Below, in pieces: positions 1-64,000 of a stretch of 64,000 nucleotides of DNA. Below the pieces are notes generated by a model. It made no database searches, was not told the DNA's origin, and saw only the letters and a program-made list of their open reading frames with translations. The number at the start of each line of letters is the position of its first letter. The first letter of the stretch is position 1. Source of the stretch: Acanthamoeba sp. SK_2022b (lineage: Eukaryota > Discosea > Longamoebia > Acanthamoebidae); NCBI GenBank assembly GCA_027943245.1, contig JANDJZ010000250.1, positions 1 through 64,000 on the forward strand. Reading direction: 5' to 3'. Both the position numbers and the translations under genes were made by a program.

Positions 1-433
1 CAGACGAGGCGGCGGCGCTGTGGTCGGGCGAGGGCGGCTCGCGCGAGAACAAGCTGTTCTGGTACTGCCACAGGCTCCAGTGGTTGGCCTCTTCGATGGA
101 CTGGGCGTAGGTCATGTCGCGGTCGGGCCTGCCGTCCTCCTCCTCCTCGCCAAAGTCGTAGCCGCCGTTGGCGATCTCCTGCATGACCTCCGCCTCGGGC
201 ACGTCCTCCTGCTTCGCTTGGCCACCAGTGGAGGAGATGCTGCTGAGGAAGGAGGGCGGGCTGGCGGTGGTCGCCCACTGGGACATCTCGCCCGCTTGAA
301 CCGCCGCGGCATCGCCGGCGAGCATGTTCTCCTCGAATGAGTTCCATTCCTCCCCCACCTGCTCCGCTTGGTCTCGGGAGAGGGAGCTGACTAGGTCTTC
401 CAGGCTGCGTGTGAGCCCTTGCTGAGCTGACAT
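1..433 (-). CDS. N-terminal part of an unrecognised acidic protein (gene runs off the window)
   Basis: A (-) strand reading frame opens with ATG at 433 and stays open to the window edge, 144 codons, so only the N-terminus is visible. It starts MSAQQGLTRSLEDLV and contains an acidic run (FGEEEEDG) and a tryptophan-rich piece (NHWSLWQYQNSLF). High GC3 and a clean start after an AT-rich upstream stretch support a real gene. I do not recognise the family. The frame could end at an intron beyond the window. The paired WxxxF/Y-like aromatic motifs may be docking sites, but that is speculation. Confidence 0.6.
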   Translation of the reverse strand, partial: MSAQQGLTRSLEDLVSSLSRDQAEQVGEEWNSFEENMLAGDAAAVQAGEMSQWATTASPPSFLSSISSTGGQAKQEDVPEAEVMQEIANGGYDFGEEEEDGRPDRDMTYAQSIEEANHWSLWQYQNSLFSREPPSPDHSAAASS

Positions 434-1460
434 TGCGATTTCTGGGAAGATTAAATCAGATGTAGTGTCGTGCACGTACACCCTCAATCAATCTCTCCCA
501 TGTACTACCCCTCTTTTCTTTTGCTGATAAAGGGGGGGAAATGCTGATATATGAAAAAACATCAGATCGTATGCTGCTTGACAAACGAAAAATGCGATTC
601 TATAAATGATTGAATTATTAATGTCAATTGTGCGACAACTCAAATCGGTTTCTGGTGGGGGGGGTAACTAACCTCCTACGGGAGAAGTGCGGAGCTACTG
701 ATTGAGGAAAGAGATGATGTAACAAATGCGGCGCAGAGAATGAGCGCCGTCTACCCGAGCATCAGAGGGGGATGGGATATCGTGCTGCAGGTGAAGGTGC
801 GGGCAGAAATGCTCGTGTCTGCTGGTGTCGAGATGGCAAGACAAGAAGGAGGAACGCGGGGGGTGGGGGGGTGGGGAGGTCCGCTTCTTCGCGAGCGGGA
901 ACGGCAAAAATTCTGTCGACATCGGCGGTTTGTTTGCTGATTGGCGTGAACCTGTCGGTAACTATTCCACCGGGGTTGGGCTTTTGGGCTCTACACGTTC
1001 GGGAATTCCTTTCCTCCTCTGGGCTTTTGGGCGGGTTGGTGTCTACAACAAACTTCCCATAATAGGCAAACAGCGGCACAGTGCCCTGCATGGCCGTACC
1101 TCGAGAGGCAGGGACAGGGACGTGACGTTATTCGCTTTACACGAAAAAATGCAAGGACGAGAGCGGCTGCACGCTGGTGGCGGAGCCACGACCAAGGTTA
1201 AGGTTGTGTTGGCCGACGCTGAAGCTGGCTCAACCAAGTGTGTAGAGGTGATGATGGAGTGGGACGGCGATCAAGGGCTTGAGTACGTGTCTGGCCTGTC
1301 CAGTGTCAACCTCTACAAACAGAGACTCCTTGATGAAGAGGACACCTCCACAAAGAGAGCCAGCTGCATGCGGCCAAGTGTTCTGCGCCTATGTTGGGCT
1401 TATAAGCTGGACTCACACTACCCAACATAGGTGGTCACCAAACTATGCGCCAACAACATA
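434..1460. other. Intergenic/degenerate stretch with a copied fragment of the ankyrin gene
   Basis: No convincing gene. Positions 434-700 are AT-rich and probably hold the promoter of the (-) gene ending at 433. A (+) frame runs 825-1430 but is glycine/arginine-rich with poor codon structure, so I do not call it. Within it, 1098-1114 and 1153-1174 match 5347-5363 and 5475-5496 of the ankyrin gene exactly (17 and 22 bp) in the same order and strand, so this looks like a decayed partial copy with an internal deletion. Confidence 0.5.
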
Positions 1461-1560
1461 GTTGGGGCTCGCTCTTTCTGGGCCTCCTCAGCACCTCTTA
1501 TCACATGCAAGGCCACTGATCACCCACTTCATCAATTGCAAATGCTCTGGCCACCCTACT

Positions 1561-1910
1561 GATGGTCCCTGTCTTGGGTCTGCTCTTGGACTACGTCAGC
1601 CGCAAGCCCATCTTCGTGTTGTCTCTGGTGTGTGGGCTTCCAGGCCTCCCTTGCTTGTGTGACATTGATGAGAGTGATTGGCAGGTTGGCAGCAGAATTG
1701 ACTACTTGGTGATGGGCCCAGTGGTCTTCTTTGAGCTGCCTCTGTGGGTGCACTTCATCTCACACACACTGAGCAGGACCACTTTGGCCACCTTTTGCAT
1801 GGCCTACATGTACATGGCCAACGTCTCCAACCCTCACAGCAGAAGCAAGAACTTTGGCCTGCTGGCACATGAACCTTCAAGCATCAATCTTAATAGAAGA
1901 AGAGCTAGTG
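1561..1910 (+). pseudogene. Remnant of a multi-pass membrane protein, possibly transporter-like
   Basis: The (+) frame reads as alternating hydrophobic segments, with a short LLLDYVSRKP stretch followed by helices around FVLSLVCGLPGLP and YLVMGPVVFFELPL. A D-x-x-x-R-K-P loop between helices is reminiscent of major facilitator transporters, but the similarity is weak. The frame runs straight into the unrelated copied fragment at 1911-1965 and stops at 1963, so the sequence is truncated or chimaeric. It lies in CpG-poor DNA. Family assignment is tentative. Confidence 0.25.
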
Positions 1911-1965
1911 TGAGCACCATGGGGAAGATGTGCAGCAACCGCTGCCAATGGAGTTCCAGGTGAGC
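1911..1965 (+). repeat. 55 bp copy of the 3' coding region of the AT-hook gene
   Basis: This segment matches 49397-49451 at 53 of 55 positions in the same orientation. Both differences are CpG in the AT-hook gene and TpG here: one in CACGGGG versus CATGGGG, the other in CCGCCGCC versus CCGCTGCC. Similarity ends abruptly on both sides. The direction and context of both changes fit loss of methylated CpG in this block. Confidence 0.85.
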
Positions 1966-2063
1966 AAAATAACTACGAAGGGTGTGTTGTCAAGAGGGGG
2001 ACCAACTCTTCCTTTTTCTCTCTTTTTTTATTTCTAAAGAGACACTCAACAGCTCAAGGCACA

Positions 2064-2154
2064 GGTGCCCTCCTGCCTGGTTGGTCTTTCAATATATATA
2101 CTGTGAGTGTGCTCCCTCCCCAAGTCAGGCATGGGTGCCCTCCTGCCTGGTTGG
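2064..2154 (+). repeat. Two direct copies of a 21 bp unit, 70 bp apart
   Basis: The 21-mer GGTGCCCTCCTGCCTGGTTGG occurs at 2064-2084 and, identically, at 2134-2154 in direct orientation. The spacer contains TATATATA and a pyrimidine-rich part. This could be a remnant of a tandem repeat or of a duplicated insertion target; nothing in between looks like an element. Confidence 0.7.
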
Positions 2155-2290
2155 CCTGATTGGGGAGAAGCAGCAGCCCTTGCTGCCACATCCTTCATCA
2201 GGCCAGGGTAGCAAAGAGTAGGCACAGTGTGTCACCCAATGGGCAAAGAAGAGTAGTTTATAGGGGAAGAAAGCAAATGACACCAATCAG

Positions 2291-4470
2291 TCAGAACCTC
2301 TGCACCTCATGAATGTGGCCACAAGTGTCACCTACATAGACAGAGTTGCCAAGCACAACAATGGCACTGCTGCCAGAGATCCTTTCATTTTGGAGCCACC
2401 ATGAGCATGACTGGCCCACAACCAGCCCCACAGCCCAACTGGTTGTTGAAGAAGACAATGACAAAGATGAAGAAGACAATGATGATGATGACAACAATGA
2501 AGAAGATGAATCACTGCCCCTTGTGTCTGTGGTAGACCAAGCCATGTGTGGTAAGGGCCAAGTTGTACACAACCACACCACTCAGGCCACTCCCACTATA
2601 CTTCTTCTTGTTGTTGGCCTTCTGCAATAGTGGGAGCTCCACTGCCAATGGTGAGAGCCACTTGGCCAGGGCAATCAGAGCCTAAGCATTCAAAGTGGCA
2701 ACAAAGAGCTTGGTGGCACCCATGGTGAGGCACAGCAGGGCCTGCACCAGATGCATGCCAGGGCACATGTGGACCAGCTGCCATGGCAGCCTGTTGCTGC
2801 CACTGTTGTTCTTCCTGTGTTGGGTTTGACTGAAGATGAGCATGCATGCCCTGCCAGTTGCTGCCAGCTCATTCTTCCCTCCTGACTGGCAGAAGGCCAC
2901 AGCCATGGTGTCCTCTTGGCCACCTTCCTCCTCACCCATCCTGAGGGTGATGGCACATGGTTCCCAGGACTTGTTGAGTCTGATGAATTCCATGTCTCTC
3001 CAGAGCAGCTTCTCCTTGCACTGTTGGCTGCTCCTGAGGTTGTGGGCTGTCAGACAGGCAGCCCCTCCTGACAACAATGATGATGATGACCATGACAATG
3101 ACTTGCTGATGACGTAGAGGCAGCCAATGGTCAACTGGAGTGAGGGCCAGAAGGCAACAAGATCACTGATAGTTGCTACTGATTGTAGCTCTACCTCCTC
3201 ACCATCTGTGCTGTCCGTGGCCCTCATGCTGCTATTGATGGGGATTTACCATAGCTTGGTTCCATCAGTGACCAGCAGCTGGTTGATTCCCAAATGAGTA
3301 GAGATGGCCATGTGTCAGATGGAAAAACAGCCTAGCTCAATGGTCCAAATGATTGGAGTGTATGCTTCTCTGGTGCACAGAGTGCCTCTTGGAGAGTGGA
3401 GGCCATGAGTGTTGGCCCAACTGGTGCATAGGATGATGATGATGATGATGAATGTTGTGGTGAAGAAGAAGAAAAAGAAGAAAAAGAACAAGAAGAAGAA
3501 CATGTAATGGCAATTGTGGCTTACCTGTGGTTTGTACTTCTCCTTGGCCAGTTGCTGGAGCAGCTCTTGGTTGCTGGTGGTGAGCATATCCACAAGTTGC
3601 TCAGCAAGAGGAGAGAGAAAGAAAGAGAGAGAGAGAGAGAAAGAAAGAGGAGAGAAAAGAGGGAGGGGAGCACAAATGGGGAAAGTATGGTGAGGAGCTC
3701 TTGGAGCACACAGCCAATGCTGTAGATGTCAATGGAGTTGGTGTGGAAATGGGGCTTGCGGTTGGACTGCAGCAGCTCTGGGGCCATGTATCCACATGTG
3801 CCCACACAGATGGGCATGCAAGTCATCCACCTGTCAGTCCACACCAAGATGCCAAAGTCGCAGATCTTGGGCACCAGAGTCCTGCCTGAACTTGAAACCT
3901 GTGCTTGGGGCCAAGATGAGTGAGCAACCGCCACCCCAGGGCTGGACAGGGCTTTGGTGGGAGGGGAGAGAGCATGCCAAGATATTCTTGGGCTTGATGT
4001 TGCAGTGGATGTAGCCTTGCTGGTGGCAGGTGAGGATGCCTTAGGCAATTCCAAGCACAAGTGGGATGGCCTCCTCCTGTCAGATGTGCTTCCTCCACTG
4101 AAGCAGCTCTTGCAGGTTGCTCTCATGTTGCTTAAAGATAAGCTGTGGCCCTTGGTTGTAGTAGACAAGCATCTTGACAATGTTGGGATGGTTGTTGATG
4201 ATGCTGCAGATCATGCACACACACCACACCATAGATGCAATGGTTATTATATATCTGGCCAGGCACCATGTGGTGGTGGCTGCTCCAAGGAGGAGGAGTA
4301 GTAGTGGTAGTGGTAGTAAGGGTAGGTAGTTGCAGTTCTCAGAGCTATACCTGAAAGCATATTGCTCAGCTTTGTAGGCATGTAGGTTGCACTTGTGATA
4401 GACCTTGACCACAGCAGGAGTGCCCTGGTACTTGCCCATGGTCATGGGAAAGCTTGAAGTGGAGCTCATG
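2291..4470 (-). pseudogene. Decayed protein kinase followed by beta-propeller-like segments
   Basis: Reading down the (-) strand, kinase landmarks appear in order: GKYQGTPAVVKVY (glycine loop and VAIK lysine, about 4,430), NNHPNIVKML (about 4,180), a catalytic-loop relic IHCNIKPKNIL (about 3,990), KICDFG (about 3,860), GTCGYMAPELL (about 3,790) and DIYSIGCVLQELL (about 3,710). Two stop codons interrupt the frame just before the catalytic loop, and HRD has become HCN. Further on, 3227-2682 and 2581-2291 contain propeller-like strands such as VAFCQSGGKNELAATG and GNSVYVGDTCGHIHEV. The whole lies in CpG-poor DNA. It may be an old kinase-propeller (Roco- or WD-kinase-like) gene. Some stops could lie in introns, but the loss of the catalytic Asp argues against activity. 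Confidence 0.55.
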
Positions 4471-5054
4471 CACTTAGCATGCGCCCTTGTGTTGGCAAAA
4501 GGGAAAGAGAAGTGGGACACAGCAGCAGAGAGGGAGGAATGAGATGTGGATGAGGGTGACAATGAAGAGCATGAGGAGGGCAAGGATGATGAAGAGCACA
4601 AGGAGGGCAAGGACAATGAACAAGAAGGAGAAGAGGATGAGGAGAACAGAAAAGACAAGGGCTGGAGGTGGGCTTGGAGCCACATGTTGAACCAAAGGGA
4701 CCAAAGCCTGAAATGGATACAGCTCCTCAAGCAGGACTGGGCCAAGGACCAGAGGGAGCTGATGGCACGTCAAAACAAGCAACACTTACTTCTCAGTGAG
4801 ATCACACTCTTCAATTGCACCCTTTGCCAGATTGATGAGGAGGCTGCCAAGAAGGCTGCCAAGGAGGAGGGCAGGAAGTGGAAGGTGGCAGCTCTTGTAC
4901 ACCAAAACAAGGCCAAGCAGAAGGTTGTGGCCTTTCTCAACAATCACAGTCACCACTGGTTGGTGTGGTGGGCCATGGGCAGGCAGAGTGACTGCAGCCT
5001 CATTGCCACTTTCCATGGGGGGTTCCAGCAGCTCTTGCTAGGATCTCCTAGAGG

Positions 5055-8000
5055 ATGGGCCTAGGCCTCCATAAGGAGAGCCTTATGGGACAGAGGTGTT
5101 TGTTCCACAATTTCCATATGTGCGTGTTCTCAGGAAACAGGTTTTCCTGTCGTTTTCTTTCTTGCGCTTCAGAAAAAAAAAAAAAAGACACGCAACCTTT
5201 TGGTTGCCTGGCCAAGGCAAGAGATGGCAGAGAGGCAAGGAGAGCTCGTGCCCGAAGGTGGGAGGAACCGGGAGAGGTGGACTTGTGGCCCCTGCACCAT
5301 GCGGTGCAGAACGGGGACCTCGCCTCGCTGCGCGCGCTTCTGTTGGACCTCGAGAGGCAGGGAGACAGTGGCGTGGCAGGTGGCAGCGGCGACGCGGGGG
5401 CTCTACAAAGCGAGAAGGAAGCGGAGGAAGAGGCCACCGCCTCGATTGTCGACCCCGCAGAGGTGTTGGCGAGGAAGGACGAGAGCGGCTGCACGCCCCT
5501 TCACTGGGCCGCTCGCCTGCGCCGCCCGCAGGCCATTGGCCTTTTGGCCGCCGCCATCCTCCGCTACTGCCACTGCCAACCGCCAACGGCAACGTGCGGC
5601 GGGACGCAGGCCGAGGCGGCCGTGCGGCGAGAGCCGAACCTCGACCAGGCCAGCGACGAGGGCACGACGCCGCTGCAGGAGCTCGTGGCCCTCGCCGCCA
5701 CCGATGGGGAAGACGCTCTTCCCGAGGCCGGGGAGGAGCACAGCGACGACGATGTGGGCAGCGTTCTGTCGTGCGTGCGGGCGCTCCTGGCTGCCGCTCC
5801 TCCCGGTAACGTCGCGGAGCCGAGCCTCTCCCCCCCCCCTCCCGCTTCCTGCGCGTCGATTTGTTGGCGTTTTGATGCGTGTGTCTGCGTGCTGACGACA
5901 TACCGATCGCGCGCGCGCGACGCGATGTTGTGCATTCATCACGCGCGTGACAGGATGCGTGGATGTGGAGGTGCGGGACGCGGGAACAGGCGCCACGCCG
6001 CTGTGGGACTGCGTGGCCAACGACTGCCCGCAGCTGGCTCGGCTTCTGATCAGCCGCGGGGCTGATGTCAACGTGTGCGCTTGCCCCCCCCCCACAACCG
6101 CCGGTCATCTCGGTCACCAGAGAGGGGGGGGGACAAGCCGGCCGCTGACGACGCAGGCGGCGGGTGGGCGGGTGTCGTGCGGCGCGTGCAGGGTGAGCGC
6201 CGAAGGCGAGTCGCTGCTCTTTCCGGCCGTGTCCAGCGGCGACGCCGAACTGGTGTCGCTCCTGCTCCAGAACCGGGTGGACGTTCGCCGCAGAAACCTC
6301 GAAGGTTGTGGTCTGGTTGTGGGGACGGGCCCGCTCGCCTCCTCTCTCTCATCACTCTGATCTATGCTCTCTCTCTCTCTCTCTCTCTCTCCATCTCTTT
6401 TGTGTCCAAAACCAGGGTTCACGGTGCTCCACGTGGCCGCCTACTCGGGACACGCGCACCTCATACCGCTCATCACGCAGCACTGCGACCCCGTCACAGG
6501 TGCGCACTCCCCGCTGGTTGGGTCTGGGTGTTGGGTGAGGGTCGTGGTATGTAAAATAATAATAATAATAATAATAATAATATAGAATAATAACAACAAT
6601 AATAGTGAAAATAGCATCATCTACAACCCTATTAACCGACCGTACTGATTGGGCCACGCGCTCAGGCGAGCGTGTGGGGATGGCTCTCGTGGACGTGCAG
6701 AGCGAGGCAGGCACCACCGCGCGCATGGAGGCTGAAGGGATCGGGCACGACGAGTGCGCCGGCCTGCTGCGACAGATCGAGGCCGGCAGGGCCCGCCACA
6801 CGCGGGAGCACGACCCGCGCTACAGCCCGCAGGCCCTCGACCTGCTCTCCGCCGTCGTCCTCCGCGGCCAGTCACAGCCGGTCGCGGGCCACTCGCAGGC
6901 CAACAGCAGGAGCCTCCTCCTCGCCATCGCCTCCCACCTGCACGACCCGCGAGACCTCGCCAGTCTCTCCATGGCCAGCTCCCTCTTCTACCACCACCTC
7001 ACCGCCGACGAACACGAAACCGGCGATGTCGACGTCGACGTCGACGAGGGCAGCGCGTGGAAGCGCATGTTCGTGCGGTGGTACGGCGCGGCCGAGGCGG
7101 AGAAGAAGGGCGCCGGCGGGCGGCTGTGGAGCGCGGTCTACGGGCAGGGCCGGCCCTTCTACGCCGTGCGGGTGTTCCTGGACGGGTGCTGGCGCGACTG
7201 CTTCCGCGAACGCGCCCTCGTCGCCACCGCCGACCCCTGCACCAAGCTCAACGTCGACCACCTCCTGCGCCTCCACTTTGTCTCCGCGGGTAATTCAACC
7301 CCCCCCCGCTTTCCCCTCTAGCGCATGAGAAGTGGCGTCGCGCGCGCGCGCGCGAGAGAGAGGGTTGCTGATAGCTGCACGGGCGCGCGTGCGCGCAGGG
7401 GAAAGCGGGGCGGCGGAGGCGCTCAAGGCGGCGCTCCTCTTTCCCCAGGGCTCCTTCGAATACCCGCGCTACGCCGGCACCCTCGTCGCCCTTCAGGGGT
7501 GCCCTCTCCCTTTTACTCTCCCAACTCCCCCAATGGCCCCATCGCCGCCGCCGTCGCGGCCACCACCACCACCACCACCACCACCACCACCACCACCACC
7601 ACCACCACCACCACCACCACCACCACCACTTCTCGCTCACTGCATGGGGGCTCTTCTCGTACGTGTACGCGACAGGAGGCGCGTGGTCGTGGTGCCCACG
7701 CCCTATCAGCGCACGCCCACGTCGGACGTGGAGGGCACCGAGGGCCCCGTCGACGTGTGCCTCATCTGCTTCGCCGCTCGGGAGCGCTCGGGCGATAACG
7801 TGCCCGAGTGCTCCTCCTCGTCTCTGCCGCCTCTGCCACGTTCGGTAGTGCCCCTCTTCTCCCCCCCCTCTATACTATCATCCTCCCTTGCAACTGATCG
7901 CCTGGTGGTGGGGTTGGGGGGGGGGTGGAATGTGGCGGTGCGCAGGCGCGCGGTGAGGAACGGGCGTGTCCTCCCGTGTTGCTGGTGGGCTTGCGCCAAC

Positions 8001-8304
8001 CCGATGCGGTGGAGCCACAGAGCAGTGAGCACCACGCGGCGACTAACACCGCCACACGGACCGAGCTGCAGAAGCGGGTGTGTGCCAGGCCTTCTCCTCC
8101 TCCATACATCGCCACGAGATATATGGATATATCCCATTGCCTCGTATTGCTCACGCGCGGTGGTCTGGTTTTGTGTGGCAGTTTCCTGAGGCGCCCTACG
8201 TCGAGTGTTGCCTGGGCGAGGGCGCAAAACCGCAAGCTGCTGGCCTGTCCGCGCTCTTTGGCCGCGCTCTGTCCCTGCACCTCCTCTCCTCGTCTCCGCC
8301 GTAG
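5055..8304 (+). CDS. Ankyrin-repeat / F-box protein with a C-terminal Rho-like pseudo-GTPase domain
   Basis: The first coding exon ends at 5805. Further exons include 5954-6074, 6192-6304, 6416-6499 and 6667-7289, then three or four more to the stop at 8302-8304. Ankyrin repeats are clear (LWPLHHAVQNGDLASLRALL, CTPLHWAARLRR, ATPLWDCVANDCPQLARLL, FTVLHVAAYSGHAHLIPLI). An F-box-like segment follows (LLLAIASHLHDPRDLASLSM, then WKRMFVRWYG). The C-terminus aligns with Rho GTPases (VDVCLICFAARERSGDNVPE, CPPVLLVGLRQP, APYVECCLGEG), but the P-loop reads GESGAAEALKAA without GK[ST], DxxG is absent and NKxD is altered, so GTP binding is doubtful. It probably acts as a substrate adaptor of an SCF-type ubiquitin ligase. 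A (CAC)n tract fills one intron. The start is uncertain: in-frame ATGs at 5055, 5085 and 5115 precede a low-quality leader. Confidence 0.75.
7560..7629 (+). repeat. (CAC)n microsatellite in an intron of the ankyrin/F-box gene
   Basis: About 23 uninterrupted CAC units between the Rho-like domain exons. Confidence 0.9.
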
Positions 8305-8420
8305 GTCGCTGTACCGCCAGCAAGGTCGTTTAATAATAATATTTTTAACTAAAAAATGGGAAGAGCTTTCACGAAACCAACTAGTGGCCACCTTATCAAC
8401 CACCAGCGCAAGCAGCACGA

Positions 8421-8932
8421 TGCCACGAAGAAGGAAGAGGAGAGGAGCAAATGTGGACCTGCCACTGGAGTTGCTGGCCGATATCTTCACCTACCTGGCT
8501 GCCGAAGTACTTCGGCGCCCCACTGTCAATGGCCCTACTTTTGGTGGCAAGACTGAGAGACGTCGGTGGTGGCGGTGTGCAGGAGCTGGGCAGGTGCCTG
8601 GCCGTGTGCTACGGGTGGTATGTCATTGGCTCAGAGAACCGGCTGTGGGCCCCACTCAACCGTCGATCGGGTGCGTGCTCCTGCCACGATTGACACAGTG
8701 CGTCCAGCAAACAAGGTCCTGATAGGTCACGCGTGCTTCGCTGTCTGACCTCGCAGCCAAGGAGCTATCAATGATCGATCCGAGCGGCACCTCAGAGTAT
8801 CTCCACTTCATCGGCCAGGCAAACATGCTCTGCTTGCCCAAGGTTCGCCGCACAGCGCCCCGGCGCAACCATCACGCAAGGCGCGCCCTCACTACGAATG
8901 CACAGAGGCTGATTTCGTGTACTTCACTCTCT

Positions 8933-8963
<31 letters not shown>

Positions 8964-9711
8964 CATGTTTATACGTGAAGAAGGTTACAACTGCGAGATC
9001 TACGCTCGCATGCGTCCCGCAAGTCTCCCCTACACGTGGCCGGAGGTGTTGCGATGTCCAAACGCATGGCAACTGACCGTTCTTTTTAATGCAGGTCGTC
9101 CACCGTACACCACATCTCGCTGGTCTTTGACGGTTGGTCTGGAGCCCTGCACGCGTGCTCCCGCAGACATACATACGCGGCGCTGGCTCACCGTGTGGCT
9201 CTGTTGTCACATAAAGGAGACAAACCCCAGTCGCGGCTCGTGCTTTGGAGCAAAGACCACCTGGCTGCCCTGGCGTTCTACCCCCTCACGCTGATGGACG
9301 TGTGCTGCTCTCCCTTGGAGGAGATCGACCCCATGGTCTTTCATCACGAGTACGTGTGTCGGATCACGGTCTCCTCCACCCCCAATACCTGTGCTCACCC
9401 TCGCACACATGATCACAGAGGCGGCTCACAGACCATCACGGCCGAGGGTATCCCGCTTCCTCCAACCACTCTGCCGTGGGTGGTCGCCCGCGTAATTTGT
9501 GCTGAAACAAAGCTTGTGCGCAGGTGAGATGGTGCGCTTCCAGGTCACCGTCGACGTGGGCTCTTTGTATTACGACCCTCTCGAGCGCTGCTACCGCGTT
9601 CCCAGGGACAAGCTCCGCAGGGAATGGACTCGGTACAACCACGGACCCCCGGTCCCTCGCTTGCACTCCAACTGTCCTCAAGTGGCGACGCCCCGACGTG
9701 CTCACACTTGA
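8421..9711 (+). CDS. F-box protein
   Basis: ATG at 8421 (MPRRRKRRG). Splicing out 8507-8582 joins DLPLELLADIFTYLAAE to ELGRCLAVCYGWYV and yields a canonical F-box (residues about 11-50, ending in LWAPL). Later exons give AKELSMIDPSGTSEYL, then a longer part with HHISLVFDGWSGALHAC and LAFYPLTLMDVCCSPLEE, and a last piece GEMVRFQVTVDVGSLYYDP. It probably recruits a substrate to an SCF ubiquitin ligase; the downstream domain is not recognised. The 3' end is uncertain: the simplest reading stops at 9711, but another frame continues to 9883, just before an AATAAAATAAA polyadenylation-like site at about 9,927. Its position directly after another F-box gene suggests a local F-box cluster. Confidence 0.65.
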
Positions 9712-10000
9712 GTGTTCTGGTGGCCGCCCATCAAGGGTCAGGCGGGCCATTCAATGGCGAGTGTGCGGCAGGCATATCGTCGCGGACTGCGTGGTGTGCG
9801 CGTCATTGGCCGAGCACCTCCCACCCAACCCCATCGACCCCCGCGTGAAGCTCAGGTGGCGTCAACCGAAGGCGCGAGCGTAGTGGCGTTTGCTGGCGGC
9901 GACTGACACCGCCGAGAGGGGCATGCAATAAAATAAAACCACAACTCGAAACGGCAAGGCACACAATCTTTTCATCGCACTTGCACCAGCACTGCATCGT

Positions 10001-11755
10001 ATGGCGAGCAAGCAACCGGAAGATGAGACCGTGGAGGAATGGGAGCACCCACTCTTCATGAAGGCTTTGCCTCCCGCCGATCATCCGGAAGCAGGCACCC
10101 TAGACGCTCTTTCATCCCTCATCTTCGACGACAAGACCCCCGAGCAAATCGCCGAACATTTCAAGCAGCAGGTACCCCCTCTGCCCACGCTGGCTGAGAT
10201 TTATATCATTTATCATTTATCAATTAATTTAATTTGATTTAACGATCAATCATAATAATGATTATTAATTCATCTCACATTGATGTTAAAACAGGGCAAC
10301 GAGATGGTGAAAGCAGGGCCCAAGTACTATCGCGACGCTATAGCCTACTACACGCAGGCGCTAGAGCAGAAGTCCTCTATCGCCCCCAACAACTCCGTCT
10401 ACTACTGCAACCGCGCCGCTGTGCAGCTCATGCTCCGTACCCACACCCTCTCTTTCGTGTGCGTCAGTGCATCGTATTTCTGACAGTGGTCCTCTTTCAT
10501 CTCTCTCTCTCTCTCTCTCTCTTTGTGTGTGTGTGCTCGCGCGGCGTTGTGTCGAGCAGGCAACTACAACGCGGTGGTGATGGACTGCATGTCCGCGATT
10601 GAGTGCAGCCATAGCAACATCAAGGCCTACATTCGGTACAAGAAGATCCCCACCGCCTCGTGTGCGCCTGGTATAACCAGCACAGCACGTTGCTCACCAC
10701 AACGGCCGCATGCCGTTCCCCCCTTGCTTGTCGCATGAAACAGGGCAGCCAAGGCGTGCAACGCCCTCGATAAGTGGGCGGAGGCCCTCGAGTTTTGCAA
10801 GGGCGGGCTGGAGGTGCGCCTCACACTCTTTATTGTATTACTACGTATTTGTATTTGTATTTGTATTAATTATTTTATTTTATTTTTTTATTTGTTTTTC
10901 AATCCGAAACCATTGCCGCGAGGTGGGATTGGTTGGCGCTCACCGCCGCACGCGTGCAGGAGGAACCCAACAACAAGGACCTGGTGGCGGAGGCGAAGAA
11001 GGCAGAGGCGACCAAGGCCAAGATCGAGAAGCGGGAGCAGGAGAAGAGGGAGGCCGAGGAGAGGCGGCAGGCCGAGAACAACAAGCTCCTCGCCCTCCTC
11101 GCGAAGAAGGGGGTCCAGATGGGCGAGCCGTCGTTCAACACGCAGGCGTATGTGAAGGAGGGCTCCGAGGGCGAGCTGTCGCGCACGGTTTTCGTGGGCG
11201 CGGCGGGCGAGATATCGATGTCGGTCCTCTTCATCTACGAGGAGTACAAGCAGACGGACTTCATCAAGGAGTTCAGCCTCGAGGAGACCTTCATCGACCA
11301 CTTGGCCATGATGTTCCCCTCCCTGCTCTACACGCCCGTCTCCGAGACTGGCGAGGCCGTCAGCGTTGCGCCTTCCCCGTGGGACGAAAAGAAGGCACGT
11401 CGCTCTACTCTTGCCCTTGCCTTGGGTGGTGAGTGTATCGGTGGCGATAGTTATGATGATGACGACGACGACGACGACGATCTCGCTGACGATGTGGGTG
11501 GCGTCACAGGATTACCTGGTGGAGAACCTCCTGGTCTACTACGAGACCAACTGGACACAGCCACTGGGAGCCTCGTCATCCGCGAAAAACAAGCCCGCAA
11601 AGAAGAGCAAGGTCAAGGTCGATCCTCGGTGGACGCTAGGGCGCGTGCTGCGCGACGCGCGCTACGTCGTCCCGGGTCTTCCGGTCTTCTACATCATCCC
11701 CACGCGCGCCGAAGCCACCTTCCTCCGCGCCGACCTCGACCAGCCCCTCCAGTGA
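10001..11755 (+). CDS. TTC4: Hsp90 co-chaperone TTC4 / Cns1
   Basis: TTC4/Cns1 binds Hsp90 and Hsp70 in the cytosol through a TPR domain and helps client maturation. The start at 10001 (MASKQPEDETVEEWEHPLF) gives the family's N-terminus with the WxxHPLFM-like motif. TPR helices follow across exons (GNEMVKAGPKYYRDAIAYYT, NNSVYYCNRAAVQ, GNYNAVVMDCMSAIE, KWAEALEFCKGGLE), then a charged helix rich in K/E and the C-terminal wheel domain (RTVFVGAAGEISMSVLFIYE, FIKEFSLEETFIDHLA, DYLVENLLVYYETNW, LRDARYVVPGLPVFYIIP). At least five introns interrupt it. The stop at 11755 is followed at once by AATAAAAGAAAAATAAA, and the next gene starts only 62 bp later. Confidence 0.93.
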
Positions 11756-11817
11756 AAATAAAAGAAAAATAAAAAGAAATAAAAAGAAATAACAACAGTT
11801 GCTGTGCGAGTAAGAGG

Positions 11818-13574
11818 ATGGAGCACCAACAAGAAGCGGAGCCTCAGGACGAGGAGCCGAGGTATGAGGGAGATGTGAACGAGGACGGAGAACCGCATGG
11901 GCAGGGCGCACTGCACTTTCCGGATGGGTAACTCATGCTGCTATCTCCGGAGCTCGTGGCGCTACCCTTCAGGGTCCGGAGAGAGGGAAGGGGGGGGGGG
12001 CGAAACTCACCCAGGCGCTGCTCACGCCAGGTCGCGCATGGGAGGGCAGTGGGTGGAGGGAGAGCTACACGGACCGGGCGAATACTCCTTCGCTGATGGC
12101 TCTCGCATATTGGGTGCGCGCCTCCGGCATGACAGCACGATGACCGCGGAGCCCGTGTGCTGAGGCCCTGCGGTGGGGTGGGATGGGGTGGGGGTGGGCG
12201 AGAAGGCGAATGGGTGCACGGAGAGCTGGCGGGGCAGGTGGAGGAGCTCGACGCCGAGGGTCGGGTGCGGTACCGTGGTCGCTACGCGAGTGGGCAACGC
12301 GAGGGGGATGGCCAGCTCTGGTACCACGACGAGGGCGCCCGCATCGCGGGGACTTGGTCTCGGGGCCGCCTGCAGGGAGCAGCCGTCTACTACTACCCCG
12401 ACGGCAGCAGCCTACGCGGAACGTGGAGCGACGAGGGCGAGCTCGTGAGTGGCGTGTGGCATGACAAGAACGGTCTGGTAGATCCCCGGCACCGCGAGTA
12501 CCGCTTCCTGGGCGTGAACGAAAATGAAGACGAAGACGAAGATGAAAACGAGGATGATGACGACGACGAGCAGGAACACGACGAGGAGGAAAAGCACATC
12601 GAGAGAAGCGCTGCAGGCGATGATGAAGACGAAGACGAAGACGGCGAGGCGCGAAAGGTCCAAGAGGACGCAGGGACGAATCCCAAAGAGGGAGAGGAGG
12701 TGGCGGAAGCGACGAGGAGCAACGTTGGCCGAGGCAAGCTGTTCGATCGCCCCTACGCCCTGGTGCGCGATCCCTACGAGGAGCAGTACGTCTACGTCGA
12801 GGAATCGCGCGTGCCTCACTCGGGCCAGGCACTACTCCCTCAGGCCCAGTGCTTTCGCTGTCTCCCTCTCTCTCGCTCTGGGCTGACCAGCGATCGCTGC
12901 TCGAAATTGCACCGCGAATGCGCAGGGTCTCTTTGCGGCGAGAGACATGGAGGAGGGCACTATCTTCAGCTTCTATGCCGGTGAGAGGATCACGCACGAG
13001 TTCAACGACCGACGGTTGTGGAGCGAATGCAGCAACGCCATCACTCTGGATGACGACCTCGTCATCGATGTGCCGCGTCCATTTGATCAGCTCGACCACT
13101 ACTGTACGCAGTAGCTCCTCCCATTTGGTCGTTGCGCCGTACAGGAGGGGGAGGGAGACTGTGCAATGGACCTACCTTATGTGGCAATATGGGGCAGGTG
13201 CATCGCTGGGACACAAGGCAAACCACGCCTCGCCGCCGGAAAACAACTGCATCTACTATCCCTACGACAGTCATCCGGTGTTTGGACGGATCAAGTGTCT
13301 GCGTAGCATAAGGCCCATCAAGCAGGGCGAAGAACTGCTCGTGGACTACGGATACGAGGCGCACGAGGCCCCCGAATGGTGGACGCCGCCCTCGTCAGCG
13401 GCCGCCAGTGCCGCCTCGCTCAAGCGAAAAGCCGATACCCTGACCCAGCCCTCATCAGGCCCCGACGCTGACACCCCGTCCTCTTCAGCCTCCATGCCTC
13501 AAGTCGTAGACGGAGCGCCCGCCCACAAGGTGCACAAGAAGACGATCGGGCGAGTCCCGAAACCTGAAGGCTGA
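11818..13574 (+). CDS. MORN-repeat SET-domain lysine methyltransferase (SETD7-like)
   Basis: N-terminal MORN repeats (ALHFPDG, GELHGPGEYSFADG, RYASGQREGDGQLWYHDEG, AVYYYPDGSSLRGTW) are followed by a C-terminal SET domain with the same order as vertebrate SETD7: GLFAARDMEEGTIFSFYAGE, DLVIDVPRPFDQLDHYC, ASLGHKANH (SAM-binding NH), FGRIKCLRSIRPIKQGEELL and the catalytic-tyrosine motif VDYGY, then EAPEWW. Expected activity is protein-lysine methylation (H3K4 or non-histone targets in animals); the substrate here is unknown. A long Glu/Asp-rich insert at about 12,510-12,650 between MORN and SET is unlike animal SETD7, and a tail of about 70 residues (SLKRKADTL and onward) is added. The start follows immediately after the TTC4 polyadenylation region. 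Confidence 0.87.
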
Positions 13575-13655
13575 CTGCCCCTCAATTTATTGTCGACCCT
13601 CTGTTGGATTCACACAAAAGCAAGGAAGCAGCACACATCACACAAAAGCAAGGAC

Positions 13656-14939
13656 ATGCCGATCTTCTATACTTTGGTTGCCAGAGATGGCCACATCCTC
13701 ACCGAAGCTACCTCGCGTACGGTTGAGGCTGGCAACTTTCAGCAAATAGCTCTGCAAATTCTCTCAAAAATCGGACAGGAGTCGGAAGGGGCCAAGCGCT
13801 CCTTCTCTACAGGCGGGTACGATGATGTGCTAGATGATGCAGTTCCATTTTTCTATCTGTGGTCATTGATGATTTACCGCTTTATGCGCGTAGTTATGTC
13901 TTCAACATTCAGATCAACGACGGCGTTGTGTACCTGTGTCTTGTTGATCTGAGTACAGCCCCTGCTTCTTTCTTCCTGCCTTTTTTTATGTTTTATAAAA
14001 AATATTATTCATTTATTATTATTGTGAGGTTGATTTAACTTGCTCTCTGCTGTTTTATTTGTTGTGCTCCTTGCAGGCTTCCAGATGCGGATGTCGTTCT
14101 CCTTTTTGGCTGAGGTCATCAATCGCTTCACAACTACATACACTCGACTGGTACACCCTCTCTCTCCTTGTAGGAGTTATTCGAGGCCACTGGAGCTTGC
14201 TGACGCGTACCACGTGTGCTCCGCCTTGCGCTATGTGTCCAGGCCGTGAGGCAAGCGATCACGGGTCAGATGAAGGACTTTGATCGAACGCTGCAGCAGC
14301 TGATGGTGCGTCCATTTGTTATTCATGACTGACGCACAGCAGTGAGCCACCGCTGTCATCATCGACCATCGTCTTCTGGGGCTTGCGCTCACACGGCCCT
14401 TTGGTGCGTTCGTGCAGGAGCACTTCTCCAACCCCGGTGCGGACAAGATTCACCGAGCCAAGCAGGAGATCGAGAGCGTGAAGCAGGTCATGCTCACCAA
14501 CATCGGTACCTCCGCCCAGGACATGACACACACTCTCTCCTCGATGGTGTGCTGATGCTGGTCTCTCTTCTCTCTCTCTCTCTCTCTCTGCCACCACCAG
14601 ATCTCGTGCTCAAGCGCAATGCCGACATCGAAGAGCTGAGCATGCGCACGGAGCAGCTTGACGATTCGTCGGCTTCGTACCGGGTGCAAACGCGTGCCGT
14701 CAAGAAGAAGATGGTGTGGAAGAACCGCAAGTGGGCCGCCATTCTCGGGTGCTGCTGCATCCTCCTCGTGGTGGTACGCGCCCCGTGTTTCTCTCCTTTC
14801 GTCTAGCCCACCCCCCAACCATTTACCAGCTCTCGGCTATCTTTTGAGCTCACCTTCATTTCTCTTTGTTCGCGGGCAGCTGGGCATCTACATTGTGATC
14901 TCTCTGATCTGCGGATGGACCTTCTCCAGCTGCACCTAA
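13656..14939 (+). CDS. VAMP7-family longin R-SNARE
   Basis: The start MPIFYTLVARDGHILTE is the beginning of a longin domain. Exons continue with YVFNIQINDGVVYLCLVD, FQMRMSFSFLAEVINRFTTT and the connecting helix AVRQAITGQMKDFDR. The SNARE motif is split over exons (KIHRAKQEIESVKQVMLTNI, then DLVLKRNADIEELSMRTEQL) and has arginine at the zero layer, making it an R-SNARE. A C-terminal membrane anchor follows (WAAILGCCCILLVV plus LGIYIVISLICG). Role: fusion of late endosome, lysosome or secretory vesicles with target membranes. The stop is at 14937-14939, with AATAAATC downstream near 15,010. About seven exons, several under 60 nt. Confidence 0.9.
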
Positions 14940-15094
14940 AGAGCAAGCTGGCTGCTGGTGTGGCCGGCGCCCCCGACGCAGCTGCGGACATCGATTTTGT
15001 TTTTTATCAATAAATCATTTTCTTTTGTATTTTCCTGGTCATCCCTGGCCATCGCGAGGACGAGGTTTAAACCCGCCCCGTTTTATAGTGCACC

Positions 15095-16242
15095 ATGCAG
15101 AGGGCAACAGCAACAGGTACCATGACCGGTGCCACCAGGTTGGTGCGATTGCCCTCCCACCCCCTCGCCCTCCCTGCCTCCTGGACGGCATGCAGGCGTA
15201 TGTTGTCCAGCACCCCTACCGCGCCGCCATCTTCGCCTTCATCTTCGGCATCTACAACAACCACAACACCGGAGAAGCATCATTTCTGGCTGCGTGCCGA
15301 GGCCAAGAAGAACGAGAGGCGCTCCATTCTACTGCCGGAGCACGTTGAGCGCCTCCTCGAGGCCGGCCACCGCGTCACCGTCGAACGATCGCGCCTTCGC
15401 TGCGCTCCCGACGCAGAGTACCAACGCCTGCTCAAGGAGCCCCTCGTACGGAGACCTCCTCCCCCCATCGCCCAACCCCTCGCCGGCCGCTACTTGCCGC
15501 TCCCCCCCTCCTCAATGGCTTATCTGCGGGAAGTTCCGCCGGGCGTGGGGCGGGCGCTCCCGTTCTTATCTCACCCTCGCCTCTTCGTGCGTGTGCACTG
15601 GCGTGACGTGGCGTGACGTGGCGTGGCTTGGCGTGGCGTGGCGTGGCTGGTCGACAGGCGGAGGAGGGGTCGTGGAAGAAGGCCCCGCGCGACGCCATCG
15701 TCCTGGGCCTCAAGGAACTGCCCGAGGAGGTACGCCCTCGCCTTCAACATGACATGTAGTTCCAGGAAAGGAACAAAAGTCCGGGAGCGGGGAGGAGGTG
15801 CTGACCGCTGCCGCCGCCACGTCCAGGACGAGCCGATCCAGCACAAGCACGTCTACTTTGCGCACGCGTACAAGGGCCAAAAGGGGGCCGAGAAAGTCCT
15901 CAAGCGGTACAGTACACCAACTGTTGCTGTGTGCCTCTCAGCTCGTCGGTGCCTTTTTTTTCTTTTTTCTTTTTTTTTAAACAAAAATAATTTGCTTATT
16001 TTCGTTTCTCCCTTCTCTTCTTCTTCTTGTTCCTGCCTCGGCGGCATTGCACGCGTTGCACCCGTGCCGCAGATACGCCAAGGGAGGCGGCAAGCTGTGG
16101 GACCTCGAATTCCTCGTTGACGACAAGGGCGCGCGCGTCGCCGCCTTTTCGGGCGCCGCCGGCAAGGTACACCTCCTCCCTCGCTGCCGCTGTGGTCGTT
16201 CCAGTTCTTTCGTGACCTCTCCCCCGGCGCACGCGGCAACTG

Positions 16243-16339
<97 letters not shown>

Positions 16340-16526
16340 GTGGGGATGGGACTCGCGTTCGCCGTGTGGGCCCACCAGAAGCTCACCGGGCGGCCCTACT
16401 CACTCCCGCCTCTCAACACGCCCTACGAGTCCTTTGCGCAGATGGCCCACCAGATGCGGCAGCTGCTCGATCAGGTGCCCCATTCGCCCCCCTCCCCCTC
16501 CCTCTGCTACCATGCTCCATCTCGCT

Positions 16527-16602
<76 letters not shown>

Positions 16603-17611
16603 GGCTGTTGCACAGGCCAAGGCCAAGGTCGGGCATGACCCGAGCGTCATGGTGGTGGGGTCCAGAGGCCGCTCCGGCAAGGGCGCCGTCTCCTTCGCAG
16701 AGAGGTGCGTCCATTCCCGTTCGGCCAATTGGGCGGAGTTCGCGTGTGGGGAGGGAGAGGGGGCATGGCTGAACATGAACATGAACATAAACATGAACGA
16801 CATCGCCACAGCGTGGGCATCCAGCCGACGGAGTGGGGTCGGGAGCAGACCGCCAAGGGCGGCCCCTTCCCGGAGTTGTTGAACTACGACATCCTCATCA
16901 ACGCCATCTACCTCCTTCCCGAGGTGAGGCTTCCGGCCTTCATCACCAAGGGCATGATCGACCACGCCACCGACAGGTCTGCCCCCCTCCCCCTTGACAA
17001 GCCTCCCCCCGTCGTCGTGGCTGGCGTGTTCACCGGTGTGCGCGCACACCTGCGCCGTCTTCGGGGTCGCAGGAAGCTGTCGGTGTTCTCCGACGTGAGT
17101 TGCGACGTGACGAACCCGCACAGCGTGTTCCCCATCTACGACCACCTCACCAGCTTCGTCCACCCCACCGAGTGCGTGGCCGAGCAGCCCACCCCCCTCG
17201 AGGTCATCGCCATCGACCACCTCCCGTCCCTTGTGCCGCGGTTCGCTGCCCATCACCGCCATCCATCCTCCCCGTGATTACATATATTTAATCTTTTAAG
17301 CAAATTTATTTATTTATTTAATTTTTTTTATTTTTATTTGTGGTGGATCGACCGTCGACCACGCGCAGAGAAAGCAGCAAAGAGTTTGGCGACCTCATCG
17401 TGGAGCACATCCTCCACTTCGACCAGGTGCCGCCCTCCTTCGGCGGTGGGCGCTTGGATTGGTCGGTTGATGCTAACGCGATAACGCCCTTTTCGATACT
17501 CTTGCTCGTGTTCGGGGGGGGGGAATGCAGACGCCCGTGTGGGGTCGCGCGCTCAAGCTGTTCGAGGAAAAGGTGCAGCCGTTCCTCCACCCCCCGCGCT
17601 CCTCGGATTAG
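15095..17611 (+). CDS. LYS1: Saccharopine dehydrogenase (NAD+, L-lysine-forming), LYS1 type, probably mitochondrial
   Basis: Interconverts saccharopine with lysine plus 2-oxoglutarate using NAD. Blocks of the AlaDH/PNT-like Lys1 fold appear in order: HFWLRAEAKKNERRSILLPE, EEGSWKKAPRDAIVLGLKEL, HVYFAHAYKGQKGAEKVL, LWDLEFLVDDKGARVAAFSG, the nucleotide loop VMVVGSRGRSGKGAV, KGGPFPELLNYDILINAIYL, SVFSDVSCDVTNPHSVFPIY and VIAIDHLPSLVPR. It is closer in motif to fungal stand-alone Lys1 than to the animal bifunctional AASS. The N-terminus carries an arginine-rich, acid-poor leader ending RRMLSST, typical of a mitochondrial presequence. Two introns are nearly pure (TG)n. In vivo direction (lysine synthesis by the aminoadipate route or lysine breakdown) cannot be told from this gene alone. 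Confidence 0.88.
16249..16337 (+). repeat. (TG)n microsatellite, LYS1 intron
   Basis: About 44 TG units forming nearly the whole distal half of the intron, directly before the acceptor AG. Confidence 0.95.
16530..16601 (+). repeat. (TG)n microsatellite, next LYS1 intron
   Basis: About 36 TG units immediately before the acceptor region, as in the preceding intron. Confidence 0.95.
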
Positions 17612-17892
17612 GGGTTCGCGACCAAGATCTCCAGCCCCCTCCCCGAACTCGTGGTTATGGGATAATGCAAAATACATGAAAATTGGACGAAATTACCCAA
17701 AATCATGCGCGACTTTGAGCCTTGGCGGCGTCGTGCCCTCCCTCTCCTCTCTCCCTGGGTCGGCCAGGGTAAGCAAACATAACACACCATCACTAGCTAC
17801 ACAAAGAGAAGAGGAGAAGCAGAAAAGAGAGAGAGAGAAGACAATCAAAGCAGAGCAGAGCAAGCGAGAGAGAGAGAAAGGAAGGATCGACC

Positions 17893-19432
17893 ATGACCGA
17901 AACCGCAACACAATACACGCCCCACCTGTCGGCCGCCACCGGCACGGAGCCCGCCGGCAGCCTCGGCGGAGTGGGCCTCTCGCCGGGCGGGGCCGTGGCC
18001 TCGACCACAGAGCAGCCCTCCAGCCGGCGGGAGGGCGAGATCAGGAACAGGGCCCGCTTCGAGGCGGCCCTGGTGGGCATCCTGGGCCCGGACATGGCGC
18101 CCCGCGGTCCCGCCGCCGGGCGCCTCTACGAGGTGTTCGTGTCGTACTTCCTCCACCAGGCCCTCCACCACGACAAGGCCCTCTCTGCCCACCGCCTCAC
18201 CCTCACCCTCCTGGGCGACCCCACGTGCGTCGACCACTCCCCCCTCCCCCCCTCCTGTCTTCCTCCTCACCTCCTCCTCTTGCGTGTCGTCTGCTGTAGG
18301 GCGCCGGAGAAGGGGCGTCGGCTCAAGTACAGCATGGCGGGGGAGGAGAGGGAGCCCAACGCCTTCCTGCAGGCCCTCCGCTCTGCGGCGGCGGCGTCCA
18401 ACGCGACAACGCCACTCTCCCTCTCGTCGTCGGCTGTCGGCGTGCCGACGCGCGTGGGCGGCACGGTGGGCGAGGGGACTCCGTTCCTCCAGTCCGACGA
18501 GAAGTTCTTCGCCATGGCCACCGCCTGGCTCGGAGGTGGCGTTCCTCCCCTTTCCCTCCTCCCCCCCTCACTCGTTATGCTGGCCTGGGGCGCCTTGCTC
18601 ACCTTCGCGAGGCGTGTGCGTGTGGCCCGAGCAGACGACCTGTGCCTGGCGTTGAAGGCGCTGCTCCGGCGTGTGAAGATCAGCTTCGTGGCCACTCGAT
18701 TCCTCGAGGAGCGAGGCAAAAAGATATGGGTATACATCTCTACACCGTCTACTTGAACATGCTGCCAACCCCCCCCCCTCCTCTCCAAACATCGATTGCG
18801 CTGACAAATGGGGCATGCGTGTGTGGTCGTCACGTCGTGGCGCGCAGGTCAACTGGGAGTGGGTGGGCTCCCGCCACGGGGACACCTCGGCCCACGAGTT
18901 GGGACCGAACGAGCGCTGGGACGCCACCGCCGTCAGCCGACAGTACAGCAGCGCGAGCGCGGCGCCGGTCCCCGCCTACCGCCCGCTGCGCATGGAGGCT
19001 GGCACGCCCGAGGAGGGCGGCCTCCGCGGCCCCGCCTCTGTTCCGGCCGCCTGCGCGCTGCCTCCCTCCGAGTCGTGGGACCAGGCGGCCACGCTCTCGA
19101 GTGGCGAGTCGCAGATGACGGCGATGTCTGTGCCACACGCCACCTACTCCCTTCCTCCTCCAACGGTGGTGGTGGCCGGCCAGCAGCCGCCGTTCGCTTC
19201 TTCGATGCCGTCCGACGTGCTGGTGAGCTATTGCTCCGCCGGCTTGACGTCCTACGAGCCCGCCGCAGCGCTCCCGCCCGAGACGGGCATCCCCGTGCTG
19301 GCGCCCGCCAAGGAGAAGCGCTCTCTTGGGCGGAAGATCACGCGGCGCTTCCACAAACTCACGCACCACCACCACCACAACCAACAGCTCCCAACATCAG
19401 CAGCAGCAGAAGCAGCAACAACAACCCAATAA
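17893..19432 (+). CDS. Unrecognised protein with histidine/alanine-rich C-terminus
   Basis: ATG at 17893 (MTETATQYTPHLSAAT) follows a GA-rich leader typical of upstream regions here. Exons read through at least four introns: RLYEVFVSYFLHQALHHDKA, APEKGRRLKYSMAGEEREPN, FLQSDEKFFAMATAWLGG, LKALLRRVKISFVATRFLEE, and a long last exon starting VNWEWVGSRHGDTS and rich in Pro, Ala and Ser, ending with a basic SLGRKITRRFHKLTHHHHH tail. I do not recognise the family; the first half looks globular and the second disordered. The last codons and stop lie inside sequence that matches 23,125 onward, so the original C-terminus may have been replaced when the 3' fragment of the MORN gene was copied here. Confidence 0.6.
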
Positions 19433-19785
19433 ACAACTGGACAGAGGTCTTGAAAGAATGCCAGGAGCAGCATTGCATTTTTCAATTCACAAATGCACAC
19501 AACTATGAACAAGTGAATGCACTCTACCATGAGGAGGAGGGAGCGAGCTAATAGCGCATGGTGGGTGCGTTAGGGCAGTCCAGAGGTCCCTCGTAGTCGG
19601 GAGCCATCCTGCGAGACCTGCTCAACAATGGTGGCATGCGGATTCCTCACCTCGTGGTCGACATCGCTGCCGTGGCGCTTGTCATCACAGTATGTTGTGA
19701 ACGATGACAGACTGTACGCGCCGCTGGCCGTAATCCCAGTGGATGTAGACGCCCCGCCTGTCGTGTTGGCGATACGCATCCCACT
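19395..19785 (-). pseudogene. Truncated copy of the 3' end of the MORN gene
   Basis: Matches 23,125-23,720 in the same orientation, with internal deletions. A 40 bp stretch at 19585-19624 (beginning CCTCGTAGTCGGGAGCCATC) is identical to 23342-23381. Flanking parts around the shared GGAGCGAGCTAATAGCGCA (stop region of the MORN frame) and CCAGTGGATGTAGACGCCCC are nearly identical. The real gene's intervening parts are shortened here and the frame is not maintained. The copy sits between the 17.9 kb gene and the effector-like gene, so that gene is bracketed by direct repeats. Confidence 0.85.
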
Positions 19786-19909
19786 GCACCTTGAGCATCA
19801 ATGATGCACCGCTCGAGGGCATTCTTCTTGAACAAAATAGTGCAAGAAACTCCCGGCAGAGTTTGGCAGGCGTGAAAATCGGCCTTGCAGAAGAAGTTAC
19901 AGCAACAAG

Positions 19910-22900
19910 ATGGAGACACAGAGGGAGGATATCCCAGGTGACATTCCTTCTTGTTGCCCCTTGTCTATTGTCTACTAACTCTCCTGAAAGCCTCTACAGA
20001 GAGGCCGCGGCACTACCAGTCAATCACCATCGTGCACGAGCAACGGTGCATGACGCTGAGCTCGGTCTCGGTGGCGTCAATTGAGCAATTAAGAGACGTG
20101 ATCATAAGCAAAATTGGAGGAAGCCTTGAGGGCTACAGCCTGCTCAACGTGGTCTGTTCCGAAAAACTCATCAACGAGCTGCCCCAGGAACCGGTCCTGG
20201 TGCTGCGCTTGACCCCTCCGCAGGCAAAAGGTACCTCTACCACCTTTCCTCCCTCGCTTCTTACTCTATTCAACCACCACCTTCTGCTCTGCAGAGTCGA
20301 CTCCCATCTCTGACATATCCCGAGCCTGGGTGGCGTCCTGTTTACGGCCATCCAAAAGCTATGAGAGTTACTGTCGCAGTCGAGTAAGGATGTACCTTGG
20401 GAGCAGGGTAGTCGCCCAGCTGAAAGAGTCAGCCATCGTTTCCACTACGCTGCAAGAGCTCCTATCAGTTCGTATCCCACACACCGCCTTTCGAACATGG
20501 CTTGCTGACATGCGTGGTTGCAAAGGTTTTATGCTTCGACGAAGCTGGGGTCGATTCGCGGTGGGAAGAGCTGTGCGACAGCAGCCCCCACTTCAAGGCT
20601 GCTGGTCAGCATTTGCTCAGCAGCTTCCAACACCTCGAAGCTCTGTGGGGCTGCAAAGAGCTGGCATGGGTGGCCTACTTCCTTGGGACACTGAGCCTCG
20701 GTGGGCAAGTTCCAGGCGGAAATCGGTTCACAATGGACGGGTACAGCTGATCCACATACCTTCTGACAGGTAACTCACCCATATGTCACACAAACGCAGA
20801 GATGTGGCACTTCAAGGAGCACGAGCGATCCCCCACACAACAACCAACAACTGGGTGCGACCGGACCTGGCCATCGGCATGTGTGAATCTGGCTCGAGCT
20901 GGGACAGGCTATGCGCAGGGAAGGCGATTCTCCCGCTCGACATTGTAGAGTTCAAGCGGGACCAAGCGGACAGTGAGGATGGGTGGTGCGTGAGCCTCTT
21001 CTCTTCCTCTGGTTGCATTACGGGCATTGATCGGCAACGCAATCTCACTTCTGTGTGAGGGACGTTCCAGGTATCGTTTGCTCTACACTGCAATCGTGTG
21101 TGCTTTCCACCAGATTGATCTACTCGATGCCCAACTTGATGAGGCATCCTCTACTCCATCATTCTCGGCCGCCATCCCTCTGACGCTGGCTACACGCATG
21201 AACGGAGATCATTTCCGCATGGCCTGCGTGTGGCACGTCCAGGGACGAGGCCTCCACGTCGGAGTGTTGTATGACCGGCAGATTAACAGTGTGACTGACC
21301 TGAAGCGGTGCTTTATGTTGCGCCATGAGGCCATCAACGTCGCCATCCGGTTCGGCACCATGGTGCACAACTTCGATCTCCACGATAGGAGAGGCCCACG
21401 TGCTGATTTCTGGTGGAGTCGGTTCTGCACCTGTGAGAAAGAGAAGGATGGCACGCATTACGTGCTCTGTTCAGGCTGCCAGAACTGGTTTCATCCCAAG
21501 TGCGTTGGTCTTGACATCACCAAGATTCCGCGCGGTGGGGATTGGAGCTGCCCAAAGCATAAGCGCCCCTCCAAGCTCAAGAAAGCGGAAGCCGAGCCCA
21601 AGAAAGATCGTGGACCAATAGTCACGGCGGACCCTTCTGCTTCATCGATGCTGAAGCCAATATGTCAGCTTTTCAAGGCAAGTTGTTAGCTACGTGACGA
21701 CTTTTGCGCATGTGGCGCTTTCTCTCACACACCACACAGAACTCCTCGAGCACCCTTTGGCTGTGTCACAGAGAAGTCGCTTCGGCAACGGGCGGTCGCG
21801 AGGAGGTCGTGGTGAAGCTGGTTGAATCGAGGGAACATGCAAACGAGGAAGCACGCATGCTCAGACAACTTCGCCAGGTGCCGCACGTGGCGCAACTTCT
21901 GGAGGTGATCGACTGCAGCCTGCCCGACGACACTGTCTGTTTGGGCCTTGTGATGCCCTACTACCCCCTCTCCCCCGCAGACGCTCATGGTATGTGATTC
22001 CACTCCTGCCTGCGTGCACTGTTTGGTTGGGAACCGGAGCTCTCAAGGCGTTTCCAATTGGAATTGCTCATTGGAGGTCACCGCACAGGCATCAGTTCAG
22101 CGCAGTTGGATTCGGACGCCAAATTTACACGTTACGCATGTCAACTACTCAAGGCACCACCCCGCCCACCCGCCCGCCCAGAGGATGAGTGTCGCTCAAT
22201 CAACATTGACGCATATGGGCGGACGCAGGCCCTGCATGGCGTACACGAGCGCGGGATCATACACCGTGATATCTCTCACGCCAATGTGGTGTTCACGCTC
22301 GCACGAGACCTTGATGAGGGTGGAGGAGAACTCGGCACGACGATTCTGCTCGACTTTGACCTGGCTACGGACGAAGACGCGGTGCGTGGGATCAGCCAAG
22401 ATCCGTGGGGAACCAAAGGCTACGTGGCGCCCGAGACCCTCCAATTTGGCGAGCTCAGCTGCAAAAGCGACATGTGGAGCGCTGGCGCTCTTCTTGCATT
22501 TCAGGTCAGTTAGCGTGCTCTCTGCGTTTGGCCCGCACAGCGACGCACGCCTACTCCATCGTCGTCGTCACTCATCGGCCGGCCACCAGATGCTTGGGGT
22601 GTGGCCAAGGAACGATATGGAGACGCAGACCGTGGCGCAAATGAGCCTCACCGAAGCCAAGGCGTGGGTGCAGCAGCTGGACCCTGCCAGATGGTACATG
22701 CCTCATCTCTCCTTCTCTCTTCTTGCGCTTACATGCACTTGCGTCAGCATAACTACATGTTCTCCCGTCCTTAAACCATCATCACCACCATCACCAATAA
22801 GGTGGTGGAAAGCGGTTCCATCGCCCTATCTGACCGAGGGGCGGTGGACATTGGTGCGGGGCATGCTGACTGTCGACCCTGAGGCGCGCCTCGACGCGGC

Positions 22901-22988
22901 CTCCGCCCTCCACCGGTTCGACGCGTGCTGGTCCCATGCCGGCACCTTCACCAAGCAGTCAACCTCGCCCCAGCACCACGCCAAGTGA
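19910..22988 (+). CDS. Crinkler-like effector: ubiquitin-like header, PD-(D/E)xK nuclease-like domain, PHD finger and protein kinase
   Basis: Eleven exons fit without a stop: 19910-19937, 20000-20230, 20295-20467, 20526-20740, 20800-20985, 21071-21677, 21740-21989, 22089-22153, 22229-22504, 22590-22693, 22802-22988, giving 773 residues. Residues about 17-84 look like a beta-grasp header (YQSITIVHEQRCMTL, VLVLRLTPP). A nuclease-like core has RPDLAIG (D238) and DIVEFKRD (E266, K268), then helix YRLLYTAIVCAFHQ. Residues 397-441 form a zinc finger of PHD type (C-x-C, CSGC, HPKC, CPKH). The kinase has K506, IIHRDISHAN (D599, N604), DFD instead of DFG (627-629), GTKGYVAPE and MLTVDPEARLDA. Two introns start with GC. 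Nuclease plus HRDIS-type kinase behind a Ubl header is the plan of Crinkler/CR-type effectors; I infer a role in conflict or host interaction. No signal peptide is seen. Confidence 0.75.
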
Positions 22989-22999
22989 GCCGCAATATA

Positions 23000-23165
23000 A
23001 GCGGAAGGAACCATCAGAGTGATGGGATGGACGGAAAGCTTTCTGGCAAACGCAACGAGGACGCCCTCTCTAAGACTCTGCTTCTTGCCTTTGGAGTTCA
23101 TGATTTCTTCACGCAATACCACGCAGCAGCAGCAGCAGCAGCAGAAGCAGCAACAACCAAATAAA
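23000..23165 (+). pseudogene. Fragment of a PP2C phosphatase gene
   Basis: The frame reads GKRNEDALSKTLLLAFGVHD, the conserved N-terminal PP2C block with the N-E-D metal motif and the FGVxD strand, and then runs into CAG repeats and a stop. CAAACGCAACGAGGACGCCCT also occurs at 27991 in the complete PP2C gene, so this is probably a truncated duplicate. It lies just after the effector-like gene and abuts the start of the MORN-end repeat. Confidence 0.7.
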
Positions 23166-23285
23166 CAACTGGACAGAGATCTTGAAGAGGGAAGCAGGAC
23201 TGTAGTTGTTTCTTTTTTCACAAATGCACAACTTTTATGAACAAGAGAATGTACACGACCATGCCAAGGTCGAGGAGGGAGCGAG

Positions 23286-24184
23286 CTAATAGCGCAGGGT
23301 GTGGGTGCGATAGGGCAGCCCGGAGGGGGACATCATGGGGACCTCGTAGTCGGGAGCCATCCTGCGAGACCTGCTCAACAAAGAGTCAAGTTAATGTTTG
23401 TTTTGAAAAACAAAAAGCACGTGGTGGCAATTTTCCTCTCCACGTACCTCTGCAGCGCGCCTTCTTTGTACTCCACGAGCAAGCGGTCGCCGCCGGTATA
23501 GTGGGTGTCGGTGACCAGCACGCCATCGCTGCCGTGGCGCTTGTCTGTGGCAGATGTGCGCACGGCGACGATGAGAAGACTGCGCGAGAACGAGTAGACA
23601 GCCCCCCCCCCCAAAACCACCGCAGGAGGGAGAACGCTGGTGGTGGTAGAGACGCGCACCGTTGCGATAGTGCCCGTAGTACCGCTGGCCGTCATCCCAG
23701 TGGATGTAGACGCCCCGCCCGTTGCGTTTGTCGTCTCGCCAGTGGCCGTCGAACACATCGCCGACGGCAAACACCATGCGGCCGTTGCCACAGCGCTTGT
23801 CGTCTCGCCACTGGCCGTCGTAGCGCCTCCCGTCGGTCCAGCGCAGGGCTCCCATTCCGTGCCGCTTGCCCCCTTTCGTGTTTTTGCCGGCGCGCGCCAG
23901 AGCGAGCGTGAGCACCACCACTGTGAGAAGCGGAAAGAGGAGAGGAGAGGAGAGGAGAGAGGAGGCCCTCGTCATCCTCTGTCCGGGCGGTGAGGTTACC
24001 TTGCCAGTGGCCCTGGTACTTGGTCCCATCGGCCTCGACGTAGGAGCCGGGCCCGTCGGCCTTGTTCTCGCGCCACGAGCCCTCGTACGTGTCGCCGTCC
24101 GAGTAGACCATGAAGCCCTTGCCCCATCGCATGCCGTCCTGCTCCCCCCCGCGCGGGTCGTTGAGTCACCCGAGGCATGGCCTC

Positions 24185-24246
<62 letters not shown>

Positions 24247-25032
24247 CTTCGAGGGCATGCCCGCCAAGGGGGGGGGGAACATCTCGTCGAGAAGGCGCAC
24301 CTTGAGTTGACCGACGTAGCGGCGCCCGTCGGCCCACGAGTAGACGCCGTGTCCGTTGAACTTGCCGTTCTCCCAGTGCCCCTCGTAGTGGGCGCCGCAG
24401 GGCCACGTCATCTTGCCCAGCCCGCAGCGGAGGTTGGCTTTCCACGTGCCCCGGTACACGCGCCCGTCGGCCCACACGCACTGGCCGCGGCCCTCCCGCT
24501 TGTCGTTGGCCCACTCCCCCACGTAGCTGCGGGGGAGACAAAGCGAAAGAGAGAGAGAGAGAGAGAGAAAGCGGGAGAGAGAGAAGAGAAAATAGAGTAG
24601 AGAAGAGAAGATGGCGTGGCCGTCAGTCCTGCGAGGACGGAGGAGGAGGAGGGAGGAGGGCATACCTGTCACCCTCGGCGTAGGACATGCTGCCCTGGCC
24701 CCACCGCAGTCCCTCCCGCCACTCACCCGTGTACTCCCTGCGAGGGGGGGGGGAGAGAGAGAGAGAGAGAGAGCGCGCGCCACAACGCGCGGAGGCAAGA
24801 ACGACTTGAGGGCCCATTCCCGAAGAGAGACGCCGAGGCGAGGCGGAAAGTGGGGGAGGAAGGGGAGGAGGTTTACCGAGCGTCGTCGCCCCAGACGTAG
24901 GTGCCGTAGCCGGACAGGTTGTCGTTTGCCCAGTGCCCCTCGTAACGGTCGCCCGACTTGGCCCAGTACATGCACCCGTAGCCTTCCCTGTTTCCGTTCT
25001 TCCACTCCCCCACGTACTGGCTGTCCGTGTGC

Positions 25033-25090
<58 letters not shown>

Positions 25091-26099
25091 TGTGTGTCCA
25101 ACCGCGCGTGAGCGCCTTTGCCCGGGAGCGGCAGCAACACACGTCATTGGGAGGAGGAGGGCAGCACCTGCCGGAGGGCCAGGTGTACTTGCCGTGGCCG
25201 GTGCGCGCGCCCTTGGTCCAGGTGCCCTCGTACTTGCGCCCGTCGGCCCACCAGAAGGTGCCCACGCCGTCCACGAGGCCGTCCCGCCACTGGCCCTCGT
25301 ACACCGTGCCGTCCGGCCACTCGCACCGCCCGGTGCCCGTGCGCACGCCCTCCACGAACTCGCCCTCGTACCGGCGCCCGTCGGCCCACCGGTAGACCCC
25401 GCGGCCCGTGCGCTTGTCCTCCTCCCAATCGCCCTCGTACGAATCCCCGCTTTGCCGGCCACCGCCACCGCGGAACGAGTGAGAAATGAGAGGCCAAGGT
25501 GGAATTCCACGGAAGCAAACACAATGCAACGCAACAGCGTGTACCTGGGCCACACGATCTTGCCCTTGCCGTGCTGGCGGTTGTTGCGCCAGACGCCCTC
25601 GCACACGGTGCCGTCGGCGTAGCGCATGACGCCGGGCCCCTCCATCTTGTCGTCCCGCCACTCGCCCGAGTAGGCCACCCCATTGCGCCACGCGTACGCG
25701 CCGCGCCCCTGGCGCTTGCCCTCCTTTGTGCGCTCTCCTGCACCCCCCCCCCAAGACCACAACGCACCGTAAGCCACATGCTCAATAGTTTCAGAAATTA
25801 TGACAAATAAATATGCTTATTATTAAATCTAACAAAAATAAATAAATAAATATTTTTTCGTCCTTCAGCGAAGGGAGGGACAAACCTTCGTAGAGGGAGC
25901 CTGGAGCAGACGGGTCGAGGGAGATGGCGGGGTGGTTGTCCCCCCCAGCTCCTCCTACGCCACCACAGGGGGCGGAGGAGGCGTCGGGCTTTGTGGTGGC
26001 CCCCACCTCCTCCACCGCACCTGGAGCGAGGCAAGCGTCGAAGCGGATGCCCCCCATCATCCCGGGCGCCACGGCAGCAAGGCTTCCACGTCGGCTCAT
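23286..26099 (-). CDS. MORN-repeat protein (about 15 or more repeats)
   Basis: ATG at 26099 (MSRRGSLAAVAPGMMGG) and stop at 23286-23288. After a roughly 70-residue leader come repeated units of the form YEGxWxxGxxxGxGxxxxxDG, for example YSGEWRDDKMEGPGVMRYAD, YEGDWEEDKRTGRGVYRWAD, YVGEWANDKREGRGQCVWAD, YEGHWENGKFNGHGVYSWAD and FDGHWRDDKRNGRGVYIHWD. MORN repeats bind membranes, phosphoinositides or partner proteins and often scaffold cortical structures; no catalytic domain is visible. Nine or so introns, two of them (CA)n-rich, interrupt the repeats. A degraded copy of the 3' end lies at 19395-19785. Because repeats are similar, gene conversion between exons is plausible. Confidence 0.88.
24185..24243 (+). 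repeat. (CA)n microsatellite, MORN gene intron
   Basis: About 29 CA units. On the coding (-) strand this is (TG)n. Confidence 0.95.
25036..25082 (+). repeat. (TG)n microsatellite, MORN gene intron
   Basis: About 23 TG units; on the coding (-) strand this is (CA)n, followed by the acceptor side. Confidence 0.95.
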
Positions 26100-27204
26100 G
26101 TTTTAGCAGTACAGGTGTCGTGGTCTTGCCTCCTCTCTTGTTTCTTTAATACTTGCTCTTGTGCTGCTGTCCGTTTGGGTCCACCTTTTTTTTATCAACT
26201 CCGGATCTCCGGTGGATAGATTGCTTGACGGCATGTGATGGCTATGGCTTGTCCGCGTGTCTCGGGATGATGCCGTACCCTGGCCAGGTCGATGGCGCGT
26301 TCGCGCATAAGGCCAGAGCCAGGAGCTCGGCGCATAAGCTGCGCCGGCGTGATCACCATGAAGACGAGAACGGCGAGCAGAGAGGAAGATACTACAACAT
26401 CGTCGTGGTCCTCGTCCTCGGACGTTCGTCGTATCCACCTGGGAGTTCAGATGTTGCATATAGCCCGCAGTTGGCTGGGTCGTCGCAAAGGTGGATGCAG
26501 CAGCCAGGTAGTACCTGTCTCCCCCTTCTCTTCCCAAGAAGTACAACCTACTGTACAATGCTCGACCCGCACCCAGCGGTGGTTGCTGGTCATCCAGGGC
26601 GACGACGACGCCGATTTCACGCTGTCCAAGCACCGTGGGCATGGTGTGCGTGGGCATGGGTTCCTCTCTCGGGTATCCCGTCGGTCCCCCCGAGCTACCC
26701 CCTCCAATAGTGCTCCTTGTCGTTGTTGGTACCCGCAGCTGCGGGTGCAGATAATCGTGCAACGTTGGGGGTGGGCCAGGCAGGCAAGGACCATAGGTCT
26801 GATTTTCAGTTCCTTGTCCGCACGCGCTTGAGGGCGAAGGTGGAGGAAGAAAGTGTTTATTTCGCTATTACTCGGACGACCTCCAACCACCAGTAACACC
26901 CATCATGACCCTTGTCTTTTCTCACTTCTTATCCAACTCTCTACTAGTAGTTGTGGTGTTGTTGTGATGGTGTTGTTGTGGTGGTGTGGTGACTGTTGTT
27001 GTGGTGATTGTGTGGTGGTGTTATGATGTTGTTGGTGTTCCTGAGCGACAGTTGTTTTCTTGACCCTGATAAGAGAGAGAACTCACCCCACACCCCTATG
27101 ATCAGGACCACTAACTTGATGCTGTGTTTTGAGTGCTGGTGGTATCTACTGGGGCTGGAGGTCATTATTGTCAGTGCACTCCAATCAGGATTCTGCTCAC
27201 TCTG
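26100..27204. other. Stretch without a convincing gene; contains a short GTT/GTG satellite patch
   Basis: Open frames exist on both strands at 26103-26900, but none has recognisable domains or consistent splice sites. The first bases are probably the upstream region of the (-) MORN gene. At about 26,945-27,040 the sequence is almost entirely G and T with TGGTGTTGTTG units, the same type as the large array at 52.2-54.9 kb. The 3' end of the (-) gene at 27205 follows. Confidence 0.5.
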
Positions 27205-27741
27205 TCAAAGCTCAAGGAAGACAAGGCCACAGATCTGAGCTGCAAGAGCTAGAACAAGAGCGGCAAGTATGAAGGTGATGACTGCGTGGCGCCGGTATGC
27301 CCTCATCAGATGCGAGGCTTCCTGCCGAGTCTCCGCCGGGCAGTTGATCTTCTCGCGCTCAAGTTAGGCGAATCGCCTCTGCCACTCCAGTTTATACATC
27401 ACTTGGGCGACCTCCTCCTCCTTTCTCTCAATCTCCAGCCGATTCCTCCTCCTCACGGCGGCCGCCTTCGATAGGTCTCGGTCGACTTCGGCAAGGAGTA
27501 GCCATATCAAGTCGCCGCTGCCGCTGTTGCCGGTTCCATCACACAGCTGCTCCATGCCAAAGGAGTAGAGATGTTTAGCTCTGACACCAATGGTGTCTCT
27601 GACGGCGTTGCAAATGGGACGGTCGACGAGGACCGAGTGGGCCGGCTGAGAAGGAGTCGCACGCTGTGGCGATAGTGCAGCGCTGTTGTGGACGCGTAGT
27701 TGAGCGTCACGCTGCTGAATGGCCGAGTGACAAGGAGTCAT
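27205..27741 (-). pseudogene. Coiled-coil, tail-anchored-like protein with one in-frame stop
   Basis: The (-) frame opens with ATG at 27741 (MTPCHSAIQQRDAQLRV) and includes a charged helix (RRRNRLEIERKEEEVAQVMY, then KLEWQRRFA). A TAA follows at about 27,366, but the same frame continues for about 50 codons (LEREKINCPAETRQEASHL) into a strong transmembrane helix, VITFILAALVLALAAQICG, ending LVFLEL and TGA at 27205-27207. A single C-to-T change (CAA to TAA) would explain the stop. It could be a recent nonsense mutation, a short intron I cannot see, or an assembly error. Function unknown. Confidence 0.5.
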
Positions 27742-27863
27742 GCTGGCCGTTGGCGACTGCGTGGCGCCGCCCGGCGAGCATCAAAGCCACCGTCCCACGC
27801 TTTATTTATTGATTTTCTTTATCGTCAGCTCGGGTCCTCGCAAACAACTAGTACTTGCCCAGC

Positions 27864-28685
27864 ATGACAGCCAGCGGTGAACGTGGGGCGAGTTGTCGTT
27901 CGGGGCGTGCTGGGGACCATTGGTATGGAGAAGTTTCGTGGCATACGCTCCGTGGGCGGTCCCCTGTGGATGCCTGGCAGGGTGACCCCAAACGCAACGA
28001 GGACGCCCTCTCCATAGAGCTTCATCGTGCCCTCTTCGGCGTTTACGATGGTACCTTTCCTGCCTTGCAAGTGCACCTGCGGCACGTTCCTCGCTTGTCA
28101 TCTCGGAGAGTGTAAACACGCCCCATCTCACAAGATGCGTGGGCGGGTGTTCTGCCCACCACAACAACCCTCAGGGAATGGAAAGACCAAGCGGCTGGTG
28201 CTGCAGATGCTGGGCATAGAGGAGAGCGACTGGGAGTGGGCGGCGAGCAAGCTGGGTGCGGACTACCATCTGCCCTCTCAACTCGACCCTGACGAAGCTG
28301 CCCACTTCCTGGCTCGCGCACTGCCCCCCGCCCTCGCCGACCTTCCTCCTCCACCCGTACCTCCCCCCTCCTGCGGTGCTGCATGTTCGTGTGGGGCGGT
28401 GGCGGTGGCGGGTCGTGGCGGTGGCGGTGGGCGTGGCGGTGGCGAAGTGAAACCGACCCGACGGCGCGGCGCCTGCGGCAGGACGGGGGAGAGACCGACA
28501 AAGCCGGCTGGGAGAAGACTTTGCGGAAGCGGGTCGCGCGGGTGCATGCGGACATGCGGGGACAATGCATCATGGGCAGCGCCTCCACCGCGGTGGTCGC
28601 CAGGCTCGTCCCATCCTCGGTGCCCGCTACCATGCCCACCCTGGTCGTCGTCAATGTTGGCGGTACCCGTCGTAAACTCCAAGGG

Positions 28686-28723
<38 letters not shown>

Positions 28724-29767
28724 ATTGAAAGAGAGAGAGAGAGAGAGTCCACGACTAACGGCGGCTGATGTGGTGGCACATGCCGCGCGCAGACTCGAGG
28801 GCAGTACTGGGGCGGGGCGGACAGGCTGTACAGCTGTCTCGCGACCATAACGCGGGTACCCCCTTTTTCCTCCCCTCCTCGCGGAGACCGTAATTGACGT
28901 GGCGCGCGCCAGACAAGAATATGGGGGCGGCCGATTTCGAGGTGGAGGAGGTGCACGTGCATGTGGGACGCCTTCGAGTAGACGACGAGTTTCTCGTCCT
29001 CATGTATGTGCGCCGCGTCGTCGTGGCGGCGATACACCCATCCATTATATACGCCACTTGGGTGAGGCGGGGCCATCGCTCAGGCGCGACCGCGTGGTGT
29101 GCCTCGATGCAGGTCGGATGGGGTCTACAACGCGTTCAAGGAGGGCAACGACGGGGTGGTGCGGTATGTACGGGAGCATCTCGCCGCGCGAGAGAGCAGC
29201 GCCAGCGCGGCCAGCCAGCTCGTCCGGCGCGCGCGAGAGCTCGAAGACGCGGTGGCCAGGCCCGACAGGTGCCACTTCGTTCCCCCCCCCAAACTCTCCA
29301 CTCAATCCGCGCTCGCAACACGTCACTCGAGAGTGTGTCAAGCTTGACTGACCGGTACCCTTGGTGGTGGTTTGCGGGGGGGGGGCTGCATGTGTGCAGC
29401 AAGATAGACGACATGAGCGCGGTGGTCGTCGTGTTCAAGCCCACGAGCGAGGCTGGCCCTCTGGTGCCGTGGGACCAAGAGGACGCGTGGGAGCCTCCGG
29501 AGGTGCTCCACACAGGCAGCAGGTCGCGCATCACCACTACCCGCCTTGTCCGCCTCCTCACCTCCATCCCGCGTGGTCGGCAGGCATCCTCTCCCTGCAC
29601 TCGACTCTCGTGGCCTCGCCCGTTCGTTTCTCTGACTTCTCTTTCTTCTCTCTCTCTCTCTCTTCGCTCTCGTGCTGCAGGGGCGCGGCCTCGTCGCCGT
29701 TCTCCTCGGCATCGCCGTCGCCATAGCTCTCCTACTTCTCCTTCTCCTCTTCGCCCTCCGAGAATGA
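27864..29767 (+). CDS. PP2C-family protein phosphatase, probably with a C-terminal membrane anchor
   Basis: Metal-dependent Ser/Thr phosphatase (PPM family). Motifs in order: KRNEDAL, FGVYDG (joined by the next exon to NGK, so DGHGG reads DGNGK), MGSASTAVVARL, LVVVNVGDSRAVLGRGG followed by VQLSRDHNA (after removing the (GTT)n intron), VDDEFLVLM joined to SDGVYNAFKEG, and DDMSAVVVVFK. The metal-binding aspartates are present; His to Asn in DGHGG and Asn to Asp in DNM are deviations. The last exon (29681-29767, after a strong polypyrimidine tract) encodes LVAVLLGIAVAIALLLLLLL ending FALRE and a stop, a likely tail anchor if spliced from the phase-0 donor at 29503. ATG at 27864 is chosen because it precedes the conserved block without a stop. 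Confidence 0.75.
28684..28722 (+). repeat. (GTT)n microsatellite, PP2C intron
   Basis: About 13 GTT units followed by (GA)n, inside the intron that interrupts the NVGDSRAVL codons. Confidence 0.9.
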
Positions 29768-29891
29768 GCGCGAGAGCCAGGCACTCCCGCGAAGAGGACG
29801 TGGACCGAGACAAGAGAGGAGGAGAGGAAAGAGAAGGGAGATGAAGGTTCGCTTCATGCAAGTGCACAAACGGGAAAGGAAACGAGGAGTC

Positions 29892-30420
29892 TTAGTCGTA
29901 TTTGACGAAGGGGTTCCACACGCCCTGCACGCTGCGCTTCTGCGAGATAATCTGGCCCGTGCCCAGGCGCCGCGACTTGAGGCCCCACTGGTTGCGAAGG
30001 TGGTGGACGTAATGCTCCACCTCATCCGCCTCCAGTCCGCCCACACCTACAGTCTTCTCCCGGCCCGTCACTGCACCACCACGAGTGAGTCGATTTGCGC
30101 CTACACATCGCTGGCATAAAACGAGGAGCTTGAAGAGAGGGGGGGGGTACGGTATTCGCCGGCAAGATGTGGATGGCGATTGCGACGCTTCACAATGTCC
30201 ACCACGATTTGAGGGTTCTTCTTCTGGAATTCGGGCAGTCGCGTTTCCAAAAACTCACTGCGAATTGGCGGCACAGCGAAATGAGAAAGATTAGACTTTA
30301 GGTACGGAGACGGTTAATTGCTTCAGAACGAGGCCGTTACCGCACACCCCGGCTACTTCCTCCAAGATCACAATATTGGAGCTTGAGCCTCCTCAATTGC
30401 CAAACGCCCGCTTTTGACAT
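29892..30420 (-). CDS. MRPL43: Mitochondrial large-subunit ribosomal protein mL43
   Basis: Three (-) exons. ATG at 30418-30420 gives MSKAGVWQLRRLKLQYCDLG then GSSRGVR; the next exon reads EFLETRLPEFQKKNPQIVVD then IVKRRNRHPHLAGEY; the last reads LEADEVEHYVHHLRNQWGLK and ends VQGVWNPFVKYD with TAA at 29892-29894. These match the L51/S25/CI-B8 thioredoxin-like fold of mL43 (plant and animal versions share SSRG, F-x-x-x-NP and the SVQGxW end). It works in the mitochondrial ribosome. The start is 92 bp from the divergent (+) gene at 30513, so they probably share a promoter. Confidence 0.87.
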
Positions 30421-30512
30421 CTCTCCGGTACGGTTTGCTGTGATCTTTTTTGTTTTCTTTTGTTAAGCTTGCAGCTCCATTCATTTTCTCCATACATTTC
30501 TCGAACGGAAGC

Positions 30513-30881
30513 ATGCAGGAGACGGGAAAGCACAGCCGCGGACACCAAGTGCGCAGCGCGGAGGCAGGGCTACTTCACCTCCAGCAGCGGCTTGAGGTTG
30601 TGAAAGCCACGCTTGACACCACTCAGCATAGTCTTTCTGCCTTTCTCGAAACTCAAGAGGCACTCAATCTCGTATGCGCCCCTCACTTCCCCGTCTCTCC
30701 TGCACCTCTCCTCATTGTGGCACCGTCACGAAACGTGCCTAGGGGCTTCGACCGTTTCTTGCAGTGTTTGAACTTCGCGGCGGGGAGAGACACGATGCCG
30801 GCCAATAGCTTTTGTTTTTCTCTTCTGAACAAAAACATTTTTTATTCCACCTCCTGGCCCAACCGGCGTAGAAGCGAGTAG
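30513..30881 (+). CDS. Small coiled-coil protein, unrecognised
   Basis: ATG at 30513 (MQETGKHSRGHQVRSAEAGL) opens an exon with a helical heptad-like stretch, LLHLQQRLEVVKATLDTTQH, ending at a GTATGC donor at 30672. Removing 30672-30770 joins it to CLNFAAGRDTMPANSF and a stop at 30881. The second exon looks less protein-like, so the 3' end is uncertain. Divergent from mL43 and 17 bp before the next gene. About 90 residues. Function unknown. Confidence 0.45.
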   Translation: MQETGKHSRGHQVRSAEAGLLHLQQRLEVVKATLDTTQHSLSAFLETQEALNLVCAPHFPVSPAPLLIVAPSRNVPRGFDRFLQCLNFAAGRDTMPANSFCFSLLNKNIFYSTSWPNRRRSE

Positions 30882-30898
30882 CGGCCTCCTCCCCAAGC

Positions 30899-31587
30899 AT
30901 GATTCTGAACGAGGCGCAACTGGCGTGTTGGGGTGTTGCGCTCCTTGTCGTGTTCGCTTGCGCTGTGGCGCGCTGGCTGTATGCCACAAAGCCACAGCAG
31001 TATCGCACCAAACATCAAAGTGTGGCTTCAACTCCTACATTGAAGCCACCGCCAGCCGCCGCGCTGGCGATATCAAGCAGCCAGCAGCAAGCTAGTACAG
31101 GCCCAGGCGGAGCAACCAGGGAGAGATTAACCAAGGAGCTGGTTGCACTTGGCTTGGCCCTCCTCCAAATCCAGAAACTGCAAACTGTAAGCACCATTTA
31201 CTCCCTGCCGAAGCCCCGTGCTGATGCCCTGCTCTTGAAAACCCATCACAAGGTGAAATGGATAGCGGATGGTGCGTCCCCTCCCCCGCCAGAGCCATTC
31301 ATGCCGCGAGCTCGCGTAAGGTAGGTTCCTCTATGTAGTTGAGCTTTGCACAGGAGTTACGTGTGCTCACAGCTCCACCACAGAGAGCAGCTGGTGAATG
31401 ATGGCAACTTCGACGCTGCGCTGTGGAAAGAGGTTGAAATCGCGCTGGAGGCTCATCCACAAGTCCGAAGCTTCCAGTTCGAGAGTACTGACGTGTGGGA
31501 ATGGACGCACATCCTTCGCGTATGTTGCCCCTTGTAGTTCTCAGTGGTTGTGGTGATGCTTACACTTCTTTTGCGCCACAGGCTTGA
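30899..31587 (+). CDS. Sec66/Sec71-like ER translocon membrane protein (tentative)
   Basis: The start MILNEAQLACWGVALLVVFA gives an N-terminal transmembrane helix followed by a basic WLYATKPQQYRTK. The cytosolic part has a helix ERLTKELVALGLALLQIQK and, in a later exon, LHHREQLVNDGNFDAALWKE then VEIALEA. The pattern RE-x-L-x-x-G-x-hydrophobic-D-x-x-LW-x-x-x-x-x-x-E resembles Sec66 (Sec71), a subunit of the Sec62/63 post-translational translocation complex. Similarity is limited to this region and topology, so the call is tentative. The last exon is only one codon plus the stop (31582-31587) after a clear acceptor. Confidence 0.45.
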
Positions 31588-31744
31588 GTGCAGTTCCTCT
31601 TTGCCCGCGAAAGGCGCCCTCTGAGCAACTCGATAAAGGGACGACATTGATGGCCGTGCCTTGTGTGGAGAGGTTTGTCACGGAAGAGAAAGGCAAGAGA
31701 AAAAAAAAGAGAAATGGGGCAAAAGCGGAAACAAAACTCACGGG

Positions 31745-33325
31745 ATGGAGCACACGGATGTTGTCAGGCCAGAGCGGGACTTGCGTGCCCTAGAGTTCTA
31801 TAGGTACATGCAGTTGAAGCACATACGACCAGGGTGTTTTTTTTTTTTTTTTTGATTATTTGATCGAATTAATTGCATAATTAGGATTAATTGCATAATG
31901 ATGGAGCTCGTGAAGTGGGGTGGGAGGCATGCACTGGGCGGTGGAGCGGGCAGGGCTGGGGCGCAGGGTTACGGTAGTGGGAGCATACGACCTCAACGAC
32001 GGCGCCAACAGGACCTACCGACACAACTTCCCCGCCACCCCTGTCCGCTCGGTACGCCTTGCTTACTGCCGGTGCCGTGACCTCTCTTTGTGCCACGAGT
32101 GTGCGCTCACATGGAGGCCCCCCCTTCTCCTCCACAGCGCGATCTGGCTTCGCTGGGCGTGCGCGAAGTAGAGGCGCACGCAGCCGACATTTGGCTCATG
32201 AGCCCGCCCTGCCAGGTGCCCGCGCGCTTTGTCTTGCTTCCCGCGAGGGGCGAGCTTGCAAGCTGACCGCGTTGGCTAGCCGACGGCTGGCGGGTGTGTG
32301 CGTATGTGTGCGCGTGTGTGTCGGTAGCCCTACTCGCGTAACGGGAAGCAAGCGGGGGCGGATGACCCGAGAGCCAAGAGCTTCGCCCACCTGCTGGGGC
32401 TTCTCACGAGCCTTGCCCGACCGCCGTCCTACTTGCTCCTAGAAAACGTTTTCGGCTTCGAGGTGGCGCCCTCCCTCCTTGCGCCCCCCCCCCAATTCCT
32501 CGCGCCTCCACCGGAGAACACGTGCTTCCCGGGGAGTATCTCATAACGCCGCACGCGTCTCCGCGCACACGCACACGCACAGAGGTCGGAGAGCAGGGCG
32601 CAGCTGGTGGCAGCACTGGAGAAGAGCGGATATCGGCATCAGGAGTTTTTGCTCTCGCCCACCCAGTTCGGCATCCCAAACCAGGCACGCAGGAGGGATC
32701 AGCATTGCCCACCTCCATCCTCCATCCTCCTCCTCTTCGGGCAGGAGCGTGCTGGCTTACCGCCTCTCTCTCCCTCTCTCTCTCTCTCTGTATGGCGCGT
32801 TGTCATCGGTCGCGCAGCGGCTGCGCTATTTCCTGCTGGCCAAGCGCGAGCCGCACGCCTTTGCGTGGATGCCCGCGGCGGATGCGCCAGCCGAGCCGCT
32901 CCGGGTCGTACCGGTGCACGGCCGAACGCCGGCGCAGCTGCCCACCGACCCGGACGCTGTGGGACAAGTCGTGGTGGCTCCGCTCTCCCAGTTTCTGGAG
33001 CCCGATGGCTCTCCGAGTGTCCGCGCTCATCGTGTCCCCGACGCACTTGTGCTCAGGAAGGGCCTCCTGTTCGGTACTCCACAGACGCCGCGCTCCCTTT
33101 TTGCACGTCTTGTGCGCGCGTGCCGCCTCGCGTGTTCTGAATTCTGGCACACGCCCAGATATTGTGGGGCGAGAGGACACGCGGTCCTGCTGCTTCACCA
33201 AGGCCTACGCGCGCTTTGTGGAGGGCGCTGGAAGCGTGCTTCGGGCGGGCCCTCCCCTTCCCCAGGTCAGCACACCTCACGCCGCCCCACCTTTTGCTGG
33301 CTGCTGAAACGGCTGCGGTGGCGTG

Positions 33326-33393
<68 letters not shown>

Positions 33394-33785
33394 TGTGTGT
33401 GTGTGTGGAATCGCTGGGGTGGGTGGTGGTGGCGGTGGTGGCGTAATAACAGGGCTGGGCGGATGGTGCGAGCGACGAGGCCATGGGCGCGGCGCTGCTC
33501 GGGCTTGGGTTGCGGTACGTTGGAGGCTGTCGTCGTCGTCGTCGTCGTGGGGGGGGGCAGGAAACCGAAGCTGAGCCCCGCGTGTCCGCGTGTGGGCGGG
33601 CGGGTGCATTGGGCGTCGCCAGGTACTTTACGCCGCGGGAGGTGGCCCGGCTGCACGGATTCCCGGAGGGCTTCGAGTTCCCCGAGGACACGAGCGAGCG
33701 GCAGAAGTACCAGCAGCTGGGCAACAGCCTCAACGTGCTCGTCGTCGCCCAGCTCCTCCTCTATCTCCTCCATCCCGCCGCGTAG
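31745..33785 (+). CDS. TRDMT1: DNMT2 / TRDMT1 tRNA (cytosine-38-C5) methyltransferase
   Basis: Methylates C38 of tRNA-Asp and related tRNAs with SAM. Nine exons (31745-31803, 31916-32051, 32138-32215, 32328-32462, 32583-32684, 32818-33073, 33159-33265, 33453-33514, 33623-33785) total 1,098 nt, 365 residues, close to human DNMT2. Motifs: [34 protein letters not shown] with catalytic C90; [24 protein letters not shown] followed by RLRYFLLAK; the DNMT2 signature CFTKAY (267-272); motifs [19 protein letters not shown] and [16 protein letters not shown]. The intron at 32685-32817 must begin with GC for the conserved frame. The intron before 33453 is largely (TG)n. No extra N-terminal DNMT1-like domains, so tRNA is the expected main substrate. 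Confidence 0.95.
33329..33391 (+). repeat. (TG)n microsatellite, DNMT2 intron
   Basis: About 31 TG units in the intron 33266-33452. Confidence 0.95.
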
Positions 33786-34108
33786 GTGCACACCTCCTCT
33801 CTCTCCCTCTCCTTCCTTCTATGTCGTACTACACACCCAATGATTCAATTATAAGCTCCGAATCATGATGGGGAGTGTTTGTGTAAAACTGCCGCCTGAG
33901 CGCGAGAGGAGTTTATCCGCGGCGTGCAGCGCCAGCGCTATCCTCGTCGTATCCAGCACCGCCTCCCTCCTCTCCTTGCGTACACCAAGTCGGGTGGGGA
34001 GCACAAGTTTTTTTCCCGCCATTTTCCGCTCCATTTTCCTGGTGATTTTTTTGCTGCGGCAAGAAGAAAGTTTGACGGACAACAGATACACGAGATACCA
34101 ACTGCCAA

Positions 34109-34790
34109 ATGCGGCGTGCTGGCGGAGCACACACAACGTATCCGCGGCTCGCCCCAAGGCTGCCCAGTTGCCTGGTTCCTCGCCATGATGCGGCCGTACG
34201 CCTCCGCACCGTTCAGCAGCGAGCCGCGGCCCTATTTGTCCTGCATCGCCGCGCGATCCATCGAATTCCGGCGATGATCACCATCACGACCTGCAGTGGG
34301 CAGCCCCCCCACCACTTGCGGCGCTCCCTCACGGGCGAGGCCTCGAAGGCTGCCGAGATGGAGGGGGCGGTGGGTACCGTCGGCCGCCTGCTGGCCTCCC
34401 CGCGTGCCGGCGACCAAGAAGCGGGGCGCCAGCTGGCCACGGACTTGCTTGCCCGCCAGGGCCTCTCTGCCCAGGGAGCCCACGCCCTCTTCCGCCTCGA
34501 CTCCCGCTACTCACCCCCCGCGTTGCAGGCCATCGCTGCCGCCGACCCCTCGCAGGTTCGATGGACACTCCCCTTCCCCCCCCCCCTTCTTTCTTTCTTG
34601 CCCTGGCGTGGCGTGCGCTGCTCCCCACTCACCCCACCGCCCGCGCGGGTGCCATCCATTGCAATCAGGCTCTCGCCCTCCTCAAACGACTGAAGCAAAG
34701 GTTTGGGAGCCCACACGCGCGCGATGGCTTTTTTCCCCCTTTCCTTTTGCGTCTTCTCACTCTCACGCATCGCTCTTGCACATGGCCATT

Positions 34791-34837
<47 letters not shown>

Positions 34838-35415
34838 GTGTGTGTGTTGTGTGTGAAAGCAGTGGACGAGAGGTTCCTGTGGAGGCCGTGAATGGGGTGA
34901 TGCGTGGCTGCCTGGAAGGCATGAATCCGGTGGCGGCGCGGCAGATCTTCGAAACCCTGCGCAAGCAACAGTGCCTCTCCCCCTCACCGCCGCGCTCGCT
35001 CGTGACACTCCTCTCGGAGCACCAACCGCGGAGTGGATGCTTGTGGCTGGGCGGGTCCTGTCTTGGGGGGGGGGGGCGTGCAGGGCCGTACTGGGAATCA
35101 AACCGGATTCCGCCACGTGTGCGTTGGGAATAGAGGTGGCCAGCTCTTATCATCATCATCCTTTTTCTGGCCGCGACCGCTTGGACACTCACACCACTCA
35201 CTATCACCCACCATCACCATCGCCACTATCACCATCACCAACCACGCAGGCGGTGGGGCGTAGCGGTAAGCCCTCCCAGCTGCGTGCTCTCATCGACGAG
35301 CTTCAGCGATCGGCGCCCGTGCGTTCCCTCCCTCCTCCCGCGGTGGCCCGTTATATTGGAAGCGGATAGAGAGATCGCATGTGTGTGGCACGTGTGTGCC
35401 GTATCTTATATATAT

Positions 35416-35483
<68 letters not shown>

Positions 35484-36170
35484 ACATATACTTGTATTTA
35501 ACAGCTGGACGGAAAGCTGGTGGCCAGCATGGTCACGAACTTGACGCACAGGCGAGCCTACCCTGATGCCCTCGACCTCGCGCGCCGCCTCCAGGCCGCC
35601 CATCCTCATCTCGCCTCGCCTCCCCACGCTTCGTACGCGCCCGCCTCACCACATCTGTCGCCCGTAGCTCGTGTCGTTGGTGGCGGCAGCGGCGTGTGAG
35701 GGGGCCTCGCGAACGGAGCGACTGCTTCTGACCGGTCTCGCCCGCGTGTGTGCACGCGTGGTCGTCATCGCAGGGAGGTGCAGCGGGGACTGATCGAGGC
35801 CAGCGCGGTGATGGGCGACCTCCGCACGTGTCTCGACGCCGCTCACGAGCTACAGAGGCTTACCGGCGCGCCGCCCGACATGAACGTCCTCACCAACGTC
35901 CTGCACGTATGGACGGCCCCTCGCCCTCTTGTCCTTACGGCCTGCTGACCTGGTGCGTGCGTTCGTGCGGTTTGACCGTGTTTTTTATTTTATTTACATT
36001 TATATTTATATTTGTTTTATTTTTAATTTTTTTGGCAGTGCTATTCGAGGTCAGGGCTGTTCGAGAGGGAGCACACGTTGCTTCTCCGCTACCTCGCCTC
36101 GCTTCGCTCCCTCCGCGGTCCCGTTGACCAGGAGCGACCCCGCACGTCGCCTGCACAGCCTGGCGCTGCC

Positions 36171-36221
<51 letters not shown>

Positions 36222-36683
36222 TCATCGTCATCTCGGGCGGGCGGAGAGGGAGCCTCCTGGCGGGACGTCCTCCACCGCGCCCTCGCCCACTCTGTCGGGC
36301 CTAGAGCTGGCTCGCGTAGTGATCCTGGCACGCTTCTCCGCCTGCCCCGCGTTAACGCCGTGGCCTCTGCCCGCCCGTCTTGGTCCTCACTCTCTCCCTC
36401 CTCCCTCCTCCTCCCCCTCTCCCCTGCTCCCCCTCTCCCCGCCGTCCAATGAGCAGGGGACGCCGCCCTTGGCTTGCTGGAGGAGATCCTGCGCGCGGAA
36501 GGTTCCTTCCTGGGCGAGCAGCTCACCCTCCGGCAATTCAACCCCGCCATCTACGCCCTCGTCCGGTACTACTACTACCACCACCACCACCACTACTGCT
36601 GCTGCTATTCGATCGATCGATCGAGCTCTTTCCTATCTATTATCTAATTACTCACCACCCTCCGTGCGTGCCCTATATGGCTA

Positions 36684-36719
<36 letters not shown>

Positions 36720-37378
36720 GCACACGCACACCCGCACGTCTGCCTCCCCCTCCCCAAGCCTGGGCCAGGTGGACCGGGCGCTCACGCTGGTGGGAGACAC
36801 CCAAACTCACGGCCTTGAGCCCGACATTGCCACCCACAACACCATCCTCAAGGGCACGCCCTCCTCCTCTTTTTTTAAAAAAAAATTATTTTATTATCTT
36901 TATTCATTTTTTTAATAAATAAAGGTGCTGGGCCTTACCGCGCGCGCGGTGTGTGTACAGGCTTCGCACTGCGGGGGGATGCGGTGGGCGCCGTGCGGTA
37001 CTACAACGCCATGCTACGCAGGGTACGCGCGCGCCCCCTCCCCACTGCCCTGTTGTTCGCTTGGCGCGCGCGCGTCGCGATGGATGCATCGTCGGAGCAA
37101 GGTTCGAGGCCTCCAGTTGACTCTACTCCCAGGGAGTGAAGCCGACCAAGAAGACGTTCCTGGCCCTCCTGCGCGCTCAGGTCTCTCTCCCCCCCCCAAT
37201 CCCTGATCTTATGGACAAGCGAAGCTCCCTCCTCCCTCCCCCCCCTCATCATCATCACCATCATACTACAACAAACCACCACAACAGACAACAAATAACA
37301 GCAGCACCAACAACAACAGCAAACCACAATAAAGGGAAAAAGCAAGGCCAGCCAGACAACCTTGCGCTGACCCTCTCC

Positions 37379-37447
<69 letters not shown>

Positions 37448-39411
37448 GTTGTGTGCTGTGTTGTGTGCTGTGTGTTGTACCACCAGTCCGAGGTGGTGGC
37501 GCGGGAGGTGGGCTCTCTCCAGCCGGCGCCCCTCGTCACCCCCCAGCTCTACAGGTTCGAGGACTCCAGCCTCCTCCGAGAGACCTCGCCCCACCACATC
37601 CAGGACGCCTACTCGCAGCTCCTCCTCGAGATGCAGGCCCACGTGCGCATCCCCCCCCCACTTCTCCCCCCACCCTCCTCGCCCGTCATCTCCGATGGCT
37701 CACTCTCCCCTCTCCCCCCCCCCGACGCCACACAGGGCGTGCAACCCGACGCGCAGTTGCTCTCGTCGCTGGTGTACGGGATGTGCCTGGCAGGCCTCGT
37801 CGACGCGGCCCTGCCGCTCGTCGCCTCCTCCCTCCAGGTGCCGCCACCGCCACCGCCCACCACCTCTCCCTCTCTCCCCGCTGCTCCGTGCCATTGATGA
37901 GTTGACCGCTCCCTGGGGGGGGGGGCAAGCAGGAGACCGACGAGCGCGGCGCGCGGCGGACGGAGAGGCCGAGCGTGAAGCTGTTCAACCAGCTGCTGCT
38001 GGGCATCTCGCTGCAGCCCCGCCCCTCGGTCGACATGACCTCGCGCGTGCTGGGGATGATGGAGGACGAGGGTGTGACGCCCAACGAGCACACCTACACC
38101 ACCCTCATCAACATCTACTCCCAGGTCACCCAGCAGGCCATCGCCGCCTCATCGTCGTCGTCGTCGTCGTCGTCGTCCACGCAGCAGCAGGGCCCGCGCA
38201 GGCCTGCGGGGGGCGCGCCCCACTGGCCCACTCCTCCTCCCGCCGAAACGCGCGAGGCCGGGCGAGAGGCCCTCCTCAAGGCCCTCTCCGTCTACCTCTC
38301 CATGCGCCAGCAGCGCGCGCGCGCCGATCATCGCGCCGGCGCGGGAGGGGGAGGGGGAGTGGTCCCGACGGCCACCTTCAACTCCCTCCTCAAGCTCGTG
38401 GGCACCGAGGCCCTCCTCGAGGTCTCCTGCCACGACCTCGACCTCCTCCACGCCCAGCTGGGCGCCGGCAACCCGAAGCAGGGTGGTGGTGGTGGTGGTG
38501 GTGGTGGTGGTGGTGGTGGTGGTGGTGGTGGTGGTGGTGGTGGTGGTGGTGAGGAGGGGGAGGGGGAGAGGTGGGTGCACCTCCCGCTGGCCGAGCTCCA
38601 GGCGCGGTACGCCAAGCGACCGCTGCCGCTGCCCGCGTACGTGCCGGCCGAGTGCGCGGCGTCGGACATGACGCCCCTCGAGCTCCTCGTGTGGCGCGAC
38701 CTCGCGGCCAACGGCACCTGCCCGGACCGCGTCACCTACAACCACCTCATCTTCCACCTCATCGCCTCCGGGCGCCTCTCCCACGCCGAACACTACCTCC
38801 GCTTCCTCCTCCGCCACACCCCCCTTGCCTCCTCCTCCTCCTCCTCCTCCGACACTGCCGCCCACCACGGGGGCGCTGCGCCACCGCCGGACTTTCTGGG
38901 GCGGCAGCACAACCCCAAGTACTCGGCCTACCTGATCAAGCAGCGGAACGACCGCCGCGCCCAGTTCGCCAAGCTCCTCGCCAAGACGCCCCCCTCCTCC
39001 TCCTCTGCTGCTCCACGCCATGCCGAGGACGCTGCTGATGATTCCTCCTACACCAACAACGACAGCGACTCCCAAGAGGAGGAGCCGCTGGTCGAGGCGC
39101 TGCCCAGCAGCAGCAGCCCGCTGTTCCTGCGAACGCTGTGGCGCGTGGGCGAGGAGTACCTGCGCGCGCACCGCTTCGAGGACTTTGTGGGGTGCTACCG
39201 CCTGGCCGTGGAGAGCTACCCGGTGTCCGCCCCCAAGTGCTTCGGCTTCCTCCTGCGCGTCTGGCGCACGCCCGACGACCCGGGGCGCACCCCCAACGCT
39301 CGCGCCGAGGACGCCCTCCACCAGGCCCTCCGCAAGCACGGCCTCACCGACCCCCAGGCCACTCCCTCCTCGTCGCCTTCTCCCGCCCAGATAAACGCCC
39401 TCTTCCAGTAA
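34109..39411 (+). CDS. Pentatricopeptide-repeat (PPR) protein, probably mitochondrial
   Basis: The start at 34109 (MRRAGGAHTTYPRLAPRLPS) gives an arginine-rich, acid-poor leader like a mitochondrial targeting peptide. More than ten exons encode helix-turn-helix repeats: PVEAVNGVMRGCLEGMNPVA, QVDRALTLVGDTQTHGLEPD, GDAVGAVRYYNAMLRR, GVQPDAQLLSSLVYGMCLAG, SVKLFNQLLLGI, VTPNEHTYTTLINIYSQ and PDRVTYNHLIFHLIASGRLS. PPR proteins bind organellar RNA for processing, stability or translation. The 3' part is one long exon with low-complexity inserts: poly-Ser, a (GGT)n tract coding poly-Gly at 38483-38551, and Ser/Pro-rich loops. Introns hold (TG)n, (CA)n and (TCG)n tracts. Ends QINALFQ; the gene converges on GatB with 85 bp between stops. 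Confidence 0.82.
35420..35481 (+). repeat. (CA)n microsatellite, PPR gene intron
   Basis: About 31 CA units preceded by TATATATATA. Confidence 0.95.
36172..36232 (+). repeat. (TCG/TCA)n serine-coding tract in the PPR gene
   Basis: TCGTCGTCA-type units would code poly-Ser in the exon frame after LYRYLASLRS-like sequence; it may be coding low complexity. Confidence 0.6.
37380..37442 (+). repeat. (TG)n microsatellite, PPR gene intron
   Basis: About 31 TG units followed by GTGCTGTGTT variants. Confidence 0.95.
38483..38551 (+). repeat. (GGT)n tract coding poly-glycine in the PPR protein
   Basis: About 23 GGT units lie inside the long open last exon and keep frame, giving a poly-Gly insert between NPKQ and EEGEGER. 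Confidence 0.85.
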
Positions 39412-39496
39412 TAAATCCAGCCAAAAGAAGTAGTGTAGTGTTTGGGGGGGGGCTAGTCCACGTGGGTGGGTCTGCCTTCGCTCACCGCCAAAGTTG

Positions 39497-41270
39497 TTAC
39501 GACTTGTGCTGCTCCGCGTCGAGATGCTGCTGGAGCAGCAGGTTGATGGCCTTGGGGTCTGCCCGACCCTTGGAGGCCTTCATCACCTCCCCGACGAAGA
39601 ATCGCTTGAGCTTGACTTCTCCGCGGCGGTACCGCGCTACGTCGTTGGGGAAGGCCTCCACCACCTGCGTGTGCGTGTGCGGGGGGGGGGGGTAAGAACG
39701 GGAGGGCGCACGTAGGTCGCGAGTTGGTGGAGTGGGGCCTTCGTGCCTGGAGGATGAGCTGCTCGAGGGCGTGCGTGTCCTGCGTGAGTTGCCAGCCCTT
39801 GGCCTGCACGATGTCGCCGGCCAGGCGCGAGTCTCCGAGGGCCATGAGGTCGAGCACCTGCTTGCCGGTGGACCTGGAGATGGCTCCGGCGTGGACGAGG
39901 CCCACGATGGAGCTCACCTGGCCCGGCGTGACTGGACTCTCCTCGACGGTTTTGCCGGCCGAAGCCAGCCGCCCAAACAGCTCCGACGTCACCCAGCTCG
40001 CCATCATCCGGTGCAGCTTCGTCTTCTGGTCCCCCCCTTGCGTGCGGCCCTGCCGCACCGCTTCCTGCACGCGACCAGAGGAATCACGCCACGCTTGAGG
40101 GCGGCGGCCAATGGCGATGGTGGCGGAGATTGGGGAGGGGCGGTACCTCGAAGAAGTGGGCCGCGCCAAAGGTGTCCACGAGCACCTGGGCGTCGTAGAG
40201 CGGCAGGTCGTAGTCCGCCACGAGGCGGCGGCACTTGTCGTCGGGGAGCTCGGGGAGGGCGGCCCGGATCTGCTCCACCAGGCCCTGCTCGATCACGAGC
40301 GGCGGGAGATCGGGCTCCGGAAAGTACCTGCCTCGCAGTCGTGCGCGCGCGTGCGGAGGGGGGAGGGGTTGCGTTGGAAGGGGGGCAGTGCTGGGAGGGG
40401 GCAGTGCTGGGAGAGGGCTACGGCGACAAGCGGAGGCAGCGTATTCCGCCGTCATCGTGCGTGTGGGTGGGGATGTCGTACCGGTAGTCCAGTTCGTCCT
40501 CCTTGGACCGGAGACGTACGGTCTTGTCGAGGTGAGGGTCGAAATAGCGCGTCTCCTGCTCGATGACCCCTCCGCCCTCCAGCAACTCGATCTGCCTCTC
40601 CCCCTCGTATTCTGTTTTTTTGTTTTTGTTTTTGTTTTTGTTTTTGTTTTTGTTTTTTTTTTGTTTTTTTGTTTGTTTTTGTTTTTTGCACGCATGTACA
40701 CAGCGGCACGTGAGGCAAGCCAAGCCAAGCCAAGCAAAGGAGGAAGGGATATTGGGGGGGGGAGCAATACCGATGGCGCGCTGGATTTGCTTGAGCGAGT
40801 TCACGTTCTTTACTTCGCAGCGGGTGCCGCGGGGTTCGCCCAGCCTGACCCCCAAATGGCACGATGAGCACACGCGGGGAGGGGAAACGACGACGACGAG
40901 GATCACACGGACCGGTTGACAGAGACGTTGACGTCGCAGCGAAGGGAGGACTTGTCCATGAGCTTGGGGTCAGACGCGCCCACGCACTGGAGCAGCATCT
41001 GCATCTTCTCGAGGTACTCCACCGCCTCCTCCCCCGACCTTGCGGCCACAACGCGAGAGTGAGAGGGGGCCCAGACCGCACGTCCACGGTGGCCCTCCCC
41101 AAACCTGGCGGCGAGGGCGGAGGTACCGGAGGTCGGGCTGGGAGATGATCTCGAGGAGGGCGAAGCCAGCCCGGTTGAGGTCCACCAACGTGTGGAGCGG
41201 GTGTTGGTCGTGATACGACTTGCCGCTGTCCTGCGCGCGCCGACGCCACACACACACACACAGACAGACA

Positions 41271-41343
<73 letters not shown>

Positions 41344-42307
41344 CACACACACACGAGCGTGAGCGGGGAATTGCGAGTGGCGCCGACTGTCCTTGTCCCC
41401 TCCCCCATCCCCCCCTCTCACCTGCTCGAGCTGGACGCGGTGGAGCGCGACAGACCGGCGCCGCTCCTCGTCAAAGGGGAAGATGGTCAGGCGCCCTCCG
41501 GTCACGATGGGGTCTGGCTCGAGAGAGAGAGAGAGAGATACAGAGAGAGAGAGAGGAACGAAACAACCCACACACACCCGCGCAGGCGAGGTAAGGGGTG
41601 CGACGAGGCTAGTTTTGGGGGTTTGGAGTGGGGGGCTGATCATGTCAGGCCCGAGAGCATGCGCACGTACGTGTGTTTTGTGTGATCTGGTAGCCCGAGG
41701 GCATGTCGCAGTAGAAATAGTGCTTGCGGTCGAACCGCGAGCGGAGGTTCACCTGTCCGCCCAAGGCCAGCCCTACCCTTACGGCCTGGTGCACGCATTC
41801 CGCGTTGAGCGCCTGCCGCCCATCAACCACACACACCACACACAACCACACAAAAAAGGTCAGGAGGCCACACGAAGAGTTCTCGGTTGGTTTGGGGTTT
41901 GCAGATTGATTTTGAGGGAGGGAGAAGAGACCGGTAGGGTTCCGGGGTAGGCTGCATCAAACAGCGCGACTTGAGCGTTGCTCACGCCACCAAACTGAGC
42001 TCGAGCACCTGTGGTGCCGCACCAGTGACACACGCAGAATGAAGGAAAGGAAGAAGAGAGAGAAGTGTGCGAGGTGCGGTTCGCTCGTGAGCAGCGCTTG
42101 GGGTGCGCGTGCGATTGAGGCAGCAGCGTGGCAGGTACCCGAGAAGAGTTTGGAGCGGGAGAGGATCTGAGCGTGCAGCTCCAGCCCCACCACCAGCTCC
42201 CACCCGGGCCTCACGGCACTGCTGGTGGCATAGCTGGCCGCGCCACTCCTGCACATGCCCAGTTGGCTGCCTCCGGACAAGGCCCGCGCAAAGCGAGCTC
42301 GTCGCAT
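39497..42307 (-). CDS. GATB: Glutamyl-tRNA(Gln) amidotransferase subunit B (GatB/PET112), mitochondrial
   Basis: Part of GatCAB, which converts Glu-tRNA(Gln) to Gln-tRNA(Gln) in mitochondria. ATG at 42307 gives a mitochondrial-type leader ([17 protein letters not shown]), then [146 protein letters not shown] and the YqeY-like tail ([20 protein letters not shown], then [20 protein letters not shown]). Stop TAA at 39497-39499. About ten introns, carrying (CA)n at 41264-41342 and (TTTTTG)n at about 40,614-40,690. It shares an upstream region of 111 bp with the Mpv17-like gene. Confidence 0.93.
40614..40690 (+). repeat. (TTTTTG)n tract, GatB intron
   Basis: Repeats of TTTTTG on the + strand; on the coding strand (AAAAAC)n, between two conserved GatB exons. 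Confidence 0.9.
41264..41342 (+). repeat. (CA)n microsatellite, GatB intron
   Basis: About 38 CA units next to CAGACAGACAGA. Confidence 0.95.
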
Positions 42308-42418
42308 GTTCGAGGAAGGTAGGTAACTACAAAGCCCGGGCTCAGTTCTGTTTTCTATAATAAAAAACACTTTTTTTCCGCGAGGCGAACAAACAACATC
42401 ATAATCGTTTCCGTAAAG
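42308..42418. promoter_or_regulatory. Divergent promoter between GatB and Mpv17-like genes
   Basis: Only 111 bp separate the start codons of two genes for mitochondrial or organelle-membrane proteins transcribed in opposite directions. The interval has AT-rich parts (TTTTCTATAATAAAAAACAC) next to a CG-rich part. Such short head-to-head spacing implies a shared promoter; no specific factor site can be named. Confidence 0.6.
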
Positions 42419-43510
42419 ATGTGGGCTGCCTACCGCGCGCTACTGGAACGCCAACCCCTCATCACCAAGGCTGTGACCGCCGGCACGATTATGGGCCTTG
42501 GCGATGCCGTGCAGCAGGTCGTCATAGAGCGTCCGCACGCCATCGTACGTCAATTTAATTTTAAAAATTGAAAACATACATCAAAAATTTATTCCAATTT
42601 ATGGCGGGGGTTGACTCACCATATGTTGCTTGCTTGGTGTAGGACGGAGCGTGGCGCTACGACGCGATGCGCACAGCGCGACAGGGAGCGTTTGGTGTGT
42701 TTTTCATCGGGCCCGTAATGCACAAGTGGTTCGCCCTTCTCGAAAAGGTACAAACGCGCTCCTTTCGTTTCTATGTGTGTGCTTGTGGCCCGTAGCCTAC
42801 CCTCAGCATGCTGGCCTGGTGCACGAACGTTCGTCGTGGCGCGCGCAGGTGGTGCCGGCCAGCAAGGTGGGACCGCTCGTGAAGGTGGGGCTGGACCAAG
42901 CAATCATCGGGCCTCTTGTGTGCTTTTCCTTCTTCAGCCTCATGGGCCTCATGGTGCGTGACTCCCCGCCGGCTCTGCCGCAAGGTTGGTGGTTGGCGGT
43001 GCCATCGTGTGGTTGTGCACGCACGTTTGACAAGTGTTGGTGGTGGTGGTGGTGGTGGTGGTGGTGGTGGTGGTGGTGGTGGTGGTGGTGGTGGTGGTGG
43101 TGGTGGTGTGTGTGTGTGTGTGTGTGTGCGTGTAGGAAGGACAATCGACCACCCAGATCAAGAACAAGCTCGAGAACGACTTCTGGCCCACGCTCGTGAT
43201 GAACTGGAAGTACGTTTCGCGCCCTACGCCACGTTCTCCTTTTTATGACCAAACACATGGCACCCGCCTCACGCTGCCGCCAACGTTGCGCGTGTAGGGT
43301 GTGGCCAGCAATCCAGTTGGCCAACTTCTACCTCGTGCCTCTGCCCCTCCGCGTGCTGTGGGCCAACTTGTACCCCCTCCCCAATCATCACCAATGGTAA
43401 GTCGTGCTCACCGGTACCCTTGGCTTGCTGAAACCAGGGGCCAGTTTGGGTGGTCCATGTACCTCTCCCACCAGGCGCACAAGGACAAGGCGCCTGTACC
43501 GCGAGATTAA
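42419..43510 (+). CDS. Mpv17/PMP22-family inner-membrane protein
   Basis: Start MWAAYRALLERQPLITKAVT, then AGTIMGLGDAVQQ, DGAWRYDAMRTARQGAFGVF followed by FIGPVMHKWFALLEK, KVGLDQAIIGPLVCFSFFSL, the family signature WPAIQLANFYLVPLPLRVLW and the end GQFGWSMYLSHQAHKDK. This matches Mpv17 in order and length, with four hydrophobic helices. Family members sit in the mitochondrial inner membrane or peroxisomes and affect membrane permeability and mtDNA maintenance. Five introns, one almost entirely (TGG)n. Stop TAA at 43508-43510, converging on the kinase gene with about 200 bp between. Confidence 0.88.
43035..43107 (+). repeat. (TGG)n microsatellite, Mpv17-like gene intron
   Basis: About 24 TGG units followed by a short (TG)n just before the acceptor. 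Confidence 0.95.
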
Positions 43511-43716
43511 ACCCCCCATTCCTCCCCCCCCAGTCACCACGCGGTGTTGGTGATGGCGGTGATGATAGGAAAATGCGAATGTGGTTATTGCGCCCGCCGC
43601 CACTCGCGGAAAGACCAAAGAGTTTTTTTTGTTGTTGGGGGGGGGGTAACGATACGCGCGCGTGCTTACGGCGTCATCACTGTACACGTCCGGCGTGGGG
43701 GGGGCAGTTCTGCCAA

Positions 43717-46700
43717 CTACACCTTGAAGATCGTCTTGAGGGTGGACGACAGCTCGTTGACGATGCGGGCGTTCTGCTCGCTCTCCTTGGGCGTCATGGG
43801 CACGTACTTCTGGCACTGCTTGTGGTACCCGAGCGTCTTGACCAGGTTGCCGAGCGTCGGGCTCGACGGCACGAGCACCTGGGTGGGTCGGCCGCCCGCG
43901 AGGTGAGACCACCACTCCGCCCGGGCAACCGCGCACGGTTACGGTTTGGGGGGGGGGGGCGAGGAAAGAGGGCAGGCATACCAGCGGCGAGGCGGTGACG
44001 CCAGAACCCGCGAGCGCGAGCTCGTGCATGGTGTCCGCCACGGCTTCTCCGTTGGCGTCGTCCTGGCGCAGGAGCCACTCGGGCGATATGTAGTTGAGGT
44101 TGAGAAAGGGGATCTGGATGGTGCAGCCTCGGCCGTAGATGTTTTGCAGCTGTGCGGCGTGCCCGACGATCATGAAACCCCCCCCCCCCCGAGGCGGGAC
44201 AGGGCGTCAGGTGGGTGGCCTTGTCGGGCGGGAGAGGGAGAGGAGGAGGGGGGGGTCTGTGCCTTGTCGGAGAGGCCGAAGCCGCGGGTCGGGTCGTCGG
44301 CGACCTTGCGGCGGAGCGTGGAGTAGGTGCGCACGGTGCCCGCGGGAGCTCCCTCCTTCCGGGGTCGCTCCTTGTCCCGCACCACGTACGTGGAAAATGC
44401 GCCGTCATCTTTGTCTGTGTCCCACACAGGAAAGAAAAAGAAAAAGAAAACGTTACCGGCTGTACTCGCAGTTCGCACGCACGATTTGTGGGGTCGCACC
44501 TTCGTCGGTCAGGCGCATGATGGTGGTGGAAGAGTCAAAAGGCGAATCATCGGGCTTCATCATGGTGGTGCCGGTCATGATGGTGGTGCCTGCCTCGCGG
44601 TTCCCACGCGCACCCCCACAATCACGCCGGGTTGAGTTGCTGGCCGCCGGCGGCGGGACTGCAGCTGTACCCGAGTCATACTCTGACGAATGCATGACCG
44701 TGGTCGAGGAGTCGAACGGAGCAGCGTCCTTCTCGTCCTCCAGGCGCATGATGGTTGTTGAGTTGTCGTACTCGGACGAGGCGCACGCGTCCATTCCTTC
44801 GCAGCAATCAACAACGACGGTGATTAAAGGGGGGGGGTAAGCGCTGTGCAAGACCGAACTGTCCTCCTCCTCCCCGCCACAACCACCACAACCACCACAA
44901 CCACCACCACCCATTCACGGGCATCGCGCGTGCCACACACCAACAAGCAGGCTTGGGCGGGAGGGGAGAGGGGGAGAGATCTGGAGCTAGTCCCGAGACG
45001 CACCTCGCATGATGGTGGTGCCGGTGTCGTAGCTCTCGTCATCTTCCGTGTTGATCCACGACTCGGTCACGTGGGCCACCACCTGCCCTCACGTCGTGAC
45101 ACGGCGCAAGCGCGAGGACAGAAAGAGAAGCACACGCGCGGGAGGAGGCGAGAGTCAGGAAGGGCGAAACGTTTGGGGGGGGGGTTGGCCAGCTGGGGAA
45201 TGCTCTCGTACGGTGTCATGGGCGTTTTCGTCTTCGCCATAGGTGCCCTCATCTTCGTCGGCGTCTTTGATGATGCGGCCTTGGCGGGCAACGATGTTCT
45301 TACACTTGTTGATGAGGTCGACCAGCACCGTCTTGGGTTTGCAGTTGGCTACAAACGGGTGCTGCGTTACGGTGCGTGGGCGCAGGAGTGGGTGCGGGTG
45401 GTGTGGGCGTGTTCATTAAAACGGATATTTTAAAATAAATAAATAAATAAATAAAAGCACGCGGCACACATGTGCTGAGAGGGAGGGAGAGTCCTTACCT
45501 CGAGGAGCTTCTCGGCGGACGGGCGCTGGTGCGGGTCCTTGGTGAGGCATGCGGCCACAAACGAGTGGAACTCGGGGCTCCTGCTCGCCACCAATAATAA
45601 ATAACAAATAACAAATAACAAATAGTTGTTAGCATGCGGTCTCGGCAGCCAGCCGGGTGAGAGCTCTAATATTGGTGTGGTGGGTGGGGGGTGAGCGGAG
45701 GGTAGTATACCACTTGGCCTTGTCTTGGAGGGTGGGAGGCTCGTTGCGGGGGATCATGAAGAGAACGCGCATGGGGTGGGTGTCGTGGTAGGGCGGGAAG
45801 GTCTCCGCCATTTCGATGGCTGTGATGCCGAGCGACCACACATCCTGATCGCCAGAAAATCGAGCAGGTGTGCGCGTTGCGGGTGAGCGCATGCTCTCGT
45901 GCCATCAATCGCAGGCCCCGATATTTAATAATAATAATAATAATAATACTATTTCTTAATTAATATCGAGAGGGGGTGATGCGTGTGTACCGCCTTGCCG
46001 TCGTAGGGGTGCTCCTTGATCACTTCCGGCGCCATCCTGAACATTTTGCCCGCCGGGCGTCGTCGCAGCAGACGTGACCAGACACCAAGGGGAGGGGGAG
46101 GGGGAGGGGGTTGGTGAGGAACGCGTCCGGGAGACAGCCCAGGGCCGGGACGGCGCACCAATAGGGCGTGCCCACAAAGGTGTTGCGCTTGGAAAAGTTG
46201 TTGAACAGCGTTGCCGACACTCCGAAATCGGCTGGCCGTTCGTGGGAGCGTGCATCGTGTCAGTGTGCAGCAAGATCGCGCAGCGCCAACACGCGCGCGC
46301 ACACAGCATCGACATAACCGTTGGCTTTCGCCCTTCCTCCCGCACCACGCCTCCCATCGCGAAAACGTGGTGATGCGCGCGCAGCGTCTGCGTACACGCA
46401 CGGCGACGCACCCAACTTGACATCGCCGCTTTCGGTGAGGAGGATGTTGCCGCCCTTGATGTCTCGGTGGATCTTGGTGCCGTTGTGGAGGTAGTTGAGG
46501 CCCTGCATGCACCGCCGCCCCGTCCCGTTAGCGCCACTGGTACCAGTCGTCCGACCCTCTCTCTCTCCCCCCCGCCCCTCCCCCATCTTGGCGGTCTCGC
46601 AGCAGCCACACCTGGGCGCACGTTCTCATCTCGGGAGACGCGACAACTTGTGTGCGCGCGAGAGAGAGAGAGAGAGAGAGACGAACCTTGAGGGCCTCGC

Positions 46701-47361
46701 GACAAATGATGGCGATCTGGTCTTCCTGCAGGCCCGAGTCCAGAATCACGCACAGATCACTCACCGACCCTCCTCCACAGTACTCCATGCAAATCTGCTC
46801 GCGCGACGACGACGACACCGCATGCGTTCGAACAGCAGCGCGCGGGGTTAGCACGCGCCTCGCACGGAATGGGCCCTGCTCGAAGCTCCGCGAGCAAGGC
46901 CTGCCCGCAGGAGGGGCTCCTCTCAAAGCGAGAGGGGGGGGGATAAGAGGGGGAGCAGGTCAGGCACCCAGAGCTTCTCGTCCTTGAAGTAGCTGCCCCC
47001 GTAGCGCACGATGTTGGCGTGGTTGCACGTCGCTAATATCTTGATCTCACCCCGCACAGCCTGCCCCGCCACCAGCACAGCCCCCCCCCCACGCCGTGAG
47101 ACATGTACCCAAAGGGAGGCATAGCGAGGGAGAGGGGGGGGGGAGGAAGACCTTCAACGTTGCCTCGTCGTCGAGGGCAAGTATCTTTACAGCGAGAGTC
47201 TCATTCGTGGTGCGGTTGCGTCCTTTGTAAACCATGCCGTACGACCCCTTCCCGAGCTTCTCCTGCAACTCGAACACGGCCTCGGGGTCTTCCGTGGAGA
47301 TGTCATCTATCATGTGCTTTACCATGGCGGCCAACTTCTCCCCTTTGATTTGGCCAAGCAT
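43717..47361 (-). CDS. MST/Hippo-type STE20 protein kinase with TM-motif linker
   Basis: ATG at 47361; stop at 43717-43719. The kinase domain closely follows MST1/2: [102 protein letters not shown] and [17 protein letters not shown]. The linker holds repeated acidic-hydrophobic units ending in T-[IVM]-[32 protein letters not shown] and FDSSTTIM, reminiscent of the autophosphorylated TM motifs through which MST1/2 bind MOB1 and SLMAP. The C-terminus ([19 protein letters not shown], then [20 protein letters not shown]) is conserved-looking but I see no SARAH domain. Expected role: phosphorylating an NDR/LATS-type kinase and cytoskeletal or growth control. About a dozen introns. Confidence 0.88.
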
Positions 47362-47627
47362 CGTGCAGTGATGAGGGAGGCGATCCTTTGCGTGGGCCTC
47401 CTTCGCTTGCCCGTGGTCGTTGGCGAGCTTTTTCGTTCAAAATAAAATTAAAAAAATGCTTACCGAAAAAAAGATTATTATTATTAATATTATTACGGTT
47501 CCTCCTTTTTGCGCAAATCTAGCAGGACGCAGAGACCGTAACGGCCACCCCCAGCATCAACCAAAACCAGCGCCACAACACCACATTCGAGACGTACACT
47601 GAGGTTGGGCGAGGGAGGAAAGGAGCC
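47362..47627. promoter_or_regulatory. Divergent upstream region between the MST-like kinase and AT-hook genes
   Basis: The 266 bp between start codons of the (-) kinase and the (+) AT-hook gene includes an AT-rich core with ATTATTATTATTAATATTATT around 47,476-47,497. It likely holds both promoters. No gene is visible. Confidence 0.5.
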
Positions 47628-49577
47628 ATGGAACAGAGCGACCCACAAGCCGTCCACATCGTAGGACACGACGGGCTCGAACACCATGCACTTCACCATC
47701 ATGCCCTCCATCACCATCATTTGCCCCACGCCGCTCTTCACCACGCCACCCACCACGGTGCCCTTCAGGAACCGTTACCAACGGTGGAGGTCGATCAGAC
47801 CGGAGCAGGACATTTGCCGCTACCGCCTTCGATACTCGCATCCTACTATGCCGCAGCAGCAGCGGCTGCCGCTTCTAGCGCAGACACCGGCGGTGCGGCT
47901 GGTAGTGGAGCCCCCGTGAGCTCGGGGGGTTCGCTCGGGCCAGTGGTCGGCGGAGATGGTGGAGAGGGGGGCGTCAGCAGCGGCAACCATAATCACATGG
48001 TGGTGGGCACCCCGCCTGCCACGCGGAAGAGGGGTCGGCCGCGGAAGCCCCCCACCCCTTACAACTGCGCCTTTGTTGGGTGCCAGAAGCAAATCACCAA
48101 ACGCCGATTCTGCGCTGCCCACCAGAAGCGTCGCGAACGCGCCCGCAAAAAGGCCCAGCAGCAGCAGCAAATCCAGGGCCAGCCCGTAACCGGTACCTCA
48201 CAGACTCCTCCCTCCCTTTCTCGTTGGAGCAATGTATATATATTTATACCTTTACATGTACTTTTTAATATTTATATTTGTGTAAATACGTATGTATGGC
48301 TGATGAGGATGATGGGGCGGCGGCGGTGGGTGGTGGTGGTACTGACGTTGGCCGACGTGACCGGCCTGGTCCAGACGTCGGCGCAGGGGGAGCTGGAGTG
48401 GGCGAGGATCAGCAGGCTCTGCTGGCCAATCTGCCGCCACTCCCGCCAATGCTGCAGGAGGCGACCGTCGCGAGCGGCCAGCCCCTCATGACGCCCTTCC
48501 AGCTGCAGATGATGGCCGAGCTCAACAAACAGCAACCTGTACGCTCATGCGCTCCCCCTCCCCTCCCCTCCCCTCGACGCTGTTGCGCCAGTGCGCGAAA
48601 TGCACTCGATGGCGCCCGCGTGACCCTCCCTCTGCACCGGTGTGCGTGCATGCGTGCATGCGTGCGTGCGTGCGTGCGAGCAGTACGACCAGCAAGCGTA
48701 CGATGGGCAGCACCACGTGAGTTCGCAGGACTATGAGACACACCACGACCCTGGCCAGCCGGGCTACGACATCTCGCAACAGGCCTACGAGCAGGCGCAG
48801 CAGCAGATCAGCTACGTGACTCAGCACGTACGACACCACCACCACCACCACCAGTCCCTCCCTCCCCCCTCCCCCCCTCCCCCAATAGTCGGGGAGAGGA
48901 GGCCAGCAGCTGATCGTCGTCGTCGTGTGTGTGTGGTGTGGTGGGGGGGGGGGCAGGAGGAGACCTACGAGGAGACCTACGCGGTGCGGAAGAGGAAGCG
49001 CGAGGATGAGGAAGCGGAAGACACATCCCCGGAAACCATCGCACGGGGCAGCGAGGAGCAGCTGTCGGCGCACCACCACGACGCCCGAGCAGAGGAACTG
49101 CATGAGGCCGCACACGCCAGCTCGGGACTGCTTTCTTCGGGAGACGCAGAAGCACAAGCGCGACATGAACAGGAACAGCCGCACCAGGATCACCACCACC
49201 ACCACCACCACCATCATCACCACCACCACCATCACCAACAGCAACAACACCAGCACCAGCACCACCACCACCACCAGCAACCGGGACAGGAGCACTGGAG
49301 CGCAGGCGCCCTGGTGGTAGGGCAAGACGTCGCCTTGCAAGGCGACGATCCCACCCACCAACACCACCACGAGTTGGCTGGACACGCGTTGGCTGATGAG
49401 CACCACGGGGAAGATGTGCAGCAACCGCCGCCAATGGAGTTCCAGGTGAGCGAGGGCGAGAGTCCACACCAGGCACTGCCACCAACACAGCAGCTGGACG
49501 AAACCAAGAGCCATCTACACTTTGGTGCGCCACCCCCCTCCCCCTCCTCTGCCAACTGGCGGCCGGGCCTAGTGTGA
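47628..49577 (+). CDS. AT-hook protein with a small Cys/His motif and histidine-rich low complexity
   Basis: Start MEQSDPQAVHIVGHDGLEHH leads into His-rich and Ala-rich tracts, then an AT-hook core (RKRGRPRKPPTP) followed at once by a compact zinc-binding-like motif, NCAFVGCQKQITKRRFCAAH (C-x4-C-x8-C-x2-H), and a basic stretch. This arrangement suggests a nuclear DNA-binding protein. Later exons are Gln/Asp-rich (YDQQAYDGQHHVSSQDYETH), contain a basic KRKREDEEAED and a run of about 16 histidines coded by (CAC)n at 49,190-49,240. Stop TGA at 49575-49577. Part of its 3' coding sequence was copied to 1911-1965. The regulatory target is unknown. Confidence 0.7.
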
Positions 49578-49597
49578 CTCTGGGAGGAGCGCTCATC

Positions 49598-50060
49598 TCA
49601 GAAGAGGCTGACCTGCGGCCTCACCTCCTCACAGCGACAGACCCCGAACCAGACGATGCAGAGGGCCACCAGGAAGCGAGATGGGTCTGAGAGGGCGAGG
49701 GCGAGAGGGCCGGAGCGATTCCAGGACACCCGCCTGGTGTGGGGGTGGGGGTGGAGAGGGCGAGGATGGCCACAGCAGCGGGATGAGCACGGTGGACGCG
49801 CACGCGCAGCAGACACGACACGCCAAACAACACCCAAGCACTGCTGGGAGTGATGGGCAACGTTCATTGCCAATCAATTGGTCGGGAGAGCGGGAGACAG
49901 CACGTTCGCACATGCAAACGTTCTGGTGCCTGGTCTGCAATCCCTCCTCCGTGTGGCCTGCCGGACCAGCTCCTCTCCCGCGTCCCCCTCCTTGTGTATC
50001 ATACCCATTTTCCTGTCCTTTTCCCTCTGTCCCTTTTTTTCTCGATTCATAGAATCTTCC
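49598..50060 (-). CDS. Possible small membrane protein (weak)
   Basis: On the (-) strand, 50060-49900 encodes a charged N-terminus (MNREKKGQREKDRKMGMIHK) and 49700-49600 encodes a hydrophobic end (DPSRFLVALCIVWFGVCRC). A (-) intron between 49,900 and 49,730 would be needed to join them. The frames, composition and lack of another candidate between two genes make this plausible, but there is no family recognition and the splice sites are not certain. Confidence 0.3.
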
Positions 50061-50092
50061 ACACACAAGGAGAAGCACCAAGCTCCGAACAA

Positions 50093-50166
50093 ACTTGACA
50101 AAAAAAAAAAAAAAAAAAAAAAAAACCCGACAAACTTGACAAAAAAAAAAAAAAAAAAAAAAAAAA
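50093..50166 (+). repeat. Two A(25-26) tracts behind a repeated AAACTTGAC motif
   Basis: ACTTGAC followed by about 26 A, a short CCCGAC spacer, then AAACTTGAC again followed by about 26 A. It lies 36 bp before the CSL4 start. A duplicated poly(A)-bearing end of a retroposed transcript is one explanation; replication slippage of a simple sequence is another. Confidence 0.6.
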
Positions 50167-50202
50167 CCACACACGCAAATCCACAATCCACAACAGATAT
50201 AT

Positions 50203-50898
50203 ATGATGACGGAGCGTCATAATAAGGAAGCCTCGGATATGGAGCTGTGCGAGAGCGAAGCCGGGACGATTGTGGTGCCCGGCCAGCGCATTGGCCATGT
50301 GGAGGATTATGCCGCTGGCGAGGGTACCTATGTGCGGGGCTCGCACATTTACGCGTCCGTGTTGGGGCGGCGGCGTCTGCTTTCGACTACCGAGGCCAAG
50401 CAAGGGCACCAAGGCACGACAGCGTCCGGCGGAGAAAGGCCAGGCGCGAACTCTAGCGACGAGGTGGTTGTCGTCGTGGAGAAGGCTGGAGGTCAAGGGC
50501 TCGGTGGAGGGTGGGTGCCGCGAGCAGGAGACGTCGTGACGGGGGTTGTGGTGCGTGTTACGCCTCGCGTGGCTGCCGTCAACATTGCGTGCGTGGGTCG
50601 AAGAGCGCTTCCAGAGACCTTCAGTGGCATCGTGCGGAGCCAGGACGTGCGGGCAACGGGGTCGGATCAGGTGGAACTCTACAAGGCGTTCCGCCCAGGC
50701 GATGTTGTGCGAGCCGAGGTCCTCTCTCTTGGTGATGCCCGTTCCTACTTCCTTTCGACAGGCCGAAACGACTTGGGTGTCGTGTCGGCTACCCATTCCG
50801 TGTCAGGTGCTGCCATGGTGCCCCTGTCCTGGAACTTGATGATGTGCCCCAAAACCAACATGACTGAACCACGAAAGGTGGCAAAGCTGTCACCCTAA
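50203..50898 (+). CDS. EXOSC1: Exosome component CSL4 (EXOSC1)
   Basis: CSL4 is one of the S1/KH cap proteins of the RNA exosome, which degrades and trims RNA in nucleus and cytoplasm. The N-terminal domain (TIVVPGQRIGHVEDYAAGEG, then TYVRGSHIYASVLG) is followed by the S1 domain (PRAGDVVTGVVVRVTPRVAA, FSGIVRSQDVRATGSDQVEL, YKAFRPGDVVRAEVLSLGDA) and a zinc-ribbon-like end in which the CPKT motif is kept (WNLMMCPKTNM) with RKVAKLSP at the terminus. It is a single exon, unusual in this intron-rich window, so a retrocopy origin is possible. ATG at 50203 or the second one at 50206. Confidence 0.93.
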   Translation: MMTERHNKEASDMELCESEAGTIVVPGQRIGHVEDYAAGEGTYVRGSHIYASVLGRRRLLSTTEAKQGHQGTTASGGERPGANSSDEVVVVVEKAGGQGLGGGWVPRAGDVVTGVVVRVTPRVAAVNIACVGRRALPETFSGIVRSQDVRATGSDQVELYKAFRPGDVVRAEVLSLGDARSYFLSTGRNDLGVVSATHSVSGAAMVPLSWNLMMCPKTNMTEPRKVAKLSP

Positions 50899-50899
50899 A

Positions 50900-52190
50900 G
50901 CCAGAAACAGATCATGAACACAAACAACGACGTGCCAATAAAGGTGGGAGGGGGTGCAGAAGGAGAGGAAGGTGTAAAAGAGGAAGAAGGACAAGGTGTG
51001 GCCAAGTGAAGGAGCGCGACTGTTGAGGAATTTGGGTGCCAGCTTTAGAGGCACTGCTACTAATCATGCACCTCTGTCACCACAAAAATGCCTGCCATCT
51101 GGTCATGTGTGAGCATGTGATGTTGATGGCTTCTTGCATTTCTCTCTACCATCATGAATGCAATGCTCATGCACCTCTGTCACCACAAAAATGCCCACCA
51201 TGTGGGCAAGTGCATACAAAAATGCTCATGCACTGCTTCACCACAAATATGCCTGCCACCTGGATGTGATGTTGATGGTCTTCTTGGCATTCTCTGTGCT
51301 CTACCATCATATATGTGTACATTATGCTCATGCACCTCCTTCACCACAACAAAGCCTGCAATTTGGTCTTCATGACATATATGCTTGCTATACCATCACA
51401 TATGCATACACAATGCTCATGCACCTCCTTCACCACAAGGCTTAGGAGTAAAGGTTGAATTGGAAAGACTATGTTGTCACCCAGTGACCATGGATGGGAT
51501 TACAACATTGAACATGGTGCAAAGCAAAGAGCATATGCATTAGCTATCCTCAAAGGATGGATCCCATTTGAGAAGTGTCTGAAGATGAGTTGAGTGCCAT
51601 GTCTGTAGCTCAGCTCTGCTTTGAAGGCTCGCAGCGGTGGCAGGGAGTGGAAGCGGTGGATCAGAGGGAGAGGAGGAAGTCAGGCAAGAGCCTCAGGCTA
51701 CAGAGGTGACTACAATCCCTTCAAGGATGTGGCACACCTGCTCAGCTATGTTGCTGCTGACTTACTACCTGTCTCCAAGGCCTTGATGCATGTTGAGGGG
51801 CTCACAGCTGCCATTGTTGTGGGTAGCCACAAGGGCTGGGGCAGAGCTACCCACAATGACAATGTGGAGCACTCCTTCCTTGGGCTTCAGTGGAAGGATG
51901 CCATTGCTGAGGCCCAACTATTTGAAGGGGCCAGGCTTGGCAAAGGGATGCTTCTGCTGGCATTGCTGACATCAGGCCAAACTGAAAAAACAAGAGGCCC
52001 TTGCCCTTGGTCTCAGCCTTGTGCTTGTGTTGCCACACCTGCCAGCCAGCCGCCTATGGTCTTGTCTGATTGAGAGAGAATGTAGCAGAAGTGAAGGGAG
52101 GGTCAGGCAGAGTGATTCAGGCTCCTCTTCATCCTTTGCTAAGTGTGCTAATAAACTCCTGTTTGTATGACTCTGAGTAAGCAATATAAG
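50900..52190. other. CpG-poor intergenic block with degenerate tandem units and a decayed frame
   Basis: CpG is scarce from about 51,020 on. Positions 51,050-51,440 contain four or five imperfect units of roughly 100 bp built on ATGCTCATGCACCTC, TCACCACAA and TGTGATGTTGATGG, with no coding logic. At 51,621-52,073 a (+) frame includes a protein-like part (YNPFKDVAHLLSYVAADLLP, then VEGLTAAIVVGSHKGWG) that I cannot assign; it may be a gene relic. The block resembles 1.5-5.0 kb in composition. Confidence 0.6.
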
Positions 52191-54890
52191 TGGTGTTGTG
52201 GTGGTGTTGTGGTGGTGCTGTGGTTGTGGTGTGGTGGTGTTGTGGTGGTGATGGTGTGGTGAGGTTGCGGTGTGGTGGTGTGATGCTGTGGTTTGGTGGT
52301 CAGGTTGGTGTGGTGGTGATGGTGTGGTGATGTTGTGGTGATGTTGTGGTGGTGCTGGTGTGGTAGTGTGTATTAGTGGTAGTGGTGGTGTGGTTGTGTG
52401 CGTGGTGGTGTTGTGGTGCTGTGGTGTAGTGGTGGTAGTGTGTGGTGTTGTGATGATCGTGTGGTGATGTGGTGGTGTGGTGGTTTAGTGTGGTGTGGTG
52501 ATGTGGTGTGGTATGTGGTGATGTTGTGGTGGTGTTGTGGTGGTGGTGTGGTGGTGATGTTGTGGTGTTGTGGTGATGGTGCTGTGGTGTTGTTGTTGTG
52601 GGGTTGTGGTGTTGTGGTGGTGTTTTGGTGATGGTGGTAGTGTTGGTGTTGTGTTGTGATGTTGTGGTGATGTTGTGTTGTGGTGGTGTTGTGGTGATGT
52701 TGTAGTGTGTTGTGGTGTTGTGGTGGTATTGTGTGTTGTGGTGATGTGGTGTTATGGTGTTGTTGTGATGTGATGTTTTGGTGTTGTGATGTGGTGGTGT
52801 TGTGGTGTTGTGGAGTTTGTGTGGTGTTGTGGTGTTGTTGTTGTGGAGTTGTTGAGATGGTGTTGTGGTGTTGGTGTGGTGGTGGTGTTGTGGTGTTGGT
52901 GTGGTGGCGGTTGTGGTGGTGTTGTGGTGGTGTTGTGGTGATGGTGTGATGTTGTGGCGGTGTGGTGGCGTGGTTGATGTTGTGGGGTGTTGTGATGATG
53001 TTGTGGTGGTGTTGTGGTGGTGTTGTGGTGATGGTGTGATGTTGTGGCGGTGTGGTGGCGTGGTTGATGTTGTGGGGTGTTGTGATGATGTTGTGGTGGT
53101 GGTGGGGTATTGTTTTGGTGTTGTGATGATGTTGTGGTGGTGGTGTGATGGTGGTGGTGTGATGGTGGTGGTGGTAGTGTGGGGATGTTGTTGTTGGTTG
53201 TTGTTGTTGTTGGTTGTTGTTGATGATGATGATACTGTTTTTTGGGTGGTGGTGTTGTGGTGTGGTGGTGTTTTTGTGATGTGGAGATGTCGTGTTGGGG
53301 TGGAGTTGTGGTGTTGTGGTGGCATGGGGTGGTGTATTGTTGCTGTGGTGTGGTGTGGTGTTGTGAGGATGTGATATGTGATATGTTGTGGTGTTGTGAC
53401 ATCACCACAAATCTCCCAACACCATTACATCATCCAACCACACTACCACAACACCACAACACCATACCACCAACACCACACCATTACCACAGCACACCAG
53501 CACCACAAAATCTCCACAACACCACCCAACATCACCACAACAACACCACAACACCACAACATCATGTGGTGGTAATGTTGTGTTAGTGATGATGGTTTGG
53601 TGCTGTGGTGGCGGTGTTGTTGTGGTGTTGGTGTTGTGGTGATGGTTTTTTTGTAGTTGTGGTGTTGTTGTGGTGTTGGTGTGGTGGTGATGTTATGGTG
53701 TCAGGTGGTGGTGGTGGTGGTCAGGTGATGGTAGTAAGGTGGTGGTGGTTAGGTGGTGGTGGTCAGGTGGTGTTGTGGTGGTTGGTTGTGGTGTGGTGGT
53801 GTTGTGGTGATGGTGTTGTGATGATGGTGTGATGATGTTGTGGTGGATCATGGGGGTGTTTGTGTTGTGGTGATGTTGTTGTGGTGGTGTGGTGGTGTAG
53901 TGGTGATGTTGTGGTGGTGGTGATGTTGTGGTGATATGTGTGGTGGTGATGTTGTGGTATGTGTGGTGATGATGTTGTGGTGATGTGGTGGTGGTGTGTG
54001 GTGATGTGGTGGTGTGGTGTTGTGGTGGTGTTGTAGTGGTCATGTTGTTGTGGTGATGTTGTGGTGGTGTGGTGGTGTTGTAGTGGTGTTATGCTGTTGT
54101 GGTGTGGTGTTGTTGGTGATGGTGGTTATGTGGAAATGTTGTTGTGGTGTTGAGGTGATGGTGTGGTGTGGTGATGTGGTGATAGGGTGTTGTGGTGACC
54201 TTCTGGTGGTGATGTTGTGGTGTTGTGGAGGTGTTGTGGAGGTCGTGGTGTTGTTGGTGAGGATGGTGTGGTGATGTTGTGGTGGTGTGGTGGTGTGGTG
54301 GTGTGTGGTGGTGTTGTGGTGTCGTGGTGATGATATGGTGGTGATGTTGGTGTGGATGGTGATATAAACAAAATTGATGATTCCAGCTGATATGCATTTT
54401 CTGTGGGCAATGCAGGACAATGGCTGAGCTGGATTCACCACACCATTACCACCACAACAACACCATAACATCACTACAATATCACCACAAAACCGCCACA
54501 ACACCACACCATCATCATGATAGCACAACACCACCAGAAAACCAAAACATCACCACAACACTACCACAACAACACCACAACACCATCACAACAATCATCA
54601 CCACAACAACACCACAACATCTCCATCACTACAACAACAAAACAACAACACCACCACATCTCCATCACCACAACTCCACATCATCACCACACCATCTCAA
54701 CAACCACACCACAACTACACCACAACTACACCACCACAACATTACCACAACAACACCACAACACCATCACAACATCATCACAACTCCACAACAGCACCAC
54801 CATCATCACAACACAACATCACCACAACACCACACCAACATTGCAACAACATCACCATCAAAACACCACAACAACATCACCAACAACACT
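52190..54890. repeat. Large GTT/GTG-type satellite with strand-polarity switches
   Basis: About 2.7 kb built almost only of TGGTGTTG-, TGGTGATG- and TGTTGTGG-like units. The top strand is G/T-rich from 52,190 to 53,400, C/A-rich (CACCACAAC) from 53,401 to 53,563, G/T-rich again to about 54,355, interrupted by a short unique spacer at 54,360-54,430, then C/A-rich to about 54,885. Two pieces near 52,965-53,095 are an exact-looking internal duplication (unit about 72 bp). The switches make long imperfect inverted repeats. Long open frames here have no biological meaning. Confidence 0.85.
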
Positions 54891-54964
54891 CGAAGGGAGG
54901 GTAGGGCAGTTCTTCATCCTTTAAGAAGCGTGCTAAAATAATAGTATCCCAAGGGAGGGGGGCC

Positions 54965-56988
54965 CTAGAAGGGGGGCAACCAGGTCGGGTCCATGGCTGC
55001 AAGGTTGTCGGGATGCGTTGCTGCTTCCAAGAGCTGGCCCACCTTCTTGTTAATGTCCTCCATCTGCACCCAATGAACGGTCAGGTCAGCACGTTCGTAA
55101 ACCAAGAAGGGGAACGCGTTTTCCGTTTTCCTTCGTCACCTTGGTGTCGGTCTGGGGAAAGGAGGCGAAATGGGCAAGTCGCTGAAGCAAGGTGGCGACG
55201 TTGGCAGTGGCGGCATCACGAACTGATCTTTCCCCCCTGCCGTTGCTGGCCCACAGGGCAAGTTCATCCCGCATATAGAGGTGCAGAAAACCTCGGAGGT
55301 GCTCCTGGGCCTGGTGATGCGCGTATCGCTCTCCCTCTCTCAGTGTTCACTTGCAAACAACAAAGGGGAAAAGAGAGGGAGGGGGGAACGCGCGCGCACG
55401 CGCATAAGGAAGGGAGCCTTGCCTGGGGTTGAGCGAGACAGCGCGCGACGGAGGTCATGGCGCCGTTCAGCGGACCCTCCACCCACAACGGATTGCAGAA
55501 CGTCTGAAGGTTTCGGGTGAGTCGAAACGGCACTGGGTCTTGCCACTCGAGTTGCCCGCTGGCCCTGTTGAACTCTTAACTCACCGCCCCCAAGTTGTGA
55601 GCGTTGCATGCTCCCGCCACCGACAGTCGGTGCGCCAACGGTGTCAGTACCCGGAGTGAAGGCGAGGTGCAGGATGTTTGCTGTCGAGCGGGAGAAGTAG
55701 ATGTTGTCAGGGGATCGGTGAGCCACCGCCATGACGTGACCAACGAAGGAAGTGAGAGCCAGCTGCGTCACGAACTGGCGCTTGAACGTAAACAATTGGG
55801 CTGCTGCTCCGAAGCTCCGGTGGATTGCCTGCCGCGCAGTGGATGGCTTAGAGAGGCGAGCCGAGCATCCCCCCTACCCAACGCCAACGCCCAACACCCA
55901 ACACCGCACCTGACTCAAGGCCGTTTCTGGCACCACGGTACGGCAGGCCTCATGGAAGGCTGCGCTGAGCCTCAGCTGGTCCGTGGCCCCCGTTGACGCC
56001 TCGGGGGCCACGGTGAGCACATTCTTGTACACAGCGAAGAGCTTGTCTGGATCCACTCCACGCCGATGACAATCGCCCTGGCACGGCACGTGCAGCGGTT
56101 TAATGCAAGTAACAGTAACAAACGGTGCGGTTGTTGTTGGATTGTTGTTGGGTTGGGTTGGGTTGGTTGGGTTGGGTTGGGTTGGGTTGGGTTGGGTTGG
56201 GTTGGGTTGGTCAAGGAGAGGAGGTGGGTTTCGAGAGAATGAGGATGGGGGTACCTGAAACACGTGTGCAAGGGAGCTGACGTCCGCGTCGGCCTGGACG
56301 AGCCTCACGGCAGGCGAGAGAGCGATCACGGGCGGCAGGAAGAAGGTGAGCTGTCGCTTGCGTGTCTGCACGTTCTTCTGGAGCATGGTGTTGACCAAGC
56401 GCAAGAACTGGCCCATTCGGTTGGTGGACCCGTTGTCGTTGCCAGCCGAGATGTCCGAGAGCGTGGCGAGGAACGACGGCTGCGCCAGTAGGTGGAAGGG
56501 ATAGGTCTTGCCGTTGCTGCCCCGCAGGACCAGGCAGCGCTGGGATAGCCTGCCTCCGTGCGACACCGACACCTCGGCCTCGAATCCATCGATACGCACG
56601 TGGTGGTCGATGCCCGGCTCGCCGAAACTCGCGTACTGGCCGGGCACCTGCATGCCCCCCCCCCACCGGCGGTGAGCCAAGGAGAAGTCGCCGCGTTGGC
56701 CGTTGGGGGGGTGGGTCAGGAATCCTTGGGTGGTGTCATGGCGCACCTCTATGGTGTTGGACTTGAAGCCCACGAGGTAGCGGCTCAGCTCCTCGAGGTT
56801 GATGGCTGGCGGCAAGCCCTGCACTTGGTCCGACACACGCCCCAGCCACTCTTTGACCTTGGCCTGCGCCTGATCATTGGGGAGGCAGCACCTGCCATTC
56901 GCGAAGCAAAAGTCCTGTTGCGCCACCGCACGTGATGAACCGCCGCAGGGCGCCGCCATGGTGAGAGAGAGAGAGAGAGAACGAGAGC

Positions 56989-57055
<67 letters not shown>

Positions 57056-60000
57056 CAGGAGATCTTCTTCCGATGCCCACTGCAGCGACACAGAAGATCT
57101 CCCGCGCTGGCACGGCGCTGCTGCGTACTCGAGTCATCTGCTCCTTGCGAAGGGCAAGCCTTTCCTTCTCGGCCTCCTTCATGTCGGGTCGTGGCTCGAA
57201 CGCGGTGTCCCGGATGGTGGTCAGCTTGCTTGCCACGGACTCGGGCAGCTCCTTGGCGATGCAGTTGGGGTAGCGGTTGCACTCGTTCCACACCTCTTGC
57301 CACACCTGCCCCCCCCCACAAGATGGCGGTGTCGGTGGTGGTGGTGGTGGTGGTGGTGGTGGTGGTGGTGGTGGTGGTGGTGGTGGTGGTGGTGAGCCTT
57401 GTCGGACACGCGCCGTGCGAGTGTGTGGGCAGGGGTACCTGAAGGAGGCGCTCTTCCGTAGAGATGGTCACGCATTTGATGATCTCCTTGATCATCTCCT
57501 CCATCTTGGCGACCACTGCCGGAAAGGAGCTCTTCATGATGCCCATCACTTCCTCCCCGAAGAGCAAGCTCTGCTTCCTCTTCTTATCTATCTGGGCCGT
57601 CGTCGGATCGCTCTCCTCCTCTTTCGCGGGCTGCTGCTCCTGGAGAGCCACCGCCGCCGCTTGCTCGCTGCTGGAGGAGGAGGAGGAGGAGGAGGCCGCA
57701 GCAGCAGCAGCAGCAGCTTCGAGGGCCTTTTTTCGGGAGTAGGCCAGGAGGCGCTGCTCGAAGATGAAGTTGCGCAGAGGGTAATAGACGGCCTGCGGGT
57801 AGAGCGAGGCGAGTTTGGCCAGCACGCCCTTGAGCTGCACGCCCTCGGGGCGGGAGAGGGCGGCCAGGAGCTGAGGGAGCCACGGGATCCACACCCACAT
57901 GGGCACGTTCTCCGAGAAGGTCTCGAACGTGCCCGCCAGTTGCTTTTCCGCCTCGGCCTCCGCCGTGGATGGTCCCGCCGCCGCCGCCGCCGCCGCCGCC
58001 GCCTGGTCATCGCTTCCCGCTGCCGAGGAGGCAGTGGCGGGAGTGGGAGCGGCGGGGGTGGGAGTGGTGGGAGTGGCGGCGGCGGCGGCGGGCGAGAGGG
58101 GATGGGGGAGCGGGAGCGCGGGAGACGAGTCGTCGTGGTAGAGGAGGAGGAGCACGCGAGGCACAAGGGACGCGGAGAGGGCAGGCTGGGCGCGCATCGC
58201 CTGCAGGAAGCAGATGAGCGCGAACTCGGGCCACGAGTGCGGCTGGCGAGGAAGCGGAGAGTCCTTGCTGCCGACAGCGCCCGTGACAGGATCGGCTTGC
58301 TGCTGCTGCTGCTGAGGCGCCCCTGCCGCAGCAGCGGCGGCGGCGGGCTGAGTGGTGGCCTGGAGAGAGGGAGACGCGGGCTCGGAGGTGTGCATGGCCT
58401 CGCAAAAGGAGCCCCAGCCTGCCCACCCGCGCCCCAGCCCGTCCCACGTCGAGACCGCGGTGGAGTAGGCCCCGTTGGCGTCCTCTCCGAAGCCCAGCTT
58501 CGCGAGGAACTCGGCCTTGAGGTAGAAGAACTCGGCCTTTTGCTGTGGCAGTCGCATCGCGAATTCGATGACACACGCATGCCACGCGCCAAGCAAACAC
58601 ACAAGCAGGCACACAAGCACACAAGCAACGCACAAGCGGTCAGGCAAAACTGGCAGAGCAGCCAGCAAGCGGGGCGCGGCCGATCAGGCCTACCTGAGGC
58701 CCGAAGAAGTCGAGATTGGTCGAGTTGATGATGTCGAGAGCGGTGCGGTAGAGGTTGGCAGCGGCGCCAGCAGAGCCGGACTGGGCGAGGCGTCGATAGC
58801 ACTTGACCTGTTCGCGGAGCTTCACGAAGGCGTCGTGGATCTCAATGTTGGGCAGAGAGTAGATCCGGGAAAGCCACGACAAGCACACGTCCACCAGGTC
58901 GTGCCTCCGCGCTACGTGGCCGAACCTGCTCAACATGGTAGCACCGCGCGCGTGTTGGCGTCAGGGTTCACGAGGTCCTCGGGCAGAGAGATGAGGAAGA
59001 GCATCGGCGGCGGCGGCGGCGGCGACAGCAGCAGCAGCGGAAGGATCGAGGGCGGAGGGAGGAACCGCGCACCTGTTGATCGTCCAGGCGGCCTCGTGGT
59101 GGCCGATGTAGGCCACAGAGGAGTTGACCTCCAGGAGCGGCTGGAACGCGCCGTTGATGAGCGTAAACACGTGCTGCCGCCACGTCAGGATGTCGGTCCA
59201 CACGCCCACGTCCTCCCACTCGTTGGGCAATCGCTCACGCCACGTGGTGAGAATGTTCTTGATCTCGGGGATGGCCTAGTGGTGTTCCCCCCCCCAGTTA
59301 CGCCAATGCGGCGTGGTCAGACACGTCGCCGCAGGCAAAGCAGCGCGCGGCGGTGGTGTGCGTATGCGGGCGGCGGAGGAGCCAACCTGGTGGCGGTTGG
59401 TGCCATTGATTTCCTTGATGATCTGCGCGGACTCGCGAAGCTCCACGAGCTGGTGGAAGGCCTGCAAGAGCGGGGTGTGCCCCGGAGACGGAATGGGGGG
59501 CAGCGAGTGCCAGTGCAAGAGCCCGAGCTGAGCCGCCTGCACAGTGAGGGCGTCCACTTCGCCCGGCTTGCCGTCCTGCACCGCCACATAGCTCTGATAG
59601 ACTCTGATAGGCGAGCGAGCACACCGACCGATCGTTACACACGCACCCATCATGCCGTTTGGCGCTAAACGCAGCAGCAGCAGCAGCAGCAGCAGCAGAG
59701 GCACAAGAACTGCTCGGGTTGGGGGAGGCAGAAGTACTTGAGCTGCGGAGTGTCCAGGGCAGCCCCGGCATAGCGCGCGAGAGCGTCGCGCATGGAGTTC
59801 CAATCGCCAATCTTCCACGCGCAGTCGAGCACCAATTCCGTTGCGTTTTGGCCCTTGGCAAATTCCGTGAGCAGGTCCCACTGTACAAACCCGGTTGAAG
59901 CGACGCTTCCGGTGTCAGTCGCTCGCGATCGTGATCAGCCACCACAGCATGCCAAACAGTTTGCAGCAGCAGCAGCAGCAGCAGCAGCAGCGGGTGGACC

Positions 60001-60644
60001 TGTTGCAGTCGTTTGGCGCAGTTGATCCAATGCTCCTCCAGGAGGCCCATCTCCCACGCGGGGTCGCCTTCTGGCGGTTTGAGGTGCCCTGCTTGTGCTC
60101 GCATCATTCCGTTGTAGTACAGATCCTGCCGTAACATGTTGTTAACATTCAGTCTCACCTTGTCGTTGCTATGTTCAATAGATGAATAAACAAACAAACA
60201 AATGAAGCTGATTCTGAAGATAACGACACAAGAGGTAAATATGCACTGCACGTTGGAGGTTCGCGTGCCTGGGCCTTTTGCCATAACCCGTGCTGCTCCA
60301 GGTGGAGCGCAGTTTTTGTGAGAGGAAGGGTACAGCGCCGTTGCCAAAGTCCGTAGGCCAGGTCCTCTTCACCCAGCAGCTGGTAGAGCTCGCCCAGCCC
60401 ATCAACGGCTCTCTCCCACATATCCTCGTCCATGAGGGGCTGCACGCGCGGCCGTGAGCATCGGTCACACAACTCCAATTCAAGCAGACAGCAACAACCA
60501 ACCAACCAACCAACCAACCAACCAACCAACCAACCAACCACCACCACCACCACCACCACCACCACCACCACCACACCACACCACACCACACCAAGTGGGG
60601 CGTGCTGTGCCTGCTGCTGGGCTGGCGTCGGGCTTGCGGCTGAG

Positions 60645-60715
<71 letters not shown>

Positions 60716-61104
60716 AGCAGAGGCGAGCGGCTCTAGGAGAGCAGATGCGAGGTGCCAAGCGTTGTAGGTCTTGCCCACGTATTTGACGAGCTCCCCGGGC
60801 AGGACGGGCGCCTTGGGTTTTTTGGTGTCGGAGAGGCGTGGGTCGGAAAGCAGGGAAGAGGTGAGGGTGAGGGTGAGGGGAGGGGAGGTACCGGGCTGCA
60901 TCGAGAGAGGGAATGCAGAAGGGCCTGCATGACGTTGGGCTGGATAAAGCGCTGCACGCTATGGTAGTCCTTGCCCAGCAGCTGCACGCACCCCTTGTTG
61001 AGGTTCTCCCGCTCTTCGTTCGAGAGCCTGGCCCATGCACACGGGAACAACGATGCCCACAGATGGTAGGCCACGTCCGAATCCTTGTACACCAGCTGCG
61101 CGCG

Positions 61105-61198
<94 letters not shown>

Positions 61199-62764
61199 TG
61201 AGGTGGGGGCGCGAGGGGGTAGACCTCCTTGATCACGACGGACGCATACCTGCTGCAGAGGAGCGACGAGGTCTTTGGCACAAAGGCGATTGATCCTGGC
61301 GAGGAACTCTCGGTGCTGCTGCACAATGTTCTGCACCGGCCCCTGCACCAATTGGTATGTCACGGACTGTGCCACGTCATCGTTGCCATCATCATCAAGC
61401 GGTACCGCTTCCTCGGGTTGAGCTCGTGTGGTGCTGTGCCAGGCGCCCGCCAAGGCAGGCAGTTGGGCAGCCAGAGAGCTGAGCGTGAGGGGGGCTTCCG
61501 GCCTATCCTCACCCCCAGAAAGAAAAAAAAAACCGCAGAGAGAGCGAGAGAGAAATGAGACGCCCACGGTCGTACAGGTGTGACACACCAGAGTTGTCGT
61601 TCGGGGTGGTAGCGGGAGGGGGGGGGGGAGAGAGAGGAGGGCGCACCGAATGGCGCCGAGAAGGAGCTCCCCAGCGTGACGAATCCAGAACGTGTCGGCG
61701 AGGGATTCCCAAGACTGGCCGGCCACGATGTGCTGTAGCCTCTCGCCCACGGCGTGGGCCACGCGCGAGTGGTAGAGGAGGAGGAACTTGTTGCGTATCT
61801 CGGCATCCTTGGCTCGTAGGCCCATCAAGAAGGCCGGCTCCAGCTGGCTCAGCTCTTCCATCGAAGCACTCCCGTCCAGAGAGACCTGCGACGTCGCGGA
61901 GGACACATGAGTGAGAGAGAGAGAGAGAGAGAATGTGAGCACGAGACAAAGCCACGCGGCCACGTGTGGACACACGGCCACATCACGACGCGAGCTGGCC
62001 TGACCTGTAGGACGAGGTCCAGGAAGGCGGCCTGGAGCGGAGCGTCGGCAATCTTGTCGAAGCGAGTCATGCGCAACAGGAAGTTGCACTTCTCCTTGAG
62101 CGTCAGGGTCTGGGCGGAACGAGGAGGCGCGGAAGGCTCGCTCAGCAGCATGAGGTCGTCGTGGGCAGGGCGAAGCTCGGCTTCAGAGTCGATGTGCATG
62201 GTGGCCGCGTCGTCGAGCCCCAGACGGAGACGCGGAGCAGCGAGGAGTGAGTCCTGCGCCGGGGCTCGGTCCTTGTCCGTCGCCGCCTCGGGCGATGGCC
62301 CGCTTTTGACCCAGTGGGCCACCATCCGCGTGATGGCACGCAGCAGCTGAACATCGTGCGACTTCTCGATCAGCGCGTAGAGGGTGCCAAAGAAGGCCTT
62401 CTTATCCACCGCTGGCACCTGCCCCGCCCCCCAAGTCAAGTCAGCGAGCCTTGCGTCCACAACCGTGTTGAAAGGGGGGGGGGAGAGAGAGAGAGAGAGA
62501 GGCGCGTGATGATGCTATCGACACCCCCCTCACGCGGATAGGAAGTGGAAGACGCCTGCCGTGCACTTACATGATCGACGCGCGCGCTGATGAGGCTGAT
62601 GCACATCTTGATCGTGGAGAGGCTCATAGCTCCGGCAGCCACCACGCTGCCCTCTGCTCGTGCACCACGACACGCGACACACGACGGAGCAGGGTAAGCG
62701 CACGGCAACCTGGTCTGAGGGGCAGGCATGCAAGGCAGCTGCGTGTGATGTGTGATGTGATGTG

Positions 62765-62812
<48 letters not shown>

Positions 62813-63867
62813 CCGGCGGTTGATGCACGCCCAACGGAGCGCCGGGCGGGGATTTCTTGACGGTAAGCATCGACGAGGCGGGCGTCGGAGCAGCAGCAGC
62901 AGCAGCAGTCTTGGCAGAAGGAAGGGCCGAAGAAGAAGAGGGCTGCTGGTCCTCGCCTTGCGGGAGGCCTCCCCGTCCACCGGACAGGTGCTCCTTGGCG
63001 AGGCGCTGCAGGAGCTTGACCAGCAGAGAGAGGAAGCGATCGGCGTAGTCGGCCTGGTGGTTGGACAGCGTCTTCAGGATGATCACCATGCCCGACCTGG
63101 ACCACGCAATCCCGCGGAGATTGTGGGGGGGGGTAGAGGGAGATATGAGCCTCGCGTGCAGCCCTGTTGTGCACGACCACGCCATGCCGCGTTGTGAGGG
63201 GGTAGGGGGCGAGGCACTTACCAAAGGGAGGCCTTGTAGTCGGAGCCGAGCGTGGTGGAGATGGTCTGCTCAATGTCGCCGTAAAAGGAGGCGACCTCGG
63301 GCTGCGGCTGCGGCTGGTGCAGCGGGAAGGCCTTGATCATTTTGCTGAGCAGGATGCACAGCGAGGCTATGATCTTGGGGTTGTCGGAAGTCAGGCAGCC
63401 CAGGAGGGCGTGGTGGAGCTGCTTCATGTTCGAGTTCGACCCCACGAACTGGGTGAGCTGGTAGTCGAGCACCACGTTGAGGATGCCCAATCCGGTCACC
63501 ACGACTTGGCCCTGCTGCTCCTGCGCCTTCAGCAGTTTCTGTTGGTTCGGCGCGACGAGACGCCACCGCACCACCCGTTAGCCAATGGATCGAGAGGGGG
63601 AGAGAGAGAGAGAGAGAGAGCCATGACCAAGGTCGTGCACGTTTTCGCTGGCACAGCTCGTCGTTGTACGTACCTCAAAGTAGGAGAACTTGATGTGGAC
63701 GTCTGGCCAAATGGTGAGCGCCTGCTTCAACAGCTCCAGCGAACGCGTGGCCAAACCCTGCATACACAACACACCACAACACACCACACATCAGAGAGTG
63801 CTCACTTCTTGACCAAGAGATTGGAACCTCTGTCCCTTACTGCCACACACGAGACACACACGAGACA

Positions 63868-63938
<71 letters not shown>

Positions 63939-64000
63939 CGACACCTGATCACGTGATTCGTTTGTCGTAGCAGCAACGCGAATCAGGAAGTTGGCAATCA
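54965..64000 (-). CDS. TRRAP: TRRAP/Tra1 (PIKK-family pseudokinase scaffold), C-terminal part
   Basis: TRRAP/Tra1 recruits the SAGA and NuA4 histone acetyltransferase complexes to activators. The gene enters from the right edge and ends at TAG 54965-54967. Helical repeat sequence (LLKQALTIWPDVHIKFSYFE, QLHHALLGCLTSDNPKIIAS, LLSKMIKAFP) precedes the FAT domain (INSTNLDFFGPQ, IHDAFVKLREQVKCYRRLAQ, QKAEFFYLKAEFLAKLGFGE). The PI3K-like domain (RLSQRCLVLRGSNGKTYPFH, LTFFLPPVIALSPAVRLVQA) lacks the catalytic D-x-x-x-x-N and DFG: that place reads HRSPDNIYFSRSTANILHLA. The FATC end reads ATHPDNLAAMDPTWLPPF. Many introns with (CA)n, (GTG)n, (GAC)n and (GGGTT)n tracts; Ser/Ala-rich inserts in the FAT region. 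About half of the usual length is in the window. Confidence 0.92.
56144..56212 (+). repeat. (GGGTT)n G-rich array in a TRRAP intron
   Basis: About a dozen GGGTT pentamers with one TTGG slip. The G-rich runs are on the + strand, opposite to TRRAP transcription. Resembles telomere-like or G-quadruplex-forming sequence. Confidence 0.85.
56990..57038 (+). repeat. (CA)n microsatellite, TRRAP intron
   Basis: About 24 CA units followed by (GA)n. Confidence 0.95.
57333..57393 (+). repeat. (GGT)n microsatellite, TRRAP intron
   Basis: About 20 GGT units; (CAC)n on the coding strand. Confidence 0.95.
60488..60575 (+). repeat. (CCAA)n followed by (CCA)n, TRRAP intron
   Basis: About 11 CCAA units pass directly into about 11 CCA units; a compound microsatellite. 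Confidence 0.9.
60642..60713 (+). repeat. (GAC)n tract in TRRAP, probably coding poly-Ser
   Basis: About 24 GAC units, (GTC)n on the coding strand. The TRRAP frame through it reads poly-Ser between FAT exons, so it may be a coding insert. Confidence 0.75.
61108..61167 (+). repeat. (CA)n microsatellite, TRRAP intron
   Basis: About 30 CA units followed by (GA)n. Confidence 0.95.
62764..62811 (+). repeat. (TG)n microsatellite, TRRAP intron
   Basis: About 23 TG units preceded by TGTGATGTGATG. Confidence 0.95.
63869..63913 (+). repeat. (CA)n microsatellite, TRRAP intron
   Basis: About 22 CA units followed by (GA)n, the same composite as at 56,990 and 61,108. Confidence 0.95.

What the first reader, a model, noticed from the sequence alone, without database searches (positions are those of the whole stretch)
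19910..22988. Four-domain effector-like gene: Ubl-type header, PD-(D/E)xK nuclease-like core, PHD finger, HRDIS kinase
Seen: an 11-exon model with no internal stop and an exact multiple of three (773 residues) holds D238...E266-x-K268, a C-x-C/CSGC/HPKC/CPKH zinc finger and a kinase with K506, D599, N604 and a DFD variant. Known: Crinkler/CR-type effectors of oomycetes, chytrids and other eukaryotes combine a ubiquitin-like header with restriction-endonuclease-like and kinase domains. Inference: this is an amoebal member, and the PHD finger between nuclease and kinase is an unusual chromatin-reading addition. It could be a nuclear effector against intracellular rivals or a selfish-element product.
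Basis: partly seen in the sequence, partly recalled or inferred. Interest (0 to 1): 0.87.

Follow-up and report, generated by a model that had tools for sequence, protein, structure and literature searches.

The report
Amoeba nuclease-like, PHD finger, kinase gene
An amoeba gene that belongs to a small family whose proteins join a nuclease-like part, a chromatin-reader-type zinc finger and a kinase, a layout much like that of fungal spore-killer proteins that poison cells and carry their own antidote; what it does in the amoeba is untested.

Summary
The gene is real. The nuclease-like/PHD/kinase order recurs at nine other loci of this Acanthamoeba genome: six open, one interrupted by a young copia-type element, two decayed. 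Shared intron positions, dN/dS below 1 and agreeing nuclease-like and kinase trees make it one gene. PHD finger and kinase are firm. The ubiquitin-like header has a moderate fold match and was seen in 4 of 9 loci looked at. The nuclease reading rests on motif, order and position: no library matched it, and the first Asp is missing in 4 of 8 non-decayed copies while five kinase residues are kept in 8 of 8. The PHD resembles H3K4me3 readers, with three of four BPTF cage positions aromatic. Order and a zinc motif before the kinase match fungal SPOK spore killers and REase-kinase Crinkler-type proteins. I propose a chromatin-docked DNA-damaging protein with a built-in kinase restraint: a new variant of a known kind, function untested.

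The parts
19910..22988 (+). Whole coding span, 11 exons: 19910-19937, 19991-20230, 20295-20467, 20526-20740, 20800-20985, 21071-21677, 21740-21989, 22089-22153, 22229-22504, 22590-22693, 22802-22988 (stop included); 776 aa
20008..20226 (+). Header, residues 16-88, beta-grasp (ubiquitin/PB1-like), encoded in exon 2
20700..21419 (+). PD-(D/E)xK nuclease-like region, residues about 206-397 across exons 4, 5 and 6 (introns included in the span); the conserved E192 lies just before it
   Evidence: motif and conservation only; no relevant library match:
20864..20866 (+).
20948..20956 (+).
21426..21560 (+). PHD finger, residues 400-444 (C400 C402 C414 C417 H422 C425 C441 H444); aromatic positions F399, Y411, W420
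21561..21677 (+). Lysine-rich linker after the PHD finger (residues 445-483), nuclear-signal-like by eye
   Evidence: sequence; dN/dS 0.47 (NG86) or 0.80 (YN00); signal not tested
21740..22937 (+). Protein kinase domain, residues 484-760 (K509, E520, D602, N607, DFD at 630-632, APE); introns included in the span
19392..19767 (.). Left copy of a local duplication that flanks the gene: decayed copy of the intergenic end and parts of the neighbouring MORN-repeat gene
23124..23728 (.). Right copy of the same duplication (3' part of the downstream minus-strand MORN-repeat gene), 79% identical over 261 columns plus two short blocks

Best explanation
The gene is one of a duplicating and dying family in an Acanthamoeba genome, encoding a protein with a beta-grasp header, a PD-(D/E)xK-type nuclease-like domain, an H3K4me3-reader-type PHD finger and a FunK1-like kinase. 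Proposed working: the PHD finger docks the protein on active chromatin, the nuclease domain damages DNA, and the kinase (with the zinc module before it) holds that activity in check in cells that carry the gene, as the kinase and cysteine cluster of fungal SPOK proteins do. Shown here: architecture, its conservation, selection, the kinase and PHD assignments. Inferred: nuclease activity, histone binding, nuclear place, self-restraint, and any selfish or defensive use.
For: Same order at several loci with shared introns; dN/dS by domain, window against C260, NG86: header 0.39, nuclease-like 0.22, PHD 0.27, kinase 0.22; nuclease-like and kinase trees agree, no sign of domain swapping. Pfam PHD listed in 7 of 7 copies scanned (E up to 10; window 7.5e-9); zinc ligands kept in 8 of 8 non-decayed copies; best single-sequence PDB match is BPTF (E 2.4e-6), and BPTF Y10/Y17/Y23/W32 align with F399/K406/Y411/W420 (that these BPTF residues form the cage is recalled). 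K509, E520, D602, N607 and D630 kept in 8 of 8; FunK1 model at or over cut-off in 4 of 4 kinase regions scanned, of 8 available. SPOK3 has the order nuclease, cysteine cluster, kinase; the nuclease Lys is needed to kill, the kinase Asp and the cysteines to resist; SPOK1 acts on DNA in E. coli and yeast; for the oomycete REase-kinase protein CRN8 the review reports that REase mutations, not loss of kinase function, abolish cell death. D241 is missing in 4 of 8 non-decayed copies, at least three separate losses on the tree if Asp was ancestral, while the five kinase residues are never lost: the pattern that resistance-only copies would leave.
Against: No statistical support for the nuclease fold. 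D241 varies (D, H, G) and K271 is T in C532, so several copies may not cut DNA; yet the domain stays constrained even between copies with and without D241 (C1057/C395 0.38, window/C260 0.22), which also suits a non-catalytic DNA-binding or scaffold role. Other invariant Asp residues (D218, D266) could be the metal ligand, in which case D241 says little. No direct homology to SPOK could be tested, as no fungal SPOK sequence was within reach. The PHD spacing differs from SPOK's cysteine cluster. The FunK1 match covers only about 70 positions around the catalytic loop. The kinase has no standard glycine-rich loop. The header is missing or too diverged to see in 5 of 9 loci. Nothing here bears on expression, location or toxicity.
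Confidence: 0.4

Rival explanations
1. Crinkler/CR-type effector or defence protein: the header delivers the protein into another cell or compartment (competitor, prey, endosymbiont or giant virus factory) and the nuclease attacks foreign DNA there, with the kinase tuning it.
For: The order Ubl-type header, REase, kinase equals one of the common CR architectures described in the review section read; CR proteins occur in free-living eukaryotes; amoebae meet many intracellular rivals (general knowledge).
Against: Header seen in only 4 of 9 loci looked at, so delivery by it is probably not a family trait; no Pfam match for the header, Crinkler included; an H3K4me3-type PHD points to eukaryotic chromatin, the amoeba's own or another eukaryote's, rather than to bacteria or viruses.
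Confidence: 0.25
2. Endogenous chromatin-signalling kinase: the PHD brings a protein kinase to active promoters; the nuclease-like domain is a retired fold kept as a DNA-binding scaffold.
For: Kinase residues intact in 8 of 8 copies; D241 lost repeatedly; low dN/dS in PHD and kinase.
Against: E192 and E269 are kept in 8 of 8 and K271 in 7 of 8 non-decayed copies (C880 counted by its N-terminal piece); three of ten loci are broken, unlike core signalling genes.
Confidence: 0.25
3. The model is a chance or artefactual fusion: nuclease-like plus PHD part and kinase are two adjacent genes.
For: Intron 6 has a GC donor, and a stop follows at 21687-21689 if it is not spliced.
Against: Same junction and intron at 484/phase 0 in 7 of 8 copies; environmental P0021 reads across it in frame; nuclease-like and kinase trees agree.
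Confidence: 0.04

Closest known systems
SPOK spore-killer proteins (Podospora and other fungi)
   Same: PD-(D/E)xK domain, then a zinc-type cysteine motif, then a kinase; similar length; several copies; copies that lack killing through changes in the nuclease domain but keep resistance are known (SPOK facts: passages and one discussion section seen).
   Different: SPOK starts with a coiled coil and an unassigned domain, not a beta-grasp header; its cysteine cluster (C-x3-C-x13-C-x5-H-x7-H) is not a PHD finger; no sequence homology tested; drive not shown here.
CR (Crinkler-RHS-type) proteins with REase plus kinase, such as the CRN8 type
   Same: Ubl-type header; REase-superfamily domain coupled to a kinase.
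   Different: No header match to a Pfam model; PHD finger between nuclease and kinase; PHD is not named among the CR domains in the review section read; Zhang et al. 2016 itself is not held.
FunK1 fungal kinases (PF17667)
   Same: Kinase passes the curated cut-off; family loci give 7 of the 15 FunK1 matches listed for this genome (21 candidates scored) and 5 of the 7 over the cut-off.
   Different: General Pkinase scores higher (84.2 against 32.7 bits); only the catalytic-loop part of the model is matched.
PHD fingers of BPTF, PHF2, TAF3 and ING proteins
   Same: Zinc ligands, Y411 and W420 kept in 8 of 8 copies, BPTF as best PDB match of the window's finger, ING3, ING1, TAF3 and ING4 as best of the family profile.
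   Different: Last zinc ligand is His in the window copy and three close copies (Cys in the other four); one of four cage positions is Lys.

Membership tests
PHD finger (PF00628) | Profile match over curated cut-off | tested here: met
   35.9 bits against 24 for the window protein; match listed in 7 of 7 copies scanned at E up to 10
PHD finger (PF00628) | Eight zinc ligands (C4HC3) | tested here: met
   kept in 8 of 8 non-decayed copies, eighth ligand His in 4 and Cys in 4; the first two Cys are adjacent in C1057 and C395
H3K4me3-reading PHD | Aromatic cage | tested here: inconclusive
   three of four BPTF cage positions aromatic in the window copy; binding not testable here
Eukaryotic protein kinase | Profile match and catalytic K, E, D, N, D | tested here: met
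   Pkinase 1.3e-23; residues kept in 8 of 8
FunK1 (PF17667) | Curated cut-off | tested here: met
   32.7 bits against 24.1; 4 of 4 kinase regions scanned at or over it, one exactly at it
PD-(D/E)xK nuclease superfamily | Asp, Glu, Lys active site | tested here: inconclusive
   present in the window copy; D241 lost in 4 of 8, K271 in 1 of 8 non-decayed copies
PD-(D/E)xK nuclease superfamily | Restriction-endonuclease core fold | tested here: inconclusive
   no relevant sequence match; allowed exon-6 model too poor
CR (Crinkler) proteins | Ubl-type header | tested here: inconclusive
   beta-grasp model with Ubl, SUMO and PB1 matches; no Pfam match; header in 4 of 9 loci looked at
CR (Crinkler) proteins | Translocation into another cell or nucleus | not testable with these tools
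   needs experiment
SPOK | Order nuclease, cysteine cluster, kinase | tested here: inconclusive
   same order of parts against the description, but the nuclease assignment is itself inferred
SPOK | SPOK cysteine motif C-x3-C-x13-C-x5-H-x7-H | tested here: not met
   window has a PHD finger with other spacing
SPOK | Sequence homology to SPOK proteins | not tested
   no SPOK sequence was at hand to compare; the three protein searches returned none named so
SPOK | Killing and resistance in crosses | not testable with these tools
   needs experiment

The most novel reading that the evidence does not exclude
A single-protein poison-antidote element in Amoebozoa: a chromatin-reading PHD finger aims a self-restrained nuclease at active genes, so that cells or nuclei losing the gene are harmed; copies that lost the nuclease Asp but keep the kinase are resistance-only members, as in SPOK systems.
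Probability: 0.17. Interest if true: 0.87.

Novelty: new variant of a known kind. Interest (0 to 1): 0.56.

Why it matters
In the papers I saw, the poison and antidote parts of such a nuclease-kinase protein were taken apart by experiment only for fungal SPOK proteins. A free-living amoeba with several genes of this layout, with an H3K4me3-type reader in the place of SPOK's cysteine cluster, would show that the design reaches beyond fungi and may be aimed at chromatin. It also gives a natural series of copies with and without the catalytic Asp but with intact kinase residues, in which the idea of resistance-only members can be tested.

Tried and rejected
Two separate genes: rejected on shared introns, agreeing trees and P0021. 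Viral origin: two scans of viral contigs found no relative; prokaryotic relatives of the nuclease-like part: none in one scan of genome contigs. These scans start from only one or two short peptide patterns, so they are weak negatives. Relatives in 5.8 billion proteins: the full-length search gave 19 hits, all with a kinase domain; the N-terminal part gave none at E up to 10 among the 7995 candidates scored, a capped list; the family alignment gave 3 environmental fragments. C628, a FunK1 match, shows no nuclease-like or PHD part. Relaxed constraint on the nuclease-like part of copies without D241: not seen. A flanking-repeat scar as a family trait: seen only at the window copy, in 0 of 6 other open copies within the 0.9-1.8 kb of flank held. 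Papers: searches for Crinkler with Acanthamoeba, FunK1 with nuclease, Crinkler with PHD finger, FunK1/kinase/Acanthamoeba, spore killer with PHD, Acanthamoeba with meiotic drive, and REase/kinase/CRN/ubiquitin-like showed, in their listings, no description of this architecture; passages of the A. castellanii genome paper hold no mention of Crinkler, FunK1 or PHD. Only open-licence papers are held, and Zhang et al. 2016 is not, so whether it already lists amoebal REase-PHD-kinase proteins is open. The exon-6 fold was too poor to search. The sigma-70 style promoter scan does not suit this organism and was not used; the Rfam scan gave nothing.

Full report
What was checked. I rebuilt the gene from its splice sites. 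With ATG at 19910 and stop at 22986-22988, 11 exons give an open frame of 776 residues. Introns 6 and 8 begin with GC rather than GT. The acceptor of exon 8 can be 22077, 22089 or 22101 without breaking the frame, a difference of a few residues in a kinase loop.

Organism. The window lies in a 45 Mb, 1129-contig genome. One of its profilins equals PDB 1f2k, profilin II, at 119 of 125 positions by my count of the alignment; I recall that chain as Acanthamoeba, the call does not name the organism. With the GC content and dense introns this makes it an Acanthamoeba species; I do not name which.

Is it more than chance? The N-terminal 398 residues find relatives exon by exon in the same genome, and a search with a relative adds one decayed locus. 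In all, ten loci: the window (C421), C260, C850, C1057, C395, C524 and C532 read open in my models; C880 is interrupted in exon 6 by an element with two identical 223-base terminal repeats, about 5.5 kb in all, a reverse transcriptase matching Pfam RVT_2 (copia type by recall) and, by eye, a short target-site duplication; C47 (six stops) and C379 (three stops) are decayed. For C850, C524, C532 and C880 the first exons are not resolved, so 'open' means from about residue 110-150 on. The models of the more distant copies also hold some extra introns that are probably wrong, for instance inside the header of C1057 and C395, where the frame runs on without them. Searches of this genome score only the best candidates, so ten is a lower bound.

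One gene. Introns at residues 219 (phase 2), 281 (2), 589 (0) and 681 (0) are shared by 8 of 8 copies that cover them; 484 (0), between PHD finger and kinase, by 7 of 8, C524 being modelled at 480. The aligner takes relatives as templates, which leans to shared boundaries; but the boundaries need real splice dinucleotides in each copy. P0021, an environmental protein of 325 residues, runs from the nuclease-like region through the PHD finger into the kinase without a stop, the intron being read through. Trees of the nuclease-like part and the kinase agree in their well supported groups: window, C260 and (kinase only) C880, then C850, then C1057 with C395, and C524 with C532 and C47; the order among window, C260 and C880 is unresolved, and the short PHD tree is weak and places C850 and C524 with low support.

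Selection. Window against C260 (NG86): header 0.39, linker 89-205 0.60, nuclease-like 0.22, PHD 0.27, linker 446-483 0.47, kinase 0.22, whole 0.30. YN00 gave 0.48, 0.78, 0.27, 0.32, 0.80, 0.20 and 0.31. C1057 against C395 (NG86): 0.49, 0.37, 0.38, 0.28, 0.38, 0.32, whole 0.37; its header codons come from the doubtful models. YN00 failed for several pairs, and some values for C524 against C532 are undefined through saturation. Every value obtained is below 1; the linkers are the least constrained.

Domains. PHD: Pfam 35.9 bits against a cut-off of 24, kinase 84.2 against 31.7, FunK1 32.7 against 24.1. The part before the PHD finger has no Pfam match in the window protein. A profile of the family's nuclease-like region finds nothing relevant in PDB (two rows of a decarboxylase at E 1), nothing in Pfam and only four unnamed PHROG rows, one member each, best E 0.016. 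The nuclease reading therefore rests on R239-P-D241, the strand P264-x-D266-x-x-E269-x-K271, the invariant E192 upstream, and the order of parts. D266 and D218 are invariant as well, so the metal-binding Asp could be one of these. D241 is D in the window, C880, C850 and C1057 (and in the decayed C47), H in C260, G in C395, C524 and C532; K271 is T in C532. That similar RPD...W...ExK strings occur in fungal FunK1 proteins is recall, not a test.

PHD finger. The family profile ranks ING3, ING1, TAF3 and ING4 first, with BPTF eighth; the window's finger alone ranks BPTF first. BPTF positions Y10, Y17, Y23 and W32 align with F399, K406, Y411 and W420. Y411 and W420 are kept in 8 of 8 non-decayed copies; position 399 is F or Y in 6 of 8.

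How it may work. In SPOK3 a PD-(D/E)xK domain is followed by a cysteine cluster and a kinase; the nuclease Lys is needed for killing, the kinase Asp and the cysteines for resistance (passages of PMC6660238). SPOK1 damages DNA in E. coli and yeast (discussion section of PMC9972908). PMC12693581 (passages) calls nuclease plus kinase a widely distributed architecture. The CRN review (PMC5289972, section 11 and passages) reports that REase plus kinase makes up about one sixth of CR C-termini, that headers are often Ubl-like, and that in CRN8 the REase part rather than kinase function is needed for cell death. The window protein has the same order of parts. I therefore propose a chromatin-docked nuclease restrained by its own kinase. 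The repeated loss of D241 with kinase residues that are never lost fits resistance-only copies, but three or four events are few, and constraint on the nuclease-like domain is not visibly relaxed, so a scaffold role remains open.

Surroundings. The gene sits between two copies of a convergent intergenic region (19392-19628 and 23124-23381, 79% identical) plus short blocks of the downstream MORN-repeat gene; a search of the genome with the right copy finds only these two. It looks like a scar of the gene's arrival or of a local duplication. The six other open copies show no such repeats in the 0.9-1.8 kb of flank held, and DNA likeness between copies stops near the ends of the gene.

Verdict. 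The closest working parallel is SPOK; membership in SPOK is not claimed, because its cysteine motif is not met and homology was not testable. New variant of a known kind.

Noticed in passing
L049 (G000:C880:7900-14400): A copy of the family is interrupted in exon 6 by an LTR element of about 5.5 kb with two identical 223-base terminal repeats and an RVT_2 reverse transcriptase, so the insertion is young.
   Followed up: partly
L066 (G000:C379:64859-65868) and L047 (G000:C47): Two decayed copies of the family with three and six in-frame stops.
   Followed up: partly
window 19392-19767 and 23124-23728: Imperfect direct repeats around the gene, a local duplication of the end of a MORN-repeat gene and its intergenic region.
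   Followed up: partly
window 52190-54889: 2.7 kb of degenerate GTGGTGTT-type repeats that turn into CACCACAACAA-type repeats at about 54450; the 52-54 kb part has extreme strand skew.
   Followed up: no
P0020, P0021, P0022: Environmental proteins 55-75% identical to the PHD-bearing part: the family occurs in other, unsampled relatives.
   Followed up: no
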